Positions 1 through 64,000 of a stretch of DNA of 64,000 nucleotides are shown piece after piece. A model generated the notes under the pieces. It searched no databases. It was given only the letters and a program-made list of their open reading frames with translations, and was not told where the DNA came from. Positions within the stretch are counted from its first letter, which is position 1, and every line of letters starts with the position of its first letter. A program made the translations under genes and the position numbers. Source of the DNA: Pseudomonas sp. LFM046 (GTDB lineage: Bacteria > Pseudomonadota > Gammaproteobacteria > Pseudomonadales > Pseudomonadaceae); NCBI RefSeq assembly GCF_000949385.2, contig NZ_JYKO02000001.1, positions 2,008,620 through 2,072,619 on the forward strand, in the 5' to 3' direction.

Positions 1-990
1 CGGGAGCAGGGCAGGGTGACCGGCCTGGAGGCTGAAGATACCGAGAGTGGCCAACGTTGCGCCTTCCGCACCCGTGCCGTAGCCCTGGCGACCGGCGCCT
101 GGGCCGATCGACTGCGCACGGTCGACGGTGCGGAACATATCCGCCCGCTGCGTGGCAGCCATTTGCTGCTGCCGGGCTGGCGCCTGCCGTTGGCCCACGC
201 CGTCAGTTTCATGCACCCGGCGGATGGTCGACCGGTGTTCGTCTTCCCCTGGGAGGGCGCCACCGTCATCGGCACCACGGATCTCGACCACGACCAGGGG
301 CTGGACCAGGACGCGAGCATCAGCGAGGCCGAGGTGGATTACCTGCTGGAGGCCTGCTACCTGCAATTCCCGGCGGCCGGCATCGGTCGGGGCGACGTGC
401 TCTCCACGTGGGCGGGTGTGCGCCCTGTGGTGAGTGACGGCGAAGCGCAGCTGAAGCCTTCGGACGAAAAGCGCGAGCATGCGCTCTGGACTGAACCCGG
501 TTGCGTGACCCTGGCCGGCGGCAAGCTGACCACCTTCCGCCTGCTGGCCCTGGACGTGCTGCGAGCGTGCGCCGGATTCGTCGGTCGCAGCCTGGAAGAC
601 CATGGCAGCGCAGTCTTCGAGCCCTGCGCCGAACAGGCACTACCGGCCTTGTCTCCGGCCCAGCGTCTGCGCCTGGCGGGCCGTCATGGCCGCGCCCTGG
701 CGGAGCTGGCGCCCTGGGTCGAATCGCTCGGCAATGAGCGAATCGGCGCCACCGACACGCTCTGGGCCGAGCTGGCCTGGGCGGCGGAAGGCGAACTGGT
801 GCTGCACCTGGATGATCTGCTGCTGCGCCGCACGAGGATCGGCCTGCTGCTGCCCCGGGGCGGCCGGGACGAGCTGCCGCGCATCCGCGCACTGTGCCAG
901 CCATTGCTGGGCTGGAGCGACGCCCGCTGGGCGCGCGAAGAGGCCGCTTACCTGGCCCTCTGGCAACGCTGTTACAGCCTGCCTGCATAA
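1..990 (+). CDS. GlpD-like FAD-dependent glycerol-3-phosphate dehydrogenase, C-terminal part
   Basis: The gene enters from the left edge already open, so the N-terminal FAD-binding Rossmann segment is missing and the true start lies outside. What remains shows GlpD-family landmarks: RGSH, IGTTD, STWAGVRP and GGKLTTFR, followed by a helical C-terminal domain. The family oxidises sn-glycerol-3-phosphate to dihydroxyacetone phosphate at the inner membrane and passes electrons to quinone. It ends 18 bp before a carbohydrate kinase of the FGGY family, so the two are almost certainly one operon, as in the PA3025-PA3024 pair remembered from P. aeruginosa. Because classical glpD sits in a glp cluster, this is probably a second paralogue and its exact substrate is uncertain. 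Confidence 0.85.
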   Translation, partial: REQGRVTGLEAEDTESGQRCAFRTRAVALATGAWADRLRTVDGAEHIRPLRGSHLLLPGWRLPLAHAVSFMHPADGRPVFVFPWEGATVIGTTDLDHDQGLDQDASISEAEVDYLLEACYLQFPAAGIGRGDVLSTWAGVRPVVSDGEAQLKPSDEKREHALWTEPGCVTLAGGKLTTFRLLALDVLRACAGFVGRSLEDHGSAVFEPCAEQALPALSPAQRLRLAGRHGRALAELAPWVESLGNERIGATDTLWAELAWAAEGELVLHLDDLLLRRTRIGLLLPRGGRDELPRIRALCQPLLGWSDARWAREEAAYLALWQRCYSLPA

Positions 991-1001
991 CAAGAACAAG
1001 G
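989..1001 (+). promoter_or_regulatory. Candidate Hfq/Crc CA-motif at the FGGY kinase ribosome-binding site
   Basis: The stretch AACAAGAACAAGG begins inside the stop codon of the upstream gene and holds two overlapping matches to AAnAAnAA (989-996 and 992-999). It runs into the AAGGA ribosome-binding site of the GTG start at 1009. In Pseudomonas, Hfq with Crc binds such A-rich motifs and blocks translation of catabolic genes when preferred carbon sources are present. The match is seen; the regulation is inferred. Confidence 0.5.
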
Positions 1002-1008
1002 ACGCATC

Positions 1009-2568
1009 GTGAGCGAAAAAAGCTATCTGCTGGCTATCGATAACGGCACCCAGAGCGTGCGTGCCCTGCTGTTCGACCTGGAAGGCAACCTGGTGGGCAA
1101 GGGCAAGGTCCCGCTGGAGGCCTATTACTCCAGCCAGCCCGGCTGGGCGGAGCAGGACCCGGAATACTACTGGGCCAGCCTGGGCGAAGCCTGCCGGCTG
1201 CTGTGGGCGTCAGTGGACATCGACCGGAGTCTGATTCGCGGCGTGTCCCTCACCACCCAGCGCGGCACCGTCATCAATGTGGACGAGCAGGGCACGCCGT
1301 TGCGCCCGGCCATCCTCTGGCTGGACCAGCGCCAGGCCGAGGTGCGGGGGCGCATCAAGGGTCCCTGGGGCTGGCTGTTCAAGGCGATCGGCCTTGAGGG
1401 CACGGTGGACTACTTCCGCGCCCAGGCCGAGGTCAACTGGGTGGCGCAGAACCAGCCCGAACTCTGGGGCCGGACCCACAAGGTGCTGTTGCTCTCGGGC
1501 TTTCTCAGTCACCGGCTATGCGGGCGATTCGTCGACTCGGTGGCCTGCCAGGTGGCCTATCTGCCGTTCGATTACAAGCGCCTGCAATGGGCCGCGCCAC
1601 GGGACTGGAAGTGGCAGTCCATGCCGGTGCGCCGTGAGCAGCTGCCGGAGCTGTTCAAGCCCGGTTCGCGGCTCGGCAGCATCACCGCCGAGGCCTGCCG
1701 GCATACCGGCATTCCGGAAGGGCTGCCACTGATTGCCGCCGGTGCCGACAAGGCCTGCGAGGTGCTTGGCGCCGGTGGGGTGGAGCCGAGCGTCGCCTGC
1801 CTGTCCTACGGCACCACCGCGACCATCAACACCACGCGGCGCAAGTACCTGGAAACCATTCCGCTGATCCCGCCCTATCCGGCGGCCGTGCCTGATCACT
1901 TCAATACCGAGGTGATGATTTATCGCGGGTTCTGGATGGTCAGCTGGTTCAAGCAGGAGTTCGGCCTGCGGGAAATTCAGCGGGCGAAAGAGTTGGGGGT
2001 GGAGCCCGAGGCGCTGTTCGATGAACTGGTCAACAGCGTACCGCCTGGCTCCATGGGGCTGATGCTTCAGCCCTATTGGTCGCCTGGCATTCGCGAGCCG
2101 GGCCTGGAGGCCAAGGGTTCCATTATCGGCTTCGGCGACGTGCATACCCGCGCCCATGTCTACCGCGCCATCCTGGAAGGGCTGGCCTATGCGTTGCGCC
2201 AGGGGCGGGAGCAGATCGAGAAGCGCTCCGGCACGCCCATCACCCGGCTGCGGGTGTCGGGTGGTGGCTCGCAGAGCGATGCGGCCATGCAATTGACGGC
2301 CGATATCTTCGGCCTGCCGGCTGAGCGGCCCCATGTCTATGAAACGTCAGGCTTGGGCGCGGCCATCGACTGTGCGGTGGGCCTCGGCCTGCACCCGGAT
2401 TTCCCAACCGCGATCCGCGCCATGACGCGGGTAGGGCAGGTGTTCCAGCCCGATCCGCAGGCGAGCCGCACGTACGACCGGCTGTACCGCGAGGTCTATC
2501 AGGGCATGTACAAGCAGCTACGGCCGCTGTACCGGAAGATTCGGGATATCACTGGCTATCCGGCGTAA
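1009..2568 (+). CDS. FGGY-family carbohydrate kinase
   Basis: 519-residue cytoplasmic sugar/polyol kinase of the FGGY family, which phosphorylates a small carbohydrate or polyol with ATP. The N-terminal phosphate-binding motif (AIDNGTQSVRALLFD) and the C-terminal adenosine motif (VSGGGSQSDAAMQLTADIF) are both intact, and the length is usual for the family. The start is a GTG with AAGGA 7 bp upstream. The gene follows a GlpD-like dehydrogenase by 18 bp, so a glycerol-like or glycerophosphate-related substrate is a reasonable guess, but the sequence differs from classical GlpK and no substrate can be read from it. A strong inverted repeat follows the stop codon. Confidence 0.88.
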   Translation: MSEKSYLLAIDNGTQSVRALLFDLEGNLVGKGKVPLEAYYSSQPGWAEQDPEYYWASLGEACRLLWASVDIDRSLIRGVSLTTQRGTVINVDEQGTPLRPAILWLDQRQAEVRGRIKGPWGWLFKAIGLEGTVDYFRAQAEVNWVAQNQPELWGRTHKVLLLSGFLSHRLCGRFVDSVACQVAYLPFDYKRLQWAAPRDWKWQSMPVRREQLPELFKPGSRLGSITAEACRHTGIPEGLPLIAAGADKACEVLGAGGVEPSVACLSYGTTATINTTRRKYLETIPLIPPYPAAVPDHFNTEVMIYRGFWMVSWFKQEFGLREIQRAKELGVEPEALFDELVNSVPPGSMGLMLQPYWSPGIREPGLEAKGSIIGFGDVHTRAHVYRAILEGLAYALRQGREQIEKRSGTPITRLRVSGGGSQSDAAMQLTADIFGLPAERPHVYETSGLGAAIDCAVGLGLHPDFPTAIRAMTRVGQVFQPDPQASRTYDRLYREVYQGMYKQLRPLYRKIRDITGYPA

Positions 2569-2579
2569 TGCTGGAAATC

Positions 2580-2641
2580 GTAGGGTGCGCCGCGCGCACC
2601 GGAACTCCGCGCGGGGTTCCGGTGCGCATGGCGCACCCTAC
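2580..2641. repeat. REP-like inverted repeat
   Basis: Two 26-bp arms (2580-2605 and 2616-2641) form an inverted repeat with only two mismatches around a 10-bp GC-rich loop. The outer sequence is GTAGGGTGCGCC / GGCGCACCCTAC. There is no T tract, so it is more likely a repetitive extragenic palindrome than a rho-independent terminator, although it may stabilise or stop both converging transcripts (kinase + and pirin -). Confidence 0.75.
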
Positions 2642-2647
2642 GCTGCG

Positions 2648-3346
2648 TCAGGCCACATCCACCAGCACGATCTCGCTGTCTTCGCTGGCGGTGAAGCTGA
2701 GCACCTCTTCATCACGCACGGCCACGCCGTCACGGGCTTCGGCGGCGACACCGTTCACCTCGTAGCGGCCCTTGGCTGCCACCAGGTAGGCCTTGCGGCC
2801 TTTCTCCAGCCGGTACTCGGCGCTCTGGCCCGCTTTCAGCGTGGCGGCGACGAGCCGTGCATTGGCGCGGATAGGCAGGGCGTCGCTGCCCGCGTCGATG
2901 CCGCTGGCCAGGGTCACGAAGCTGCCGGAGCGCTCCCCTTTGGGGAAGGGGCGGGTGCCCCAGGAGGGCTCGGCGCCGTACTCGGTAGGCATGATCCAGA
3001 TCTGGAAGATTCGGGTGGTCTCATCTTCCAGGTTGTATTCGCTGTGGGCGATGCCGGTGCCCGCGCTCATCACCTGCACGTCGCCAGCCACGGTGCGGCC
3101 CTTGTTGCCCAGGTTGTCCTGGTGGGTGATGGCGCCTTCGCGGACGTAGGTGATGATCTCCATGTCCTGGTGCGGATGGGGCGGAAACCCGGAGTGGGGC
3201 GCGATTTCGTCGTCGTTCCAGACGCGCAGCTGGCCCCAGCTCATCCGCTGGCTGTCGTAGTAGCCGGCAAACGAGAAGTGGTGTCGGGCATTGAGCCAGC
3301 CGTGGTGGGCACCACCCAGGTCGGCGAAGGGGCGTACTTCGATCAT
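2648..3346 (-). CDS. Pirin family protein (YhhW-like quercetinase-type bicupin)
   Basis: 232-residue bicupin. The N-terminal cupin carries the pirin metal-binding pattern: HHFSF near residue 20, GFPPHPHQDMEIITY with clustered histidines and a glutamate, and GTGIAHSEYN. Pirins of the YhhW type bind iron and some act as quercetin 2,3-dioxygenases; the in vivo role is usually unknown. The ATG at 3346 is preferred to an ATG at 3415 because AGGAG lies just upstream and homologues start with the MIEVR-type sequence. It converges with the FGGY kinase across the REP-like palindrome and is transcribed away from yegS; the 199 bp between them hold both promoters. Confidence 0.88.
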   Translation of the reverse strand: MIEVRPFADLGGAHHGWLNARHHFSFAGYYDSQRMSWGQLRVWNDDEIAPHSGFPPHPHQDMEIITYVREGAITHQDNLGNKGRTVAGDVQVMSAGTGIAHSEYNLEDETTRIFQIWIMPTEYGAEPSWGTRPFPKGERSGSFVTLASGIDAGSDALPIRANARLVAATLKAGQSAEYRLEKGRKAYLVAAKGRYEVNGVAAEARDGVAVRDEEVLSFTASEDSEIVLVDVA

Positions 3347-3545
3347 GTTCGGGTCTCCTGTCGGCTCGCGGAGTGGTTTCTCCGGGAGGAATGGGCGCCA
3401 TGATCGGGGAATCATCTATCGATAAAAAGCGTAATTTCTCGGATTTTCCAATCAGTTTATTCGATTGTTTTTTGGGCGCGGCGGGCCTGAATTGCGGCGG
3501 GGCGCGGTCCTATACTCGGTCGATTGCCGAGTGATGGAGGCGACC

Positions 3546-4445
3546 ATGGCTGAGCGCAAGGTGCTGCTGATCCTGCATGGCAAGCAGGCTGCCAACGACG
3601 AGGTACGTGCCGCCGTTCACGCCCGCCGTGACGCAGGCATGGACCTGACGGTACGGGTCACCTGGGAGAGCGGTGATGCCCGGCGCCTTGTGCAGGAAGG
3701 TCTGGCGGCGGGCTGCCAGACACTGATCGCCGGAGGTGGCGATGGCACGCTGCGCGAGGTGGCCGAGGCCATGGTGCAGGGAGGGGGCGATGCCAGCCTG
3801 GCGCTGCTGCCCCTGGGCACTGCGAACGATTTCGCCCGCGCCGCTGGCGTGCCGCTGGAGCCGGACCAGGCGCTGGCGCTGCTGGATACACCGCCACGGG
3901 CCATCGACCTGGGGGAGGCCGATGACCATCTTTTCCTCAACATGGCGACGGGTGGGTTCGGTTCAAGGATCACTGCCAATACCCCGGAAGACCTGAAGAA
4001 GGTACTGGGCGGGGCGGCCTACTTCCTCACCGGGCTGAGTCGCTTCTCCGAAGTCCATTCGGCCTTTGGCCGCTTCCGTGGGCCGGATTTCGCATGGGAG
4101 GGGGAGTTTCTCGCCCTCGGAATCGGTAACGGGCGCCAGGCGGGCGGCGGGCATACCTTGTGTCCCCAGGCGGTGGTGAATGACGGGCTCCTCGACCTCT
4201 GCATCATCCCGGCGCCCCAGGATGTGGTAGGCACCCTGGCGACCTTGCTGTCGGGCGGCATTCTCGGGCTGGAAACGGTATCCGTCAGCGCACGCCTGCC
4301 CTGGGTCGAGGTGGAAGCCCCGGAAGGACTGGACCTCAACCTGGACGGCGAACCGATGGAAAGTGCGCGCCTGCGTATCGCCGCCAGGGCGCGTGCGCTG
4401 CGGGTACACCTGCCCGTGCATTCGCCGCTGCTGCGGGCGGAATAG
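3546..4445 (+). CDS. yegS: Lipid kinase YegS
   Basis: 299 residues, the same length as E. coli YegS. It has the diacylglycerol-kinase catalytic fold: IAGGGDGTLREVAEAM (GGDGT nucleotide motif) and LPLGTANDFARA in the N-terminal domain, followed by the beta-rich lipid-binding domain with NLDGEP near the C-terminus. The family phosphorylates lipids; E. coli YegS phosphorylates phosphatidylglycerol in vitro. The ATG at 3546 has GGAGG 6 bp upstream, which favours it over upstream in-frame starts. A TATACT hexamer at 3511-3516 could be its -10 element. It stands alone, with cheV next on the same strand 133 bp away. Confidence 0.92.
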   Translation: MAERKVLLILHGKQAANDEVRAAVHARRDAGMDLTVRVTWESGDARRLVQEGLAAGCQTLIAGGGDGTLREVAEAMVQGGGDASLALLPLGTANDFARAAGVPLEPDQALALLDTPPRAIDLGEADDHLFLNMATGGFGSRITANTPEDLKKVLGGAAYFLTGLSRFSEVHSAFGRFRGPDFAWEGEFLALGIGNGRQAGGGHTLCPQAVVNDGLLDLCIIPAPQDVVGTLATLLSGGILGLETVSVSARLPWVEVEAPEGLDLNLDGEPMESARLRIAARARALRVHLPVHSPLLRAE

Positions 4446-4502
4446 TCGTCGGGCGGCTGGTGTCGCCGAATCGGCTGCGGCATGATGGCGCAGTGCCATG
4501 GC

Positions 4503-4529
4503 TTCAGTTTTTCGGCCCGCTGCCGAAAC
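4503..4529 (+). promoter_or_regulatory. Candidate FliA (sigma28) promoter for cheV
   Basis: TTCAGTTT at 4503-4510, an 11-bp spacer and GCCGAAAC at 4522-4529 match the flagellar sigma consensus TAAAGTTT-N11-GCCGATAA at 6 of 8 positions in each box with the exact spacing. It lies about 50 bp before the cheV start. Chemotaxis genes are typical FliA targets, so the context fits. Confidence 0.5.
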
Positions 4530-4578
4530 GCTGGCAAGGCGCTCCAGCCCCCAACGCAAGCCCAGCAGAGGAAGTTCC

Positions 4579-5505
4579 ATGGCCGGTATTCTCGACACCG
4601 TCGACCAACGCACCCAACTGGTGGGTGAAAACCGGCTGGAAATCCTGATGTTCCGACTGACGGGCCGGCAGCTCTTCGCCATCAACGTGTTCAAGGTGCA
4701 GGAAGTGCTGCAGCTGCCGAAGATGACCCTGATTCCGCAGCGCCATCCGGTGGTGTGCGGGGTGGTCAACCTGCGCGGCCAGACGCTCCCGGTAATCGAC
4801 CTGTCCCAGGCCATCGGCATGCGCCCGCTGGTGCCCGATGAGCGCAGCACCATCATCGTCACCGAGTACAACCGCTCGGTGCAGGCCTTCCTGGTGGGTG
4901 GCGTGGATCGCATCCTCAACCTCAACTGGGAAACCATCATGCCTCCCCCTGGCGGTGCCGGCCGCCAGCATTACCTGACCGCCATCACCAAGGTGGACGA
5001 GCAGATCGTCGAAATCATCGACGTCGAGAAGGTGCTGGCCGAAATCGTGCCCATGAGCACCCGTGTTTCCGCGGACCGCCTGGACAACCCGCTGCTGCAG
5101 ATGGCGGTGGGGCGTGAGGTGCTGCTGGTGGATGACTCCAATGTTGCCTTGACCCAGCTGCGGGAGACCCTGTCGCAGCTCGGCATGCGCATGCACGTGG
5201 CCAGCGATGGCCTGAAAGCACTGAACATGCTCAAGGCCTGGGCGGACAGCGGCGAAGACATGACCGAGAAGCTGCTGATGGTCTTTACCGATGCGGAAAT
5301 GCCTGAGATGGATGGCTATCGCCTGACCACCGAAATCCGCAATGACCCACGCCTGCGCAATCTCTATGTGGTGTTGCACACCTCGCTGTCCGGTAGTTTC
5401 AACGACGCTATGGTGAAGAAGGTCGGCTGCGACAACTTCCTCTCCAAGTTCCAGCCCGACAAGCTGGTGGATGTGGTGCTCGACCGGCTGAAGCGGGACC
5501 AGTGA
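4579..5505 (+). CDS. cheV: Chemotaxis coupling protein CheV
   Basis: 308 residues with a CheW-like coupling domain (about 15-160) fused to a receiver domain (about 178-305). The receiver keeps the acidic pocket (LLVDDS), the phospho-acceptor Asp238 (VFTDAEMPEMDG), the conserved T/S position (LHTSLSG) and the lysine (LSKF). CheV links chemoreceptors to the CheA kinase and its receiver lets phosphorylation tune the coupling. The start at 4579 has AGAGGAAG upstream. The gene stands outside any flagellar or che cluster, yet a FliA-like promoter lies upstream, suggesting co-expression with the motility regulon. Confidence 0.93.
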   Translation: MAGILDTVDQRTQLVGENRLEILMFRLTGRQLFAINVFKVQEVLQLPKMTLIPQRHPVVCGVVNLRGQTLPVIDLSQAIGMRPLVPDERSTIIVTEYNRSVQAFLVGGVDRILNLNWETIMPPPGGAGRQHYLTAITKVDEQIVEIIDVEKVLAEIVPMSTRVSADRLDNPLLQMAVGREVLLVDDSNVALTQLRETLSQLGMRMHVASDGLKALNMLKAWADSGEDMTEKLLMVFTDAEMPEMDGYRLTTEIRNDPRLRNLYVVLHTSLSGSFNDAMVKKVGCDNFLSKFQPDKLVDVVLDRLKRDQ

Positions 5506-5573
5506 GCTTGAGCTGAGGGCACGCGGCTGCGTATAAGGGAGGCTTCGCTCGAACGCCGAACAGGAAGCTGGCC

Positions 5574-6377
5574 ATGTTGCGTCTCTCGTCCCTCTACCGT
5601 TTCCCCCTCAAATCCGCCATTGGCGAACGCCTGCCGCACGCCCGGATCGACGCGCTGGGCCTTGCCGGTGATCGCCGCTGGATGCTGGTGGACGCCGAGA
5701 ACGGCCGTTTCCTGACTCAGCGTGCCTTCGCGCAGATGTCTCAGCTTTCCGCCCGCTGGAATACGTCCGGCGGCCTCACTCTGAGCGCCGAGGGGCTGTC
5801 GCCTCTCGATGTCGCCCTGCCTGCCCCGGATGCCAATCTGCGCGGGACCTTCGTCTGGGGTTCTCCCATGGTCGTGCCGGATGCCGGCGACGAAGCGGCG
5901 GAATGGCTCAGCAGCTTCCTGGGCAAGGCCTGCCGCCTTGTGCATGTACCCGAGCACCGCGCCCGGGACATTCCCGGCAGCCTTCTGCCCGAGGAAAAGG
6001 TGGGCTTTGCCGATGGCTTCCCCTTGCTGCTGATCGGCCAGGCTTCCCTGGAGGACCTCAGTGCGCGGGTCGGGCGGCCCCTGGAGATGCTGCGCTTCCG
6101 TCCGAACCTGGTGGTGGAGGGCAGCGCCCCCTATGCCGAGGACAGCTGGAAGCGTATCCGCATCGGTGACATCGAATTCAGCGTGGCCAAGGGCTGCAGC
6201 CGCTGCATCCTCACCACCATCGACCCCGCCACCGGCGAACGCAGCGCCGACCGCGAGCCGCTCACTACGCTGAAGACCTACCGCGAACGCGAGGGGGAGG
6301 TGTACTTCGGGCAGAACCTGATCAACCGCGGCACGGGGGTGCTGGAGGTGGGGATGGAGATTGAAGTCCTGGAGTGA
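5574..6377 (+). CDS. MOSC domain-containing protein (YcbX-like)
   Basis: 267 residues with an N-terminal MOSC beta-barrel domain (LYRFPLKSAIGE near the start, LGLAGDRRWMLVD) and a MOSC domain containing the KGCSRCILTTID cysteine motif and a C-terminal LKTYR. MOSC proteins bind the molybdenum cofactor; E. coli YcbX reduces N-hydroxylated base analogues. Unlike YcbX there is no C-terminal ferredoxin domain, so an external electron donor would be needed. The gene is monocistronic on the plus strand and shares a terminator hairpin with the convergent slt gene. Confidence 0.85.
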   Translation: MLRLSSLYRFPLKSAIGERLPHARIDALGLAGDRRWMLVDAENGRFLTQRAFAQMSQLSARWNTSGGLTLSAEGLSPLDVALPAPDANLRGTFVWGSPMVVPDAGDEAAEWLSSFLGKACRLVHVPEHRARDIPGSLLPEEKVGFADGFPLLLIGQASLEDLSARVGRPLEMLRFRPNLVVEGSAPYAEDSWKRIRIGDIEFSVAKGCSRCILTTIDPATGERSADREPLTTLKTYREREGEVYFGQNLINRGTGVLEVGMEIEVLE

Positions 6378-6401
6378 GGCACTGACGCGAGGCGTGTTGG
6401 T

Positions 6402-6417
6402 GGGCTGAGCTCAGCCC
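6402..6417. repeat. Short REP-like perfect palindrome
   Basis: GGGCTGAGCTCAGCCC is a perfect 16-bp palindrome just after the MOSC gene, in the context GGTGGGCT...AGCCCGG that resembles the element at 50672-50689. It precedes the true terminator. Confidence 0.45.
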
Positions 6418-6444
6418 GGTTCGAAGCGGGTGGTACTCAACGAG

Positions 6445-6470
6445 AAAGGGCGCCGATTGGCGCCCTTTTT
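6445..6470. terminator. Bidirectional rho-independent terminator (MOSC gene / slt)
   Basis: AAAGGGCGCC and GGCGCCCTTT form a 10-bp perfect stem with a GATT loop, followed by T residues on the plus strand and preceded by GAGAAA, so it can end both converging transcripts. Confidence 0.85.
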
Positions 6471-6476
6471 CATGTC

Positions 6477-8411
6477 TTACTGATCGTCGAAATATCGCTC
6501 GTGCCAGTCCACCAGGGGCTGCGGAGCATTCAGCTTGTGCCCGTAGATCACCGAGTAGGACAGGACGTTTTGCACGTACTGGCGGGTTTCGTCGAACGGA
6601 ATGGTTTCCACCCAGACGTCGAAGGACAGGTGATTGGCGCCCTTCAGCCACTGGCGTACGCGCCCGGGGCCGGCGTTGTAGGCGGCCGATGCGAGTACGC
6701 GGTTGCCGTTGAACTGGCCGTGGACCTGGCTCAGGTAGGCGGCGCCGAGCTGGATGTTCATGTCGGGGTTGAGCGCTTGCTGAGGCGAGGACAGCGGAAT
6801 GCCGAACTTGCGCGCGGTTTCCTTGGCGGTGGATGGCATCAGCTGCATCAGGCCCATGGCGCCGACGCCTGAGCGGGCGTCCGCCATGAAGGCGCTCTCC
6901 TGGCGGGTGATGGCGAAGACCCAGCTGGAATGGAGGCCGCGAATCTTGGCCTGCTGGGTCAGTGTGGAGCGGTGTGCCATGGGGAAGCGGATGTCCAGGT
7001 CGTCCCAGTACTGGGCCTGGCTGATGGTGCGAATGGCCGGGAAGTACCACTCCAGGTCGTAGGCGATCTTGGCCTGGGCCACCAGCTCGTCACGGTTGAA
7101 CAGGCGGCTGACGTGGTACCACTCGCGGCGGCCGTTGACGATCTCGCCACGGTCATGGAACTCCAGGGCGCGGCGGATGCCGGCAGTGTTGCGCACCTTC
7201 TGCATCACCCTGGGGTCGATGACCAGCGGCTTGTTGTTCAGTTGGTAGGGCGCCTGGATGCGGTCGGCGGCCAGGAAGCCGTAGAAATCGCGCTCGCGGG
7301 CCACGGGCTGGTAGAGCGGGATCGGCTGCTGGCTCTCGGGCTGGGCCAACTGCAGGCTGCGAGCCTGCCAGTAGCGCCAGCGGTTGGTGTTGGCCAGGTC
7401 GGCGGGCATGCGCTGAGTCAGCTGGTAAGCGTCCTGCCACTGTCCCAGACGCAGCAGCAGGCGCGCGCGCCATTCGCTGACCGTGTTGTCGCGCAGTTCC
7501 GGATCGTACTGGGCCATGACCTTGAGGGCGCGGGAATCGAAGCGCTTGGCCAGGGTCAGGCCGATTTCCCGGGCAATGGCCACTTTCTCGCTCTTGGAGA
7601 AGGGCAGGCGGGCGGAATAGACCTCCAGCAGGCTCAGCGCCTTCTCCGGGTCCTGGCGAGCGAGGCGGCGCAGGCCGAGGCCGGCTGCGTCAGCCGTGTA
7701 GCGGTCCGCCGGGGTGAAACGGTCGGTCTGGCTCAGCAGCTGGGGCTTCTGCGCCACTTCGATCATGAGCGCGCCCTGGGTGCCGAAGCGCGGCATGGTC
7801 TTCACCAGATGCTTGGCCAGGCCATAGTTGCGTGCTTCGGCGGCCAGCTTGGCGCGTTTCCAGCGCAGCTCCTCGGTCAGTTGGCCCTGGGCGCTCCACA
7901 TGTTGAAGAGCACGTCGCACGCGTCAGGTTGGGACTTGCCCACCAGCCAGAGCTTCTTGGCCGTGGCGTAGCCTTCCTTCTTCATGCCGTGCTTGAGCTG
8001 GTACTGGCCGAACAGGCAGTCCAACTCGGTGAAGTTGAGCTTGGGGTCGTAATAGTTGGCGAAGGTCTGCCACTCGCCGCGTTCGGCCAGCCAGCGCAGC
8101 CAGCGCAATTTCATCCAGCCGGCCTGGGGCAGGTCACCGTGTTCGGCGAGGAATTTTTCGATTTCTTCGTTGCTCGCCCATTTCAGACGGGCGGTCAGCT
8201 CGTCGTAGGCGAGGTAGGGCTCCAGGGGGTAGTCGCGCAGGGCGCCGGCGTAACGCTGGTAGGGGCCGGAGTCGCCCTTTTCCAGGGCGCGCTTGGCCTC
8301 GTCGTACATCACGCGTTGCTGGGCAAGGGGGACCGAGGCGGCCTGGGCGGCTTCCAGGCCGACCGTGGAGAGGAGCAGACAGGACAACAGGCTGAGCAGA
8401 CGACCGCGCAT
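6477..8411 (-). CDS. slt: Soluble lytic murein transglycosylase Slt
   Basis: 644 residues with a signal peptide ending near AQAA. A long superhelical alpha domain follows, then the lysozyme-like catalytic domain near the C-terminus with catalytic Glu505 in RQESAF, then GVGAMGLMQLMPSTA and AYNAGPGRV, all hallmarks of Slt70. It cleaves the MurNAc-GlcNAc bond in the periplasm to give 1,6-anhydro muropeptides, which feed recycling by enzymes such as NagZ (encoded at 23.6 kb). It is divergent from uup across 185 bp and convergent with the MOSC gene. Confidence 0.95.
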   Translation of the reverse strand: MRGRLLSLLSCLLLSTVGLEAAQAASVPLAQQRVMYDEAKRALEKGDSGPYQRYAGALRDYPLEPYLAYDELTARLKWASNEEIEKFLAEHGDLPQAGWMKLRWLRWLAERGEWQTFANYYDPKLNFTELDCLFGQYQLKHGMKKEGYATAKKLWLVGKSQPDACDVLFNMWSAQGQLTEELRWKRAKLAAEARNYGLAKHLVKTMPRFGTQGALMIEVAQKPQLLSQTDRFTPADRYTADAAGLGLRRLARQDPEKALSLLEVYSARLPFSKSEKVAIAREIGLTLAKRFDSRALKVMAQYDPELRDNTVSEWRARLLLRLGQWQDAYQLTQRMPADLANTNRWRYWQARSLQLAQPESQQPIPLYQPVARERDFYGFLAADRIQAPYQLNNKPLVIDPRVMQKVRNTAGIRRALEFHDRGEIVNGRREWYHVSRLFNRDELVAQAKIAYDLEWYFPAIRTISQAQYWDDLDIRFPMAHRSTLTQQAKIRGLHSSWVFAITRQESAFMADARSGVGAMGLMQLMPSTAKETARKFGIPLSSPQQALNPDMNIQLGAAYLSQVHGQFNGNRVLASAAYNAGPGRVRQWLKGANHLSFDVWVETIPFDETRQYVQNVLSYSVIYGHKLNAPQPLVDWHERYFDDQ

Positions 8412-8596
8412 GACACTTCCGTGGGGCAGATATTTCGAGGTGAATGCCCCGTTGCGGGCATCGAATAGCGCCTAGCTTAGCCGTTAGGCCGAGGCGGTTA
8501 AAGCATTGGGCCAGCTTGGGAAAACGCTGGAAAAAATGGCCGGGAGTCGGGGCGGCAAGTCGGGTAGAATGCGCGCCCTGATTCAGGAGGCCACCC

Positions 8597-10510
8597 ATGA
8601 CACTGCTCAAGTTCACCGACGTATCCCTCGCCTACGGCGCCATGCCGCTGTTGGATAAGGTGTCCTGGCAGATCGCCCGTGGCGAGCGGGTGTGCATCAT
8701 CGGCCGCAACGGTACCGGCAAGTCCAGCCTGCTGCGCCTGGTCAAAGGCGACCAGTTCGCCGATGACGGCGAGATCTGGCGCGCCCCGACGCTGAAGATC
8801 GGCGAACTGCCCCAGGAGCTGCCGCTCGCCGACGACCGTACCGTGTTCGATGTGGTGGCCGAGGGCCTGGCGGAAGTCGGCGCGCTGCTCGCCGAATACC
8901 ATCACCTCAGCCAGCACATCCAGTCCGACTCCGACCTGACCAAGCTGACCCGTGTCCAGCAGGAGCTGGAAGCCCGCGACGGCTGGCGCTTGCAGCAGCT
9001 GGTGGACAGTACCCTGAGCCGCCTGCAGCTGCCGGCGGACAAGACCCTCGCCGAGCTGTCCGGTGGCTGGCGCCGTCGTGTACTGCTGGCCCAGGCCCTG
9101 GTGGCCGAACCCGACCTGCTGTTGCTGGACGAGCCCACCAACCACCTGGACATCGGCGCCATCGCCTGGCTGGAAGAGGCCCTGCTGGGCTTCAACGGTG
9201 CCGTGCTGTTCATCACCCACGACCGTTCCTTCCTGCAGAACCTGGCCACTCGCATCCTCGAGCTGGATCGCGGCCATTTGATCGACTGGAACGGCGACTA
9301 CGCCAGCTTCCTGGTGCACAAGGAGCAGCAACTGGCGGCCGAAGAGGCGGCCAACGCCTTGTTCGACAAGCGCCTGGCGCAGGAAGAAGTCTGGATTCGT
9401 CAGGGCATCAAGGCCCGTCGTACCCGTAACGAAGGCCGGGTCCGCGCCCTCAAGGCCATGCGCGTCGAGCGTGCCGAACGCCGCGAGCGCCAGGGCAAGG
9501 CGACTTTCCAGCTGGAAGCGGCGGACAAGTCCGGCAAGCAGGTGATGGTGGCGGAGAACGTCAGCTTCGCCCATGCGGGTGGCGAGCCGCTGATTCGTGA
9601 TTTCAACCTGGTGCTGCAGCGTTCCGACCGCATCGGCCTGCTGGGTGCCAACGGCACCGGCAAGACCACGCTGCTCAAGCTGCTGCTGGGCGACCTCCAG
9701 CCCACCAGCGGCAGCATCGAGGTCGGAACCAAACTGGAAGTGGCGTATTTCGACCAGTTGCGTCACCAGCTCGACCTTGAGAAGACCGTGATCGACAACC
9801 TGGCCGAAGGCCGTGAGTTCATCACCATCGATGGCCAGAACCGCCATGTCCTGAGCTATCTCGGGGACTTCCTGTTCAGCCCGCAGCGGGCGCGTACGCC
9901 GGTCAAGGCGCTGTCGGGTGGTGAGCGGGCACGACTGTTGCTGGCCAAGCTGTTCAGCAAGCCGGCCAACCTGTTGGTGTTGGACGAACCGACCAACGAC
10001 CTGGACGTGGAAACGCTGGAGCTGCTGGAAGAAGTGCTGCTGAGTTTCCCCGGCACCGTGCTGATGGTCAGCCACGACCGGGCCTTCCTCGACAACGTGG
10101 TCACCAGCACGCTGGTGTTCGAGGGCCAGGGCCGAGTGCGCGAGTACGTCGGCGGCTACCAGGACTGGCTGCGTCAGGGCGGCTCGCCGCGCCTGCTGGG
10201 TGTGGGTGAGAACCGCGAGGCCAAAGCCGAGGCGCCCAAGGCTGCGGAGCCGGCCCCTGTCGCCAGGGCGGCTACCGCTGAAGCGTCGAAGAAGAAATTG
10301 AGCTACAAATTGCAACGCGAACTGGAGGCCATTCCGGGACAGATCGAGGCGCTTGAGGCGGAGCAGGCGAAGGTGCAGGAGGAGATCTCCGATCCGGCCT
10401 TCTATCAGCGCCCGCCGGAGCAGACCCGCGTGGTACTGGAGCGTCTGGACGACTTGCAGAAGGAACTGGACCGCCTGATCGAGCGTTGGGCGGAGCTGGA
10501 AGACAGTTGA
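8597..10510 (+). CDS. uup: ABC-F family ATPase Uup
   Basis: 637 residues with two ABC ATPase domains and no membrane segment. Walker A motifs GRNGTGKSS and GANGTGKTT, signature motifs LSGG, and Walker B LLLLDEPTNHLD and LLVLDEPTNDLD are intact. The linker (about 240-315) is rich in Arg and Glu, and the C-terminal coiled coil (about 560-635) is the DNA-binding Uup tail. ABC-F proteins act on ribosomes; Uup also influences transposon precise excision and recombination intermediates. AGGAGG precedes the ATG, and TAGAAT at 8565-8570 is a possible -10. The next gene starts 20 bp downstream, so the two are probably co-transcribed. Confidence 0.95.
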   Translation: MTLLKFTDVSLAYGAMPLLDKVSWQIARGERVCIIGRNGTGKSSLLRLVKGDQFADDGEIWRAPTLKIGELPQELPLADDRTVFDVVAEGLAEVGALLAEYHHLSQHIQSDSDLTKLTRVQQELEARDGWRLQQLVDSTLSRLQLPADKTLAELSGGWRRRVLLAQALVAEPDLLLLDEPTNHLDIGAIAWLEEALLGFNGAVLFITHDRSFLQNLATRILELDRGHLIDWNGDYASFLVHKEQQLAAEEAANALFDKRLAQEEVWIRQGIKARRTRNEGRVRALKAMRVERAERRERQGKATFQLEAADKSGKQVMVAENVSFAHAGGEPLIRDFNLVLQRSDRIGLLGANGTGKTTLLKLLLGDLQPTSGSIEVGTKLEVAYFDQLRHQLDLEKTVIDNLAEGREFITIDGQNRHVLSYLGDFLFSPQRARTPVKALSGGERARLLLAKLFSKPANLLVLDEPTNDLDVETLELLEEVLLSFPGTVLMVSHDRAFLDNVVTSTLVFEGQGRVREYVGGYQDWLRQGGSPRLLGVGENREAKAEAPKAAEPAPVARAATAEASKKKLSYKLQRELEAIPGQIEALEAEQAKVQEEISDPAFYQRPPEQTRVVLERLDDLQKELDRLIERWAELEDS

Positions 10511-10530
10511 GGGAGTGAGCCGGAGAGCCC

Positions 10531-11217
10531 ATGGCCATCGAATATCGCATCCGCTTGGATGATGTGCACGAGTTCAGCTATCGCATCGAACTGGACCGTG
10601 AGTACGACCAGGACCGCGCGGCCAATGCGCCGAAGTGGACGCGCCTGGAGCACCAGCAGTGCAGCAATTGTCCGCTTCGCACGGAAACCCACACCCATTG
10701 TCCGGCGGCGGTGGACCTGCACCGGGTGATCGAGGACTTCCAGGGCTTGCCGGCCTTCAAGAAGGTGAATGTCTGGGTGCGTACCCCGGAGCGTGAGTAC
10801 ACCAAGGTGGTGGGGTTGGAAGAGGGCCTGCGGGCCCTGCTGGGCGTGATCATGGCCACCAGCGCCTGCCCGGTGCTGGGCAAGCTCAAGCCGATGGCCC
10901 ATCAGCACCTGCCGTTTGCCAGCAACCAGGAGTTCATTCTGCGGGCGGTATCGCTCTACCTGGCGCGGCAGTATTTCAACTTCCGCGAAGGACGCCATGC
11001 GGACTGGGAGCTGAAGGGGCTGGTGCGGCTGTTCCAGCAGTTGCAGCTGGTCAACCAGGCCTTCTGGCAGCGTATCCACGATACCTGCGAAGGCGATTCC
11101 AATCTCAAGGCCTTCCTGACCTTCTTCTCCATGGCTTCCAGCATGACCTACTCGCTGGAAACCCAGTTGCAGAAGATCCGGCCGCTGGTGATGAGCGCGG
11201 GCGAAGGCTTCGACTGA
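10531..11217 (+). CDS. Uncharacterised conserved protein (DUF6901-like), cysteine cluster near the N-terminus
   Basis: 228 residues, predicted soluble and cytoplasmic with no signal peptide or membrane segment. Around residues 45-60 there is a CSNCPLRTETHTHCP cluster (CxxC-x8-C) with nearby histidines, and TSACP and HQHLPF occur later; together these could bind a metal. The N-terminal half is predicted to be beta-rich and the C-terminal half helical. No function is known to me. It follows uup by 20 bp on the same strand and is conserved at this position in P. aeruginosa as far as I recall, so co-expression with uup is likely. The DUF assignment is from memory. Confidence 0.8.
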   Translation: MAIEYRIRLDDVHEFSYRIELDREYDQDRAANAPKWTRLEHQQCSNCPLRTETHTHCPAAVDLHRVIEDFQGLPAFKKVNVWVRTPEREYTKVVGLEEGLRALLGVIMATSACPVLGKLKPMAHQHLPFASNQEFILRAVSLYLARQYFNFREGRHADWELKGLVRLFQQLQLVNQAFWQRIHDTCEGDSNLKAFLTFFSMASSMTYSLETQLQKIRPLVMSAGEGFD

Positions 11218-11243
11218 AGCCCTCGCCCGCTGTTTTCCTCTAT

Positions 11244-11684
11244 TTATTCAGTTTTTTTCAGACGTACTGCCAGCACGTCGCAAGGCGCGCCGTGCAAGAC
11301 GTCGTTGGCGGTGGAGCCGAGCAGCAGGGCGAGGCCGTGGCGGCCATGGCTGCCGACCACGATCAGGTCGCAGCCCTGTTCCTCGGCGAGGCGGTGGATT
11401 TCCTGGCGTGGTTGGCCGTAGGCCAGGTGGCGCTGGTCGGCAGTCAGCTCGGAGTAGATGCCAGCGAAGGTCTGAAGCCGCTCGCGGGCCTGTTCGAATT
11501 GCTGCTGCTGAAGCATCGAGAGATCCATGGGCACGTCGCCGCCGAAGGCCATGGCCATCGGCTCGACAATGTGCACCAGCGAAAGCTTGGCATTGCTGGC
11601 CTGGGCCAGCGACTGGGCACGACGCACCACCGGATGGCATTCATCGGTCAGGTCGACAGCGACCAGTATGTGCTGGTAGGGCAT
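11244..11684 (-). CDS. Universal stress protein UspA family
   Basis: 146-residue single-domain Usp protein. The ATP-binding pattern is present: HILVAVD at the N-terminus and VVGSHGRHGLALLLGSTAN near the C-terminus (G-2x-G-9x-G-S/T). Such proteins bind ATP and are induced by stress, stationary phase or oxygen limitation. The ATG at 11684 has a perfect AAGGAGG upstream, so the longer frame beginning at 11717 is rejected. It is convergent with the DUF6901-like gene and divergent from the next small membrane-anchored protein. I saw no Anr box (TTGAT-N4-ATCAA) in the 86-bp upstream gap. Confidence 0.9.
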   Translation of the reverse strand: MPYQHILVAVDLTDECHPVVRRAQSLAQASNAKLSLVHIVEPMAMAFGGDVPMDLSMLQQQQFEQARERLQTFAGIYSELTADQRHLAYGQPRQEIHRLAEEQGCDLIVVGSHGRHGLALLLGSTANDVLHGAPCDVLAVRLKKTE

Positions 11685-11770
11685 GGGTGACTCCTCCTTA
11701 AGGCTACGCATGATCACAAGTATGGCTTTCCGAATCGTTTAACACAGGCTTTTGCGCAGGGATAACCCTT

Positions 11771-12205
11771 ATGACCCTCTGGATCGTCCTCTTGCTTCTC
11801 CTGGCGGTACTCAGCCCCTTGGTCTGGCTGGTGCCGTCCAAGGGCCAGCGGGGGCGCATGGAGTTGCGCCTGGAAGCGCGGCGGATGGGGCTTGCCATGC
11901 AGCTGTCGCGCCAGGACTGGCCCCACTGGCTGGCGCAGGAGCCGCCGCATTCCTGTGCCCAGTATCACCGTCCCCGGCTTCGCGGGCGCGAGGCGTGGTG
12001 CTACTGGCAGAACGAGCCAGGCATCTGGCTGAACCAGTGGCGCGAACCTTGTGAAGACGAGGCTGTGCTGGCCCACCTGGCCGGGCTGCCGAAGGATGTC
12101 TACAAGGTGGAGGCGAGTTCGCAGATGATCGCCCTCTATTGGGGGGAGCGCGGCACGGTCGACGACCTGCAGCGTATCGCTGCGACGCTCAAGGCGCTGG
12201 CTTGA
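11771..12205 (+). CDS. Small membrane-anchored hypothetical protein
   Basis: 144 residues. Residues 1-21 form a hydrophobic segment (LWIVLLLLLAVLSPLVWLV) followed by a basic stretch (KGQRGR), giving a single N-in transmembrane anchor with a cytoplasmic C-terminal domain. The body is rich in Trp and Cys, with no catalytic motif that I recognise. It is preceded by AGGGATAA and converges with the next gene over a 44-bp gap holding a GC-rich hairpin. A conserved Pseudomonas protein of unknown function. Confidence 0.72.
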   Translation: MTLWIVLLLLLAVLSPLVWLVPSKGQRGRMELRLEARRMGLAMQLSRQDWPHWLAQEPPHSCAQYHRPRLRGREAWCYWQNEPGIWLNQWREPCEDEAVLAHLAGLPKDVYKVEASSQMIALYWGERGTVDDLQRIAATLKALA

Positions 12206-12211
12206 GGGGAG

Positions 12212-12236
12212 GGCGCGGCGGGTGTGCCGTCGCGCC
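12212..12236. terminator. GC-rich hairpin between convergent hypothetical genes
   Basis: GGCGCGGCGG (12212-12221) and CCGTCGCGCC (12227-12236) pair with one mismatch around a 5-nt loop. No T tract follows, so intrinsic termination is uncertain. Confidence 0.4.
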
Positions 12237-12249
12237 GGGTGCTGTCGGT

Positions 12250-13059
12250 TCAGCTCTGGACGGCCGAATAGCGGGCGGAAACGTCTTCGAGGCCGTCAAT
12301 GATGCGGTCTGAGTACTTGTTGATGAGGAACGGCACGCTCTTCTCGTTGTAGTTCTTCAGCGATTTCTCGATATAGCGCCACTTGGTGCTGATGCCATCC
12401 AGTGCCTGGCGGATCTCCGGCGTGTTCTGCGGGGCCTTTTCCAGGCTGGCCAGTTGGCTGGCGAATTCGCCGGCCAGTTCGTCGATGGCCTTGCTGCCAT
12501 TGCTCCCCATGAAACTGCCGCCGATGGATGCGCTACGAGAGGCGTAGTCCACGGCGATGGTCTGCATCAGCAGGCTCTGGTCTCGGCTGCGCTGGGTCAG
12601 GGGTGGGACCTGGGCAGCGCCTTCCTGCTGGATCTTCGCGTATAGCTCGTTGGAGAGCTCCAGAAGGCGCTTGTTGCGCTCGGTCAGGTCCGCCACCGGT
12701 TGCAGGTCGGTGTAACCCTTCTGCTTGAGGGAGATGACCAGGCCGCTCAGTTCGCTGTGGTAGCTCTGCCATTCCTGCACCAACTGGGCGTGCAGGGCCT
12801 TGGAGGCTTCTCCGGGCATCTCGCCCAGTTCATTGAGGCGGGCGTCGGCCGTCTGCGTCGATTCATCGATCAGGCGAGCGTAGCGCTGGTCGCCTTCCAT
12901 GCCGTTGTACATATAGAAGTCGCCAAGGCTGCGCTGGGCGGCGAGGCGCATCTGGTGGAGCTTGAGGAGGCTGTCCGCCGAGGGGGCGGGCGGGGTGCTG
13001 GCGAGCGTGGGAAGAGTGAGCAGGGTACCCAGCAGCATGGCAAGCAGGCGGCTCGACAT
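12250..13059 (-). CDS. Periplasmic helical hypothetical protein
   Basis: 269 residues with a clear signal peptide (SSRLLAMLLGTLLTLPTLAS) and then an almost entirely alpha-helical mature protein, rich in Gln, Leu and Ser, ending SARYSAVQS. The stretch KLHQMRLAAQRSLGDFYMYNG near the start recalls the helical sensor region of type IV pilus PilJ-type proteins, but the similarity is faint and no transmembrane or signalling domain follows. The ATG at 13059 has GGAGAAG upstream and places the signal peptide at the N-terminus. It is transcribed away from fadBA across a 473-bp gap. Function unknown. Confidence 0.75.
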   Translation of the reverse strand: MSSRLLAMLLGTLLTLPTLASTPPAPSADSLLKLHQMRLAAQRSLGDFYMYNGMEGDQRYARLIDESTQTADARLNELGEMPGEASKALHAQLVQEWQSYHSELSGLVISLKQKGYTDLQPVADLTERNKRLLELSNELYAKIQQEGAAQVPPLTQRSRDQSLLMQTIAVDYASRSASIGGSFMGSNGSKAIDELAGEFASQLASLEKAPQNTPEIRQALDGISTKWRYIEKSLKNYNEKSVPFLINKYSDRIIDGLEDVSARYSAVQS

Positions 13060-13354
13060 TGGCGCTTCTCCGTGGGCCATTGGCCTTGATTGTTGTTGTT
13101 TTGGCGCCCGAGTCCTGACGGCTCGAGTGGCACGAATGTACCCGCGGAAAAGGCAATTTGCCAGCGGCCCTCCAGGGAATCATTTGAGTGCCAGTGGCGT
13201 TGGTGATGGGGTGCCATCGTCCCCGTGAATTTACGTGCATCTCCTTGTGCGGCGCGCTGTGAGGCCGGGCTCAGGGCGGTTTTTTCGTGGCCGGTCGGTC
13301 ACGCTGCGAGATTGACAAGCGCGGACTTTTCCCTGAATCTCGCCTCACCCAAAT

Positions 13355-13381
13355 CAAACGGGCGTATGAATCGAGCGTTTG
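13355..13381. promoter_or_regulatory. CAAACG-N15-CGTTTG inverted repeat upstream of fadBA
   Basis: Perfect 6-bp arms at 13355-13360 and 13376-13381. The half-sites match those of the PsrA operator (G/CAAAC-N2-4-GTTTG/C), which controls fadBA5 in P. aeruginosa, but the 15-bp spacing does not. It may be a variant PsrA site or an operator for another fatty-acid regulator. Confidence 0.35.
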
Positions 13382-13385
13382 TCTT

Positions 13386-13406
13386 GTATGACATTTCCAA
13401 TCATAC
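13386..13406. promoter_or_regulatory. GTATGA-N9-TCATAC inverted repeat upstream of fadBA
   Basis: Arms at 13386-13391 and 13401-13406 are perfect, and a third copy of GTATGA lies at 13364-13369. The symmetrical arrangement suggests a dimeric regulator site near the fadBA promoter. The protein that would bind is unknown. Confidence 0.35.
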
Positions 13407-13532
13407 GGCCCGAATATCGTGTCGGCGGGTGTGCCCTACCGATCGGGACTATGCTCCGGCAGCGCCGGGGGCGAGTCCGCCGGTAGGCTCCGATGCGTAC
13501 AGTCCAGTTTCCCAAACCGTGGAGATCAGTTG

Positions 13533-15680
13533 ATGATTTACGAAGGTAAAGCCATCACGGTTAAGGCTCTTGAGGGCGGTATCGTCGAACTGAAATTCGA
13601 CCTCAAGGGTGAGTCCGTCAATAAATTCAACCGTCTCACCCTCAACGAACTGCAGGAAGCAGTTGTAGCCATCAAGAACGATGCTTCGGTCAAGGGCGTA
13701 ATCGTCAGCAGTGGCAAGGACGTCTTCATCGTCGGTGCCGATATCACTGAATTCGTCGACAACTTCCAGATGCCCGACGAAGAGCTGATGGCTGGCAACC
13801 TCGAAGCCAACAAGATCTTCAGTGCCTTCGAAGACCTCGAAGTCCCCACCGTTGCCGCGATCAACGGTATTGCTCTGGGTGGCGGCCTGGAAATGTGCCT
13901 GGCGGCTGACTACCGCGTGATGAGCACCACCGCCAAGATCGGCCTGCCGGAAGTCAAGCTGGGCATCTACCCGGGCTTCGGCGGCACTGTGCGCCTGCCG
14001 CGTCTGATCGGCGTGGACAACGCCATCGAGTGGATCGCCTCCGGCAAGGAGAACCGTGCCGAGGACGCCCTGAAGGTCGGCGCTGTTGACGCCGTGGTCG
14101 CTCCCGAACTGCTCCAGGCCGGTGCGCTGGACCTGGTCAAGCGCGCCATTTCCGGCGAGCTGGACTATAAGGCCAAGCGTCAGCCGAAGCTGGAAAAGCT
14201 CAAGCTGAACGCCATCGAGCAGATGATGGCCTTCGAAACCGCCAAAGGCTTCGTCGCTGGTCAGGCCGGCCCGAACTATCCGGCTCCGGTCGAAGCCATC
14301 AAGACCATCCAGAAAGCCTCCAACTTCGGCCGCGACAAGGCGCTGGAAGTGGAAGCCGCCGGCTTCGTCAAGCTGGCCAAGACTTCGGTTGCCACCAGCC
14401 TGATCGGTCTGTTCCTGAACGACCAGGAACTGAAGAAGAAGGCCAAGGACCACGACGAAATCGCCCGCGACGTGAAGCTGGCCGCTGTTCTGGGCGCCGG
14501 CATCATGGGTGGCGGCATCGCCTACCAGTCCGCCTCCAAGGGCACTCCGATCCTGATGAAGGATATCCGCGAAGAGGGTATCCAAATGGGCCTGAAAGAA
14601 GCTTCCAAGCTGCTTGGCAAGCGCGTCGAGAAGGGCCGGATGAAGCCCGAGAAGATGGCCGAGGCCCTGACTGCCATCCGCCCGACCATGTCCTACGGCG
14701 ATTTCGGTCACGTCGACATCGTGGTCGAAGCCGTGGTCGAGAACCCGAAGGTCAAGCACGCCGTGCTGGCCGAAGTGGAAGGCCATGTTCGCGAAGACGC
14801 GATCATCGCTTCCAACACCTCCACCATCTCCATCAGCTACCTGGCCCAGGCCCTGAAGCGTCCGGAGAACTTCGTCGGCATGCACTTCTTCAACCCCGTG
14901 CACATGATGCCGCTGGTGGAAGTGATCCGTGGTGAGAAGTCCAGCGATGTGGCCGTGGCCACTACCGTCGCCTACGCCAAGAAGATGGGCAAGAACCCGA
15001 TCGTGGTGAACGACTGCCCCGGCTTCCTGGTGAACCGCGTGCTGTTCCCGTACTTCGGCGGCTTCGCCAAGCTGCTGGAACTGGGTGTCGACTTCGTTCG
15101 CATCGACAAGGTCATGGAGAAGTTCGGCTGGCCCATGGGCCCGGCCTACCTGTCCGACGTGGTCGGCATCGACACCGGCCACCACGGCCGTGACGTGATG
15201 GCCGAAGGCTTCCCGGATCGCATGGCTGTCGAGGGCAAGACTGCCGTTGACGTGATGTACGAAGCCAATCGCCTGGGCCAGAAGAACGGCAAGGGCTTCT
15301 ACGCCTACGAGATGGACAAGCGCGGCAAGCCGAAGAAGGTCTCCGACCCGGTCGCCTATGAAGTGCTGAAGCCGATCGTCAAGGAGCAGCGTGAGCTGAC
15401 CGACGAGGACATCATCAACTTCATGATGATCCCGCTGTGCCTGGAAACCGTGCGCTGCCTGGAAGACGGCATCGTATCGACTGCTGCCGAGGCCGACATG
15501 GGCCTGATCTACGGCATCGGCTTCCCGCCCTTCCGCGGTGGTGCGCTGCGCTACATCGATAGCATCGGCGTGGCGGAGTTCGTTGCCATTGCCGACAAGT
15601 ACGCCGACCTGGGCGCGCTGTACCACCCGACCGCCAAGCTTCGCGAAATGGCCAAGAACGGCCAGAAGTTTTTCGGCTAA
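13533..15680 (+). CDS. fadB: Fatty acid oxidation complex subunit alpha FadB
   Basis: 715 residues. The N-terminal crotonase domain (about 1-190) has [19 protein letters not shown] and [20 protein letters not shown] with the catalytic glutamates. The C-terminal 3-hydroxyacyl-CoA dehydrogenase domain has the NAD motif [32 protein letters not shown], and [11 protein letters not shown]. It carries out enoyl-CoA hydration, isomerisation and 3-hydroxyacyl-CoA oxidation of beta-oxidation in an alpha2-beta2 complex with FadA, encoded 19 bp downstream. The ATG at 13533 has GGAG 9 bp upstream; an earlier in-frame start would add a non-conserved, cysteine-rich stretch. The likely repressor gene psrA lies at 22.3 kb. 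Confidence 0.96.
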
Positions 15681-15684
15681 TTGA

Positions 15685-16875
<1,191 letters not shown>

Positions 16876-16892
16876 GCGTAAGACAGATGAGA

Positions 16893-16919
16893 AAACCGGG
16901 GCCCAGTGCCCCGGTTTTT
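16893..16919 (+). terminator. Rho-independent terminator after fadBA
   Basis: AAACCGGGGC (16893-16902) and GCCCCGGTTT (16908-16917) form a 10-bp perfect stem with loop CCAGT, ending in a T run. Confidence 0.9.
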
Positions 16920-17037
16920 GCTTTCATGTGGAGAACCATCGCAGGAAATTTCGTGCAAGGGCTGGCTTCGGGCTGATTCACACGGCACCATGCGCAACCT
17001 TTGCGGGATAGCCTGCATTCATCACTGTGAGGCAATC

Positions 17038-17274
17038 ATGAGCCTGCAACCGGGTCTCTATCGTCACTACAAAGGTCAGCAATACCGGGTAATCGGTGTT
17101 GCGCGGCATTCCGAGACAGAGGAAGAACTGGTGGTCTACCAGGCCCTCTACGGCGAATACGGCCTCTGGGTGCGTCCGCTCAGCATGTTCACCGAGACTG
17201 TCCAGGTGGATGGCGAGCAGATCGCACGCTTCGCACTGATGAGCGCCGAGTCGAACCCCTTTCCGAAGCCCTGA
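17038..17274 (+). CDS. DUF1653 domain-containing protein
   Basis: 78-residue soluble protein with the DUF1653 pattern: PGLYRHYKGQQYRVIGVARHSET, then VVYQALYGEYGLWVRPLSMF. The fold is a small beta barrel; no biochemical function is established to my knowledge. The ATG at 17038 follows TGAGG at a good distance and gives the family's typical length. It sits alone between fadBA and topA. Confidence 0.85.
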   Translation: MSLQPGLYRHYKGQQYRVIGVARHSETEEELVVYQALYGEYGLWVRPLSMFTETVQVDGEQIARFALMSAESNPFPKP

Positions 17275-17301
17275 TCACCAGAGGGGCTGTCCGGGGCGCG
17301 C

Positions 17302-17329
17302 TTGACCGCGCTGCGCCGGCCACTATATA
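17302..17329 (+). promoter_or_regulatory. Sigma70 promoter of topA
   Basis: TTGACC at 17302-17307 and TATATA at 17324-17329 with a 16-bp spacer (or the overlapping TATATA at 17326-17331 with 18 bp). The AT-only -10 stands out sharply in GC-rich DNA. It lies about 60 bp before the topA start. Confidence 0.7.
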
Positions 17330-17391
17330 TAGCGGTGCCGCGACAGGCGGCTCCCGCCTTTTACATTTTTTATTCAGGAACACACCGATCC

Positions 17392-19998
17392 ATGGGCAAA
17401 TCGCTGGTCATCGTGGAATCCCCGGCAAAGGCCAAGACCATCAACAAGTATCTGGGCAGCCAGTACGTGGTGAAGTCGAGCATCGGCCATATCCGTGACC
17501 TGCCTACCAGCGGTTCGGCCAGTACCAGCAAGGAGCCGGCCAAGCGCGGCAAGGCCGCTGCCGAGGCTCCGGCGCTGTCCGCGAAGGAAAAGGCCAAGCG
17601 TCAGCTGGTCGCGCGGATGGGCGTTGACCCCGAGCACGGCTGGAAGGCCAAGTACGAGATCCTGCCCGGCAAGGAAAAGGTGATCGACGAACTGCGCCGT
17701 CTGGCCAAGGATGCCGACACCATCTATCTCGCAACCGACTTGGACCGCGAAGGGGAGGCCATCGCCTGGCACCTGCGGGAATCCATCGGTGGCGATGATG
17801 ATCGTTACAAGCGTGTGGTGTTCAACGAGATCACCAAGAAGGCCATTCAGGAGGCCTTCTCCCAGCCTGGCGAACTCGACATCAACCGCGTCAATGCCCA
17901 GCAGGCCCGCCGCTTCCTCGATCGGGTGGTGGGTTACATGGTTTCGCCGCTGCTCTGGCAGAAGATCGCCCGTGGCCTGTCTGCCGGCCGCGTGCAGTCG
18001 GTGGCGGTGAAGCTGGTGGTGGAGCGCGAACGCGAGATCCGTGCCTTCGTGCCGGAAGAGTACTGGGAAGTACACGCTGACCTCGGTACCGGCAAAGGCG
18101 CCAAGGTGCGCTTCGAAGTGGCCCGCGAGAATGGCGAGGCCTTCAAGCCGCTGAACGAAGCCCAGGCCATGGCGGCCCTGGAAAAGCTCAAGTCGTCCGC
18201 CTACACGGTGGCCAAGCGCGAGGACAAGCCCACTTCCAGCCGTCCTTCTGCACCCTTCATTACCTCTACCCTGCAGCAGGCAGCGAGCAACCGCCTGGGC
18301 TTCGGGGTGAAGAAGACCATGATGATGGCCCAGCGCCTCTACGAGGCCGGCTACATCACCTATATGCGTACCGACTCGACCAACCTCTCGGCTGACGCCA
18401 TTGGCATGGTGCGCGGTTTCATCGAGGGCGAGTTCGGTCAGAAATACCTGCCGGCCAAGCCGAACGTCTATTCCAGCAAGGAAGGCGCCCAGGAGGCTCA
18501 CGAGGCGATTCGCCCCTCCGACGTCAACCTGCGTCCCAACCAGTTGTCTGGCATGGAGCGTGACGCCGAGCGCCTGTATGACCTGATCTGGCGCCAGTTC
18601 GTGGCTTGCCAGATGCCGCCGGCTGAGTATCTGTCTACCAACGTCAGCGTCACCGCCGGCGCTTTCGAACTGCGTGCCAAGGGCCGCATCCTCAAGTTCG
18701 ACGGCTACACCCGCGTGCTGCCGCAGCAAAGCAAGCCGGGCGAGGACGACGTCCTGCCGGAAATGAGCGAAGGCGAGCTGCTCAAGCTGCTGCAACTGGA
18801 GCCCAGCCAGCACTTCACCAAGCCCCCGGCACGCTACTCCGAAGCCAGCCTGGTCAAGGAGTTGGAAAAGCGCGGCATCGGTCGTCCGTCCACCTACGCG
18901 GCGATCATTTCCACCATTCAGGAACGTGGCTATGTCACCGTCCATAACCGTCGTTTCTACGCGGAGAAAATGGGCGATATCGTCACTGAGCGCCTGAATG
19001 AAAGCTTTGCCAACCTGATGGACTACGGCTTTACCGCCGGTATGGAAGAGCACCTGGACGATGTCGCCCAGGGCGAGCGTGACTGGAAGCACCTGCTGGA
19101 CGAGTTCTACGGCGACTTCAAGAAGAAGCTGGAGTTGGCCGAAGGCACCGACAAGGGCATGCGTGCCAATCAGCCGACCCTGACCGACATTGCGTGCCGT
19201 GAATGTGGCCGGCCGATGATGATCCGCACCGCGTCCACCGGCGTGTTCCTGGGTTGCTCCGGCTACAGCCTGCCGCCGAAAGAACGCTGCAAGGCCACCA
19301 TCAACCTGGTGCCGGGCGACGAAATCGCAGCGGATGATGAGGGTGAATCCGAATCCCGCGTGCTGCGCGGCAAGCATCGCTGCCCGATTTGCTCCACGGC
19401 GATGGATGCCTACCTGCTGGACGAGACTCGCAAGCTCCACATCTGTGGCAATAACCCGGATTGCTCGGGCTACGAGATCGAGCAGGGTCAGTACCGCATC
19501 AAGGGCTACGAAGGCCCGAGCCTGGAGTGCGACAAGTGTGGCAGCGAGATGCAGCTGAAAACCGGCCGCTTCGGCAAATTCTTCGGCTGCACCAACGCGA
19601 GCTGCAAGAACACCCGCAAACTGCTGAAGAGCGGTGAGGCGGCGCCGCCGAAGATCGACCCTATTCGCATGCCTGAACTCAAGTGCGAGAAGGTGGACGA
19701 CATCTATGTCCTGCGCGACGGTGCTTCCGGCCTGTTCCTGGCTGCCAGCCAGTTCCCGAAGAACCGCGAGACCCGTGCTCCGCTGGTGCAGGAGCTGATC
19801 CCGCACAAGGACGAACTGGACGCCAAGTACCACTACCTCCTGGAGGCTCCGAAGAAGGATCCCGAAGGCCGTCCGGCCGTGATCCGCTTCAGCCGCAAGA
19901 CCAAGGAGCAGTATGTGCAGACCGAAGTTGACGGTAAGCCCACCGGCTGGCGCGCCTTCTATGATGGCGGCAAGTGGAAGGTGGAAGACAAGCGCTGA
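17392..19998 (+). CDS. topA: DNA topoisomerase I
   Basis: 868 residues; relaxes negative supercoils by single-strand passage. The N-terminal Toprim domain has [16 protein letters not shown] and the acidic [13 protein letters not shown] motif. The active-site tyrosine is in the [12 protein letters not shown] motif at about residue 328. Three C-terminal zinc-ribbon repeats are visible (CRECGRPM...C, CPICSTAM...[15 protein letters not shown]...CTNASC), followed by a basic tail. The ATG at 17392 has AGGA upstream; the preceding in-frame sequence is not conserved in type. Confidence 0.97.
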
Positions 19999-20064
19999 CC
20001 GACTGCTGCGCGCCCGGCCGCGGGCGCGCATATACTGGCCGAGTCACCTGTGGAGGGCGCCGTC

Positions 20065-20583
20065 ATGGCCCATGAGCTTTATACCCGCACCAACCAGAAA
20101 CTCTTCTTCGCCGGCTTGTCGCTGGAGTCCTGGCGCAAGGCTGAAGAGGGTAGGGCGATGAATGCCCAGGCGCTGGTGCAGTCTGAGCGTGAGTCATCGC
20201 TCTTCCACCTCTACGGCGCTTTGCTTGGTCTCTGCCACGAGATTGCCGGTTACTACCGCCTTCCCGAGGCCAATGCGCCGCGAGTCGAGCTGCTTCTGAC
20301 TCCAGAAATGCTGGCTTCCGCCCCCAGCCCCGAGCTGGCGGAGCTGGTGGAGCTGGCTCAGCAGAGCGAAACCTGGTTGGCGGAACTGCTCGCCGCCTAT
20401 CGAGCCCTGTTCCAGCCGCCGCAGGCGCCGAAGCAGGCCAAGGTGGATCCGACCTTGCCGCTGATCAGCGCGGTTAGCGTTGAAGAGGAGGAGGCTCCGC
20501 TGTCTCGCGAGACTCTGGAATCCTGGCGGCAGAATCTGAAATCCCTTGCGCTCCGATTCCGAGAAAGCCTCAGCGAATGCTGA
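20065..20583 (+). CDS. Uncharacterised conserved protein (DUF6586-like)
   Basis: 172-residue soluble, mainly helical protein starting MAHELYTRTNQKLFFAGLSL, with an acidic, proline-containing linker (QPPQAPKQAKVDPTLP, then VEEEEAPLS) before a final helix. No catalytic motif or signal peptide. GGAGGG precedes the ATG at 20065. It lies 66 bp after topA and may be read from the topA promoter. Function unknown; the DUF name is from memory. Confidence 0.75.
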   Translation: MAHELYTRTNQKLFFAGLSLESWRKAEEGRAMNAQALVQSERESSLFHLYGALLGLCHEIAGYYRLPEANAPRVELLLTPEMLASAPSPELAELVELAQQSETWLAELLAAYRALFQPPQAPKQAKVDPTLPLISAVSVEEEEAPLSRETLESWRQNLKSLALRFRESLSEC

Positions 20584-20654
20584 TGTGATCGACGGGCTAG
20601 GGCGTAGTGGCGGCGCGCTGTTACAATGGCCGCCTTTCGTGGAGATCTGAACCT

Positions 20655-20888
20655 ATGCCTACGTCCTTTCTTGAAATAGTCGAGCTGCCTGACGGGCGCA
20701 TCATCCTGCGCCGGGCTGAGGACGAGGAGGTGTTGGTGACGCTGGATTTCTCCTCCGACGCCAAGGCCTTCCTTCAAGGACATCACTTGGAAGTGGCCAA
20801 AGCCATGCTGAATGTTGGCGTTCAGATGGCCGGTCGTCTGGCCGAAGGCGAGATGGACCACAACGAAGGTCCACGCGTCCTGCATTGA
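20655..20888 (+). CDS. Small conserved hypothetical protein
   Basis: 77 residues, acidic, no signal peptide. It reads as a short beta segment (EIVELPDGRIILRRAEDEEVLVTLDF) followed by a helix (DAKAFLQGHHLEVAKAMLNVGVQMAG). The ATG at 20655 is preceded by GGAGAT. It follows the DUF6586-like gene by 71 bp and is convergent with sulA. No function recognised. Confidence 0.75.
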   Translation: MPTSFLEIVELPDGRIILRRAEDEEVLVTLDFSSDAKAFLQGHHLEVAKAMLNVGVQMAGRLAEGEMDHNEGPRVLH

Positions 20889-20968
20889 TGTCTGGAACCG
20901 AATCTTCCGCTGATTCGGTTACCGTCTGATGTCACAGGGCCCAGGTCGTTGACCTGTGCCTGTTCTCT

Positions 20969-21442
20969 TCAGCCCAGCAGAATGTTCAAGCTCTGAGCGC
21001 CGCCTAGGCGTGCCGCTTCGGCCAGCTGGCGCTTGGCTTTCTGCCCCAATTGAATCCAGCTGACCACGGTGTGGCTGCGGCCCAGGCGCAGGGCTTCGCA
21101 AGCCAGATCGAGGGCGCTTTGCTCTCCTCGGGGCTGCAGGAGCAGGATGCGCTCTCGGTTGAGTCCGGATTCGCGCAGCCAGTCCCGGGTCAGGCTGGCA
21201 GGAGCGCCGACCAGTGTCAGCCAGCGTGCATCCTGTTCTTCGCTCAGTTCCCGCAGCACCGATGCCAGAAGGTGTCGGCAGTGTCCGCTGGCACCGCGTA
21301 GCGAGAGCTCGCTGAATGCTTCCGGCTCTTCCGGGGTGGGTTCTTCCACGATGTCGGTCAACATCGGCACGACAGGGTTGGCCAGGATGGCGTCGTGGAA
21401 CAGCGGCAGCTGGGACCGACCGAGAGACTGCGGGAACTGCAT
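20969..21442 (-). CDS. sulA: SOS cell division inhibitor SulA
   Basis: 157 residues with the SulA/RecA-like fold. WLTLVGAPASLTRDWLRESGLNRERILLLQP and SHTVVSWIQLG match the family core. SulA binds FtsZ and blocks its polymerisation during DNA damage. It begins 10 bp after the lexA stop codon on the same strand, so it is under the lexA SOS promoter rather than having its own box. This differs from E. coli, where sulA stands alone, and is the usual Pseudomonas arrangement. Confidence 0.9.
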   Translation of the reverse strand: MQFPQSLGRSQLPLFHDAILANPVVPMLTDIVEEPTPEEPEAFSELSLRGASGHCRHLLASVLRELSEEQDARWLTLVGAPASLTRDWLRESGLNRERILLLQPRGEQSALDLACEALRLGRSHTVVSWIQLGQKAKRQLAEAARLGGAQSLNILLG

Positions 21443-21452
21443 AAGGCCTCCT

Positions 21453-22064
21453 TTAGCGGCGGATTACGCCGACACTCAAACCTTCGATCACCAGATCCTG
21501 TTCATCCAGGTTCACTTCGATGGGGGCGAATTCGGGGTTTTCGGCGATCAGCCAGACCTTGTCACCCTCGCGCTTGAAGCGCTTGACGGTGACGTCGTCG
21601 CCCAATCGCGCCACCACCACCTGGCCATTGCGAACCTCGCGGGTGCTGTGCACAGCGAGTAGGTCGCCGTCATAGATGCCAATGTCCTTCATGGACATGC
21701 CGCGAACACGCAGTAGGTAGTCGGCGCGAGGATGGAAAAAGTCGGGGTTGATGCGGCAGGATTCCTCGATGTTCTGCTGGGCGAGGATTGGCGCGCCGGC
21801 GGCGACCCGGCCGATCACCGGCAGGCCGTCGTCTTCATTGTTGCCGGGTTCGAAGCCGGGGATGCGGATGCCGCGGGAAGCGCCCGGGGTCATCTCGATC
21901 GCACCCTTGCGTGCCAGGGCCTTGAGATGCTCCTCGGCGGCGTTAGGGGACTTGAAGCCGAGTTCCTGGGCGATTTCCGCACGAGTGGGGGGAAAGCCGT
22001 TGTCTTCAAGGCAGCGCTTGATGAATGCGAGAATCTCGGCTTGGCGGGGCGTCAGTTTCAGCAT
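21453..22064 (-). CDS. lexA: SOS repressor LexA
   Basis: 203 residues. The N-terminal winged-helix DNA-binding domain has [13 protein letters not shown] and [26 protein letters not shown]. The Ala-Gly self-cleavage site lies in [11 protein letters not shown]. The serine-lysine catalytic dyad sits in [18 protein letters not shown] and [11 protein letters not shown]. Activated RecA stimulates cleavage and derepresses SOS genes. The ATG at 22064 follows a promoter covered by two SOS boxes, so LexA represses itself and the downstream sulA. Confidence 0.97.
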
Positions 22065-22073
22065 GGCGGCGCT

Positions 22074-22089
22074 CTGTCTTTTTATACAG
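22074..22089. promoter_or_regulatory. SOS box 1 (LexA site) upstream of lexA
   Basis: CTG-N10-CAG with an AT-rich centre (TCTTTTTATA), 10 bp before the lexA start, between the promoter and the coding region. Confidence 0.8.
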
Positions 22090-22092
22090 TGA

Positions 22093-22108
22093 CTGGAATT
22101 ATATACAG
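22093..22108. promoter_or_regulatory. SOS box 2 (LexA site) overlapping the lexA -10
   Basis: CTG-N10-CAG with centre GAATTATATA, close to the consensus CTGT(AT)4ACAG. It covers the -10 hexamer of the lexA promoter. The 19-bp centre-to-centre spacing from box 1 puts both dimers close to the same DNA face. Confidence 0.88.
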
Positions 22109-22125
22109 TGATCCGGTCTTGGCAA
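22098..22125 (-). promoter_or_regulatory. Sigma70 promoter of lexA-sulA
   Basis: On the minus strand, TTGCCA (22120-22125) and a perfect TATAAT (22098-22103) are 16 bp apart. Confidence 0.78.
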
Positions 22126-22234
22126 TGCTTCTTTTCGTGGCGACAGGGTGCGGGAGTGTGGCGGTCGGAATTACCGTCTGGTGGTCCTGGTGTCGGGGAT
22201 GATGACTGCCGCGTCAGATAATGGTGTGTACGGC

Positions 22235-22264
22235 TTGACAAGCTGACGGCCTGAAACGTATGTT
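22235..22264 (+). promoter_or_regulatory. Sigma70 promoter of psrA
   Basis: A perfect TTGACA at 22235-22240 is followed after 18 bp by TATGTT at 22259-22264 (or GTATGT at 17 bp). The -10 lies inside a PsrA-type palindrome. Confidence 0.7.
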
Positions 22265-22266
22265 TC
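22253..22266. promoter_or_regulatory. PsrA-type operator 1 (GAAAC-N4-GTTTC)
   Basis: Perfect palindrome with the published PsrA half-sites and 4-bp spacing. It covers the psrA -10 and implies autorepression. Confidence 0.65.
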
Positions 22267-22279
22267 AAACAAGTGTTTG
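22266..22279. promoter_or_regulatory. PsrA-type operator 2 (CAAAC-N4-GTTTG)
   Basis: A second perfect match to G/CAAAC-N4-GTTTG/C that shares its first base with operator 1. The two centres are 13 bp apart. Confidence 0.7.
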
Positions 22280-22294
22280 TCAGGCGGAGGAGCC

Positions 22295-23002
22295 ATGGCC
22301 CAGTCGGAAACCGTTGAGCGCATTCTGGATGCTGCGGAACAGCTGTTCGCGGAAAAAGGCTTCGCCGAGACTTCGTTGCGCCTGATCACCAGCAAGGCCG
22401 GGGTCAACCTGGCGGCGGTGAACTATCACTTCGGCTCGAAGAAGGCGCTGATCCAGGCGGTCTTCTCACGTTTCCTCGGTCCGTTCTGCCAGAGTCTGGA
22501 GCGTGAACTGGATCGCCGCCAGGCCAAGGCCGAGAGCAAGGCCAGCCTCGAAGAGCTGCTGGAAATGCTCGTCGAACAGGCGCTGGCGGTAAAGCCTCGC
22601 AGCGGAAATGACCTCTCCATCTTTATGCGCCTGCTCGGACTTGCATTCAGTCAGAGCCAGGGCCATCTGCGCAAGTACCTTGAAGAGGTTTACGGGAAAG
22701 TCTTCCGTCGGTACATGCTGCTGGTGAACGACTCCGCCCCCAAAGTGCCGCCGCTGGAGCTGTTCTGGCGGGTGCACTTCATGCTCGGTGCGGCGGCATT
22801 CAGCATGTCCGGCATCAAGGCATTGCGCGCCATGGCCGAGAACGACTTTGGCGTGAACACCTCGATCGAGCAGGTGATGCGGTTGATGGTGCCGTTCCTC
22901 GCAGCGGGCATGCGCGCCGAAACCGGCGTGACGGACGAAGCGTTGGCCGGCGCTGTGCTGAAGCCGCGCAACAAGGCCCCGGCCGCTCCGGCCAAGGCGT
23001 AA
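22295..23002 (+). CDS. psrA: TetR-family transcriptional regulator PsrA
   Basis: 235 residues. The N-terminal TetR helix-turn-helix (about 4-50) has [44 protein letters not shown] helical ligand-binding domain and an Ala/Pro/Lys-rich tail follow. In Pseudomonas, PsrA senses long-chain fatty acids, activates rpoS and represses fadBA and itself. The ATG at 22295 has GGAGGAG upstream. Two PsrA-type palindromes overlap the promoter, which supports the identity beyond the protein match. It is divergent from lexA. Confidence 0.92.
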
Positions 23003-23044
23003 AACGATGGGCGCAAGCGAGCTGATCGGCTAAGCTTGCGGCCC

Positions 23045-23569
23045 ATGCAAAACCTCGATCTCCTGCATATCTCCATCGCTGACCAGCAGCTCTACGGCTT
23101 CGCCGAGGGGCGGTTGGTGCTGCGCATGCTCGTGTCCACGGCCCTTAACGGCCCGGGCGAAACCAACGGCTCCAATTGCACCCCTCGAGGCCTGCATCAG
23201 GTTCGTGCGCGCATTGGTTCCGGGCTGCCCATGGGCGCGGTGCTGCGTGGCCGTCGTTGGACGGGCGAAGTCTGGAGTGCCGAGCTGCATGAGCGCTTTC
23301 CCGGGCGGGACTGGATCCTCAGCCGCATCCTCTGGCTGAGCGGTTGCGAGCCCGGCCGAAATCGCCTCGGCACGGTGGACAGCTTCCGTCGCTACATCTA
23401 CCTGCACGGCACACCGGATACCGAGCCCATGGGCGTTCCCCGTTCCCACGGTTGCATTCGTCTGCGCAATGCCGATGTGCTGGAACTCTTCGACCGGGTG
23501 CCCGTCCATTGTGCGGTGCGCATAGACGAAGCGCCGTGCCCGGACTGGGCGTCGGCAAAACTCTCCTAA
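23045..23569 (+). CDS. YkuD-type L,D-transpeptidase without a signal peptide
   Basis: 174 residues with the YkuD catalytic pattern: YIYLHG, then SHGCIRL containing the nucleophile cysteine at about residue 138. Such enzymes form or break 3-3 peptidoglycan cross-links or attach lipoproteins, normally in the periplasm. Here the N-terminus (MQNLDLLHISIADQQLYGF) starts directly in the catalytic fold and has no hydrophobic export signal, with either the ATG at 23045 or a TTG at 23036. The gene is followed 9 bp later by nagZ, a cytosolic recycling enzyme, so a cytoplasmic role on recycled muropeptides is possible. No strong ribosome-binding site was seen. Confidence 0.82.
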   Translation: MQNLDLLHISIADQQLYGFAEGRLVLRMLVSTALNGPGETNGSNCTPRGLHQVRARIGSGLPMGAVLRGRRWTGEVWSAELHERFPGRDWILSRILWLSGCEPGRNRLGTVDSFRRYIYLHGTPDTEPMGVPRSHGCIRLRNADVLELFDRVPVHCAVRIDEAPCPDWASAKLS

Positions 23570-23578
23570 GGATTTTTC

Positions 23579-24577
23579 ATGCAAGGTTCCCTGATGCTGG
23601 ATATCGGTGGCGCCTGGTTGACCGCCGAGGATCGGCAGATCCTCCGTCAGCCTGAAGTCGCCGGCCTGATCATCTTTGCTCGCAATATCGAGAGTCCGCG
23701 CCAGGTGCGCGAACTCTGCGCCTCCATTCGTGCGGTGCGCCCCGACCTGATCCTGGCGGTCGACCAGGAAGGTGGCCGCGTGCAGCGTCTGCGCCAGGGT
23801 TTCCTGCGCCTGCCGGCCATGCGTGCGTTGGCGGATAACGACAACGCCGAGCAACTGGCCGAGCAGTGCGGCTGGTTGATGGCGACCGAAGTTCTCGCAG
23901 TCGGCCTGGATATCAGCTTCGCCCCGGTGCTGGACCTGGACCACCAGCGCAGTGCCGTGGTTGGCAGTCGAGCCTTCGAGGGCGACCCGCAGCGCGCGGC
24001 GCGTCTCGCCGGCGCCTTCATACGTGGCTTGCGCGCTGCGGGCATGGCGGCTACTGGCAAGCACTTTCCCGGCCACGGCTGGGCGGAAGCGGATTCCCAT
24101 GTGGCCATCCCCACCGACGAGCGCAGTCTCGAGCAAATCCGCCAGAGCGATCTGGTTCCGTTTGCTCGCCTGGCTTCGGAACTGGACGGCATGATGCCCG
24201 CCCACGTCATCTACCCGCAGGTGGACGCCCAGCCGGCAGGCTTCTCCCGGCGCTGGCTGCAGGACATCCTGCGCGGCGAACTGAACTTCTCCGGGGTCAT
24301 TTTCAGCGATGACCTGTCCATGGCGGGCGCCCACGTCGTGGGGGACGCCGCAGAGCGCATCGAGGCGGCGCTCACCGCTGGCTGTGACATGGGCCTGGTG
24401 TGCAACGACCGCGCCGCTGCCGAACTGGCCCTGTCGCGTCTACAGCGAATGGGCGTCACGCCGCCGGCCAGCCTGGCTCGGATGCGCCGCCGCGCCTTCC
24501 CCGGCACCGAGTACCGTCAGGACCCCCGTTGGCTGCAGGCTGTTTCAGCCCTGCGCGAAGCACAGTTGATCGATTGA
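23579..24577 (+). CDS. nagZ: Beta-N-acetylhexosaminidase NagZ
   Basis: 332-residue GH3 enzyme, cytosolic. It removes GlcNAc from GlcNAc-anhydroMurNAc peptides during peptidoglycan recycling and so makes the inducers of AmpC beta-lactamase. The catalytic loop histidine lies in KHFPGHGWAEADSHV and the nucleophile aspartate in VIFSDDLSMAGA; KHFPGHG is the NagZ signature. AAGGA precedes the ATG. It is packed between the YkuD gene (9 bp) and a nucleoside phosphorylase (9 bp), forming one operon. Confidence 0.95.
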   Translation: MQGSLMLDIGGAWLTAEDRQILRQPEVAGLIIFARNIESPRQVRELCASIRAVRPDLILAVDQEGGRVQRLRQGFLRLPAMRALADNDNAEQLAEQCGWLMATEVLAVGLDISFAPVLDLDHQRSAVVGSRAFEGDPQRAARLAGAFIRGLRAAGMAATGKHFPGHGWAEADSHVAIPTDERSLEQIRQSDLVPFARLASELDGMMPAHVIYPQVDAQPAGFSRRWLQDILRGELNFSGVIFSDDLSMAGAHVVGDAAERIEAALTAGCDMGLVCNDRAAAELALSRLQRMGVTPPASLARMRRRAFPGTEYRQDPRWLQAVSALREAQLID

Positions 24578-25324
<747 letters not shown>

Positions 25325-25337
25325 GATCAGCTGCGCC

Positions 25338-25371
25338 GCCGACGGGTGTCATGTCTCTGATACCCGTCGGC
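25338..25371. terminator. Hairpin between convergent phosphorylase and SNF2 helicase genes
   Basis: A 14-bp stem (25338-25351 with 25358-25371; one G-T pair) with arms GCCGACGGGTGTCA and TGATACCCGTCGGC and a 6-nt loop. The T content after the stem is weak, but position and stability suggest a terminator. Confidence 0.6.
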
Positions 25372-25424
25372 AGTTCTGCTTTCTCGAATGATTTTGCACG
25401 GGGAGAGACAGCTTGGGTCGCCCA

Positions 25425-28055
25425 TCAGGCGAAGCGGGGCAGGGGTGCGAAAAGGGCGTCGATATCCTCTTCCTGCAAACGCCAGTCTTCCTTCTCCCTT
25501 CCGTCCAGAACGCCCTGCGCCAGTGCTGCCTTATGTGCTTGCAGCTGCTGGATCTTCTCTTCCACCGTTCCCCGTGAAATCAACCGGTAGACGAACACCG
25601 GCTTATCCTGGCCGATGCGATAGGCACGGTCGGTAGCCTGGCGCTCAACGGCCGGGTTCCACCAGGGGTCATAGTGGATCACGGTGTCGGCGGCGGTCAG
25701 GTTCAGGCCGGTGCCACCGGCCTTGAGGCTGATGAGGAAGAGCGGCACCTCGCCGGCCTGGAAGCGCTGCACCGGCGTGCGCCGGTCGCGGGTTTCGCCG
25801 GTGATCTGCACGTAGTCAATAGCGCGCTTGCGCAGTTCGTCCTCGATCAGCGCCAGCATGCTGGTGAACTGGGAGAACAGCAGCACTTTGCGGCCTTCAG
25901 CGATCAACTCTTCGAGCATCTCCATCAGGCTGTCCAGCTTGCCGGAGCTGCTGCCGCGCGAGCGCGTGCCGATCTCTTCGATCAGGCGGGTATCGCAGCA
26001 GACCTGGCGCAGCTTCAGCAGCGCTTCGAGGATGACAATCTGGCTGCGGGCCAGGCCCTTGCGGTCGATTTCGTCCCGCACCTTGGTGTCCATGGCCAGG
26101 CGTACCGTCTCATAGAGGTCGCGCTGGCGGTCGCTGAGTTCGACCCATTGGGTGATCTCGCTCTTGGCCGGCAATTCGGTCGCTACCGCCTCCTTGCTGC
26201 GGCGCAGCAGGAAGGGTTTGAGGCGCGCGTTGAGGTGGGCCAGACGGGTGGCGTCGCCGTGTTTCTCGATGGGGTTGCGGTAATTGCGCAGGAAGCTCTG
26301 GCTGTCCCCGAGCCAGCCGGGCATCAGGAAATGGAACAGCGACCAGAGCTCGCCAAGGTGGTTTTCCAGCGGCGTGCCGGTCAGGCAGATCCGCTGCCGC
26401 GACTCCAGCTGGCGAACGGCTTGTGCCGCCTTGCTGGACGGGTTCTTGATGTATTGCGCCTCGTCGAGGATCAGCAGGTGCAGCGGCAGGTCCGCGAAGT
26501 GCTCCAGGTCCCGGGGGAGCAGGGCGTAGGTGGTCAGCAACAGGTCATGCCCGTGCATCTGCTCGAATGCCTTCTTCCGGCCCGGGCCATGCAGCGCAAG
26601 GACGCGGAGATCCGGAGCGAAGCGCGCCGCTTCGTCGAGCCAGTTGGGAATCAGGCTGGTGGGCATTACCACCAGGGCTGGGCGGTCCAGGCGTCCGGCT
26701 TCCTTTTCCAGCAGCAGGTGCGCCAGGGTCTGCAGGGTTTTGCCCAGGCCCATGTCGTCGCCGAGAATGCCGCCGGCGCCTACCTCGCGAAGCGTTTGCA
26801 GCCAGGTCAGGCCTTCCAGCTGGTAATGGCGCAGTTCGGCATTCAGACCCTTTGGCGGGCTGCTGGTGGCCTTGCCTCCCTCGTGCAGCTTGCGCGCCAG
26901 ATCGCGTACGTCATCGCCGCCCTGCCAATGCAGGTCGAGGGCTTCCAGCTGCCGCAGGTGTGCTGCATCGGGGCGGGCCAGGCGCAGTGCGGGCGTCGGG
27001 TCCTGGTCGCGGTGGTACAGGTGACCCAGGGTGGCCAGTACGGGTTTCAGCCGTGAGAAGGGCAGCATCACCTGCAGGGGGCGGCCATCGGTGGCGCGGG
27101 TGGCGTCCAGTTGCAGGCGCAGCTGTTCGTCGTCCTTGCGTCGTTGCAGGTTCTGCGGGTCCAGCAGTTCGGGATTGCGCTGGATCAGGCGCAGGAGCAC
27201 CGGCAGCAGGCTGATGCGGCGGCCTTCGACGACGATGCCCAACTCCAGGTCGAACCACTCGCGGCCAGGCGCTTCGTCCACTTCCGCGTACCAGCCTTCC
27301 ACCTGCGTGAGGTCGAATTGAAAACCGGGGCGAATATCGACCTGCCAGCCCTGTTCCCGAAGGGCCGGCAGTTGTTGCCTCATGAAGTGGAGCCACTGTT
27401 CATCGCTGGACAGTTCGAACATTTCCGCGCTGTTGGCGGGTAGGGCCAGGCTTTGCCGCAGGGCTTCCTTGAAGCCCAGTTGGCGCAGGCTGTCGCGCCA
27501 GGCCTGTTCGGCCTTCGGGTTGCGGGCGATGGAGAGTCGTTCGCCGTTGGTGCGGTGGTGCAGCCGCTCCGGTCTGGCCGGTTTGCCGTGCGTGTGTGCG
27601 CCGCCGTAGTCGAAGACCAGGCCGGCGCGATGCTGCTGGCTGCCCACCATGCGCCCGCTGCGCAGGTCGTACTGGCTCTGGGCGTGGCTGCCAAGGATCA
27701 GGTGCGGCGTTGGCAACAGGTCGTCCACCAGCTTTTCGCTGGGCGGCGGCGGAGGCTGCCAGCCGGAGGCGGGTTGTGCCAGGAGAAGGGCGATGGCCGC
27801 GACGCAGTGCTTGCAGTTGTAACCCACCGGGCAGCTGCAATTGCCCACGACGCCCAGCCCCTGGGGGGCGAGGCGAATGCGCTGGGTGTAGAAGTGGCCC
27901 TCGGAGCCTTCGCAACGGGTCTCGATGGACTTGTCACTCAGGCTGAGCAGGCGGACTCGATCTTCCGTTGCGTACTGGAGACCGCGGGACAGCGCGCCCG
28001 GATCGAAGTCCAGGCGCCAGTCCATTTCTCTCAGTTGGTCGAGCAGGGCACTCAT
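25425..28055 (-). CDS. SWIM zinc finger SNF2-family helicase
   Basis: 876 residues. An N-terminal SWIM zinc finger (CSCPVGYNCKHC, about 72-83) is followed by a long unassigned region. The SNF2 ATPase has Walker A GDDMGLGKT near residue 430 and DEAQ near 530. The second RecA lobe has LISLKAGGTGLNLTAADTVIHYDPWWNP and the motif VI arginines (RQATDRAYRIGQ) near 790-810. SNF2 ATPases translocate on duplex DNA; bacterial RapA uses this to recycle RNA polymerase, but this SWIM-bearing type is distinct and uncharacterised. It starts 6 bp after csiV, itself 34 bp after mfd, so it is the last gene of an mfd operon. Confidence 0.88.
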   Translation of the reverse strand: MSALLDQLREMDWRLDFDPGALSRGLQYATEDRVRLLSLSDKSIETRCEGSEGHFYTQRIRLAPQGLGVVGNCSCPVGYNCKHCVAAIALLLAQPASGWQPPPPPSEKLVDDLLPTPHLILGSHAQSQYDLRSGRMVGSQQHRAGLVFDYGGAHTHGKPARPERLHHRTNGERLSIARNPKAEQAWRDSLRQLGFKEALRQSLALPANSAEMFELSSDEQWLHFMRQQLPALREQGWQVDIRPGFQFDLTQVEGWYAEVDEAPGREWFDLELGIVVEGRRISLLPVLLRLIQRNPELLDPQNLQRRKDDEQLRLQLDATRATDGRPLQVMLPFSRLKPVLATLGHLYHRDQDPTPALRLARPDAAHLRQLEALDLHWQGGDDVRDLARKLHEGGKATSSPPKGLNAELRHYQLEGLTWLQTLREVGAGGILGDDMGLGKTLQTLAHLLLEKEAGRLDRPALVVMPTSLIPNWLDEAARFAPDLRVLALHGPGRKKAFEQMHGHDLLLTTYALLPRDLEHFADLPLHLLILDEAQYIKNPSSKAAQAVRQLESRQRICLTGTPLENHLGELWSLFHFLMPGWLGDSQSFLRNYRNPIEKHGDATRLAHLNARLKPFLLRRSKEAVATELPAKSEITQWVELSDRQRDLYETVRLAMDTKVRDEIDRKGLARSQIVILEALLKLRQVCCDTRLIEEIGTRSRGSSSGKLDSLMEMLEELIAEGRKVLLFSQFTSMLALIEDELRKRAIDYVQITGETRDRRTPVQRFQAGEVPLFLISLKAGGTGLNLTAADTVIHYDPWWNPAVERQATDRAYRIGQDKPVFVYRLISRGTVEEKIQQLQAHKAALAQGVLDGREKEDWRLQEEDIDALFAPLPRFA

Positions 28056-28061
28056 GGCGCC

Positions 28062-28583
28062 TTAGAGCGGGCTGATGCGGATCAGGATGCCGAGGTTGCC
28101 GTGGTCGAGGTAGGTGAGCTCGCCGTTCTTCAGGCGAGTGCCCTGGCGCAGGCGTTCGCTGCTGCTGATCAGGCCGCTGCCGTCGAACTGGTTGATCCAG
28201 AAGTCGGCCTGGGCGTCGACGCTGCGGTCGAGGGTGAGTGCCAGGGTGCCTTCCACCGGATAGTGGCCAAGCTGCTGGTTGCCGGATGTGACCGAGACCT
28301 TGTTCGGGGTAGCGGAGAGGTTCTGGGACCAGGCCTTGTGCAGCAGCACCTCATAGCCGGCGTTGGGGTTGAGTTTGGCCGCTTCGCCATCAAGCGCAGT
28401 GCCACGCTCGCTGCCGGCGATGGACTGGCTGCCCGCAGCCCAGTCGTCCGGGGCCGGCTGGCTGGCCGGGATGGGATCGCCGGACTGGCGGAAGATGATC
28501 ATCTCCACCGAATAGAGGCCGTCGGCGAAGGCTGCCGGGGCCAGCAGGGCGAGCAGCAGGGCGAAGTTACGGATGGCACGCAT
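28062..28583 (-). CDS. csiV: CsiV-family periplasmic protein
   Basis: 173 residues with a signal peptide (IRNFALLLALLAPAAFA). The mature protein has YSVEMIIFRQSG near its start and a beta-rich C-terminal half ending GNLGILIRISPL, matching the CsiV peptidoglycan-binding family. Vibrio CsiV activates the bifunctional transglycosylase/transpeptidase pathway; P. aeruginosa has a shorter-known orthologue by mfd. It lies between mfd (34 bp) and the SNF2 helicase (6 bp). Family assignment is from recalled sequence features. Confidence 0.75.
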   Translation of the reverse strand: MRAIRNFALLLALLAPAAFADGLYSVEMIIFRQSGDPIPASQPAPDDWAAGSQSIAGSERGTALDGEAAKLNPNAGYEVLLHKAWSQNLSATPNKVSVTSGNQQLGHYPVEGTLALTLDRSVDAQADFWINQFDGSGLISSSERLRQGTRLKNGELTYLDHGNLGILIRISPL

Positions 28584-28617
28584 GGGTTGGTCCTTATAGG
28601 GGCAATCATTCCGCAGA

Positions 28618-32058
<3,441 letters not shown>

Positions 32059-32142
32059 GGGCAGTAGGGCTCCGGTCAGAAAAATGATCGGCGGATTGTA
32101 ACTATCCCGACTAGCGGATGTCAGTGTTGAGGCCGCTGCTGA

Positions 32143-32171
32143 TTGCCGGCGCCTGCGCGCGCCGTCATAAT
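32143..32171 (+). promoter_or_regulatory. Sigma70 promoter of gap
   Basis: TTGCCG (32143-32148) and CATAAT (32166-32171) with an exact 17-bp spacer, about 43 bp upstream of the GTG start. Confidence 0.6.
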
Positions 32172-32213
32172 GTAGCCCCTTTTTTCATCCCCTACATGTG
32201 GAAGGTACTGCCC

Positions 32214-33662
32214 GTGACTCAGAAGCCCGACCAGTGTCTCGGTGAATGGATCGATCGTGAAGCCCTCGCGGAAGCCATGATTCCGATGATTGGCCAGCTG
32301 TATCGCAACAACAATGTTGTGACTTCGATCTATGGCCGTGGCCTGATCAACCGCTCCGTGATCGCCATCCTCAAGGCTCACCGTTTTGCTCGTCACCGCC
32401 TGGTAGACGAAGCCGAGCTTTCGGTTCACGAAACCTTCCCGATTCTCAAGGCCATGAGCGAGCTCAAGCTGGGCGCCGCTTCCGTGGACCTGGGCAAGAT
32501 GGTTGCCAAGTTCAAGGCCGAAGGTAACGGCCGCAGCATCGAGCAGTTCACCAAGGACGAACTGGCCGATGTGGTCGGCAAGCAGAACGGCGCTGCCCGC
32601 GAAGGCACCGACGTCGTCCTGTACGGCTTCGGCCGTATCGGCCGCCTGCTGGCCCGCATCCTGATCGAGAAGACCGGTGGCGGCGACGGCCTGCGCCTGC
32701 GCGCCATCGTCGTCCGCAAGGGCGCCGAGAACGACCTGGTCAAGCGCGCCAGCCTGCTGCGTCGTGACTCCGTGCACGGTCCGTTCGATGGCACCATCGT
32801 CATCGACGAGGAAAACAACACCCTGACCGCCAACGGCAACCTGATCCAGGTGATCTACTCCAACGATCCGGCCTCGATCGACTACACCGCCTACGGCATC
32901 AAGAACGCCCTGCTGGTGGACAACACCGGCAAGTGGCGCGACGCCGAAGGCCTGGGCCAGCACCTGAAGTGCCCGGGTATCGATCGCGTGGTCCTGACCG
33001 CTCCTGGCAAGGGTGCCCTGAAGAACATCGTTCACGGCATCAACCACGGCGACATCACCGCCGACGACAAGATCATCTCCGCCGCTTCCTGCACCACCAA
33101 CGCCATCGTGCCGGTGCTGAAGGCAGTCAATGATCAGTTCGGCATCGTCAACGGCCACGTCGAAACCGTTCACTCGTACACCAACGACCAGAACCTGATC
33201 GACAACTTCCACAAGGGCAGCCGTCGCGGCCGCAGCGCTCCGCTGAACATGGTGATCACCGAGACCGGTGCCGCCACCGCAGCCGCCAAGGCCCTGCCGG
33301 TACTGAAGGGCAGGCTGACCGGCAACGCGATCCGTGTTCCGACTCCGAACGTCTCCATGGCGATCCTGAACCTGAACCTGGAAAAGGCCACCTCCCGCGA
33401 CGAGATCAACGAATACCTGCGCCAGGCGGCCATGCATTCGGATCTGCACAAGCAGATCGATTACGTCTCCTCCCAGGAAGTGGTGTCCTCCGACTTCGTC
33501 GGTTCCCGCCACGCCGGTGTGGTTGATGCCGAAGCCACCATCTGCAACGACAACCGCGTTGTTCTGTACGTCTGGTACGACAACGAGTTCGGTTACAGCT
33601 GCCAGGTGGTTCGTGTGATGGAAGAGATGGCTGGTGTAAACCCGCCGGCTTTCCCGCACTAA
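32214..33662 (+). CDS. gap: Glyceraldehyde-3-phosphate dehydrogenase, long form
   Basis: 482 residues, compared with about 335 for ordinary GapA. The first ~135 residues are an extra helical domain with no GAPDH homology that I recognise (GEWIDREALAEAMIPMIGQLYR onward). The NAD-binding fold then starts at VVLYGFGRIGRLLARIL, and the catalytic Cys293 lies in SCTTNAIVPVL. This extended class is common in Pseudomonas and relatives; P. aeruginosa PA3001 is the counterpart. The GTG at 32214 is chosen because GGAAGG lies 9-14 bp upstream and the protein then starts MTQKPDQ. A strong terminator follows. Confidence 0.93.
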   Translation: MTQKPDQCLGEWIDREALAEAMIPMIGQLYRNNNVVTSIYGRGLINRSVIAILKAHRFARHRLVDEAELSVHETFPILKAMSELKLGAASVDLGKMVAKFKAEGNGRSIEQFTKDELADVVGKQNGAAREGTDVVLYGFGRIGRLLARILIEKTGGGDGLRLRAIVVRKGAENDLVKRASLLRRDSVHGPFDGTIVIDEENNTLTANGNLIQVIYSNDPASIDYTAYGIKNALLVDNTGKWRDAEGLGQHLKCPGIDRVVLTAPGKGALKNIVHGINHGDITADDKIISAASCTTNAIVPVLKAVNDQFGIVNGHVETVHSYTNDQNLIDNFHKGSRRGRSAPLNMVITETGAATAAAKALPVLKGRLTGNAIRVPTPNVSMAILNLNLEKATSRDEINEYLRQAAMHSDLHKQIDYVSSQEVVSSDFVGSRHAGVVDAEATICNDNRVVLYVWYDNEFGYSCQVVRVMEEMAGVNPPAFPH

Positions 33663-33675
33663 GTTGGTACCTGTG

Positions 33676-33705
33676 AAAAACGGGAGCTCTCGGGCTCCCG
33701 TTTTT
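33676..33705 (+). terminator. Rho-independent terminator after gap
   Basis: A 12-bp perfect stem AAAAACGGGAGC / GCTCCCGTTTTT with a 6-nt loop and T run. Confidence 0.92.
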
Positions 33706-33728
33706 CATTTTTGCGTCTGTAATCCGAT

Positions 33729-33736
33729 AACAAGAA
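33729..33736 (+). promoter_or_regulatory. Candidate Hfq/Crc CA-motif in the aroP leader
   Basis: AACAAGAA matches AAnAAnAA and lies 20 bp before the aroP start. Amino-acid uptake genes are frequent Crc targets in Pseudomonas. Match seen; regulation inferred. Confidence 0.4.
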
Positions 33737-33755
33737 CTGCTTGGGGACTACCCAG

Positions 33756-35156
33756 ATGGAAGGACATCACCTTCACCAAGGGCCGCTCAAAAGGGGCCTG
33801 AAAAACCGCCACATCCAGCTTATCGCGCTGGGCGGCGCCATCGGTACCGGCCTGTTCCTGGGCTCGGCCGGGGTGCTCAAGTCGGCGGGACCGTCGATGA
33901 TTCTCGGCTACGCCATTGCCGGCTTCTTTGCATTCCTGATCATGCGTCAGCTGGGCGAGATGATCGTCGAAGAACCGGTGGCCGGCTCTTTCAGCCATTT
34001 CGCGCACAAGTACTGGGGTGGCTACGCCGGCTTCCTCTCCGGCTGGAACTACTGGGTGCTCTATGTGCTGGTGGGTATGGCCGAGCTGACGGCGGTGGGC
34101 AAGTACATCCAGTTCTGGTGGCCGGATGTGCCGACCTGGGCCTCGGCAGCGGTCTTCTTCGTGGTGATCAACCTGATCAACCTGGCCAATGTGAAGGCCT
34201 TCGGTGAGGCGGAGTTCTGGTTCGCCCTGATCAAAGTGGTGGCCATCATCGGCATGATCGTCCTCGGCATCTACCTGTTGGTCAGCGGTACCGGCGGTCC
34301 CCAGGCCGCAGTGGACAACCTCTGGAGCCATGGTGGCTTCTTCCCCAACGGGCTCGAAGGCCTGGTGATGGTCCTGGCCATCATCATGTTCTCGTTCGGT
34401 GGTCTGGAGCTGGTGGGCATCACCGCCGCCGAGGCCAGCGAGCCGAAGAAGGTGATCCCCAAGGCCATCAACCAGGTGATCTACCGCATCCTGATCTTCT
34501 ACATCGGCGCCCTCAGTGTGCTGCTGATGCTCTACCCGTGGGACAAGCTGCTGGAGACCCTGAACGCCGCCGGCGATCCCTACAGCGGCAGCCCCTTCGT
34601 GCAGATCTTCTCGCTGATCGGCAGCGACGTGGCCGCACACATTCTGAACTTCGTGGTGCTGACTGCAGCGCTCTCGGTCTACAACAGCGGCGTCTACGCC
34701 AACAGCCGGATGCTCTACGGCCTGGCCGAACAGGGCGATGCGCCCAAGGCGCTGATGAAGGTGGACGATCGCGGCGTGCCGGTGCTGGCTATCGGTCTCT
34801 CGGCCTTGGTCACGTTCCTCTGCGTGGTGGTCAACTATCTGGCGCCGCAGAAGGCGCTTGAGCTGCTGATGGCCCTGGTGGTGGCGGCCCTGGTGATCAA
34901 CTGGGCGATGATCAGCCTGTCCCACCTGAAGTTCCGCAAGAGCATGGACGCCCAGGGTATCCAGCCGTTCTTCAAGGCGCTCTGGTATCCCCTCGGCAAC
35001 TACCTGTGCCTGGCGTTCGTGGCGCTGATTCTCGGTGTCATGCTGATGATTCCGGGCATCAACGTGTCGGTCTACGCGATTCCGTTCTGGCTGGCGCTGA
35101 TTGCCGTCTTCTATTTCCTGCGTAAACGCGGTGTCGGACGGGTGACTGCCCGATAA
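33756..35156 (+). CDS. aroP: Aromatic amino acid permease AroP
   Basis: 466 residues with about 12 transmembrane helices of the APC amino-acid permease superfamily. LKNRHIQLIALGGAIGTGLFLGSA at TM1 and EEPVAGSFSHFAHKYWG are typical of the AroP/PheP/LysP group, and SFGGLELVGITAAEASEPKKVIP is the family's TM6-loop motif. It imports phenylalanine, tyrosine or tryptophan with protons. The ATG at 33756 has GGGGA 9 bp upstream. It is monocistronic between two strong terminators. Substrate assignment is by family and synteny. Confidence 0.88.
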   Translation: MEGHHLHQGPLKRGLKNRHIQLIALGGAIGTGLFLGSAGVLKSAGPSMILGYAIAGFFAFLIMRQLGEMIVEEPVAGSFSHFAHKYWGGYAGFLSGWNYWVLYVLVGMAELTAVGKYIQFWWPDVPTWASAAVFFVVINLINLANVKAFGEAEFWFALIKVVAIIGMIVLGIYLLVSGTGGPQAAVDNLWSHGGFFPNGLEGLVMVLAIIMFSFGGLELVGITAAEASEPKKVIPKAINQVIYRILIFYIGALSVLLMLYPWDKLLETLNAAGDPYSGSPFVQIFSLIGSDVAAHILNFVVLTAALSVYNSGVYANSRMLYGLAEQGDAPKALMKVDDRGVPVLAIGLSALVTFLCVVVNYLAPQKALELLMALVVAALVINWAMISLSHLKFRKSMDAQGIQPFFKALWYPLGNYLCLAFVALILGVMLMIPGINVSVYAIPFWLALIAVFYFLRKRGVGRVTAR

Positions 35157-35167
35157 CCAGCAGCACG

Positions 35168-35196
35168 AAAACGGGAGCCAAGCGCTCCCGTTTTTT
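35168..35196 (+). terminator. Rho-independent terminator after aroP
   Basis: AAAACGGGAGC (35168-35178) and GCTCCCGTTTT (35184-35194) form an 11-bp perfect stem with a 5-nt loop and T6 run. The stem sequence is nearly identical to that after gap. Confidence 0.92.
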
Positions 35197-35243
35197 CAGG
35201 TGGGCCAGCCGGCCCGATCAATTCTGAGGTCTGCGAACGTCCC

Positions 35244-36272
35244 ATGTGTGGTCTGGCCGTGAACGGCGCCTTGCTGGCCAGGTGGCTTGTCCTGGTGCTT
35301 CCGGCGAGCCTGCTGCTGGCCGGTTGTGGCGATCGGCTGGAGCAATTCGGCGGCCCCACCATGGGCAGCCGCTATGAGGTGAAATACGTGCGCAGCGCTA
35401 CGGGCCCCTCGGTTGAGCGGGTGCGCGCCGAAGTGGAGGACATCCTCGCGGAGATCGATCGGCAGATGTCCACCTACCGTGCCGACTCCGATGTGGCGCG
35501 ATTCAACGCTCTCCCGGCCGGCAGTTGCATGGCACTGCCGGCGCCCATGCTGGAGCTGGTGACATTCGCCGGCGAGCTATCCAGGGACAGCGACGGCGCT
35601 TTCGACATGACGGTGGCGCCACTGCTCGATCTCTGGGGGTTCGGTCCGCAGTCTCGTGGGAATCAGGTTCCCAGCGCGGAAGCCATCGCCGCCACAAAGG
35701 CCGAGGTGGGCCACCAGCACCTGCGCATTCGCGGCCAGGAACTGTGCAAGGACGCCGCGGTGCAGTTGGACTTCAACAGCATTGCAGCCGGCTACGCGGT
35801 GGATCGGGTCGTGGCGCGCCTGGGCGAACTGGGCGTGGCAAGCGCGCTGGTGGAGATTACCGGTGAACTCAAGGCCATTGGCCGCAAGCCCGATGGCTCG
35901 CCTTGGCGCGTCGCCATCGAGGCGCCACGGGATGATCGGCAGGTGGCGCAGAAGATCATCCCGTTGGACGGACTGGGTGTCTCCACATCCGGCGACTATC
36001 GCAACTACTTTGAAGAGGGTGGCAAGCGTTACTCCCACACCCTCGATCCGAAGACGGGGGCGCCCATCAGTCACGCGCTGGCGGAGGTCACCGTGGTGGA
36101 CGAATCGGCGCTGCGGGCGGACGGTCTTTCAACGCTGCTGCTGGTGCTGGGGCCGGACAGGGGATTGGCTTACGCGGAAAGTCACGGCCTCTCCGCCTTC
36201 TTCGTGAGCCGTGCGGGAGACGGCTTCGTTACCCGGGAAAGCCGCCGTTTCCGCGAGTTGTTCGAGCGCTGA
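35244..36272 (+). CDS. apbE: ApbE-family FAD:protein FMN transferase lipoprotein
   Basis: 342 residues. A lipoprotein signal peptide ends in LLLAGC with lipidated Cys28. The mature protein has GGPTMGSRYEVKY, DRQMSTYRADSDVARFNA, FDMTVAPLLDLWGFGP, VSTSGDYRNYF, YSHTLDPKTGAPI and ADGLSTLLLVLG, all ApbE landmarks. ApbE attaches FMN covalently to Thr/Ser of NqrB, NqrC, RnfG, RnfD and other proteins in the periplasm. One landmark differs: ITGEL at 205-209 where the family usually has two adjacent glycines (Thr206 here). In P. aeruginosa the homologue follows nqrABCDEF; here aroP precedes it directly and no nqr gene is present, so the target must lie elsewhere (for example Rnf). Confidence 0.9.
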   Translation: MCGLAVNGALLARWLVLVLPASLLLAGCGDRLEQFGGPTMGSRYEVKYVRSATGPSVERVRAEVEDILAEIDRQMSTYRADSDVARFNALPAGSCMALPAPMLELVTFAGELSRDSDGAFDMTVAPLLDLWGFGPQSRGNQVPSAEAIAATKAEVGHQHLRIRGQELCKDAAVQLDFNSIAAGYAVDRVVARLGELGVASALVEITGELKAIGRKPDGSPWRVAIEAPRDDRQVAQKIIPLDGLGVSTSGDYRNYFEEGGKRYSHTLDPKTGAPISHALAEVTVVDESALRADGLSTLLLVLGPDRGLAYAESHGLSAFFVSRAGDGFVTRESRRFRELFER

Positions 36273-36380
36273 AGGTGTCGCCGGCAAGCCCTTGTTCTCA
36301 TTGTTGCCAGCTGGGAAACAGAGCAGGGCTACCATGTAGTGGAATCAACACTCGCCTACGACGCGACCAAGCGCTAATGT

Positions 36381-36510
36381 GCAGCGCCAAGCGGCTTGGC
36401 TAAGCTGCACGCCAGTTCAAGGTCCCGCGCGGGATCGCCGAAACAGGTTCCGAATTCCGCGGTTTCGGTAACCGCGGACCTAGCCGGGGGCGCCAGAAGG
36501 GCGCCCCGGC
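36381..36510. other. Run of four inverted repeats upstream of sthA
   Basis: In order: GCAGC / CCAAG-CGG-CTTGG / GCTGC (36381-36408); palindrome TCCCGCGCGGGA (36423-36434); TCCGCGGTT / AACCGCGGA (36456-36478); and GCCGGGGGCGCC / GGCGCCCCGGC (36483-36510, one bulge). The last hairpin ends 18 bp before the sthA start, so it could affect translation. No T tract follows any of them. The 256-bp gap has no convincing gene; in particular no NqrM-like small cysteine protein is present. Confidence 0.6.
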
Positions 36511-36528
36511 CCGTTATAAGGAGTAAGC

Positions 36529-37923
36529 ATGGCTGTCTACAACTACGACGTAGTGGTGCTGGGTTCCGGCCCGGCGGGTGAAGGTGCGGCGATGAACGCC
36601 GCCAAGGCCGGGCGCAAGGTGGCGGTGGTGGACAACCGTCCTCTGGTCGGCGGCAACTGCACCCACTTGGGCACCATCCCGTCCAAGGCCCTGCGCCACT
36701 CGGTGCGGCAGATCATGCAGTACAACACCAACCCGCTGTTCCGCCAGATCGGCGAGCCGCGCTGGTTCTCTTTCCCCGATGTGCTGAAGAGCGCCGAGCG
36801 GGTGATCTCCAAGCAGGTGGCCTCGCGCACCGGCTTCTACGCACGCAACCGCGTCGATGTGTTCTTCGGCACCGCCAGCTTCCATGACGAGCAGACCGTG
36901 GAAGTGGTCTGCACCAGCGGTGTGGTGGAAAAACTGGTGGCCAAGCAGATCATCGTCGCCACCGGCTCGCGCCCCTATCGCCCGGCTGATGTCGACTTCC
37001 ACCATCCGCGTATCTACGACAGCGACACCATCCTCAGCCTGACCCACACGCCGCGCCGCATCATCATCTACGGAGCCGGCGTCATCGGTTCCGAGTACGC
37101 CTCGATCTTCAGTGGCCTGGGCGTGCTGGTGGACCTGATCGACAACCGCGACCAGTTGCTCAGCTTCCTCGACGACGAAATCTCCGACGCCCTCAGCTAC
37201 CACCTGCGCAACAACAACGTGCTGATCCGCCACAACGAGGAGTACGAGCGCATCGAGGGTCTGGAGAATGGGGTGATCCTGCACCTCAAGTCCGGCAAGA
37301 AGATCAAGGCCGACTGCCTGCTGTGGTGTAACGGCCGTACCGGCAACACCGACAAGCTGGGCCTGGAGAATATCGGCATCACGGTCAACAGCCGTGGCCA
37401 GATCAACGTCGACCAGTACTACCGCACCGAGGTCAGCAACATTTTCGCCGCTGGCGATGTGATCGGCTGGCCGAGTCTGGCCAGTGCGGCTGCTGACCAG
37501 GGCCGCTCCGCCGCTGGCAGCGCAGTGGAGAACGACAGCTGGCGCTTCGTCGATGACGTGCCGACCGGCATCTACACCATTCCGGAGATCAGCTCTATCG
37601 GTAAGACCGAGAAGGAACTGACCCAGGCGAAGATCCCCTACGAGGTGGGCAAGGCCTTCTTCAAGGGCATGGCCCGTGCGCAGATCTCCCACGAGCCGGT
37701 GGGCATGCTGAAAATCCTTTTCCACCGCGAAACCCTGGAAATCCTTGGCGTGCACTGCTTCGGCTACCAGGCCTCGGAAATCGTGCACATCGGCCAGGCG
37801 ATCATGAACCAGAAGGGCGAGGCGAATACCATCAAGTACTTCGTCAACACCACTTTCAACTACCCGACCATGGCGGAAGCCTACCGGGTGGCGGCGTTCG
37901 ACGGCCTCAACCGGCTTTTTTGA
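36529..37923 (+). CDS. sthA: Soluble pyridine nucleotide transhydrogenase SthA
   Basis: 464 residues, a flavoprotein of the disulfide reductase family that moves reducing equivalents between NADPH and NADH in the cytosol. FAD motif [23 protein letters not shown](P) motif [16 protein letters not shown], and the dimerisation domain are intact. At the position of the redox disulfide the sequence is [16 protein letters not shown]: the second cysteine is Thr, which is typical of SthA and rules out lipoamide dehydrogenase. GGAG lies 6 bp upstream of the ATG. It converges with a glycerophosphodiesterase operon. Confidence 0.96.
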
Positions 37924-38012
37924 GCGGCACCGGCCGGGCGCCTGAACCGGCCGGGGAGGACCCTCTCGACGATCCGCGCACCTGGCGCTGGCCGAACCGG
38001 GAGAGCTTCTGA
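37920..38012 (+). CDS. Candidate 30-codon small ORF coupled to sthA
   Basis: A TTG overlaps the sthA stop codon (TTGA) and opens a 30-codon frame ending in TGA at 38010-38012, before the shared terminator. Third codon positions are almost all G or C (about 25 of 29), as in real genes of this genome. The product would be hydrophilic and proline/arginine/tryptophan-rich (ending [12 protein letters not shown]). No ribosome-binding site other than coupling is seen. It could equally be a chance frame in GC-rich DNA. Confidence 0.25.
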
Positions 38013-38023
38013 TCAGGCGACGC

Positions 38024-38065
38024 CCAGAAGAAAGAACCGGCCCTTGTGGCCGGTTTTTCTTCTGG
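38024..38065. terminator. Bidirectional terminator (sthA / glycerophosphodiesterase operon)
   Basis: A long stem of 18 pairs with one bulged base: CCAGAAGAAAGAACCGGCC (38024-38042) against 38048-38065, 5-nt loop. A-rich on the left and T-rich on the right, so it works on both strands. Confidence 0.88.
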
Positions 38066-38072
38066 GGTCGTA

Positions 38073-38101
38073 GGCGGAAATCCATGCGCTGGATTTCCGC
38101 C
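38073..38101. repeat. REP-like 12-bp inverted repeat
   Basis: GGCGGAAATCCA and TGGATTTCCGCC are perfect arms around TGCGC, preceded by GTA. It lies between the shared terminator and the phosphodiesterase stop codon. Confidence 0.55.
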
Positions 38102-38114
38102 GCCGGCGCGGGGG

Positions 38115-38837
38115 TCAGCGAAGACCGAGGGTCGTGCTGGCCAGGCCGGGGAAGTCGGTGATGATGCTGTCCACGCCGAAGTCCGCGAGCCGGCGCATCA
38201 GGGCAGGTTCGTTCACCGTCCACACCGAAACGTGCAGGCCTTCCTTCTGCGCCCGAATCAGGCGCTCAGGCGTGCACAGGGTCCAGTTCAGCGCCAGCAG
38301 GTTGCAGCCGTGGTGCTTGGCCACCTTCAGCGGGTCGAGCCACGCGTATTCCGCGACCAGGCCGCGGGAGAGCTTCGGTGCCAGCCGGTTCAGCGCCCGT
38401 AGCACTTCCCGCGAGCTTGAGGTGACGGTCACCTTGTCCACCAGTCCGTGACGCTCGACCAGTTCCTGGATGGCCAGCACGGTGCGCGCAGCCCGTACCC
38501 GCGAGGCGCTCTTCACTTCCAGTTGCCAGTGTTCGAAATTGCAGTGCTCGAACAGGGTGGCCAGGCGCGGAATGGGGCAGGGCTGGTGCCAGCCCGGGCC
38601 GCCCAGGCGGGCGTCATAGCTCACCAATTCTTCCGCATCGTGCTCCGCCACCTTGCCGCGCCGGCCAGTGGTGCGCTTAAGCGTGGAGTCGTGGATCACC
38701 ATCAGCTCACCGTCGCGGGACAGGTGCAGGTCCAGCTCGCAACGCTTCACGTCATGTGACAGGCATTGGCGGAAGCTGGCCAGGGTGTTTTCCGGGCATT
38801 CGCCCTTGGCGCCTCGATGGCCGTAGATCAGGGTCAC
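38115..38837 (-). CDS. Glycerophosphodiester phosphodiesterase
   Basis: 240 residues, GDPD family TIM barrel. Catalytic residues are visible in IYGHRGAKGECPENT (HxxG...EN), CELDLHLSRDGELMVIHD (ExD and HD) and the C-terminal VDSIITDFP. It hydrolyses glycerophosphodiesters to glycerol-3-phosphate and an alcohol; no signal peptide, so probably cytoplasmic as UgpQ. The start is GTG at 38837, 2 bp after the stop of the small exported protein upstream, so the two are translationally linked. Confidence 0.92.
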   Translation of the reverse strand: MTLIYGHRGAKGECPENTLASFRQCLSHDVKRCELDLHLSRDGELMVIHDSTLKRTTGRRGKVAEHDAEELVSYDARLGGPGWHQPCPIPRLATLFEHCNFEHWQLEVKSASRVRAARTVLAIQELVERHGLVDKVTVTSSSREVLRALNRLAPKLSRGLVAEYAWLDPLKVAKHHGCNLLALNWTLCTPERLIRAQKEGLHVSVWTVNEPALMRRLADFGVDSIITDFPGLASTTLGLR

Positions 38838-38839
38838 GT

Positions 38840-39127
38840 TTATTCCCTTGGTGCTCTGGGTTGGTGATGGCGGACGCTGTCGATGACTCGTCCGCTTTCG
38901 AAGTAAACCGAAAATTCGCGATAGTCCCAGCGGCTGATGGGGGGCTTGCCTACTGCCGGGAGTTCTTCATCGGGCAGGCCGAAGCGTTGCAGTACGGTGT
39001 GTTGGCTCTCGCCAAGGGCGGGCAGCGACAGGCTTGCATCGCCCTGTTCGCCGACGGGAATCTCTATGGTTTCAGCGCTGACGGGCAGCGCCAGAAGAAG
39101 GGTCAGCAGAAGGCCGGGGCGCGTCAT
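38840..39127 (-). CDS. Small exported hypothetical protein
   Basis: 95 residues with a signal peptide (RPGLLLTLLLALPVSAE) and a short beta-rich mature part: LGESQHTVLQRFGLPDEELPAVGKPPISRWDYREFSVYFESGRVIDSV. The pattern of a G.P-containing turn, W-Y segment and F-x-V-Y-F-E resembles the small BamE/SmpA-like fold, but this is only a visual impression. It lies between a PilZ gene (9 bp) and the phosphodiesterase (2 bp) in one operon. Function unknown. Confidence 0.75.
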   Translation of the reverse strand: MTRPGLLLTLLLALPVSAETIEIPVGEQGDASLSLPALGESQHTVLQRFGLPDEELPAVGKPPISRWDYREFSVYFESGRVIDSVRHHQPRAPRE

Positions 39128-39136
39128 GCAGGGGTC

Positions 39137-39721
39137 TCAGCTGGCAGGGGAAGAGCGTTCGCGGGCCAGGCGTCGCTGCTGGGCCTGCTTCTGCAAAATG
39201 TGTCGCGCCAGCAACTGGCGCTGGGCGTCGGTCAGGGCTTCGAACTCGGTGCCGATGTCGAACTGGCCATCCTCGCGAAGCTGGGTGTGAATGACCACGG
39301 CACGCAGCAGCAGGCCAAGGGCCTGGGGCATTAGCACCATCTTGATCGCCAGGTGGGTGCCCAGCTCGATGGGGTGAGGGCTGCTGAAGCCGATGCCGCC
39401 TTCGGACAAGATGACCTGGCGTGCCGGACCGATGTCCCGCAGCAGGCTCTGGGCGAGGGCCTGGCCCAGCAGGTCGATGCGCTTGTTGATGACTTTGAGA
39501 TAGCTGGCCAGGGTCCGATCGCGCTCATGGATATGCCGCAGCAGATGCTGGGATTCGAAGTCCATCAGGTGCAGTTCGCTGAGCAGGCTGAACAGCTGGG
39601 AAGCGCTGTCCGCGCCGCTTTCATCAGCTGTTTCGCCCTGTTTCAGCGGGCGAAATTCCAGTGCGATCGTATCTTCGATGCGGTAGTATTCGCGGCGGTC
39701 ATCCGCGTCTCGTGTCGACAT
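39137..39721 (-). CDS. PilZ domain-containing protein
   Basis: 194 residues. The N-terminal REYYRIEDTIALEF and the later SEGGIGFSS motif with surrounding beta strands suggest a PilZ domain split by a helical insert (about 40-100; LFSLLSELHLMDFESQHLLRHIHERDRTL). PilZ domains often bind c-di-GMP; the RxxxR motif here is DRREYYR, so binding is plausible but not certain. The ATG at 39721 is chosen over an upstream start because the homologous region begins there. It heads the operon with the small exported protein and phosphodiesterase, and is divergent from lolCDE. Confidence 0.82.
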   Translation of the reverse strand: MSTRDADDRREYYRIEDTIALEFRPLKQGETADESGADSASQLFSLLSELHLMDFESQHLLRHIHERDRTLASYLKVINKRIDLLGQALAQSLLRDIGPARQVILSEGGIGFSSPHPIELGTHLAIKMVLMPQALGLLLRAVVIHTQLREDGQFDIGTEFEALTDAQRQLLARHILQKQAQQRRLARERSSPAS

Positions 39722-39888
39722 GGCGAACCCATGGCAGCAGTGGTGGTCGAAGAGCTGTTCCGTATTTGCAAGTCCGTTTGCGTCGCCCAGGGCGCCGCGA
39801 CAGATCACGAACAGAATTTGAGTGTAAACGCTGCTCGCCAGGCCCCGCCACAAGGACGTCTCTTCTTTCGCCAGCGAACTTCATTTCC

Positions 39889-41139
39889 ATGTTCAGACCG
39901 CTGTCCCTGTACATAGGCGCCCGCTACACGCGCGCCAAGCGTCGCAACTACTTCGTCTCCTTCATTTCCCTGACTTCGATGATCGGCCTCGCCCTGGGCG
40001 TGCTGGTGATGATCGTGGTGCTTTCGGTCATGAACGGTTTCGACCATGAGATGCGCACCCGCGTGTTGGGCATGGTGCCCCATGCCACCGTGGAGTCCGC
40101 CGTGCCCATCAACGACTGGCGCAAGCTGGCCGAAGGCGTGACCCGCCATTCCGAAGTGAAGGCGGTGGCACCCTACACCCAGGTGCAGGGGCTCCTGACG
40201 GCGGACGGCAAGGTGCAGAAGGTGCTGGTCAATGCCGTCGACCCGCAGGAAGAGAGCAAGGTCTCCATCATCGGCGACTTCTTCCGCCAGGGCAGTCTGT
40301 CCGCGTTGAAGCCAGGCGAATTCGGCATCGTCATCGGCGATCGGGCCGCTACCAAGCTGGGCGTCGGCATCGGTGACAAGGTCACCTTCGTTCTGCCGGA
40401 AGTGGCGGTGACCCCGGCCGGGGTCTTCCCGCGCATGAAGCGCTTCACCGTCGTCGGGGTCTTCCACGTCGGGGCGGGTGAACTGGATGGCTATCTGGCC
40501 ATTGCTAACCTGTCCGACGTGGCGCGCCTCAAGCGCTGGCAGCCGGACCAGGTGCAGGGCCTGCGCCTCAAGCTCAATGACCTGTTCCAGGCGCCCAAGG
40601 TGGCCTGGCAGATCGCCGGCGAGCTGAAGGGCGAGGACTTCTACGCCCGTGACTGGACCCGCACCCACGGCAACCTCTACCAGGCGATCAGGCTGGAGAA
40701 AAACATGATCGGCTTGCTGCTGCTGCTGATCGTGGCCGTCGCCGCCTTCAACATCATTTCCACCCTGGTGATGGTGGTGACCGACAAGCGCGGTGACATC
40801 GCCATCCTCCGCACCCTGGGTGCTACCCCCAGGCAGATCATGGGTATCTTCATGGTCCAGGGCACGGTGATCGGCGTCGTCGGCACCTTCATCGGCGGTG
40901 TGTTGGGCATCCTTGCCGCGCTCAACGTGAGTGGCGCCATCGCCCTGCTGGAGCGTCTGCTGGGGCACAAATTCCTCAATGCCGACGTTTACTTCATCGA
41001 TTACCTGCCGTCCCAGTTGATGGCTGAAGACGTGGTGCTGGTCTGTTCGGCCGCGCTGGTCCTGAGTTTCTTCGCCACCCTTTATCCCGCCTGGCGTGCC
41101 GCACGCACCCAGCCAGCAGAGGCTTTGCGCTATGAGTAA
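39889..41139 (+). CDS. lolC: Lipoprotein-releasing ABC transporter permease LolC
   Basis: 416 residues with four transmembrane helices (one N-terminal, three C-terminal) and a large periplasmic domain. [12 protein letters not shown]-type N-terminus and [26 protein letters not shown] are LolC/E signatures. With LolD it extracts outer-membrane lipoproteins from the inner membrane and hands them to LolA. It overlaps lolD by 8 bp (ATGAGTAA). It is closely similar to the third gene of the set; which is C and which E is assigned by gene order. Confidence 0.92.
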
Positions 41140-41815
41140 CAAGGCAGTCCTGAGTTGCCGCAACCTGGGCAAGAGCTACGACGAGGGCCCGCAGTCCGTC
41201 GAGGTGCTGTCCGGCGTGGAGCTGGAACTGCATCCGGGGGAGCGGGTAGCCATCGTGGGCAGCTCCGGCTCCGGCAAGAGCACCCTGCTGAACATGCTGG
41301 GCGGGCTGGATACCCCGAGCAAGGGGAGCGTCTGGCTGGCCGGCGAGGAGTTGTCCGCCCTCAACGAAACCAACCGTGGCTTGCTGCGCAACCGGGCACT
41401 GGGTTTCGTCTATCAGTTCCACCACCTGCTGCCGGAGTTCACCGCCCTGGAGAACGTCTGCATGCCGCTGCTGATCGGCCGTACCGCCATTGGCGAGGCG
41501 CGTCAGCGAGCCACTGCGCTGTTGGAGCGCGTGGGCCTGGGGCATCGTCTGTCCCACAAGCCGGCGGAGCTGTCCGGTGGTGAGCGTCAGCGCGTGGCCA
41601 TTGCCCGCGCCCTGGTGAACCAGCCGGCGCTGGTGCTGCTGGACGAACCCACTGGCAACCTCGACCAGCACACCGCCCACGGCATCCAGGAGTTGATGCT
41701 GGAGCTCAGCCGCTCGCTGCGGACGGCTTTCCTGGTGGTGACCCACGACCTGCAGCTGGCCCACCAGATGGATCGGGTGCTGCGCCTGGAAGAAGGCCGA
41801 CTGGTGGCTGCCTGA
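41132..41815 (+). CDS. lolD: Lipoprotein-releasing ABC transporter ATPase LolD
   Basis: 227 residues. Walker [18 protein letters not shown]-loop region [18 protein letters not shown], signature [15 protein letters not shown], Walker [13 protein letters not shown] and the switch histidine THD are intact. It is the cytoplasmic ATPase of LolCDE. The ATG at 41132 overlaps the lolC stop, and lolE begins 1 bp after its stop codon. Confidence 0.95.
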
Positions 41816-41816
41816 G

Positions 41817-43061
41817 ATGTACAGACCTCTCCCGATCTTCATCGGCACGCGCTATACCCGCGCCAAGCGCCGTAACCATTTCATCTCCTTCATCTCGCTG
41901 ACCTCGATGATCGGCCTCGCCCTGGGCGTGCTGGCCATGATCGTGGTGCTCTCGGTGATGAACGGCTTCCAGAAGGAAATGCGCTCGCGGATCCTCGGCA
42001 TGGTGTCCCACGCCACCCTCAGCGCCGAGCAGCCGCTGGATGACTGGCGCCGCGTGGCCGATGCGGCCATGAAGCACCCTGAAGTGGTGGGGGCGGTGCC
42101 CTTTGCGGAGCTGGAGGGCATGCTCTCTTACCGGGGCACGATGCAGCCGGTGCAGATCAACGGCATTGACCCGAAGGAAGAGACCAAGGTCTCCATCATC
42201 GGCAAGCACATGGTGCAGGGGAAGCTGGAGGACCTGAAACCCAGTGAGTCCGGCATCGTCATCGGCGAGATCACCGCGCGGCGCTTCCGTCTCAACGTCG
42301 GCGACAAGCTGACCCTGATCGTGCCCGAGGTGAGCAGTGCGCCCGGCGGCATCACCCCGCGCATGCAGCGTCTCAATGTGGTGGGTGTGTTCAAAGTGGG
42401 CGCCGAACTGGACAGCTCCCTGGCGCTGATCAACATCGCCGATGCCTCCGCCATCCAGCGCCTGCAGGACGGCCAGGTTCAGAGCGTGCGCCTTGCCCTG
42501 AAGGACCTTTTCCTCGCGCCGGAAGTGTCGAAGCAGATTGTCGCCGAACTGGGGCAGGGCTACCGGGCGGATGACTGGACTCACACCCAGGGCAGCCTGT
42601 TCAGCGCCATGGAAATGGAAAAGACCATGATCGGCCTGCTGCTCCTGCTGATCGTGGCCGTCGCCGCTTTCAACATCATCGCCACGCTGATCATGGTCGT
42701 TGCCGACAAGCGCGCCGATATCGCCATCCTTCGCACCTTGGGCGCTACGCCCAGGCAGATCATGGCGGTGTTCATGGTTCAGGGCAGCGTGATCGGCGTG
42801 ATCGGCACCCTGATCGGCACCGTCCTGGGGATTATCACCGCACTCAACGTCAGCACCTGGATCGCCACCCTGGAGCGCGTCAGCGGCCGGCAGATCTTCA
42901 GTTCCGACGTCTACTTCGTCAGCTACCTGCCGTCTGACCTGCAATTGGGCGACGTGGCTCTGATCTGCACCGCTGCCCTGGTGCTGAGCTTCCTCGCCAC
43001 GCTGTATCCCGCCTGGCGCGCGGCCCAGACCCAGCCGGCCGAAGCCCTGCGCTACGAATGA
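41817..43061 (+). CDS. lolE: Lipoprotein-releasing ABC transporter permease LolE
   Basis: 414 residues, the same topology and signatures as LolC, with many identical stretches in the transmembrane regions (for example [21 protein letters not shown] and [13 protein letters not shown]). The two permeases form the heterodimer with LolD. Last gene of the operon, ended by a 17-bp perfect hairpin shared with the convergent DUF2062 gene. Confidence 0.92.
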   Translation: MYRPLPIFIGTRYTRAKRRNHFISFISLTSMIGLALGVLAMIVVLSVMNGFQKEMRSRILGMVSHATLSAEQPLDDWRRVADAAMKHPEVVGAVPFAELEGMLSYRGTMQPVQINGIDPKEETKVSIIGKHMVQGKLEDLKPSESGIVIGEITARRFRLNVGDKLTLIVPEVSSAPGGITPRMQRLNVVGVFKVGAELDSSLALINIADASAIQRLQDGQVQSVRLALKDLFLAPEVSKQIVAELGQGYRADDWTHTQGSLFSAMEMEKTMIGLLLLLIVAVAAFNIIATLIMVVADKRADIAILRTLGATPRQIMAVFMVQGSVIGVIGTLIGTVLGIITALNVSTWIATLERVSGRQIFSSDVYFVSYLPSDLQLGDVALICTAALVLSFLATLYPAWRAAQTQPAEALRYE

Positions 43062-43073
43062 GGCCCGCCCCGC

Positions 43074-43110
43074 AAACGAAAACGCCGCATCGAATGCGGC
43101 GTTTTCGTTT
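43074..43110. terminator. Bidirectional terminator (lolCDE / DUF2062)
   Basis: A perfect 17-bp stem (43074-43090 with 43094-43110) with a CGA loop; A-rich on the left and T-rich on the right. Its right arm includes the first base of the DUF2062 stop codon. Confidence 0.92.
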
Positions 43111-43637
43111 CAGCGGCTGACGTCCCGTCGGGCCTTCTGGCGCTTGCGCCAACTATGGCCGACCCACCAGCGCCAGTAGAGCATGGTCAGCATGTACGCG
43201 ACCGCGCCAGTCAGGATGCCGCAGACAACGGAGCCTAGGAGAAACGGCTGCCAGAGGGTGGAAAGTTCCTGGGTGATCCACTCCCAGGTCAGTTCATCGG
43301 GTAGGGCGCGCGGAGAAATCTGCATGATCCACGCCCCCATCTTGTAGGTGCAGTAGAAGACCGGGGGCATGGTGATCGGGTTGGTCAGCCAGACCAGGCC
43401 GACGGAGATCGGCAGGTTGGCGCGGACCATGATGGCCAGGCCGGCGGCCAGCAGCATCTGCATGGGAATGGGAATAAAGGCAGCGAACAGGCCCATGGCC
43501 ATGGCGCGGGCGACCGAATGGCGATTGAGGTGCCAAAGGTTGGGGTCGTGGATCAGGGTGCCGAGAAAACGCAGGGACTTGTGATCCCTGATGGTGTCCG
43601 GATTCGGCATGTAGCGTTTGAAGATGCGACGCGGCAT
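43110..43637 (-). CDS. DUF2062 domain-containing membrane protein
   Basis: 175 residues, DUF2062. After a soluble N-terminal segment (DPNLWHLNRHSVARAMAMGLFAAFIPIPMQM) come three or four hydrophobic helices, including the conserved LVWLTNPITMPPVFYCTYKMG. It ends in a strongly basic tail (WRKRQKARRDVSR). Family members are small inner-membrane proteins of unknown function, sometimes next to comEC in Pseudomonas. The ATG at 43637 gives the usual N-terminus. It is divergent from comEC. Confidence 0.85.
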   Translation of the reverse strand: MPRRIFKRYMPNPDTIRDHKSLRFLGTLIHDPNLWHLNRHSVARAMAMGLFAAFIPIPMQMLLAAGLAIMVRANLPISVGLVWLTNPITMPPVFYCTYKMGAWIMQISPRALPDELTWEWITQELSTLWQPFLLGSVVCGILTGAVAYMLTMLYWRWWVGHSWRKRQKARRDVSR

Positions 43638-43804
43638 GGGCGGTCTCTGGCGGACAAAAGCGCCGGGTATTATGCACACTCGAAAATGACACCGCCGGGA
43701 CACTTTGTGTCGGCACATTAACAGGGGACAGCGTAGGCCGGGATGGCCGGCGAATCCTGCAAAACGGATTCGTGGCGGTTCCCGTCCCAGGGAAGGGGAA
43801 CGCA

Positions 43805-46036
43805 ATGCCCATGCTTTCGGGCCTGCTCGCGCTTGCCGCAGGCCTTCTTCTATTGCGCTGGATGCCCGCCTTACCGCCCGTCTGGTGGCTACATCTCCAG
43901 TTGATCCTCGGTTTGCTGCTACTGGTCGGGCGCGCCTGGCGCCTGGGATTCTTCCTGCTCGGACTTGGCTGGGCCTGCCTGAGCGCCCAGTGGGCACTGG
44001 ACGATCGTCTCTCCCCGGAACTGGACGGCCAGGTCCGCTGGCTGGAGGGCAGGGTGGTCGGCCTGCCCGCCGCGGCCGATGGCGTGATCCGCTTCGAGCT
44101 GGAGGACGTGGAATCTTCCCGAGCCACGCTGCCGATGCGCTTGCGCCTGTCCTGGCTCGACGGGCCGCCCGTGCTGGCGGGCGAACGCTGGCGCCTGGCC
44201 GTCAGCCTCAAGCGCCCCCGTGGACTGGTCAATCCTGCCACGTTCGACTATGAGGCTTGGCTGCTGACGCGGCGCATTGGCGGAACGGGATCGGTGAAGG
44301 CGGGGGAAAGGCTGCAAGCATCGGCCGGGCCGGCCGCCTGGCGCGACAGCCTGCGCCAGAGCATCCTCGCGGTAGATGCCCAGGGCCGGGCGGGAGGGCT
44401 GGCTGCGCTGGTGCTGGGGGATGGCTCCGGACTGCAGGACAGCGATTGGCGTCTGCTGCAAGACACCGGTACCACCCACTTGATGGTGATTTCCGGCCAG
44501 CACATCACCCTGTTCGCGGGCGTGCTCTATGGCCTGGTGGCCGGACTGGCGCGCCTCGGCCTCTGGCCCCAACGTCTCCCCTGGCTGCCCTGGGCATGCG
44601 CCATGGCCTTCTCGGGCGGCTTGGGGTACGGAATCCTGGCGGGATTCGATGTGCCAGTCCAGCGCGCCTGCGTGATGCTCGCCGTGGTCCTGCTCTGGCG
44701 CCTGCGCTTCCGTCACCTGGGAGTGCTGACGCCGTTGCTCATCGCGCTCTGCGCGGTACTGCTGGCCGAGCCGCTGGTGGTGTTGCAGCCAGGCTTCTGG
44801 CTGTCGTTCGGCTCGGTCGTGTTGCTGGTGCTGGCATTCGCCGGTCGCCTGGGTGCCTGGCGATGGTGGCGAACCTGGTGGCGCGCCCAGTGGGTCATGG
44901 GGCTGGGCTTGGTACCGCTGCTGCTGGCGCTGGCCTTGCCCATCAGTCTGAGCGGTCCGTTGGCCAACCTGCTGGCGGTGCCCTGGATCAGTCTGGTGGT
45001 GCTGCCGTCGGCCTTGCTGGGAACCTTCCTGCTGCCGGTTCCCCTGGTGGGCGAGGGTTTGCTCTGGCTGGCCGGTGGGGCTTTGGGGCTGTTGTTCCAG
45101 GTCCTGGATTGGACTGCACAGCAGGTACCGGCCTGGATTCCGGCCCAGGTCCCGCTTTGGGCATGGCTGCTGAGTGCATTGGGCGTGCTCCTGCTGATCG
45201 CTCCCGCCGGCTTGCCCCTGCGCGCCCTCGGTTTTGCGCTGCTGTTGCCCATATTGTTCCCGCCCCTCGATCGCCCGGTACCTGGCCAGGCGGAAGTTCG
45301 CGTGCTGGACGTGGGGCAGGGCCTCTCGGTGCTGGTGCGTACGCGGAACCATGCATTGCTTTATGACGCGGGTCCGCGTCGGGGCGATTTCGATATCGGG
45401 GCGCGGGTGGTAGTGCCAACCCTGCGCGGATTGGGCGTGTCCCGACTCGATCTGATGCTGCTCAGCCATGCCGACAACGACCACGCCGGTGGAGCCCAGG
45501 CCGTCACAAAGGCGCTGGCGGTGGATCGCGTGCTCAGCGGCGAACCGGGCCGTCTGCCTGCCGAGTTGGCGGCGGAGCTGTGCTCGGCAGGGGAATCCTG
45601 GAACTGGGATGGCGTGGACTTTCTGGTCTGGCACCCGGCCCAGGCCGGAGACGGCAATGACAGTTCCTGCGTGTTGTCCGTCGAGGCAGGCGGTGAACGC
45701 ATCCTCCTGTCCGGCGACCTGGGCGCGCGTGGCGAAGCCGCCTGGGTGGCCAGCGGCCAGCCCCTGTCCGCGCGCTGGCTGGTGGCGGGCCATCACGGCA
45801 GCCGAACCTCCTCGGCGAGCTTCTTTTTGCGTGCTGTGGCGCCGCAGAAGGTGGTGATTTCCCGAGGGCACCTGAATTCCTATGGGCACCCGCATCCGCT
45901 GGTCGTTTCGCGTCTCCAGGCGCTGCCAGCCGACATCCACGATACGGCGGAGGAGGGCGCCCTGCTGTTGCGCCTGGGGGCCCACGGTGAGCTGGAAGCC
46001 GAGCGAGAAAAGTCCGTGTTCTGGAGGGAAAAATGA
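43805..46036 (+). CDS. comEC: DNA internalisation-related competence protein ComEC/Rec2
   Basis: 743 residues. Hydrophobic N-terminal region with an OB-like soluble domain (about 60-165), a polytopic competence domain with LMVISGQHITLFAG, and a C-terminal metallo-beta-lactamase-like domain with VLDVGQGLSVLV and LSHADNDHAGG. ComEC forms the inner-membrane channel that takes single-stranded DNA into the cytoplasm, so the organism has part of a natural-transformation apparatus. The ATG at 43805 is preferred because AGGGGAA precedes it. It is followed by exbB after 72 bp, with a TATGCT (46067-46072) that may start a new transcript. Confidence 0.92.
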   Translation: MPMLSGLLALAAGLLLLRWMPALPPVWWLHLQLILGLLLLVGRAWRLGFFLLGLGWACLSAQWALDDRLSPELDGQVRWLEGRVVGLPAAADGVIRFELEDVESSRATLPMRLRLSWLDGPPVLAGERWRLAVSLKRPRGLVNPATFDYEAWLLTRRIGGTGSVKAGERLQASAGPAAWRDSLRQSILAVDAQGRAGGLAALVLGDGSGLQDSDWRLLQDTGTTHLMVISGQHITLFAGVLYGLVAGLARLGLWPQRLPWLPWACAMAFSGGLGYGILAGFDVPVQRACVMLAVVLLWRLRFRHLGVLTPLLIALCAVLLAEPLVVLQPGFWLSFGSVVLLVLAFAGRLGAWRWWRTWWRAQWVMGLGLVPLLLALALPISLSGPLANLLAVPWISLVVLPSALLGTFLLPVPLVGEGLLWLAGGALGLLFQVLDWTAQQVPAWIPAQVPLWAWLLSALGVLLLIAPAGLPLRALGFALLLPILFPPLDRPVPGQAEVRVLDVGQGLSVLVRTRNHALLYDAGPRRGDFDIGARVVVPTLRGLGVSRLDLMLLSHADNDHAGGAQAVTKALAVDRVLSGEPGRLPAELAAELCSAGESWNWDGVDFLVWHPAQAGDGNDSSCVLSVEAGGERILLSGDLGARGEAAWVASGQPLSARWLVAGHHGSRTSSASFFLRAVAPQKVVISRGHLNSYGHPHPLVVSRLQALPADIHDTAEEGALLLRLGAHGELEAEREKSVFWREK

Positions 46037-46108
46037 GAACGGCGCCGGTCGGCGACAGCCTGACCCTATGCTAGAGTGGCGCCAATTTTCCGAAGGGGAT
46101 TTCCTACC

Positions 46109-46744
46109 GTGTGGGAGTTGGTCAAAGCCGGTGGCTGGATGATGCTGCCGATCATTCTGTGTTCCATCGCTGCTACCGCGATCATTGCCGAACGTCTGTG
46201 GACCCTGCGTATCAGCCGGGTATCGCCACCACACCTGCTGGGTCAGGTCTGGCGCCAGATCAAGGACAAACAGCTGAACAGCCAGAAACTCAAGGATCTG
46301 CGCGCTTCCTCTCCCCTGGGTGAAGTGCTGGCCGCTGGCCTGGCCAACTCCAAGCATGGTCGCGAGATCATGAAGGAGTGCATCGAGGAAGCTGCCAGCC
46401 GGGTCATCCACGAACTGGAACGCTACCTCAACGCCCTTGGCACCATTGCCGCCATGGCTCCGCTACTGGGTCTGCTGGGCACCGTGTTCGGCATGATCGA
46501 CATCTTCGGCGGCTTCATGGAAAACGGCATGGCCAACGCACCGGTGCTGGCCGGCGGTATCGCCAAGGCCCTGGTGACCACCGCTGCAGGCCTGATCGTG
46601 GCCATCCCGGCCGTGTTCTTCCATCGCTATCTGCTGCGCCGCGTCGACGAGTTGGTGGTGGCCATGGAGCAGGAGGCGATCAAGCTGGTGGAAGTGGTCC
46701 AGGGTGATCGCGAGGTCGACTTCGCAGAGGAAGCCAAAGCGTGA
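46109..46744 (+). CDS. exbB: ExbB/TolQ-family proton channel subunit
   Basis: 211 residues with three transmembrane helices. The first (GGWMMLPIILCSIAATAIIAERL) follows the N-terminus, and the pore helices contain LNALGTIAAMAPLLGLLGTVFGMIDIF and GGIAKALVTTAAGLIVAIPAVFF. Together with ExbD it converts the proton gradient into mechanical work. The start is GTG at 46109 with AAGGGGA upstream. It overlaps exbD by 4 bp (GTGA). There is no tonB next to it, so it is one of several such pairs expected in Pseudomonas. Confidence 0.92.
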   Translation: MWELVKAGGWMMLPIILCSIAATAIIAERLWTLRISRVSPPHLLGQVWRQIKDKQLNSQKLKDLRASSPLGEVLAAGLANSKHGREIMKECIEEAASRVIHELERYLNALGTIAAMAPLLGLLGTVFGMIDIFGGFMENGMANAPVLAGGIAKALVTTAAGLIVAIPAVFFHRYLLRRVDELVVAMEQEAIKLVEVVQGDREVDFAEEAKA

Positions 46745-47187
46745 AGTTCCGTCGCCGGGCGGGCAATGTCGCCCGCGAAGAGGTGTTCCTCAACCTCACT
46801 TCGCTGATCGATGTGATCTTCGTGCTGCTGCTGTTCTTCGTGGTGACGACGACCTTCAGCAAGCCCAGCCAGCTGAAGATCGAGCTGCCTGAAGCGGTGA
46901 GCGGCACGCCGCCCGAGGAAACCCAGCTCAAGACCCTGGAACTGTCCATCGCCGCCGATGGCCAGTACTCGCTCAATGGCCAGGCCCTGGTGAAGAGCGA
47001 CCTCGCCACCCTGATCGCCGCCATGGGGCGCGAGTCCGAGGGTGACAACAGCCTGCCGCTGGTGATCACTGCCGATGCCCGCACCACCCATCAGTCGGTG
47101 GTCACCGCCATGGACGCTGCCGGCAAGCTCGGTTTCAGCCACCTGCGCATGACCACCATCGAGTCCGAACCGGCCAAGAAGCCCTGA
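46741..47187 (+). CDS. exbD: ExbD/TolR-family biopolymer transport protein
   Basis: 148 residues: a short cytoplasmic N-terminus, one transmembrane helix ([21 protein letters not shown]) with the essential aspartate, and a periplasmic domain (about 45-140). GTG start at 46741 overlapping the exbB stop. It overlaps lpxK by 1 bp, which ties proton-channel and lipid A genes into one operon. Confidence 0.92.
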
Positions 47188-48191
47188 TGGCCTTCTCCGA
47201 CCGTCTGCTGAACGCCTGGTACCGGGGCCATCCGGCATTGGGCCTGCTGGCGCCGCTGGAATGGCTCTATCGCCGGGTGGCCGAGCGCAAGCGCGCCACC
47301 TTCCTGGCGGGGCAGGGCGGCAGCTACCGTTCGCCGGTGCCCCTGATCGTCGTCGGCAACATCACGGTCGGCGGCACGGGCAAGACGCCCATGATTCTCT
47401 GGCTCATCGAGCACTGCCGGGCGCGCGGATTGCGCGTCGGCGTGGTCAGCCGTGGCTATGGCGCCAAACCGCCGCAGTTGCCCTGGCGGGTACGCGCCGA
47501 GCAGGGCGCCGAACTCGCCGGCGACGAGCCGCTGCTGATCGTTCAGCGCAGTGGCGTGCCCCTGATGATCGACCCGGATCGTTCCCGCGCGGTACGCGAG
47601 TTGCTGGAGCAGGAAGACCTGGACCTGATCCTGAGCGATGACGGTCTGCAGCATTACCGAATGGGCCGCGATCTGGAGCTGGTGCTGATCGATGCTGCCC
47701 GAGGTCTGGGCAATCGCCGTTGTCTGCCAGCCGGCCCCTTGCGAGAGCCGCCGGAGCGCCTGGACTCCGTGGACGCGGTGCTGCGCAATGGCGCCGAAGC
47801 GGACTCCGCTGAAGGCTTCTCCTTCACGCTGCGGCCGAGTGTGCTGGTGAACCTGCAAAGCGGCGAGCACGTGGGGCTCGATCACTTTCCCCCGGAACAA
47901 GGCGTCCACGCCGTGGCCGGCATCGGCAACCCCCAGCGTTTCTTCAGGACCCTGGAGGCGCTAAACTGGCGCCCGATTCCGCACCCCTTCGCCGATCACG
48001 CTGTCTACAGTCCCGAGGCCCTGGCTTTTGCGCCTCCACTGCCAGTGCTGATGACCGAGAAGGATGCGGTGAAGTGCCGAGCCTTCGCGGCAGCCGACTG
48101 GTGGTACCTGGCGGTGGACGCCGCACCGTCGCCGGCCTTCGTCGCCTGGTTCGACGAGCAGCTGGCCCGCCTGCTGCCTGACCGCTTCTAA
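47187..48191 (+). CDS. lpxK: Tetraacyldisaccharide 4'-kinase LpxK
   Basis: 334 residues. The kinase P-loop is [14 protein letters not shown], and the downstream [16 protein letters not shown] and [12 protein letters not shown] are conserved LpxK motifs, after an N-terminal membrane-associated helix. It phosphorylates the 4' position of the lipid A precursor at the inner membrane. Starts on the last base of exbD's stop codon (TGATG). Confidence 0.95.
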
Positions 48192-48228
48192 CCCAAGCAG
48201 CCTGCGGGCTGCCCTCAAGGATTTCCCC

Positions 48229-48414
48229 ATGGACCCGAAACTCCTCGACATCCTCGCCTGCCCCCTGTGCAAGGGCCCGCTGAAGCTGACCGATGACAAG
48301 AGCGAACTCATCTGCAAGGCCGACGCCCTGGCCTTCCCGGTACGCGATGGCATTCCGGTGATGCTGGAAGGTGAAGCCCGCAGCCTGAATGTCGACGAGC
48401 GGCTGGACAAATGA
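48229..48414 (+). CDS. Trm112-family protein (YcaR-like)
   Basis: 61 residues with a zinc-ribbon-like start: [14 protein letters not shown] and later a single C ([19 protein letters not shown]). The Trm112/YcaR family includes partners of methyltransferases; the bacterial short form is usually found between lpxK and kdsB and its role is unknown. It overlaps kdsB by 4 bp (ATGA). Confidence 0.9.
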
Positions 48415-49175
48415 CCCAGGCTTTCACCGTCGTCATTCCTGCCCGCTACGCCTCCACCCGACTGCCCGGCAAGCCGCTGCAGGACATCGCCGGCAAGCCG
48501 ATGATCCAGCACGTCTGGGAGCAGGCGTGCCGCAGTGCCGCCCAGCGCGTAGTGGTGGCTACCGATGACGCGCGCATCGTCGAGGCTTGCCAGGCCTTCG
48601 GTGCCGAGGTCCTGCTGACGCGCGTGGACCACAATTCCGGCACCGACCGGCTGGCCGAAGTGGCTAGCCAGCTTGGTCTGCCGAGCGACGCCATCGTGGT
48701 CAATGTGCAGGGCGACGAACCGTTGATTCCGCCGGCGATCATCGATCAGGTGGCGGCCAATCTCGCGGCTCACCCGGAAGCGGGTATCGCCACCCTCGCC
48801 GAGCCGATCCACGACGTCCAGGCGCTGTTCAATCCCAACGTGGTGAAGGTGGCGGCCGACCTCAACGGACTGGCCCTGACCTTCAGCCGCGCGCCGCTGC
48901 CCTGGGCCCGCGATGCCTTTGCCTCCAGTCGCGACCAGTTGCCCGCCGACGTGCCTTACCGTCGCCACATCGGCATCTACGCCTACCGCGCCGGCTTCCT
49001 CCATGACTTCGTCGCCTGGGGCCCGTGCTGGCTGGAAAACACCGAATGCTTGGAGCAACTGCGGGCGCTCTGGCATGGCGTGCGCATCCACGTGGCTGAT
49101 GCCCTGGAAGCGCCGCCCGCCGGAGTGGATACGCCGGAAGACCTGGAGCGCGTACGGCGCTTGCTGGGGGCTTGA
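48411..49175 (+). CDS. kdsB: 3-deoxy-manno-octulosonate cytidylyltransferase KdsB
   Basis: 254 residues. [17 protein letters not shown] binds CTP, and [13 protein letters not shown] and [13 protein letters not shown] are family signatures. It activates Kdo to CMP-Kdo for lipopolysaccharide inner-core synthesis. It starts 4 bp inside the YcaR-like gene and its stop overlaps the start of ptpA by 1 bp. Confidence 0.96.
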
Positions 49176-49639
49176 TGCGCGTTCTCTTCGTTTGCCTCGG
49201 CAACATCTGCCGTTCGCCGACCGCCGAAGGCGTGTTCCTGCACAAGCTGCGGGAAGCGGGCTTGGACGCGTTGGTGCAGGTGGATTCCGCGGGCACCGGT
49301 GACTGGCACGTGGGCAAGGCGCCGGATGCCCGCACCCGCGTTGCTGCCCAGCGTCGCGGCTATGACCTGTCCCAGCTGCGCGCACGGCAGGTAGCCGTCG
49401 AGGATTTCGGTCGCTTCGACCTGATCCTGGCGATGGATGAAAGCAATCTGGCCAACCTGCGCCGGCTGCGTCCTGCCGGTGCGGCGGCCGAACTGGACCT
49501 TTTCCTTCGTCGCTACCAACTGGCCCTGGATGAGGTGCCGGACCCGTACTACGGCGGTGAAGAGGGCTTCGAGGCAGTGCTTGACCTGGTAGAGCAGGCT
49601 TGCGATGCGCTGATCCTGGAAATAAGGGGGCGCCTGTGA
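49175..49639 (+). CDS. Low molecular weight protein-tyrosine phosphatase
   Basis: 154 residues. The catalytic P-loop is VCLGNICRSP (C-x5-R-S, nucleophile Cys7) and the acid motif is DPYYGG. The ATG at 49175 shares the A of the kdsB stop codon; a TTG one codon upstream is less likely. Such phosphatases often oppose tyrosine kinases that control exopolysaccharide, but here the gene sits in an LPS/peptidoglycan precursor operon with no such kinase. Confidence 0.92.
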   Translation: MRVLFVCLGNICRSPTAEGVFLHKLREAGLDALVQVDSAGTGDWHVGKAPDARTRVAAQRRGYDLSQLRARQVAVEDFGRFDLILAMDESNLANLRRLRPAGAAAELDLFLRRYQLALDEVPDPYYGGEEGFEAVLDLVEQACDALILEIRGRL

Positions 49640-50655
49640 GCCTGGTCCTGCACGAAAACCTGTCCCTCAAGCCCTACAACACCTTCGGCGTGGATGTGAA
49701 GGCCCGGCTGTTCGCGGCCGCCCATGACGATGCGGAAGTTCGTGAGGGCATTACCCTGGCTGCGGAGCGTGGTCTGCCATTGCTGGTGATCGGCGGCGGC
49801 AGCAACCTGCTGCTGACCGGAGACGTAAACGCCCTGGTATTGCGCATGGCCAGCCGGGGTATTCGCGTTCTGGCCGATGACGGCGTGAAGGTCCTGCTGG
49901 AGGCCGAGGCTGGCGAGCCCTGGCATCCCCTGGTGATCTGGACCCTGGAGCAGGGCCTGGGTGGTCTGGAAAACCTCAGTCTGATTCCCGGCACGGTGGG
50001 CGCTGCGCCCATGCAGAACATCGGCGCCTACGGCGTGGAGCTGAAGGATGTGTTCGCTGGACTGACTGCGCTGGACCGGGAAACCGGCGAGCTGCGGGAG
50101 TTCAGCCTCGAGGACTGCCAGTTCGCCTACCGCGACAGCCTGTTCAAGCGCGAGGCCGGCCGTTGGCTGATCCTTCGCGTGCGCTTCAACCTCAGCCGCC
50201 AGCCGGATCTGCGCCTGGACTACGGCCCGGTACGCCAGCATCTTCAGGAGGAGGGCATCACTGCGCCGACGGCGAAGGACGTCAGCCGAGCCATTTGCGC
50301 CATCCGCCGCGAGAAACTGCCGGACCCGATGGAGCTGGGCAATGCGGGCAGTTTCTTCAAGAATCCGTTGGTCAGCGCCGAGCAGGCCCAGCGTTTGCGC
50401 AGCGAACATGAAGACTTGGTGGCCTATCCGCAGGCAGACGGGCAGGTGAAGCTGGCCGCCGGCTGGCTGATCGATCGCGCCGGCTGGAAGGGCTTCCGCG
50501 ATGGCGATGCCGGCGTACACCGCCTGCAGGCTCTGGTGCTGGTGAACTACGGCTCGGCCACTGGCAGCCAACTCCATGACCTCGCCCAGCGCATCCGTGC
50601 TGATATCGCCACACGCTTCGGCGTGGAGCTGGAGATGGAGCCGAACCTGATCTGA
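49636..50655 (+). CDS. murB: UDP-N-acetylenolpyruvoylglucosamine reductase MurB
   Basis: 339 residues, type I MurB. The FAD-binding start NTFGVDVKA, LVIGGGSNLLLTG, SLIPGTVGAAPMQNIGAYG and the catalytic serine motif NAGSFFKNP are intact. It reduces UDP-GlcNAc enolpyruvate to UDP-MurNAc. The GTG at 49636 overlaps the phosphatase stop and has AAGGGGG upstream. It is the last gene of the exbB-to-murB run; the stop is followed by a REP-like palindrome and a terminator. Confidence 0.95.
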   Translation: MSLVLHENLSLKPYNTFGVDVKARLFAAAHDDAEVREGITLAAERGLPLLVIGGGSNLLLTGDVNALVLRMASRGIRVLADDGVKVLLEAEAGEPWHPLVIWTLEQGLGGLENLSLIPGTVGAAPMQNIGAYGVELKDVFAGLTALDRETGELREFSLEDCQFAYRDSLFKREAGRWLILRVRFNLSRQPDLRLDYGPVRQHLQEEGITAPTAKDVSRAICAIRREKLPDPMELGNAGSFFKNPLVSAEQAQRLRSEHEDLVAYPQADGQVKLAAGWLIDRAGWKGFRDGDAGVHRLQALVLVNYGSATGSQLHDLAQRIRADIATRFGVELEMEPNLI

Positions 50656-50671
50656 ATCAGGGCCCCCGGTT

Positions 50672-50689
50672 GGTGGGCTGAAGCCCACC
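50672..50689. repeat. REP-like palindrome after murB
   Basis: GGTGGGCT and AGCCCACC are perfect 8-bp arms with a 2-nt loop, followed by CTGCAG. Its sequence is close to that of the element near 6402. Confidence 0.5.
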
Positions 50690-50745
50690 CTGCAGACTGG
50701 GACCGGCCTGGCGGATACGGCTCTGATTGCCACAACCAGCCACAA

Positions 50746-50772
50746 AAAAAGCCCCGCATCGCGGGGCTTTTT
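50746..50772. terminator. Bidirectional terminator (murB / ppnP)
   Basis: AAAAAGCCCCGC and GCGGGGCTTTTT form a 12-bp perfect stem with an ATC loop; an A run lies before and a T run after it. Confidence 0.93.
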
Positions 50773-50787
50773 CGTGACGGCCGAACC

Positions 50788-51069
50788 TTAGCGGTATTCG
50801 CAGAGATAGGCGGTGTCCTGAGCGACTTTCAGCTGGAACTTGCTGTTGGCCGGAACGGTGAACTTGCTGCCGGCGGCGAAGGTTTCCCAGGCATCGCTGC
50901 CCGGCAGTTTCACGGTCAGGGCGCCGGCGATGACGTGCATCACTTCCAGCTGGCTGGTGCCGAATTCGTATTCACCGGCGGCCATCACGCCGATGGTGGC
51001 CGGACCCTCGGTCATGCCGAAGGCGATGGATTTGACGGTGCCGTCGAAGTATTCGTTGACCTTGAACAT
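50788..51069 (-). CDS. ppnP: Pyrimidine/purine nucleoside phosphorylase PpnP
   Basis: 93-residue single cupin (formerly DUF1255). [37 protein letters not shown] and [13 protein letters not shown] match the family. E. coli PpnP phosphorolyses a broad range of nucleosides. It is on the minus strand, ended by the terminator shared with murB. Upstream is the 370-bp gap before the amino-acid transporter. Confidence 0.92.
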
Positions 51070-51349
51070 GCTGGGCTCCTGGATGGGGTCTGAAAGGGCC
51101 CGACAGTATGCCCAAGGCCGTTGCCAGCGTCACTATCGATCCGGTCCCGGAAGGTATTTGCGCGGCCTGGTGAACGCGAGGCTTTCCGGATATCACCTAC
51201 CACGATTTCAGACCTTTCATACTCAACGGGAATAAATTTCCCATTGCATGTAACAGGCAGTAACAAGCCGATCCCTGGAGCACGGGCCTTTGGCTTGGCA
51301 ACTTCGCTGACCTCATTGCGACACGGCGATCTCCGCCTCGGCTGCGGGA

Positions 51350-51378
51350 TTGGCCTGTGTTTTGCCTACATGTATAGA
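51350..51378 (+). promoter_or_regulatory. Sigma70 promoter of the amino-acid ABC operon
   Basis: TTGGCC (51350-51355), 17-bp spacer and TATAGA (51373-51378), about 60 bp before the binding-protein start. Confidence 0.55.
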
Positions 51379-51422
51379 CAGGAGCGTGCAATTAAGTACC
51401 TGTACGTTCCAAAGCCTCCCTC

Positions 51423-51430
51423 AACAAGAA
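51423..51430 (+). promoter_or_regulatory. Candidate Hfq/Crc CA-motif at the binding-protein ribosome-binding site
   Basis: AACAAGAA matches AAnAAnAA, overlaps the purine-rich ribosome-binding site (AGAAGAG) and ends 9 bp before the ATG at 51440. Confidence 0.45.
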
Positions 51431-51439
51431 GAGATAACC

Positions 51440-52234
51440 ATGAGAAAGATCCTGTCGATGCTTGTACTTTCGGGCTGCATGCTCACCGGGCTCTCGGCCC
51501 ATGCCGGTGCCATTGATGATGCTGTCAAACGCGGTACGCTGCGGGTCGGCATGGACCCGACCTACATGCCCTTCGAGATGACCAACAAGCGCGGCGAGAT
51601 CATCGGCTTCGAAGTCGACCTGCTGAAGGCCATGGCCAAGTCCATGGGCGTCAAGCTGGAGCTGGTGTCCACCAGCTACGACGGCATCATCCCGGCCTTG
51701 CTGACCGACAAGTTCGACATGATCGGTTCCGGCATGACCCTGACCCAGGAGCGCAACCTGCGCATCAACTTCTCCGAGCCCTTCATCGTGGTCGGCCAGA
51801 CCCTGCTGGTCCGCAAGGAGCTGCAAGGCGAGATCAAGTCCTGCAAGGACCTGAACGATGCCAAGTACCGCATCACCTCGAAGATCGGCACCACCGGCGA
51901 AATGGTGGCCAAGAAGCTGATCTCCAAGGCCCAGTACCACGGCTTCGACAACGAGCAGGAAGCGGTGATGGACGTGGTCAACGGCAAGGCTGACGCCTTC
52001 ATCTACGACGCCCCGTACAACGTGGTGGCGGTGAACAAGGCCGGCGCCGGCAAGCTGGCGTTCCTGGAAGAGCCCTTCACCTACGAGCCGCTGGCCTTCG
52101 GCCTGAAGAAGGCCGATTACGACAGCCTCAACTGGATCAACAACTACCTGCGCCAGGCCAAGGAAGACGGCAGCTACGCGCGCATCCATGCCAAGTGGTT
52201 CAAGAGCACGGACTGGCTCAAGGAAATGGAATAA
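51440..52234 (+). CDS. Amino-acid ABC transporter substrate-binding protein
   Basis: 264 residues with a signal peptide (KILSMLVLSGCMLTGLSAHAGA) and a cluster-3 (PBPb) solute-binding fold: RGTLRVGMDPTYMPFEM, IIGFEVDLLKAMAKSMGV, GMTLTQERNLRINFSEPF, and DAFIYDAPYN. It captures a polar amino acid in the periplasm for the permease and ATPase encoded next. A cysteine in the signal peptide (GCMLTG) is not in a proper lipobox. A strong hairpin separates it from the permease gene. The exact amino acid is not clear. Confidence 0.88.
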   Translation: MRKILSMLVLSGCMLTGLSAHAGAIDDAVKRGTLRVGMDPTYMPFEMTNKRGEIIGFEVDLLKAMAKSMGVKLELVSTSYDGIIPALLTDKFDMIGSGMTLTQERNLRINFSEPFIVVGQTLLVRKELQGEIKSCKDLNDAKYRITSKIGTTGEMVAKKLISKAQYHGFDNEQEAVMDVVNGKADAFIYDAPYNVVAVNKAGAGKLAFLEEPFTYEPLAFGLKKADYDSLNWINNYLRQAKEDGSYARIHAKWFKSTDWLKEME

Positions 52235-52245
52235 GCGACACGTCG

Positions 52246-52282
52246 ATCGACTGGGGCGGGTGAGCGGCCCGCCCCAGTCGAT
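52246..52282 (+). other. Intercistronic hairpin between binding protein and permease
   Basis: A perfect 15-bp stem (52246-52260 with 52268-52282) and 7-nt loop, with no T tract. Such hairpins in transport operons protect the upstream mRNA from 3' exonucleases and allow excess binding protein. Confidence 0.75.
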
Positions 52283-52315
52283 TGCGCCCTTGAAGCCTGA
52301 GGCCGAGAACTCTCC

Positions 52316-53330
52316 ATGAATACGCAAAAAAAACTTCAACTGCCGTGGCAAGCGCTGGGCAAGGGCCCCGCGCGAGCAGGGTCAAAACGGGCCGGCCAGT
52401 TGCACTGGCACCTGCTGACAGGTCTGATCCTGCTCATGCTGGCCTACACGCTCTGGTATTCCACCTCGCTGATTTCCTATGAGTGGCGCTGGAACCGCGT
52501 GCCCCAGTACTTCGCCTACCAGGCGGAAGAAGGCCAGCGGGCCGCCGACTACGGCACCGTCAGCGCCATCGTCGAGGCCGGCGGCAACGCCCGCGTGACC
52601 CTGGCCGCCGAGGGCGGCCAGGAGCAGGTGCTGGAAGTGGCCGAGGACAGCCTGCAGGTCAGCCAGGGCGACGAGGTTTCCGAAGGCGACCAGATCGGTG
52701 TGACCCGTCACTGGGCGGCCGGCCCGCTGCTCTGGGGCCTCTGGACCACCCTGTGGATTTCCGCGCTGTCCGGCGCCATCGGTCTGCTGATCGGCCTGTT
52801 CACCGGCCTCTGCCGGCTGTCGCCCAACCCCACGCTGCGCGACCTGTCCACCGTCTATGTCGAACTGGTACGCGGCACGCCGCTGCTGGTGCAGATCTTC
52901 ATCTTCTACTTCTTCATCGGCACGGTGCTGAACCTCTCCCGCGAGTTCGCCGGGGTGGCGGCGCTGGCGCTGTTCACCGGTGCCTATGTGGGCGAGATCG
53001 TCCGCGCCGGCGTGCAGTCCATTGCTCGTGGCCAGAACGAAGCGGCCCGTTCCCTGGGCCTGACCGGCGGCCAGTCCATGCGCCACGTGATCCTGCCCCA
53101 GGCCTTCAAGCGCGTGCTGCCGCCCCTGGCCGGGCAGTTCATCAGCCTGGTGAAGGACACCTCGCTGGTCTCGGTGATCGCCATCACCGAGCTGACCAAG
53201 AGCGGCCGCGAAGCGATCACCACCTCGTTCTCCACCTTCGAGATCTGGTTCTGCGTAGCGGCGCTCTACCTGCTCATCAACCTGCCGCTGTCGCAAATCG
53301 CCAACAGTCTGGAGCGGAGGCTCGGGAAAA

Positions 53331-53338
<8 letters not shown>
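52316..53338 (+). CDS. Amino-acid ABC transporter permease with periplasmic insert
   Basis: 340 residues, about 100 more than usual for HisM/GlnP permeases. After a first transmembrane helix (33-52) there is a soluble insert (about 57-135), rich in beta strands, with [18 protein letters not shown] and [16 protein letters not shown] that look like an SH3/lipoyl-like barrel. The standard permease core follows with [14 protein letters not shown] and the EAA loop [22 protein letters not shown]. The gene follows the hairpin and overlaps the ATPase gene by 8 bp. It probably acts as a homodimer since only one permease is present. Confidence 0.88.
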
Positions 53339-54065
<727 letters not shown>

Positions 54066-54083
54066 CGCAGGAATGACCTTGCA

Positions 54084-54113
54084 GGGTGGGGCATGGCTCA
54101 GCCATGTCCACCC
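54084..54113. repeat. REP-like palindrome after the ABC operon
   Basis: GGGTGG(gg)CATGGC and GCCATG(t)CCACCC pair around a TCA loop with a small internal bulge. It lies between the ABC operon and the convergent exonuclease gene and could stop or protect the transcript. Confidence 0.5.
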
Positions 54114-54164
54114 CTGGAGGGGCCGAGCCTGCGGGTTGTTAGCGCTTCAAAGGGGCAGCAGTCT

Positions 54165-54704
54165 CTAGGGCAAGGCCAGCGGCAATAGTCGAGCGGTATT
54201 GCGGGCATCTTCCAGGGCGCGATGTTGCTGGCCCTGGAAATTCAGGCCGGCCAATTGCAGCGCGGCATGCAGTCCCACGGCGCGCCTGAGCTGGCGCGCT
54301 TCGGCAAAGCGCTGCTTGAGATTCAGGTGAGGCACGGCGGCCAGCAGGCTGTCCAGGCCGTGCATCCGCCACTCCTGTTCCAGTTGTCGGCGATCGTAGT
54401 CACCCCAACTGGCCCAGCCCACCAGACGCGGGCTATGGTGGCCGAGCCAGCGCTCGAAGGCCGGCCAGACCTGGGGCAGGTTTGCGGCACCGTCCACATC
54501 CGCCTGGCTGATATGAGTGAGCTGGCGGCAGAAACCGGTCAGGCAGGGCCGTCGTACCGGCCGCACGAAACGCTGGAAATGGTCCACCTCATGACCATCC
54601 GCACGCACCAGCGATGCACCGATCTCGATGATTTCCATTTCCTCCAGGGGCCAGCCACCTTCTTCGGTGGTGGCTTCCAGGTCGATGACCAGCCAGTGGG
54701 GCAT
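54165..54704 (-). CDS. DEDDh-family 3'-5' exonuclease
   Basis: 179 residues. The four acidic residues and histidine of the DEDDh family are visible: VIDLEATT (DxE), GWASWGDYD (D), and HRALEDARNTA (H-x4-D). The close relatives (KapD/ERI-1-like) act on RNA or DNA 3' ends. AAGGAG precedes the ATG at 54704, so the longer frame to 54737 is not used. It is divergent from the dehydrogenase gene. The physiological substrate is not known. Confidence 0.9.
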   Translation of the reverse strand: MPHWLVIDLEATTEEGGWPLEEMEIIEIGASLVRADGHEVDHFQRFVRPVRRPCLTGFCRQLTHISQADVDGAANLPQVWPAFERWLGHHSPRLVGWASWGDYDRRQLEQEWRMHGLDSLLAAVPHLNLKQRFAEARQLRRAVGLHAALQLAGLNFQGQQHRALEDARNTARLLPLALP

Positions 54705-54815
54705 GCGAATCTCCTTGGCAACGAACGGTCCAGCCACGAGCGAGTATGGTGGCGCTTTCGCGGGGCGGCAAACTGCGTGTTAGGCTTTTCCGCAGGTCGA
54801 CGAAGGAGAACAACA

Positions 54816-55688
54816 ATGGCTGAAGTAGCGTTCATCGGTCTGGGGGTGATGGGCTTCAACATGGCTGGGCACCTGGCCTGCGAAGGGCATTCGGTGCGGG
54901 TCTACAACCGTTCGGCCGCCAAGGCTGAGCTCTGGTGCGACGAGTTCGGCGGTGATGCCTTCCCCACTCCGCGAGAGGCGGCGGCAGGGGCGGAGTTCGT
55001 GATGGTCTGCGTCGGCAATGACGACGACTTGCGCGCCGTGCTTCTGGGGGCGGATGGCGCCTTCGCCGGCATGGCGCCCGGTTCGATCCTGGTGGACCAC
55101 ACCACGGCGTCGGCGGATGTGGCTCGGGAAATGGCGGTCCTGGCCGCCGAGCGTGAACTGGGCTTCCTTGATGCGCCGGTTTCTGGCGGTCAGGCAGGGG
55201 CTGAAGCGGGCATGCTGTCGGTGATGGTGGGGGGCGAGCAGGCGTTCTTTGACCGGGCGGCTCCGGTGATCGACAGCTACGCCAAGATGACCCGCCGCAT
55301 GGGCCCTGTCGGCAGCGGGCAGTTGACCAAGATGGTCAACCAGATCTGCGTCGGCGGCTTATTGCAAGGGCTCGCCGAGGCGCTGCATTTTGCCCAGTGC
55401 GCCGGACTGGACGCCCAGGCCGCCATGGAGGTGATCAGCAAGGGGGCGGCCCAGTCCTGGCAGCAGGAGCATCGCCACCAGACCATGCTGGAGGGCCAAT
55501 TCGATTTCGGCTTTGCCGTGGACTGGATGCGCAAGGACCTGTCCATCGTGCTGGATGAGGCTGCGCGCAATGGCGCGCAATTGCCGGTGACGGCGCTGGT
55601 GGACCAGTTCTATGCGGAGGTCCAGGCCATGGGGGGCGGGCGCTGGGATACCTCAAGCCTGATCGCACGGCTGAAAAAGCCGGCATAG
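54816..55688 (+). CDS. NAD(P)-dependent beta-hydroxyacid dehydrogenase family protein
   Basis: 290 residues of the 3-hydroxyisobutyrate/tartronate semialdehyde reductase family. The N-terminal Rossmann motif is VAFIGLGVMGFNMAGHL, the substrate-loop DAPVSGGQAGAEAGMLSVMVGG follows, and the catalytic lysine lies in SGQLTKMVNQI. A GAAGGAGAA ribosome-binding site fixes the start at 54816. No valine-catabolic or glyoxylate gene is adjacent, so the substrate is open. It converges with a small DMT-family gene across the nested palindrome at 55703-55823. Confidence 0.88.
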   Translation: MAEVAFIGLGVMGFNMAGHLACEGHSVRVYNRSAAKAELWCDEFGGDAFPTPREAAAGAEFVMVCVGNDDDLRAVLLGADGAFAGMAPGSILVDHTTASADVAREMAVLAAERELGFLDAPVSGGQAGAEAGMLSVMVGGEQAFFDRAAPVIDSYAKMTRRMGPVGSGQLTKMVNQICVGGLLQGLAEALHFAQCAGLDAQAAMEVISKGAAQSWQQEHRHQTMLEGQFDFGFAVDWMRKDLSIVLDEAARNGAQLPVTALVDQFYAEVQAMGGGRWDTSSLIARLKKPA

Positions 55689-55702
55689 CAGGTACGCGAG
55701 GA

Positions 55703-55823
55703 CTAGGCGTCCCTGAGCTAAGACCAGGCTAGGCGGAAAGCGGGGAGAAGGCGGAGTTGACGACCGTCAATGAGCATTCGAGCCGATTTCCAACAACGCC
55801 TGGTCGACGATCAGGTCGCCTAG
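55703..55823. other. Nested palindromic element filling a convergent gap
   Basis: Four sets of arms pair in order: CTAGGCG/CGCCTAG (55703-55709, 55817-55823), ACCAGGC/GCCTGGT (55723-55729, 55798-55804), GGAAA-CGG/CCG-TTTCC (55735-55743, 55783-55791) and TTGAC/GTCAA (55757-55761, 55766-55770). The outer right arm includes the stop codon of the DMT-family gene. It could be a structured RNA, an unusual terminator or a small repeat element; no T tract is present. Confidence 0.6.
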
Positions 55824-56161
55824 CTGCGGAAAATGAAGTAGACGGCGCCCAGCAGGCAAAACCCCGCCCACAGATAGTCCAGCTTCAGCGGCTGCTGCAT
55901 GTAGAGCACGCTGAAGGGGACGAATACGGCCAGGGTCACCACTTCCTGCATGATCTTCAGCTGGCCGACCGAGAGCTCCGTGTAGCCGATTCGGTTGGCC
56001 GGCACCATGATCATGTATTCGAACAGGGCAATGCCCCAGCTGACCAGTGCAGCAATCACCCAGGGTTTGGTGTTGAGGGTCTTCAGGTGCCCATACCAGG
56101 CGAACGTCATGAAGATGTTGGACAGGGTGAGTAAGGTGGCGGTCTGCATCCAGACGGGCAT
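55820..56161 (-). CDS. DMT-family small membrane protein (DUF486)
   Basis: 113 residues with four hydrophobic helices, including LLTLSNIFMTFAWYGHLK near the N-terminus and AGFCLLGAVYFIFRS at the end. It matches the short single-unit DUF486 group of the drug/metabolite transporter superfamily, which must act as oligomers. The ATG at 56161 leaves a short N-terminus; the longer frame to 56194 has no better site. Substrate unknown. It is divergent from the GH31-like gene with 71 bp between. Confidence 0.85.
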   Translation of the reverse strand: MPVWMQTATLLTLSNIFMTFAWYGHLKTLNTKPWVIAALVSWGIALFEYMIMVPANRIGYTELSVGQLKIMQEVVTLAVFVPFSVLYMQQPLKLDYLWAGFCLLGAVYFIFRS

Positions 56162-56232
56162 GGTGGGAGAGTCTCTGTTGAGAGGGGGGCGCAAGCCTAA
56201 TGGGTCCTGATTCTCAAGGAAAGGGGCGGTTC

Positions 56233-57084
56233 ATGACCTCGTGGCGCGGGTTCAGCTTCGCACTGCTGGTGTTGCTCGGGGTGCTGATCGCGGTTCTGCG
56301 GGCCGCCGACACCTGGCGCAAGGAGCCAGTGGTGGCTGAGTTGCATCTGCCGCCCGCCTTCGCGGTGGCACGGGATTTCGACTTTGGGCGCTATCGCCTG
56401 GCGTGGCGAGGTCAGGCTTTTGTGGTGTATCCGCTGGGCCGGCCGGAAAAGCTGCTCTGGGGCGCCGATGGGGGCTTCCTTGCGGCTGGTATCGGGCAGG
56501 CCTATGTCGCCCATGGCGGCGGAGAACTGCGCGACCGGCGTGATCTGCTTTGCCGCGAACAGAGCCTGGAAGCCTTCGAGAGGCTGGGGTCCAGGCTGTT
56601 GCTGAAGGGGCATCTGCGCTGCGCAGATGGAAGCCTGAGCAGCTATGTGCTGACCCTGTCCGATGATGGTGAGCGCGGCATGATATTGACGGTGGCCCTG
56701 GGAGAGCCGCGGCTGAATCGCCTTTATCTTGCCTGGCGGCGGGACGCGGATGAGCGATTCTTCGGGTTTGGCGAAGTTTCCGGGGGGTACGACATGTCCG
56801 GTCGGCGCCTGGTCGTACCGTCCTCCGGCAGCCAGTTGAGGGAGGAGGGGGGCTGGAGCGCTGCGGCGGCCCAGGCCTTCTATCTCACCTCGCGCATGCG
56901 CGCCTTCCACAGCCAGTCCGACGCCTATCAGATTTTCGACCTGCGCGACCCGCGGCGCGTTGGGCTGGAGGTCCACGAAGGGAAGCTCACGGCGCGGATC
57001 TACAACGGGGACAGCCTGGATGAATTGCGAGCACGTCAGATTTCGGTGATCGGGGGCCTGCCGGCAGCGCCTGTGCCCAAGTAG
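56233..57084 (+). CDS. GH31-like N-terminal domain protein lacking the catalytic barrel
   Basis: 283 residues. A hydrophobic N-terminal helix (SFALLVLLGVLIAVL) anchors or exports it. The rest resembles the N-terminal mutarotase-like beta domain of GH31 enzymes such as sulfoquinovosidase YihQ: RFFGFGE near residue 175, YDMSGRRLVV, AFYLTSRMRAFHSQSDAYQIFDL, and a final helix with DELRARQISVIGGLPAAPVPK. In GH31 enzymes this last segment (GRxPxLPxW) leads straight into the catalytic barrel, which is absent: the stop falls there and the next gene starts 46 bp on. The gene therefore is either a 3'-deleted glycosidase or a free-standing domain. The family link is by recalled alignment. AAGGAAAGGGG precedes the ATG. 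Confidence 0.7.
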   Translation: MTSWRGFSFALLVLLGVLIAVLRAADTWRKEPVVAELHLPPAFAVARDFDFGRYRLAWRGQAFVVYPLGRPEKLLWGADGGFLAAGIGQAYVAHGGGELRDRRDLLCREQSLEAFERLGSRLLLKGHLRCADGSLSSYVLTLSDDGERGMILTVALGEPRLNRLYLAWRRDADERFFGFGEVSGGYDMSGRRLVVPSSGSQLREEGGWSAAAAQAFYLTSRMRAFHSQSDAYQIFDLRDPRRVGLEVHEGKLTARIYNGDSLDELRARQISVIGGLPAAPVPK

Positions 57085-57130
57085 AATTCATGCTCCCGCT
57101 GTCCTGTTCCTGTTTCCGAGGTTCTTCACC

Positions 57131-57388
57131 ATGCATTGCCGCGCCGGCTGCGGTGCCTGCTGCATAGCGCCATCAATCAGCTCTCCGTTGCCGGGTATGC
57201 CTGCGGGCAAGCCGGCGGGTGAGCGCTGCCTGCATCTTTCGTCAGAGAACCTTTGCCTGCTGTTCGGCGATCCACGCCGGCCGGCTGTCTGCAGCGACTT
57301 CAGTGCTGATCCCGACGTCTGTGGCGACAGCCGGGAGGACGCCATTCGTCTGATCGGCTGGCTCGAACAGGCGACTTCAGCAGCCTAA
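57131..57388 (+). CDS. YkgJ-family cysteine cluster protein
   Basis: 85 residues with cysteine groups CRAGCGACC, CLHLSSENLCLLF, VCSDF and VCGD, matching the YkgJ metal (zinc or iron-sulfur) cluster family. No signal peptide. Its biochemical role is unknown. It lies between the GH31-like gene (46 bp) and the START gene (48 bp) on the same strand, so the three may be one transcript. Confidence 0.88.
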   Translation: MHCRAGCGACCIAPSISSPLPGMPAGKPAGERCLHLSSENLCLLFGDPRRPAVCSDFSADPDVCGDSREDAIRLIGWLEQATSAA

Positions 57389-57436
57389 CCGATGCGCCGG
57401 CCCAGAGCGCCGGCACTGTATGAGCAAGGAGAGATC

Positions 57437-58039
57437 ATGAAATTCAAGGTCGTGGCGCTTTGCGCCCTGGGTCTGATCGCGGCATCCGCCGCCCATGCCG
57501 AGGACTGGAAGCTGGCCAAGGACGAGGACGGTATCAAGGTCTTTCTGAGCGACGTGCCGGGTTCCAAGTACAAGGCTTATCGTGGTGTCGCCACCATGAA
57601 GACGGATATCGCCACCCTGCGGGCTCTGCAGGAGGATGTTGTCGGGTCCTGCGCCTGGATCCACGAATGCAAAGATCAGAAGCTGCTCAAGAGCGAAGGT
57701 GCGCAGAGTTGGACCTACACCCGCTTCAATACGCCGTGGCCAGTGACGCCGAGGGATTCGGTGTTGCACGTCACTTCGCAACTGGGTGCGGACGGCAGCG
57801 TGACGCGTGTCCTCGAAGGTGTGCCGACCTACCTGCCCGAGGCCATCGGCTACGTGCGGGTTACCGAGGTAAGCGGATTCTGGAAACTGGTGCCAAAGGG
57901 GGCGGGGGAGGTTGAGGTGACCTACCAGGTGCATACCGAGCCGGGCGGCAGCGTTCCTTCCTGGCTGGCGAACAATTTCGTGGTCGACGCACCCTTCAAT
58001 ACACTGAAAGCGATGCGCGACCGGGCGGAAAGACGTTAG
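57437..58039 (+). CDS. START domain-containing exported protein
   Basis: 200 residues with a signal peptide (FKVVALCALGLIAASAAHAE) and a START-like lipid-binding domain: EDGIKVFLSDVPGSKYKAYRG, and NTPWPVTPRDSVLHV near the middle. START proteins bind lipids in a deep pocket; the periplasmic bacterial ones are uncharacterised. AAGGAGAG precedes the ATG. It sits at the same place next to gltA in P. aeruginosa (recalled as PA1579) and shares a bidirectional terminator with gltA. Confidence 0.88.
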   Translation: MKFKVVALCALGLIAASAAHAEDWKLAKDEDGIKVFLSDVPGSKYKAYRGVATMKTDIATLRALQEDVVGSCAWIHECKDQKLLKSEGAQSWTYTRFNTPWPVTPRDSVLHVTSQLGADGSVTRVLEGVPTYLPEAIGYVRVTEVSGFWKLVPKGAGEVEVTYQVHTEPGGSVPSWLANNFVVDAPFNTLKAMRDRAERR

Positions 58040-58054
58040 ACGAACTGGAAATAA

Positions 58055-58081
58055 AAAAAGGCTGCCATTGGCAGCCTTTTT
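58055..58081. terminator. Bidirectional terminator (START gene / gltA)
   Basis: AAAAAGGCTGCC and GGCAGCCTTTTT form a 12-bp perfect stem with an ATT loop; A-rich before, T-rich after. Confidence 0.92.
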
Positions 58082-58098
58082 CATTTGGGCGGTCAGCC

Positions 58099-59385
58099 TT
58101 ACTTGCGGCCGTCCAGCGGCACGAAATCGCGCTGCTCGTAGCCGGTGTACAGCTGGCGCGGACGGCCAATCTTGTACGGGCCGGACAGCATTTCCTTCCA
58201 GTGGGAGATCCAGCCCACGGTGCGCGCCAGGGCGAAGATCACGGTGAACATGCTGGTCGGAATGCCAATGGCTTTCAGGATGATGCCCGAGTAGAAGTCC
58301 ACGTTCGGGTAGAGGTTGCGCTCCTTGAAGTAAGGATCGTTGCGCGCGATCTCTTCCAGCTTCATGGCCAGCTCGAGTTGCGGGTCGTTGATGCCCAGCT
58401 CGGCCAGGACCTCGTCGCAGGTCTGCTTCATGACCTTGGCGCGCGGGTCGAAGTTCTTGTAGACGCGGTGGCCGAAGCCCATCAGCTTGAACGGGTCGTT
58501 CTTGTCCTTGGCCTTGGCCACGAACTTGTCGATGTTCGAGACATCGCCGATCTCGTCCAGCATGGTCAGCACAGCTTCGTTGGCGCCGCCGTGAGCCGGA
58601 CCCCAGAGGGCCGCGATACCGGCTGCGATACAGGCGAAGGGGTTGGCGCCGGAGGAACCTGCCAGACGAACGGTGGAAGTAGAAGCGTTCTGCTCGTGGT
58701 CTGCATGCAGGATGAAGATGCGGTCCATGGCCTTGGCCAGCACCGGGCTGATCGGTTTGATCTCGGCCGGGGTGTTGAACATCATGTGCAGGAAGTTTTC
58801 CGCGTAGTTCAGATCGTTACGCGGGTACATCATGGGCTGGCCCATGGAGTACTTGTAGGCCATGGCCGCGATGGTCGGCATCTTGGCGACCAGGCGCATC
58901 GCCGAAACTTCGCGGTGCTGCGGATTATTGATGTCCAGAGAGTCGTGGTAGAAGGCGGAAAGGGCGCCGACCACGCCGCACATGATCGCCATTGGGTGGG
59001 CGTCGCGGCGGAAGCCGTTGAAGAAGCTCTTCAGCTGCTCGTGAACCATGGTGTGGTTCTTGATGGTGCCGACGAATTTGGCCTTTTCTTCTGCGTTCGG
59101 CAGTTCGCCATTCAGCAGCAGATAGCAGGTTTCCAGATAGTCGGACTTTTCCGCCAGCTGTTCGATCGGATAGCCACGGTGCAGCAATACGCCCTTGTCG
59201 CCGTCGATGTAGGTGATCTTCGACTCGCAAGAGGCGGTCGACATAAAGCCAGGATCAAAGGTGAAGCAGCCCGTGGAGGTCAGGCCCCGCACATCGACTA
59301 CATCGGGTCCCATGGTACCGGACAGAACGGGCAGCTCTACGGGGGCTGCGCCCTCGATGATCAACTGCGCTTTTTTGTCAGCCAT
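58099..59385 (-). CDS. gltA: Citrate synthase
   Basis: 428 residues, the hexameric type II citrate synthase length. The catalytic motifs are visible: [44 protein letters not shown] region, [13 protein letters not shown], and the C-terminal RPRQLYTG. It condenses acetyl-CoA with oxaloacetate to open the TCA cycle. The ATG at 59385 has AGGAGG upstream. It is divergent from sdhC, the usual TCA cluster arrangement in Pseudomonas and enteric bacteria. Confidence 0.97.
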
Positions 59386-59443
59386 AGCGGCCTCCTAGTT
59401 ATGCTTGAAATCATCAGACAGCCCCCCACGCAGGGCCCGGGAC

Positions 59444-59471
59444 ACTATAGAGCTATAAATTCGAATGTCAA
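59444..59471 (-). promoter_or_regulatory. Sigma70 promoter of gltA
   Basis: On the minus strand a perfect TTGACA (59466-59471), 16-bp spacer and TATAGT (59444-59449). Confidence 0.75.
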
Positions 59472-59586
59472 TTTGAAGAAACCCATGTGGTAGTGGGGTT
59501 TGCGTGGGTTTTTCGGTGCAAAAAGGCGGGCTATTTACGCCTTTTATATAGGTAGCGCAATCCGCTATTGGGGGCAGGGGTTTGCA

Positions 59587-59615
59587 TTGTCATTAGTCAG
59601 CTAACTGTCTATACT
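59587..59615 (+). promoter_or_regulatory. Sigma70 promoter of sdhCDAB
   Basis: TTGTCA (59587-59592), exact 17-bp spacer and TATACT (59610-59615). It implies a leader of about 125 nt before the sdhC start. Confidence 0.75.
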
Positions 59616-59625
59616 CAGCGCCCGA

Positions 59626-59676
59626 TCACCAAGGGCCTCGAGCCCGTATTCTGGTGGTCGGCACTCCCTTTGGTGA
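59626..59676 (+). promoter_or_regulatory. Inverted repeat in the sdhC leader
   Basis: TCACCAAGGG (59626-59635) pairs with CCCTTTGGTGA (59666-59676) with one bulged T, closing a 30-nt GC-rich loop in the 5' leader. Leaders of sdh mRNAs are known points of small-RNA control in Pseudomonas (PrrF); no specific base-pairing was tested. Confidence 0.45.
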
Positions 59677-59736
59677 GGGGTACCTGATCAGTGCACTTCC
59701 CGACAACTTGCCCTGCTTGTTAGGGGCCTCAGTGTG

Positions 59737-59744
59737 AAAAAAAA
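59737..59744 (+). promoter_or_regulatory. A8 tract before the sdhC start
   Basis: Eight A residues lie between a GTG at 59734, which has AGGGG well spaced upstream, and the in-frame GTG at 59748. The tract fits the Hfq/Crc pattern AAnAAnAA and is also a classical slippery homopolymer. Confidence 0.5.
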
Positions 59745-59747
59745 GCC

Positions 59748-60122
59748 GTGAATAGCCAACGACCTGTAAACCTAGATCTCAGGACCATCAAACTCCCCAT
59801 CACTGCTTACACGTCCATCCTGCATCGTATCTCTGGCGTCATCCTCTTCTTCGGCATTGCCGTGCTGCTGTTCGCGCTCGACAAGTCGCTGAGCTCCGAG
59901 GAAGGCTTCGAGCAGGTTAAAGCGTGCCTGACCAGTCCGCTGGCCAAGCTGGTGATTTGGGGCCTCCTGTCCGCACTGCTTTACCATCTGGTCGCCGGTG
60001 TGCGCCATCTGGTAATGGATGCGGGCGTCGGCGAGACGCTCGAGGGCGGCAAGCTGGGCTCGAAAATCGTCATCGTAGTTTCTGCGGTGCTGATCGTGCT
60101 GCTGGGGGTGTGGGTATGGTAA
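59748..60122 (+). CDS. sdhC: Succinate dehydrogenase cytochrome b556 subunit
   Basis: 124 residues with three transmembrane helices. RPVNLDLRTIKLPITAYTSILHRISGVILFF and the haem-ligand histidine region LLYHLVAGVRHLVMD are SdhC signatures. It anchors the SdhAB catalytic pair in the inner membrane and binds haem b and quinone together with SdhD. The GTG at 59748 has no ribosome-binding site at the usual distance; the better-spaced GTG at 59734 is in a different frame because of the A8 tract. SdhD overlaps the stop codon by 7 bp. Confidence 0.93.
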   Translation: MNSQRPVNLDLRTIKLPITAYTSILHRISGVILFFGIAVLLFALDKSLSSEEGFEQVKACLTSPLAKLVIWGLLSALLYHLVAGVRHLVMDAGVGETLEGGKLGSKIVIVVSAVLIVLLGVWVW

Positions 60123-60484
60123 CCAACGTCACGAACTTCTCGCGTTCGGGTCTCTATGACTGGATGGCCCAGCGTGTTTCTGCGGTCGTTCTCGCGGCTT
60201 ATTTCCTCTTCCTGCTGGGATATCTGCTGTTCAATCCCGGTCTGACCTATGCCGACTGGCACGGTCTGTTCTCCCACACCGCGATGCGCATCTTCAGCCT
60301 GCTGGCCCTCGTCGCCCTGAGCGTTCACGCCTGGGTCGGCATGTGGACCATCTCCACCGACTACCTGACGCCCATGGCGCTGGGCAAGGCGGCAACTGTC
60401 GTGCGTTTCCTGTTCCAGGCGGTATGCGGCATGGCAATGTTCGCGTTCTTCGTCTGGGGCGTGCAGATTCTCTGGGGTGTGTGA
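60116..60484 (+). CDS. sdhD: Succinate dehydrogenase membrane anchor subunit
   Basis: 122 residues, three transmembrane helices, with SGLYDWMAQRVSAVVLAAYF, the HAWVGMWTISTDY motif (haem/quinone region) and a C-terminal helix. ATG at 60116, overlapping sdhC by 7 bp. Forms the membrane anchor with SdhC. Confidence 0.95.
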   Translation: MVTNVTNFSRSGLYDWMAQRVSAVVLAAYFLFLLGYLLFNPGLTYADWHGLFSHTAMRIFSLLALVALSVHAWVGMWTISTDYLTPMALGKAATVVRFLFQAVCGMAMFAFFVWGVQILWGV

Positions 60485-60487
60485 TCC

Positions 60488-62260
60488 ATGGCTAGCATTC
60501 GTACTCTCTCTTTCGACGCCATCATCGTAGGTGGCGGCGGCGCCGGCATGCGTGCTGCGCTGCAACTGGCCCAGGGCGGCCACAAGACCGCCGTGGTGAC
60601 CAAGGTCTTCCCGACCCGCTCCCACACCGTTTCCGCCCAGGGTGGCATCACCTGCGCAATCGCGTCGGCCGACCCGAATGACGATTGGCGCTGGCACATG
60701 TACGACACCGTCAAGGGCTCCGACTACATCGGTGACCAGGACGCGATCGAATACATGTGCTCCGTTGGTCCGGAAGCCGTGTTCGAGCTGGAGCACATGG
60801 GTCTGCCGTTCTCCCGCACCGAGCAGGGTCGCATCTATCAGCGTCCGTTCGGTGGCCAGTCCAAGGACTTCGGCAAGGGTGGCCAGGCTGCCCGTACCTG
60901 TGCCGCTGCCGACCGTACCGGTCACGCGCTGCTGCACACCCTGTATCAGGCCAACCTGAAGAGCGGCACCTCGTTCCTCAACGAGTGGTACGCCGTTGAC
61001 CTGGTGAAGAACCAGGACGGCGCCATCGTCGGCATCATCGCCATCTGCATCGAGACCGGCGAAACCGTCTACATCCGCTCCAAGGCAGTGGTTCTGGCCA
61101 CCGGCGGTGCTGGCCGTATCTACGCCTCCACCACCAACGCCCTGATCAATACCGGTGACGGCGTGGGCATGGCCCTGCGCGCTGGTGTGCCGGTTCAGGA
61201 CATCGAAATGTGGCAGTTCCACCCGACCGGTATCGCCGGCGCCGGCGTGCTGGTGACCGAAGGCTGCCGTGGCGAGGGTGGTTACCTGATCAACGCCCAT
61301 GGCGAGCGCTTCATGGAGCGTTACGCTCCGAACGCCAAGGACCTGGCCGGTCGCGACGTGGTCGCCCGCTCCATGGTGAAGGAAGTGATCGCCGGCAATG
61401 GCGTGGGCCCGAACAAGGACCACGTACTGCTGAAGCTGGACCACCTGGGTGAGGAAGTTCTGCACAGCCGCCTGCCCGGCATTTGCGAGCTGTCCAAGAC
61501 CTTCGCGCACGTCGACCCGGTCGTCGCGCCGATCCCGGTTATCCCGACCTGCCACTACATGATGGGCGGCGTAGCCACCAACATCCATGGCCAGGCCATC
61601 ACCCAGGACGCCAACGGCAACGACAAGATCGTCGAAGGCCTGTTTGCTGTGGGCGAAGTGGCTTGCGTATCGGTTCACGGTGCCAACCGCCTGGGCGGCA
61701 ACTCGCTGCTCGACCTGGTGGTATTCGGCCGTGCTGCCGGTCTGCACCTGGAGAAGGCGCTCAAGGAAGGTATCGACGCGCGCGGCGCCAGCGAGACCGA
61801 CATCGAGCAGTCCCTCAAGCGTCTGTCCGGCGTCAACGAGCGCAGCAGTGGCGAAGAAGTTGCCCCGCTGAAGCGCGAGCTGCAGCAGTGCATGCAGAAC
61901 TACTTCGGTGTATTCCGTACCGGCGAATACATGCAGAAGGGCATCGCCCAGCTCGCCGAGCTGCGTGATCGCATCGCCAGCGTCAAGATCAACGACAAGT
62001 CCCAGGCCTTCAACACCGCGCGTATCGAAGCGCTGGAGCTGCAGAACCTGCTGGAAGTCGCTGAAGCCACCGCCATCGCCGCGGAAGTCCGTAAAGAGTC
62101 CCGTGGCGCCCATGCCCGCGAAGACTTTGAAGACCGCGACGACGAGAACTGGCTGTGCCACACCCTGTACTTCCCGGGTGAGAAGCGCGTTGCCAAGCGC
62201 GCCGTCAACTTCGCGCCGAAGACTGTTCCGGCGTTCGAACCCAAAGTACGTACTTATTAA
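60488..62260 (+). CDS. sdhA: Succinate dehydrogenase flavoprotein subunit
   Basis: 590 residues. FAD motif [19 protein letters not shown]; covalent FAD-binding histidine in [11 protein letters not shown]; active-site residues in the [21 protein letters not shown] and [18 protein letters not shown] segments. It oxidises succinate to fumarate. Starts 3 bp after sdhD and is followed by sdhB after 11 bp. Confidence 0.97.
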
Positions 62261-62271
62261 GGGTGGCCGAC

Positions 62272-62988
62272 ATGTCCAACAAGCTCACTGTCAGCGTCTA
62301 TCGCTACAACCCGGAGCGCGATAGCGCTCCGACCATGCAGGATTTCCAGATCGACACCGACGGCAAGGACGTGATGGTCCTCGACGTGCTGGCCCTGATC
62401 AAGGAGCAGGACGAGGGCTTCTCCTATCGTCGCTCCTGCCGTGAAGGCGTCTGCGGTTCCGACGGCATGAACATCAACGGCAAGAACGGCCTGGCGTGCA
62501 TCACTCCGCTGTCCGCCGCCGGTCTGAAGGGCGGCAAGCTGGTGATTCGCCCGCTGCCGGGCCTGCCGGTCATCCGTGACCTCGTGGTCGATATGAGCAT
62601 CTTCTACAAGCAGTACGAGAAGGTGAAACCCTTCCTGCAGAACGATACTCCGGCTCCGGCCATCGAGCGTCTGCAGTCCCCGGAAGATCGCGAGAAGCTG
62701 GACGGTCTGTACGAGTGCATCCTGTGCGCTTGCTGCTCGACCTCCTGCCCGTCCTTCTGGTGGAACCCGGACAAGTTCCTCGGTCCCGCTGCGCTGCTGC
62801 AGGCCTACCGTTTCCTGGCCGATAGCCGCGACACCAAGACCGAAGAGCGACTGGCTGCGCTGGACGACCCGTTCAGTGTGTTCCGTTGCCGCGGCATCAT
62901 GAACTGCGTGAACGTCTGCCCGAAGGGTCTGAACCCGACCAAGGCTATCGGTCACGTACGCAACATGCTGCTGCAGAGCGGTACCTGA
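62272..62988 (+). CDS. sdhB: Succinate dehydrogenase iron-sulfur subunit
   Basis: 238 residues. The 2Fe-2S ligands lie in SCREGVCGSDGMNINGKNGLACI, the 4Fe-4S ligands in ECILCACCSTSCPSFW, and the 3Fe-4S ligands in CRGIMNCVNVCPKGLNP. It passes electrons from SdhA to quinone. The ATG at 62272 has AAGGGTGG upstream, so the in-frame GTG at 62263 is not needed. A hairpin follows the stop and sucA begins 242 bp later. Confidence 0.96.
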   Translation: MSNKLTVSVYRYNPERDSAPTMQDFQIDTDGKDVMVLDVLALIKEQDEGFSYRRSCREGVCGSDGMNINGKNGLACITPLSAAGLKGGKLVIRPLPGLPVIRDLVVDMSIFYKQYEKVKPFLQNDTPAPAIERLQSPEDREKLDGLYECILCACCSTSCPSFWWNPDKFLGPAALLQAYRFLADSRDTKTEERLAALDDPFSVFRCRGIMNCVNVCPKGLNPTKAIGHVRNMLLQSGT

Positions 62989-63011
62989 TTCGATTGCTGT
63001 ACCCGCAACAC

Positions 63012-63041
63012 CTGCGGTACCGGCCTTGGTCGGTACCGCAG
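63012..63041. other. Hairpin between sdhB and sucA
   Basis: CTGCGGTACCG (63012-63022) and CGGTACCGCAG (63031-63041) form an 11-bp perfect stem with an 8-nt loop; no T tract. It could protect the sdh mRNA while allowing read-through to sucA. About 50 bp later is an AT-rich block (63083-63099) that may hold a separate sucA promoter. Confidence 0.55.
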
Positions 63042-63230
63042 TAAAACCAGGAACGCAGCCCACAAAGCCGTGTTCCTTATTGAAAAAATATATATAGATG
63101 ACCAGCAGGGGCAACCGGGCTGGTGCCCGGACTATCTGCGGGATCCTTGGTGGCTTCAGTCGCTGTGCCAGGACTTCTTAGCCCTATTGGTTCCATGCCG
63201 GTAGTGTCCCCTTATCGAGGGTGACAAAGC

Positions 63231-64000
63231 ATGCAAGAAAGCGAAATGCAGCGCATGTGGAACAGCGCCCACCTATCCGGTGGTAACGCTGCATATGTGG
63301 AGGAGCTCTATGAGCTCTACCTGCACGATCCCAACGCTGTGCCCGAAGAGTGGCGCACTTACTTCCAGAAGCTGCCGACCGACGGCAATCTTGCCACCGA
63401 CGTTTCGCACTCCACCGTCCGTGATCATTTCGTCCTGCTCGCCAAGAATCAGCGCCGCGCCCAGCCGGTTTCCGCTGGTGCAGTAAGCAGTGAACACGAG
63501 AAGAAGCAGGTTGAAGTCCTGCGTTTGATCCAGGCTTTCCGCATGCGCGGCCATCAGGCCTCCAAGCTCGACCCGCTTGGCCTGTGGCAGCGTCCGGCTC
63601 CGGCTGACCTGTCGATCCGTCACTACGGACTGACCGATGCCGACCTCGATACCACCTTCCGTACTGGTGAGCTCTACATCGGCAAGGAAGAGGCTACTCT
63701 GCGCGAGATTCAGCAGACCCTCAACGAGACGTATTGCCGCACCATCGGTGCCGAGTTCACCCACATCGTCGATTCCGAGCAACGCAAGTGGTTCCAGCAG
63801 CGTCTGGAAAGCGTGCGCGGCCGTCCCGCGTTCTCGCCGGAAGTCCAGAGCCACCTGCTGGAGCGCCTGACCGCTGCCGAAGGCCTGGAGAAGTACCTGG
63901 GCACTAAATACCCGGGCACCAAGCGTTTCGGCCTGGAAGGTGGCGAGAGCCTGATTCCTCTGCTGGACGAGATCATCCAGCGCTCCGGCTCCTATGGCCT
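63231..64000 (+). CDS. sucA: 2-oxoglutarate dehydrogenase E1 component, N-terminal part
   Basis: The first ~256 residues; the gene runs off the right edge. The N-terminal segment (LSGGNAAYVEELYELYLHDPNAVPEEWRTYF) binds the E2 core, and the following FRMRGHQASKLDPLGL is the start of the thiamine-diphosphate domain. E1o decarboxylates 2-oxoglutarate. GAGGGTGAC precedes the ATG at 63231. The gene order gltA, sdhCDAB, sucA is the standard TCA cluster. Confidence 0.95.
   Translation, partial: MQESEMQRMWNSAHLSGGNAAYVEELYELYLHDPNAVPEEWRTYFQKLPTDGNLATDVSHSTVRDHFVLLAKNQRRAQPVSAGAVSSEHEKKQVEVLRLIQAFRMRGHQASKLDPLGLWQRPAPADLSIRHYGLTDADLDTTFRTGELYIGKEEATLREIQQTLNETYCRTIGAEFTHIVDSEQRKWFQQRLESVRGRPAFSPEVQSHLLERLTAAEGLEKYLGTKYPGTKRFGLEGGESLIPLLDEIIQRSGSYG

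Follow-up and report, generated by a model that had tools for sequence, protein, structure and literature searches.

The question raised by this locus is what a long nested palindrome is doing between two convergent genes in the 64,000-nucleotide stretch of the Pseudomonas sp. LFM046 genome analyzed here (the window). The initial annotation, made from the letters alone, had offered three answers: a structured RNA, a small transposable repeat, or a chromosome-organizing site. Inspection of the sequence placed an imperfect palindrome at 55703-55823 with all four named arm pairs where they had been reported; a fifth pair, CCTGA/TCAGG, had been overlooked, giving five tiers rather than four (Table 1). 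The flanking genes are convergent, as described, and end at 55688 (+) and 55820 (-); the right arm does reach into the stop codon of the DMT-family gene. The listed start of the other gene, at 54222, is probably too far upstream.

Both strands were folded, as had been proposed. When the region 55690-55840 was compared with dinucleotide shuffles, the plus strand folded at -65.0 kcal/mol (shuffles -46.8 +/- 4.2, z -4.3) and the minus strand at -59.5 kcal/mol (z -4.8), and no shuffle equalled the native sequence on either strand. No terminator-like or promoter-like site was found at the palindrome. The terminator scan found no terminator-like T tract, in agreement with the view that this is not a standard terminator.

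Table 1. Features of the palindrome and its surroundings, in window positions.
Feature	Position	Strand	Basis or remark
Arm pair 1, CTAGGCG / CGCCTAG	55703-55709 / 55817-55823		
Arm pair 2, CCTGA / TCAGG	~55712-55716 / ~55811-55815		Fifth tier, newly found
Arm pair 3, ACCAGGC / GCCTGGT	55723-55729 / 55798-55804		
Arm pair 4, GGAAAGCGG / CCGATTTCC	55735-55743 / 55783-55791		
Arm pair 5, TTGAC / GTCAA	55757-55761 / 55766-55770		
3-hydroxyisobutyrate / 6-phosphogluconate dehydrogenase-type gene, convergent	54222-55688	+	PF03446 and PF14833, residues 202-482 of listed ORF
Left TA of target-site duplication, inside CTAG	55704-55705		Sequence; TA on both sides in 9/10 type A copies elsewhere; single CTAG at G012 orthologous locus
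Element proper, 115 bp, read in GGAG..TGA direction	55706-55820	+	Ends GGCG/CGCC between two TA; covariance model R1, 109.6 bits at G000:C1:2064323-2064442
5' outer stems CTAGGCG, CCTGA, ACCAGGC	55703-55729	+	Fold
Conserved internal-loop motif TAGGCG (family AAGGC block)	55730-55735	+	Alignment A4, columns 2-5 at or near invariance
Inner 5' stems GGAAAGCGG and GAAGGC	55735-55752	+	Fold
Conserved GGAG, opposite TGA (internal loop)	55753-55756	+	Invariant or nearly so in alignments A1, A4, A6
Apical hairpin TTGAC-GACC-GTCAA	55757-55770	+	Fold; middle pair G-C, U-A or A-U among copies
Conserved TGAGC, opposite GGAG	55771-55775	+	Invariant in alignment A1
Inner 3' stems and GAG loop	55776-55791	+	Fold
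Conserved AACAACG block (family AACGC), opposite AAGGC	55792-55798	+	Alignment
3' outer stems GCCTGGT, TCAGG, CGCCTAG	55798-55823	+	Fold
Right TA duplication	55821-55822		Overlaps DUF486 TAG stop 55820-55822 (-); G012 has same stop/CTAG without element
DUF486/DMT_6 gene, stop codon in duplication	55820-56194	-	PF04342, E 4.9e-46
sucA-II RNA family match (side observation)	63012-63227	+	Rfam, 146.6 bits, E 2e-33

The palindrome is one member of a large family. A first search covered 12 other genomes of the genus and returned similar DNA in all of them. A covariance model built from 27 copies (R1) then identified eight strong and three to four weak copies in this genome. By this model, each of the 18 genomes searched in the genus has 9-62 copies; R1 also matches 81 of 100 genomes at family level and 89 of 274 at class level. 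The motif that the initial annotation linked to other pseudomonads, GGAG-TTnAC-n-GTnAA-TGAGCATT, is real: it occurs exactly twice in this genome and recurs in many relatives. Among the matches listed, named genomes with the exact core pattern belong to Pseudomonas, Halomonas and its relatives, Shewanella, Vibrio, Nitrosomonadales, Mariprofundales, and Bacteroidetes, the last including Alistipes, Tannerellaceae, and Prevotellaceae. R1 confirms most of these over their full length, with lower scores in Bacteroidetes; many of the Bacteroidetes entries are metagenome bins, but several entries have a sequence style and ends of their own. A BLAST search of plasmids with the element returned nothing useful. 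On the reverse strand of the core (55757-55778), many copies read ATGCTCATTTAC, the reverse complement of TGAGCATT..GTAAA.

Some copies are arranged or interrupted in unusual ways. Tandem clusters of two to three copies 120-180 bp apart are present in Mariprofundales, Shewanella, and another bin (L098, L101, L117, L161). In five loci (L095, L100, L127, L130, L194), other DNA, its ends resembling TGA(C/T)TCGCT..CGCTCGCCC..GGGCC, interrupts one arm, and a short piece like TGACCGGGCTGGCGnTCCAGCC sits at the same arm position in L150, L157, L194, L196, and L198. The element may itself be a target of a second mobile element.

The family is organized around a conserved core of about 70 nt that forms a single hairpin: AAGGC, stem, GGAG, stem-loop-stem, TGA, stem, AACGC. 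Testing the alignments for compensatory changes, as had been suggested, revealed an abundance of double changes that keep pairing. Of the 33 pairs in the alignment of 27 copies, 25 include double changes of this kind. The covariation score there reaches 0.507; shuffles score 0.186 and slid pairings no more than 0.125. A set of 35 more diverse cores scores 0.589, compared to a maximum of 0.154. From Pseudomonas to Bacteroidetes, the internal-loop blocks AAGGC/AACGC and GGAG/TGA hardly vary. As the stems vary freely provided that they pair and the loops are fixed, these sequence comparisons argue for recognition of a folded single strand, either RNA or DNA.

The outer ends behave differently from the core. 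Aligned ends fall into at least six kinds, two of which (types A and B) could be tied to an insertion sequence (IS). Type A ends (GGnTCTGTACGAAAAGTC) have TA on both sides in nine of ten copies. Of 40 copies with type B ends (GA[AG]CCTGTTCACGATC), 17 are flanked by TNA at both ends, with identical duplicates in 15 of the 17; after related loci were collapsed, identical duplications numbered 14 of 19 (p 1e-5 against an expectation of 1/4). One genome (G043) contains several near-identical copies of equal score in which the match stops at TA on both sides, and these represent recent spread.

Searching for type A ends without the core revealed an IS of about 912 bp, complete in G043 and G026; a protein search brought to light another of this length in G032, along with shorter derivatives in G028. 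In G043, G026, and G032, the ends read TA followed by GGTTCTGTACGAAAAGTC. The gene of this IS is split in two frames, and its products match DUF4096 and DDE_Tnp_1 as well as an NCBIfam model of the IS5 family. The corresponding search for type B ends recovered an 833-bp IS in G107 with perfect ends, TGA-GAGCCTGTTCACGATC..GATCGTGAACAGGCTC-TGA, the product of which likewise contains DUF4096 and DDE_Tnp_1. Subgroups of the IS5 family differ in the target they duplicate, which may be TA, TNA, or YTAR, and the TA and TNA duplications observed here fit two such subgroups. Several of the type A derivatives in G028 (L302-L304, L315) are 616 bp long and have longer perfect inverted ends with TAGGCTCTGTACGAAAAATCCGAGCGAGTA on both sides.

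The IS and the element have their ends alone in common. Since their inner sequences are unrelated, the element is not a simple deletion derivative of the IS. Furthermore, ends and cores do not travel together. Two copies in the same genome (L334 and L336, G281) have an inner identity of 0.88 and share four of 16 end bases; likewise, a type B copy (L358) and a type A copy (L377) have an inner identity of 0.88 and share six of 16, and in both pairs the likeness of the ends is no better than chance. Near-identical cores with unrelated ends indicate that the ends change while the core stays. In G028, type A-like and type B-like copies are found together with the IS for the type A-like ends.

At the window locus itself, the copy reads TA-GGCG...CGCC-TA inside CTAG. 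In G012, no element is present at the orthologous locus, where one CTAG precedes the DUF486 gene and the stop codon is unchanged; the left flank aligns poorly there. Across 16 genomes with the DUF486 gene, the element is present at this locus in nine and absent from seven. Two sequence classes, 72-77% alike, occupy the locus in different species, and thus its history may not be one of a single insertion followed by descent. The G011 copy at this locus and another in that genome are 95% alike, so that re-insertion or conversion may have occurred. At moderate divergence, double changes are as frequent between copies at the same locus as between loci; this could reflect selection at the locus, re-insertion, or conversion. 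We had considered that mobile copies alone keep the structure, in contrast to those at a resident locus, and dropped this proposal because within-locus pairs also show double changes. In G006 (C1:2352293-2356927), an insertion of about 4.3 kb splits the DUF486 gene adjoining the element.

On the basis of these data, the palindrome is very probably a non-autonomous miniature inverted-repeat transposable element (MITE), of a family with a conserved hairpin core and IS5-family terminal repeats, that would have been moved in trans by an IS5 transposase; the copy in the window is a resident one and probably no longer mobile. The element is short (115 bp), multi-copy, and free of coding genes, and has both target-site duplications (TA, TNA) and an empty orthologous site (G012). 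Types A and B also share their ends with an autonomous element, as is expected of a MITE. The ends of the window copy are too short for this: at 115 bp, compared to about 140 bp, it is without the GTACGAAAAG portion of type A ends. Its own genome yielded no close type A transposase. The last 15-20 bp of the outer stems would be terminal inverted repeats belonging to an IS5-family IS, and a transposase supplied in trans would recognize them. Insertion would occur at the transposase's own target, which would be duplicated: TA (in CTAG or TTAG) for one end type and TNA for another. Mobility or retention of the element may depend on the core fold, which would explain why the fold is maintained.

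Of the three original proposals, the small transposable repeat has the support of its copy number, the duplicated targets, the empty orthologous site, and the matching IS5-family ends. The structured strand is also supported, by the compensatory changes, whether as RNA or DNA. Nothing points to a chromosome-organizing site. It is also conceivable, though we lean against it, that the core is an independent and ancient parasitic hairpin, spread horizontally from Bacteroidetes to Gammaproteobacteria and including the enterobacterial repeat ERIC, and that this hairpin repeatedly swaps its terminal repeats so as to be moved by whichever IS5-family transposase the host has. The folded strand would then have a conserved activity of its own, such as a putative binding site for a widespread host factor, that enables the swaps.

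Genomic context was assessed at 145 loci collapsed by flank similarity, and bears on whether the hairpin instead acts in the 3' regions of mRNA, as a stability element, RNase site, or terminator, and is kept for that purpose with mobility being secondary. This is unlikely in our assessment, although the strong covariation with fixed internal loops speaks for it. Read in the GGAG..TGA direction, the element opposes tandem flanking genes at 65 independent loci and runs along them at 32 (p 0.001); a first count of 45:9 shrank to this ratio when more, independent loci were included. This bias favors a role in RNA, but it also means that the mRNA usually carries the reverse complement rather than the GA-rich strand, which folds better here. 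ERIC, which shares the core, is reported to alter mRNA stability in Yersinia in an orientation-dependent manner (PMC2229807). In contrast, presence at the window locus is patchy, and no Rfam family matches the element at gathering score. Placement provides no further support: with 25/97/13 convergent, tandem, and divergent gaps, convergent placement is not significantly above background (22/130/28, p 0.13), and the candidate preference for convergent genes was set aside in this set. A tail-to-tail bias is reported for P. fluorescens repeats in general in a 2009 paper (PMC2718517). Special targeting of stop codons was also rejected. Exact placement at a stop codon was counted for 21 of the 36 type B loci, compared to 17.6 expected (p 0.08); such placement is common because there are few TNA sites in short intergenic gaps.

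Hairpin-templated mutation, in which quasi-palindrome correction rather than selection keeps the arms paired, could produce the double changes seen between copies at one locus. It should also erase mismatched loops, but the GGAG/TGA and AAGGC/AACGC loops hardly vary between phyla, and we consider it quite improbable. A GGAG directly 5' of a short hairpin is a feature of REP sequences, and the same arrangement in this element invites comparison with REP or REPIN elements moved by a RAYT (tyrosine) transposase. The element forms one nested hairpin rather than two inverted REPs, however, and its TA and TNA duplications and DDE (IS5) partners contradict this origin, which is very improbable. Finally, a long stem between convergent genes could suggest an ordinary bidirectional terminator. 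We give this next to no credence: the T tract of an intrinsic terminator is absent, most copies lie between tandem genes, and a dispersed multi-copy family with a conserved core contradicts it. A MITE with IS5-family ends remains our preferred interpretation.

Similar repeats have been recorded previously. The R178 intergenic repeat of Pseudomonas fluorescens is 101 bp long with 61.9% G+C and an internal 11-bp inverted repeat, and has 18, 28, and 9 copies in strains SBW25, Pf0-1, and Pf-5 (PMC2718517). Its size, copy number, and central repeat fit the element, as judged by its description. R178 is likely to be an earlier sighting, tabulated but uncharacterized, with no transposase or target site given in the accessible part of that paper. 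Ppu-9 of P. putida KT2440 (124 bp, 57 copies; PMC2267715) is similar in length and copy number, again by description, and is possibly another. IS5-family IS agree with the element in their terminal 15-18 bp and target duplications, and differ in that the element has no transposase gene and an unrelated inner sequence. RUP of Streptococcus pneumoniae, a 107-bp MITE ascribed to IS630-Spn1 (PMC2229807), resembles the element by description in its small size, IS ends, and TA target, but involves another IS family.

Both ERIC and the element form one long hairpin with TA at either end. Known since about 1990, ERIC repeats serve for strain typing throughout the world. The E. coli repeat contains the ordered motifs of the element, AAGGCG..GGAG-CTTAC-ATAA-GTAAG-TGA..AACGC, a pattern with no match in 20 Mb of random sequence (both strands) and found in 48 kb of E. 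coli K-12 only at ERIC. The R1 model did not recognize ERIC, giving only 10 bits and reaching only its central 21 nt, and R2 gave 18.9-22.4 bits. A third model (R3) drew on 36 cores, none of them enterobacterial; among these are a Colwellia and a Pseudomonas copy whose centers are more like that of ERIC. Over the 48 kb of K-12, ERIC was its best match (28.9 bits, E 1e-4; next E 0.21). These E-values are rough, and R3 was built after the likeness was noticed. K-12 served as the control, and a 50-kb E. coli O157 stretch (L366) that holds prophage effector genes was left out. Over the whole 127-bp ERIC consensus, the element differs in its outer sequence and ends, and the 3'-side stem of ERIC is shorter. 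The element hence shares the core of ERIC, namely the central GGAG-hairpin-TGA with AAGGC/AACGC flanks, and is not filed as ERIC; judging from sequence, the two cores are likely to have a common descent or a common function.

These comparisons have implications for how such repeats are annotated. No paper found in the open-access literature searched describes the common core, its IS5-family ends, or a connection with ERIC; this is weak evidence given that subscription papers fell outside the search. What appears to be new is one structured core with swappable IS5 ends and a link to ERIC. The family is also a case of a mobile element with a structure-held core and changing ends. Standard annotation of MITEs by their ends would split this family into unrelated ones, whereas annotation by the core would unite it. 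In the literature, ERIC (also IRU or RU-1) is a 127-bp MITE of enterobacteria and Vibrio with TA ends; the review that describes it assigns no mobilizing transposase and does not describe a relation to Pseudomonas repeats (PMC2229807). If ERIC belongs to a superfamily with members that have IS5-family ends, both its origin and its mover become testable.
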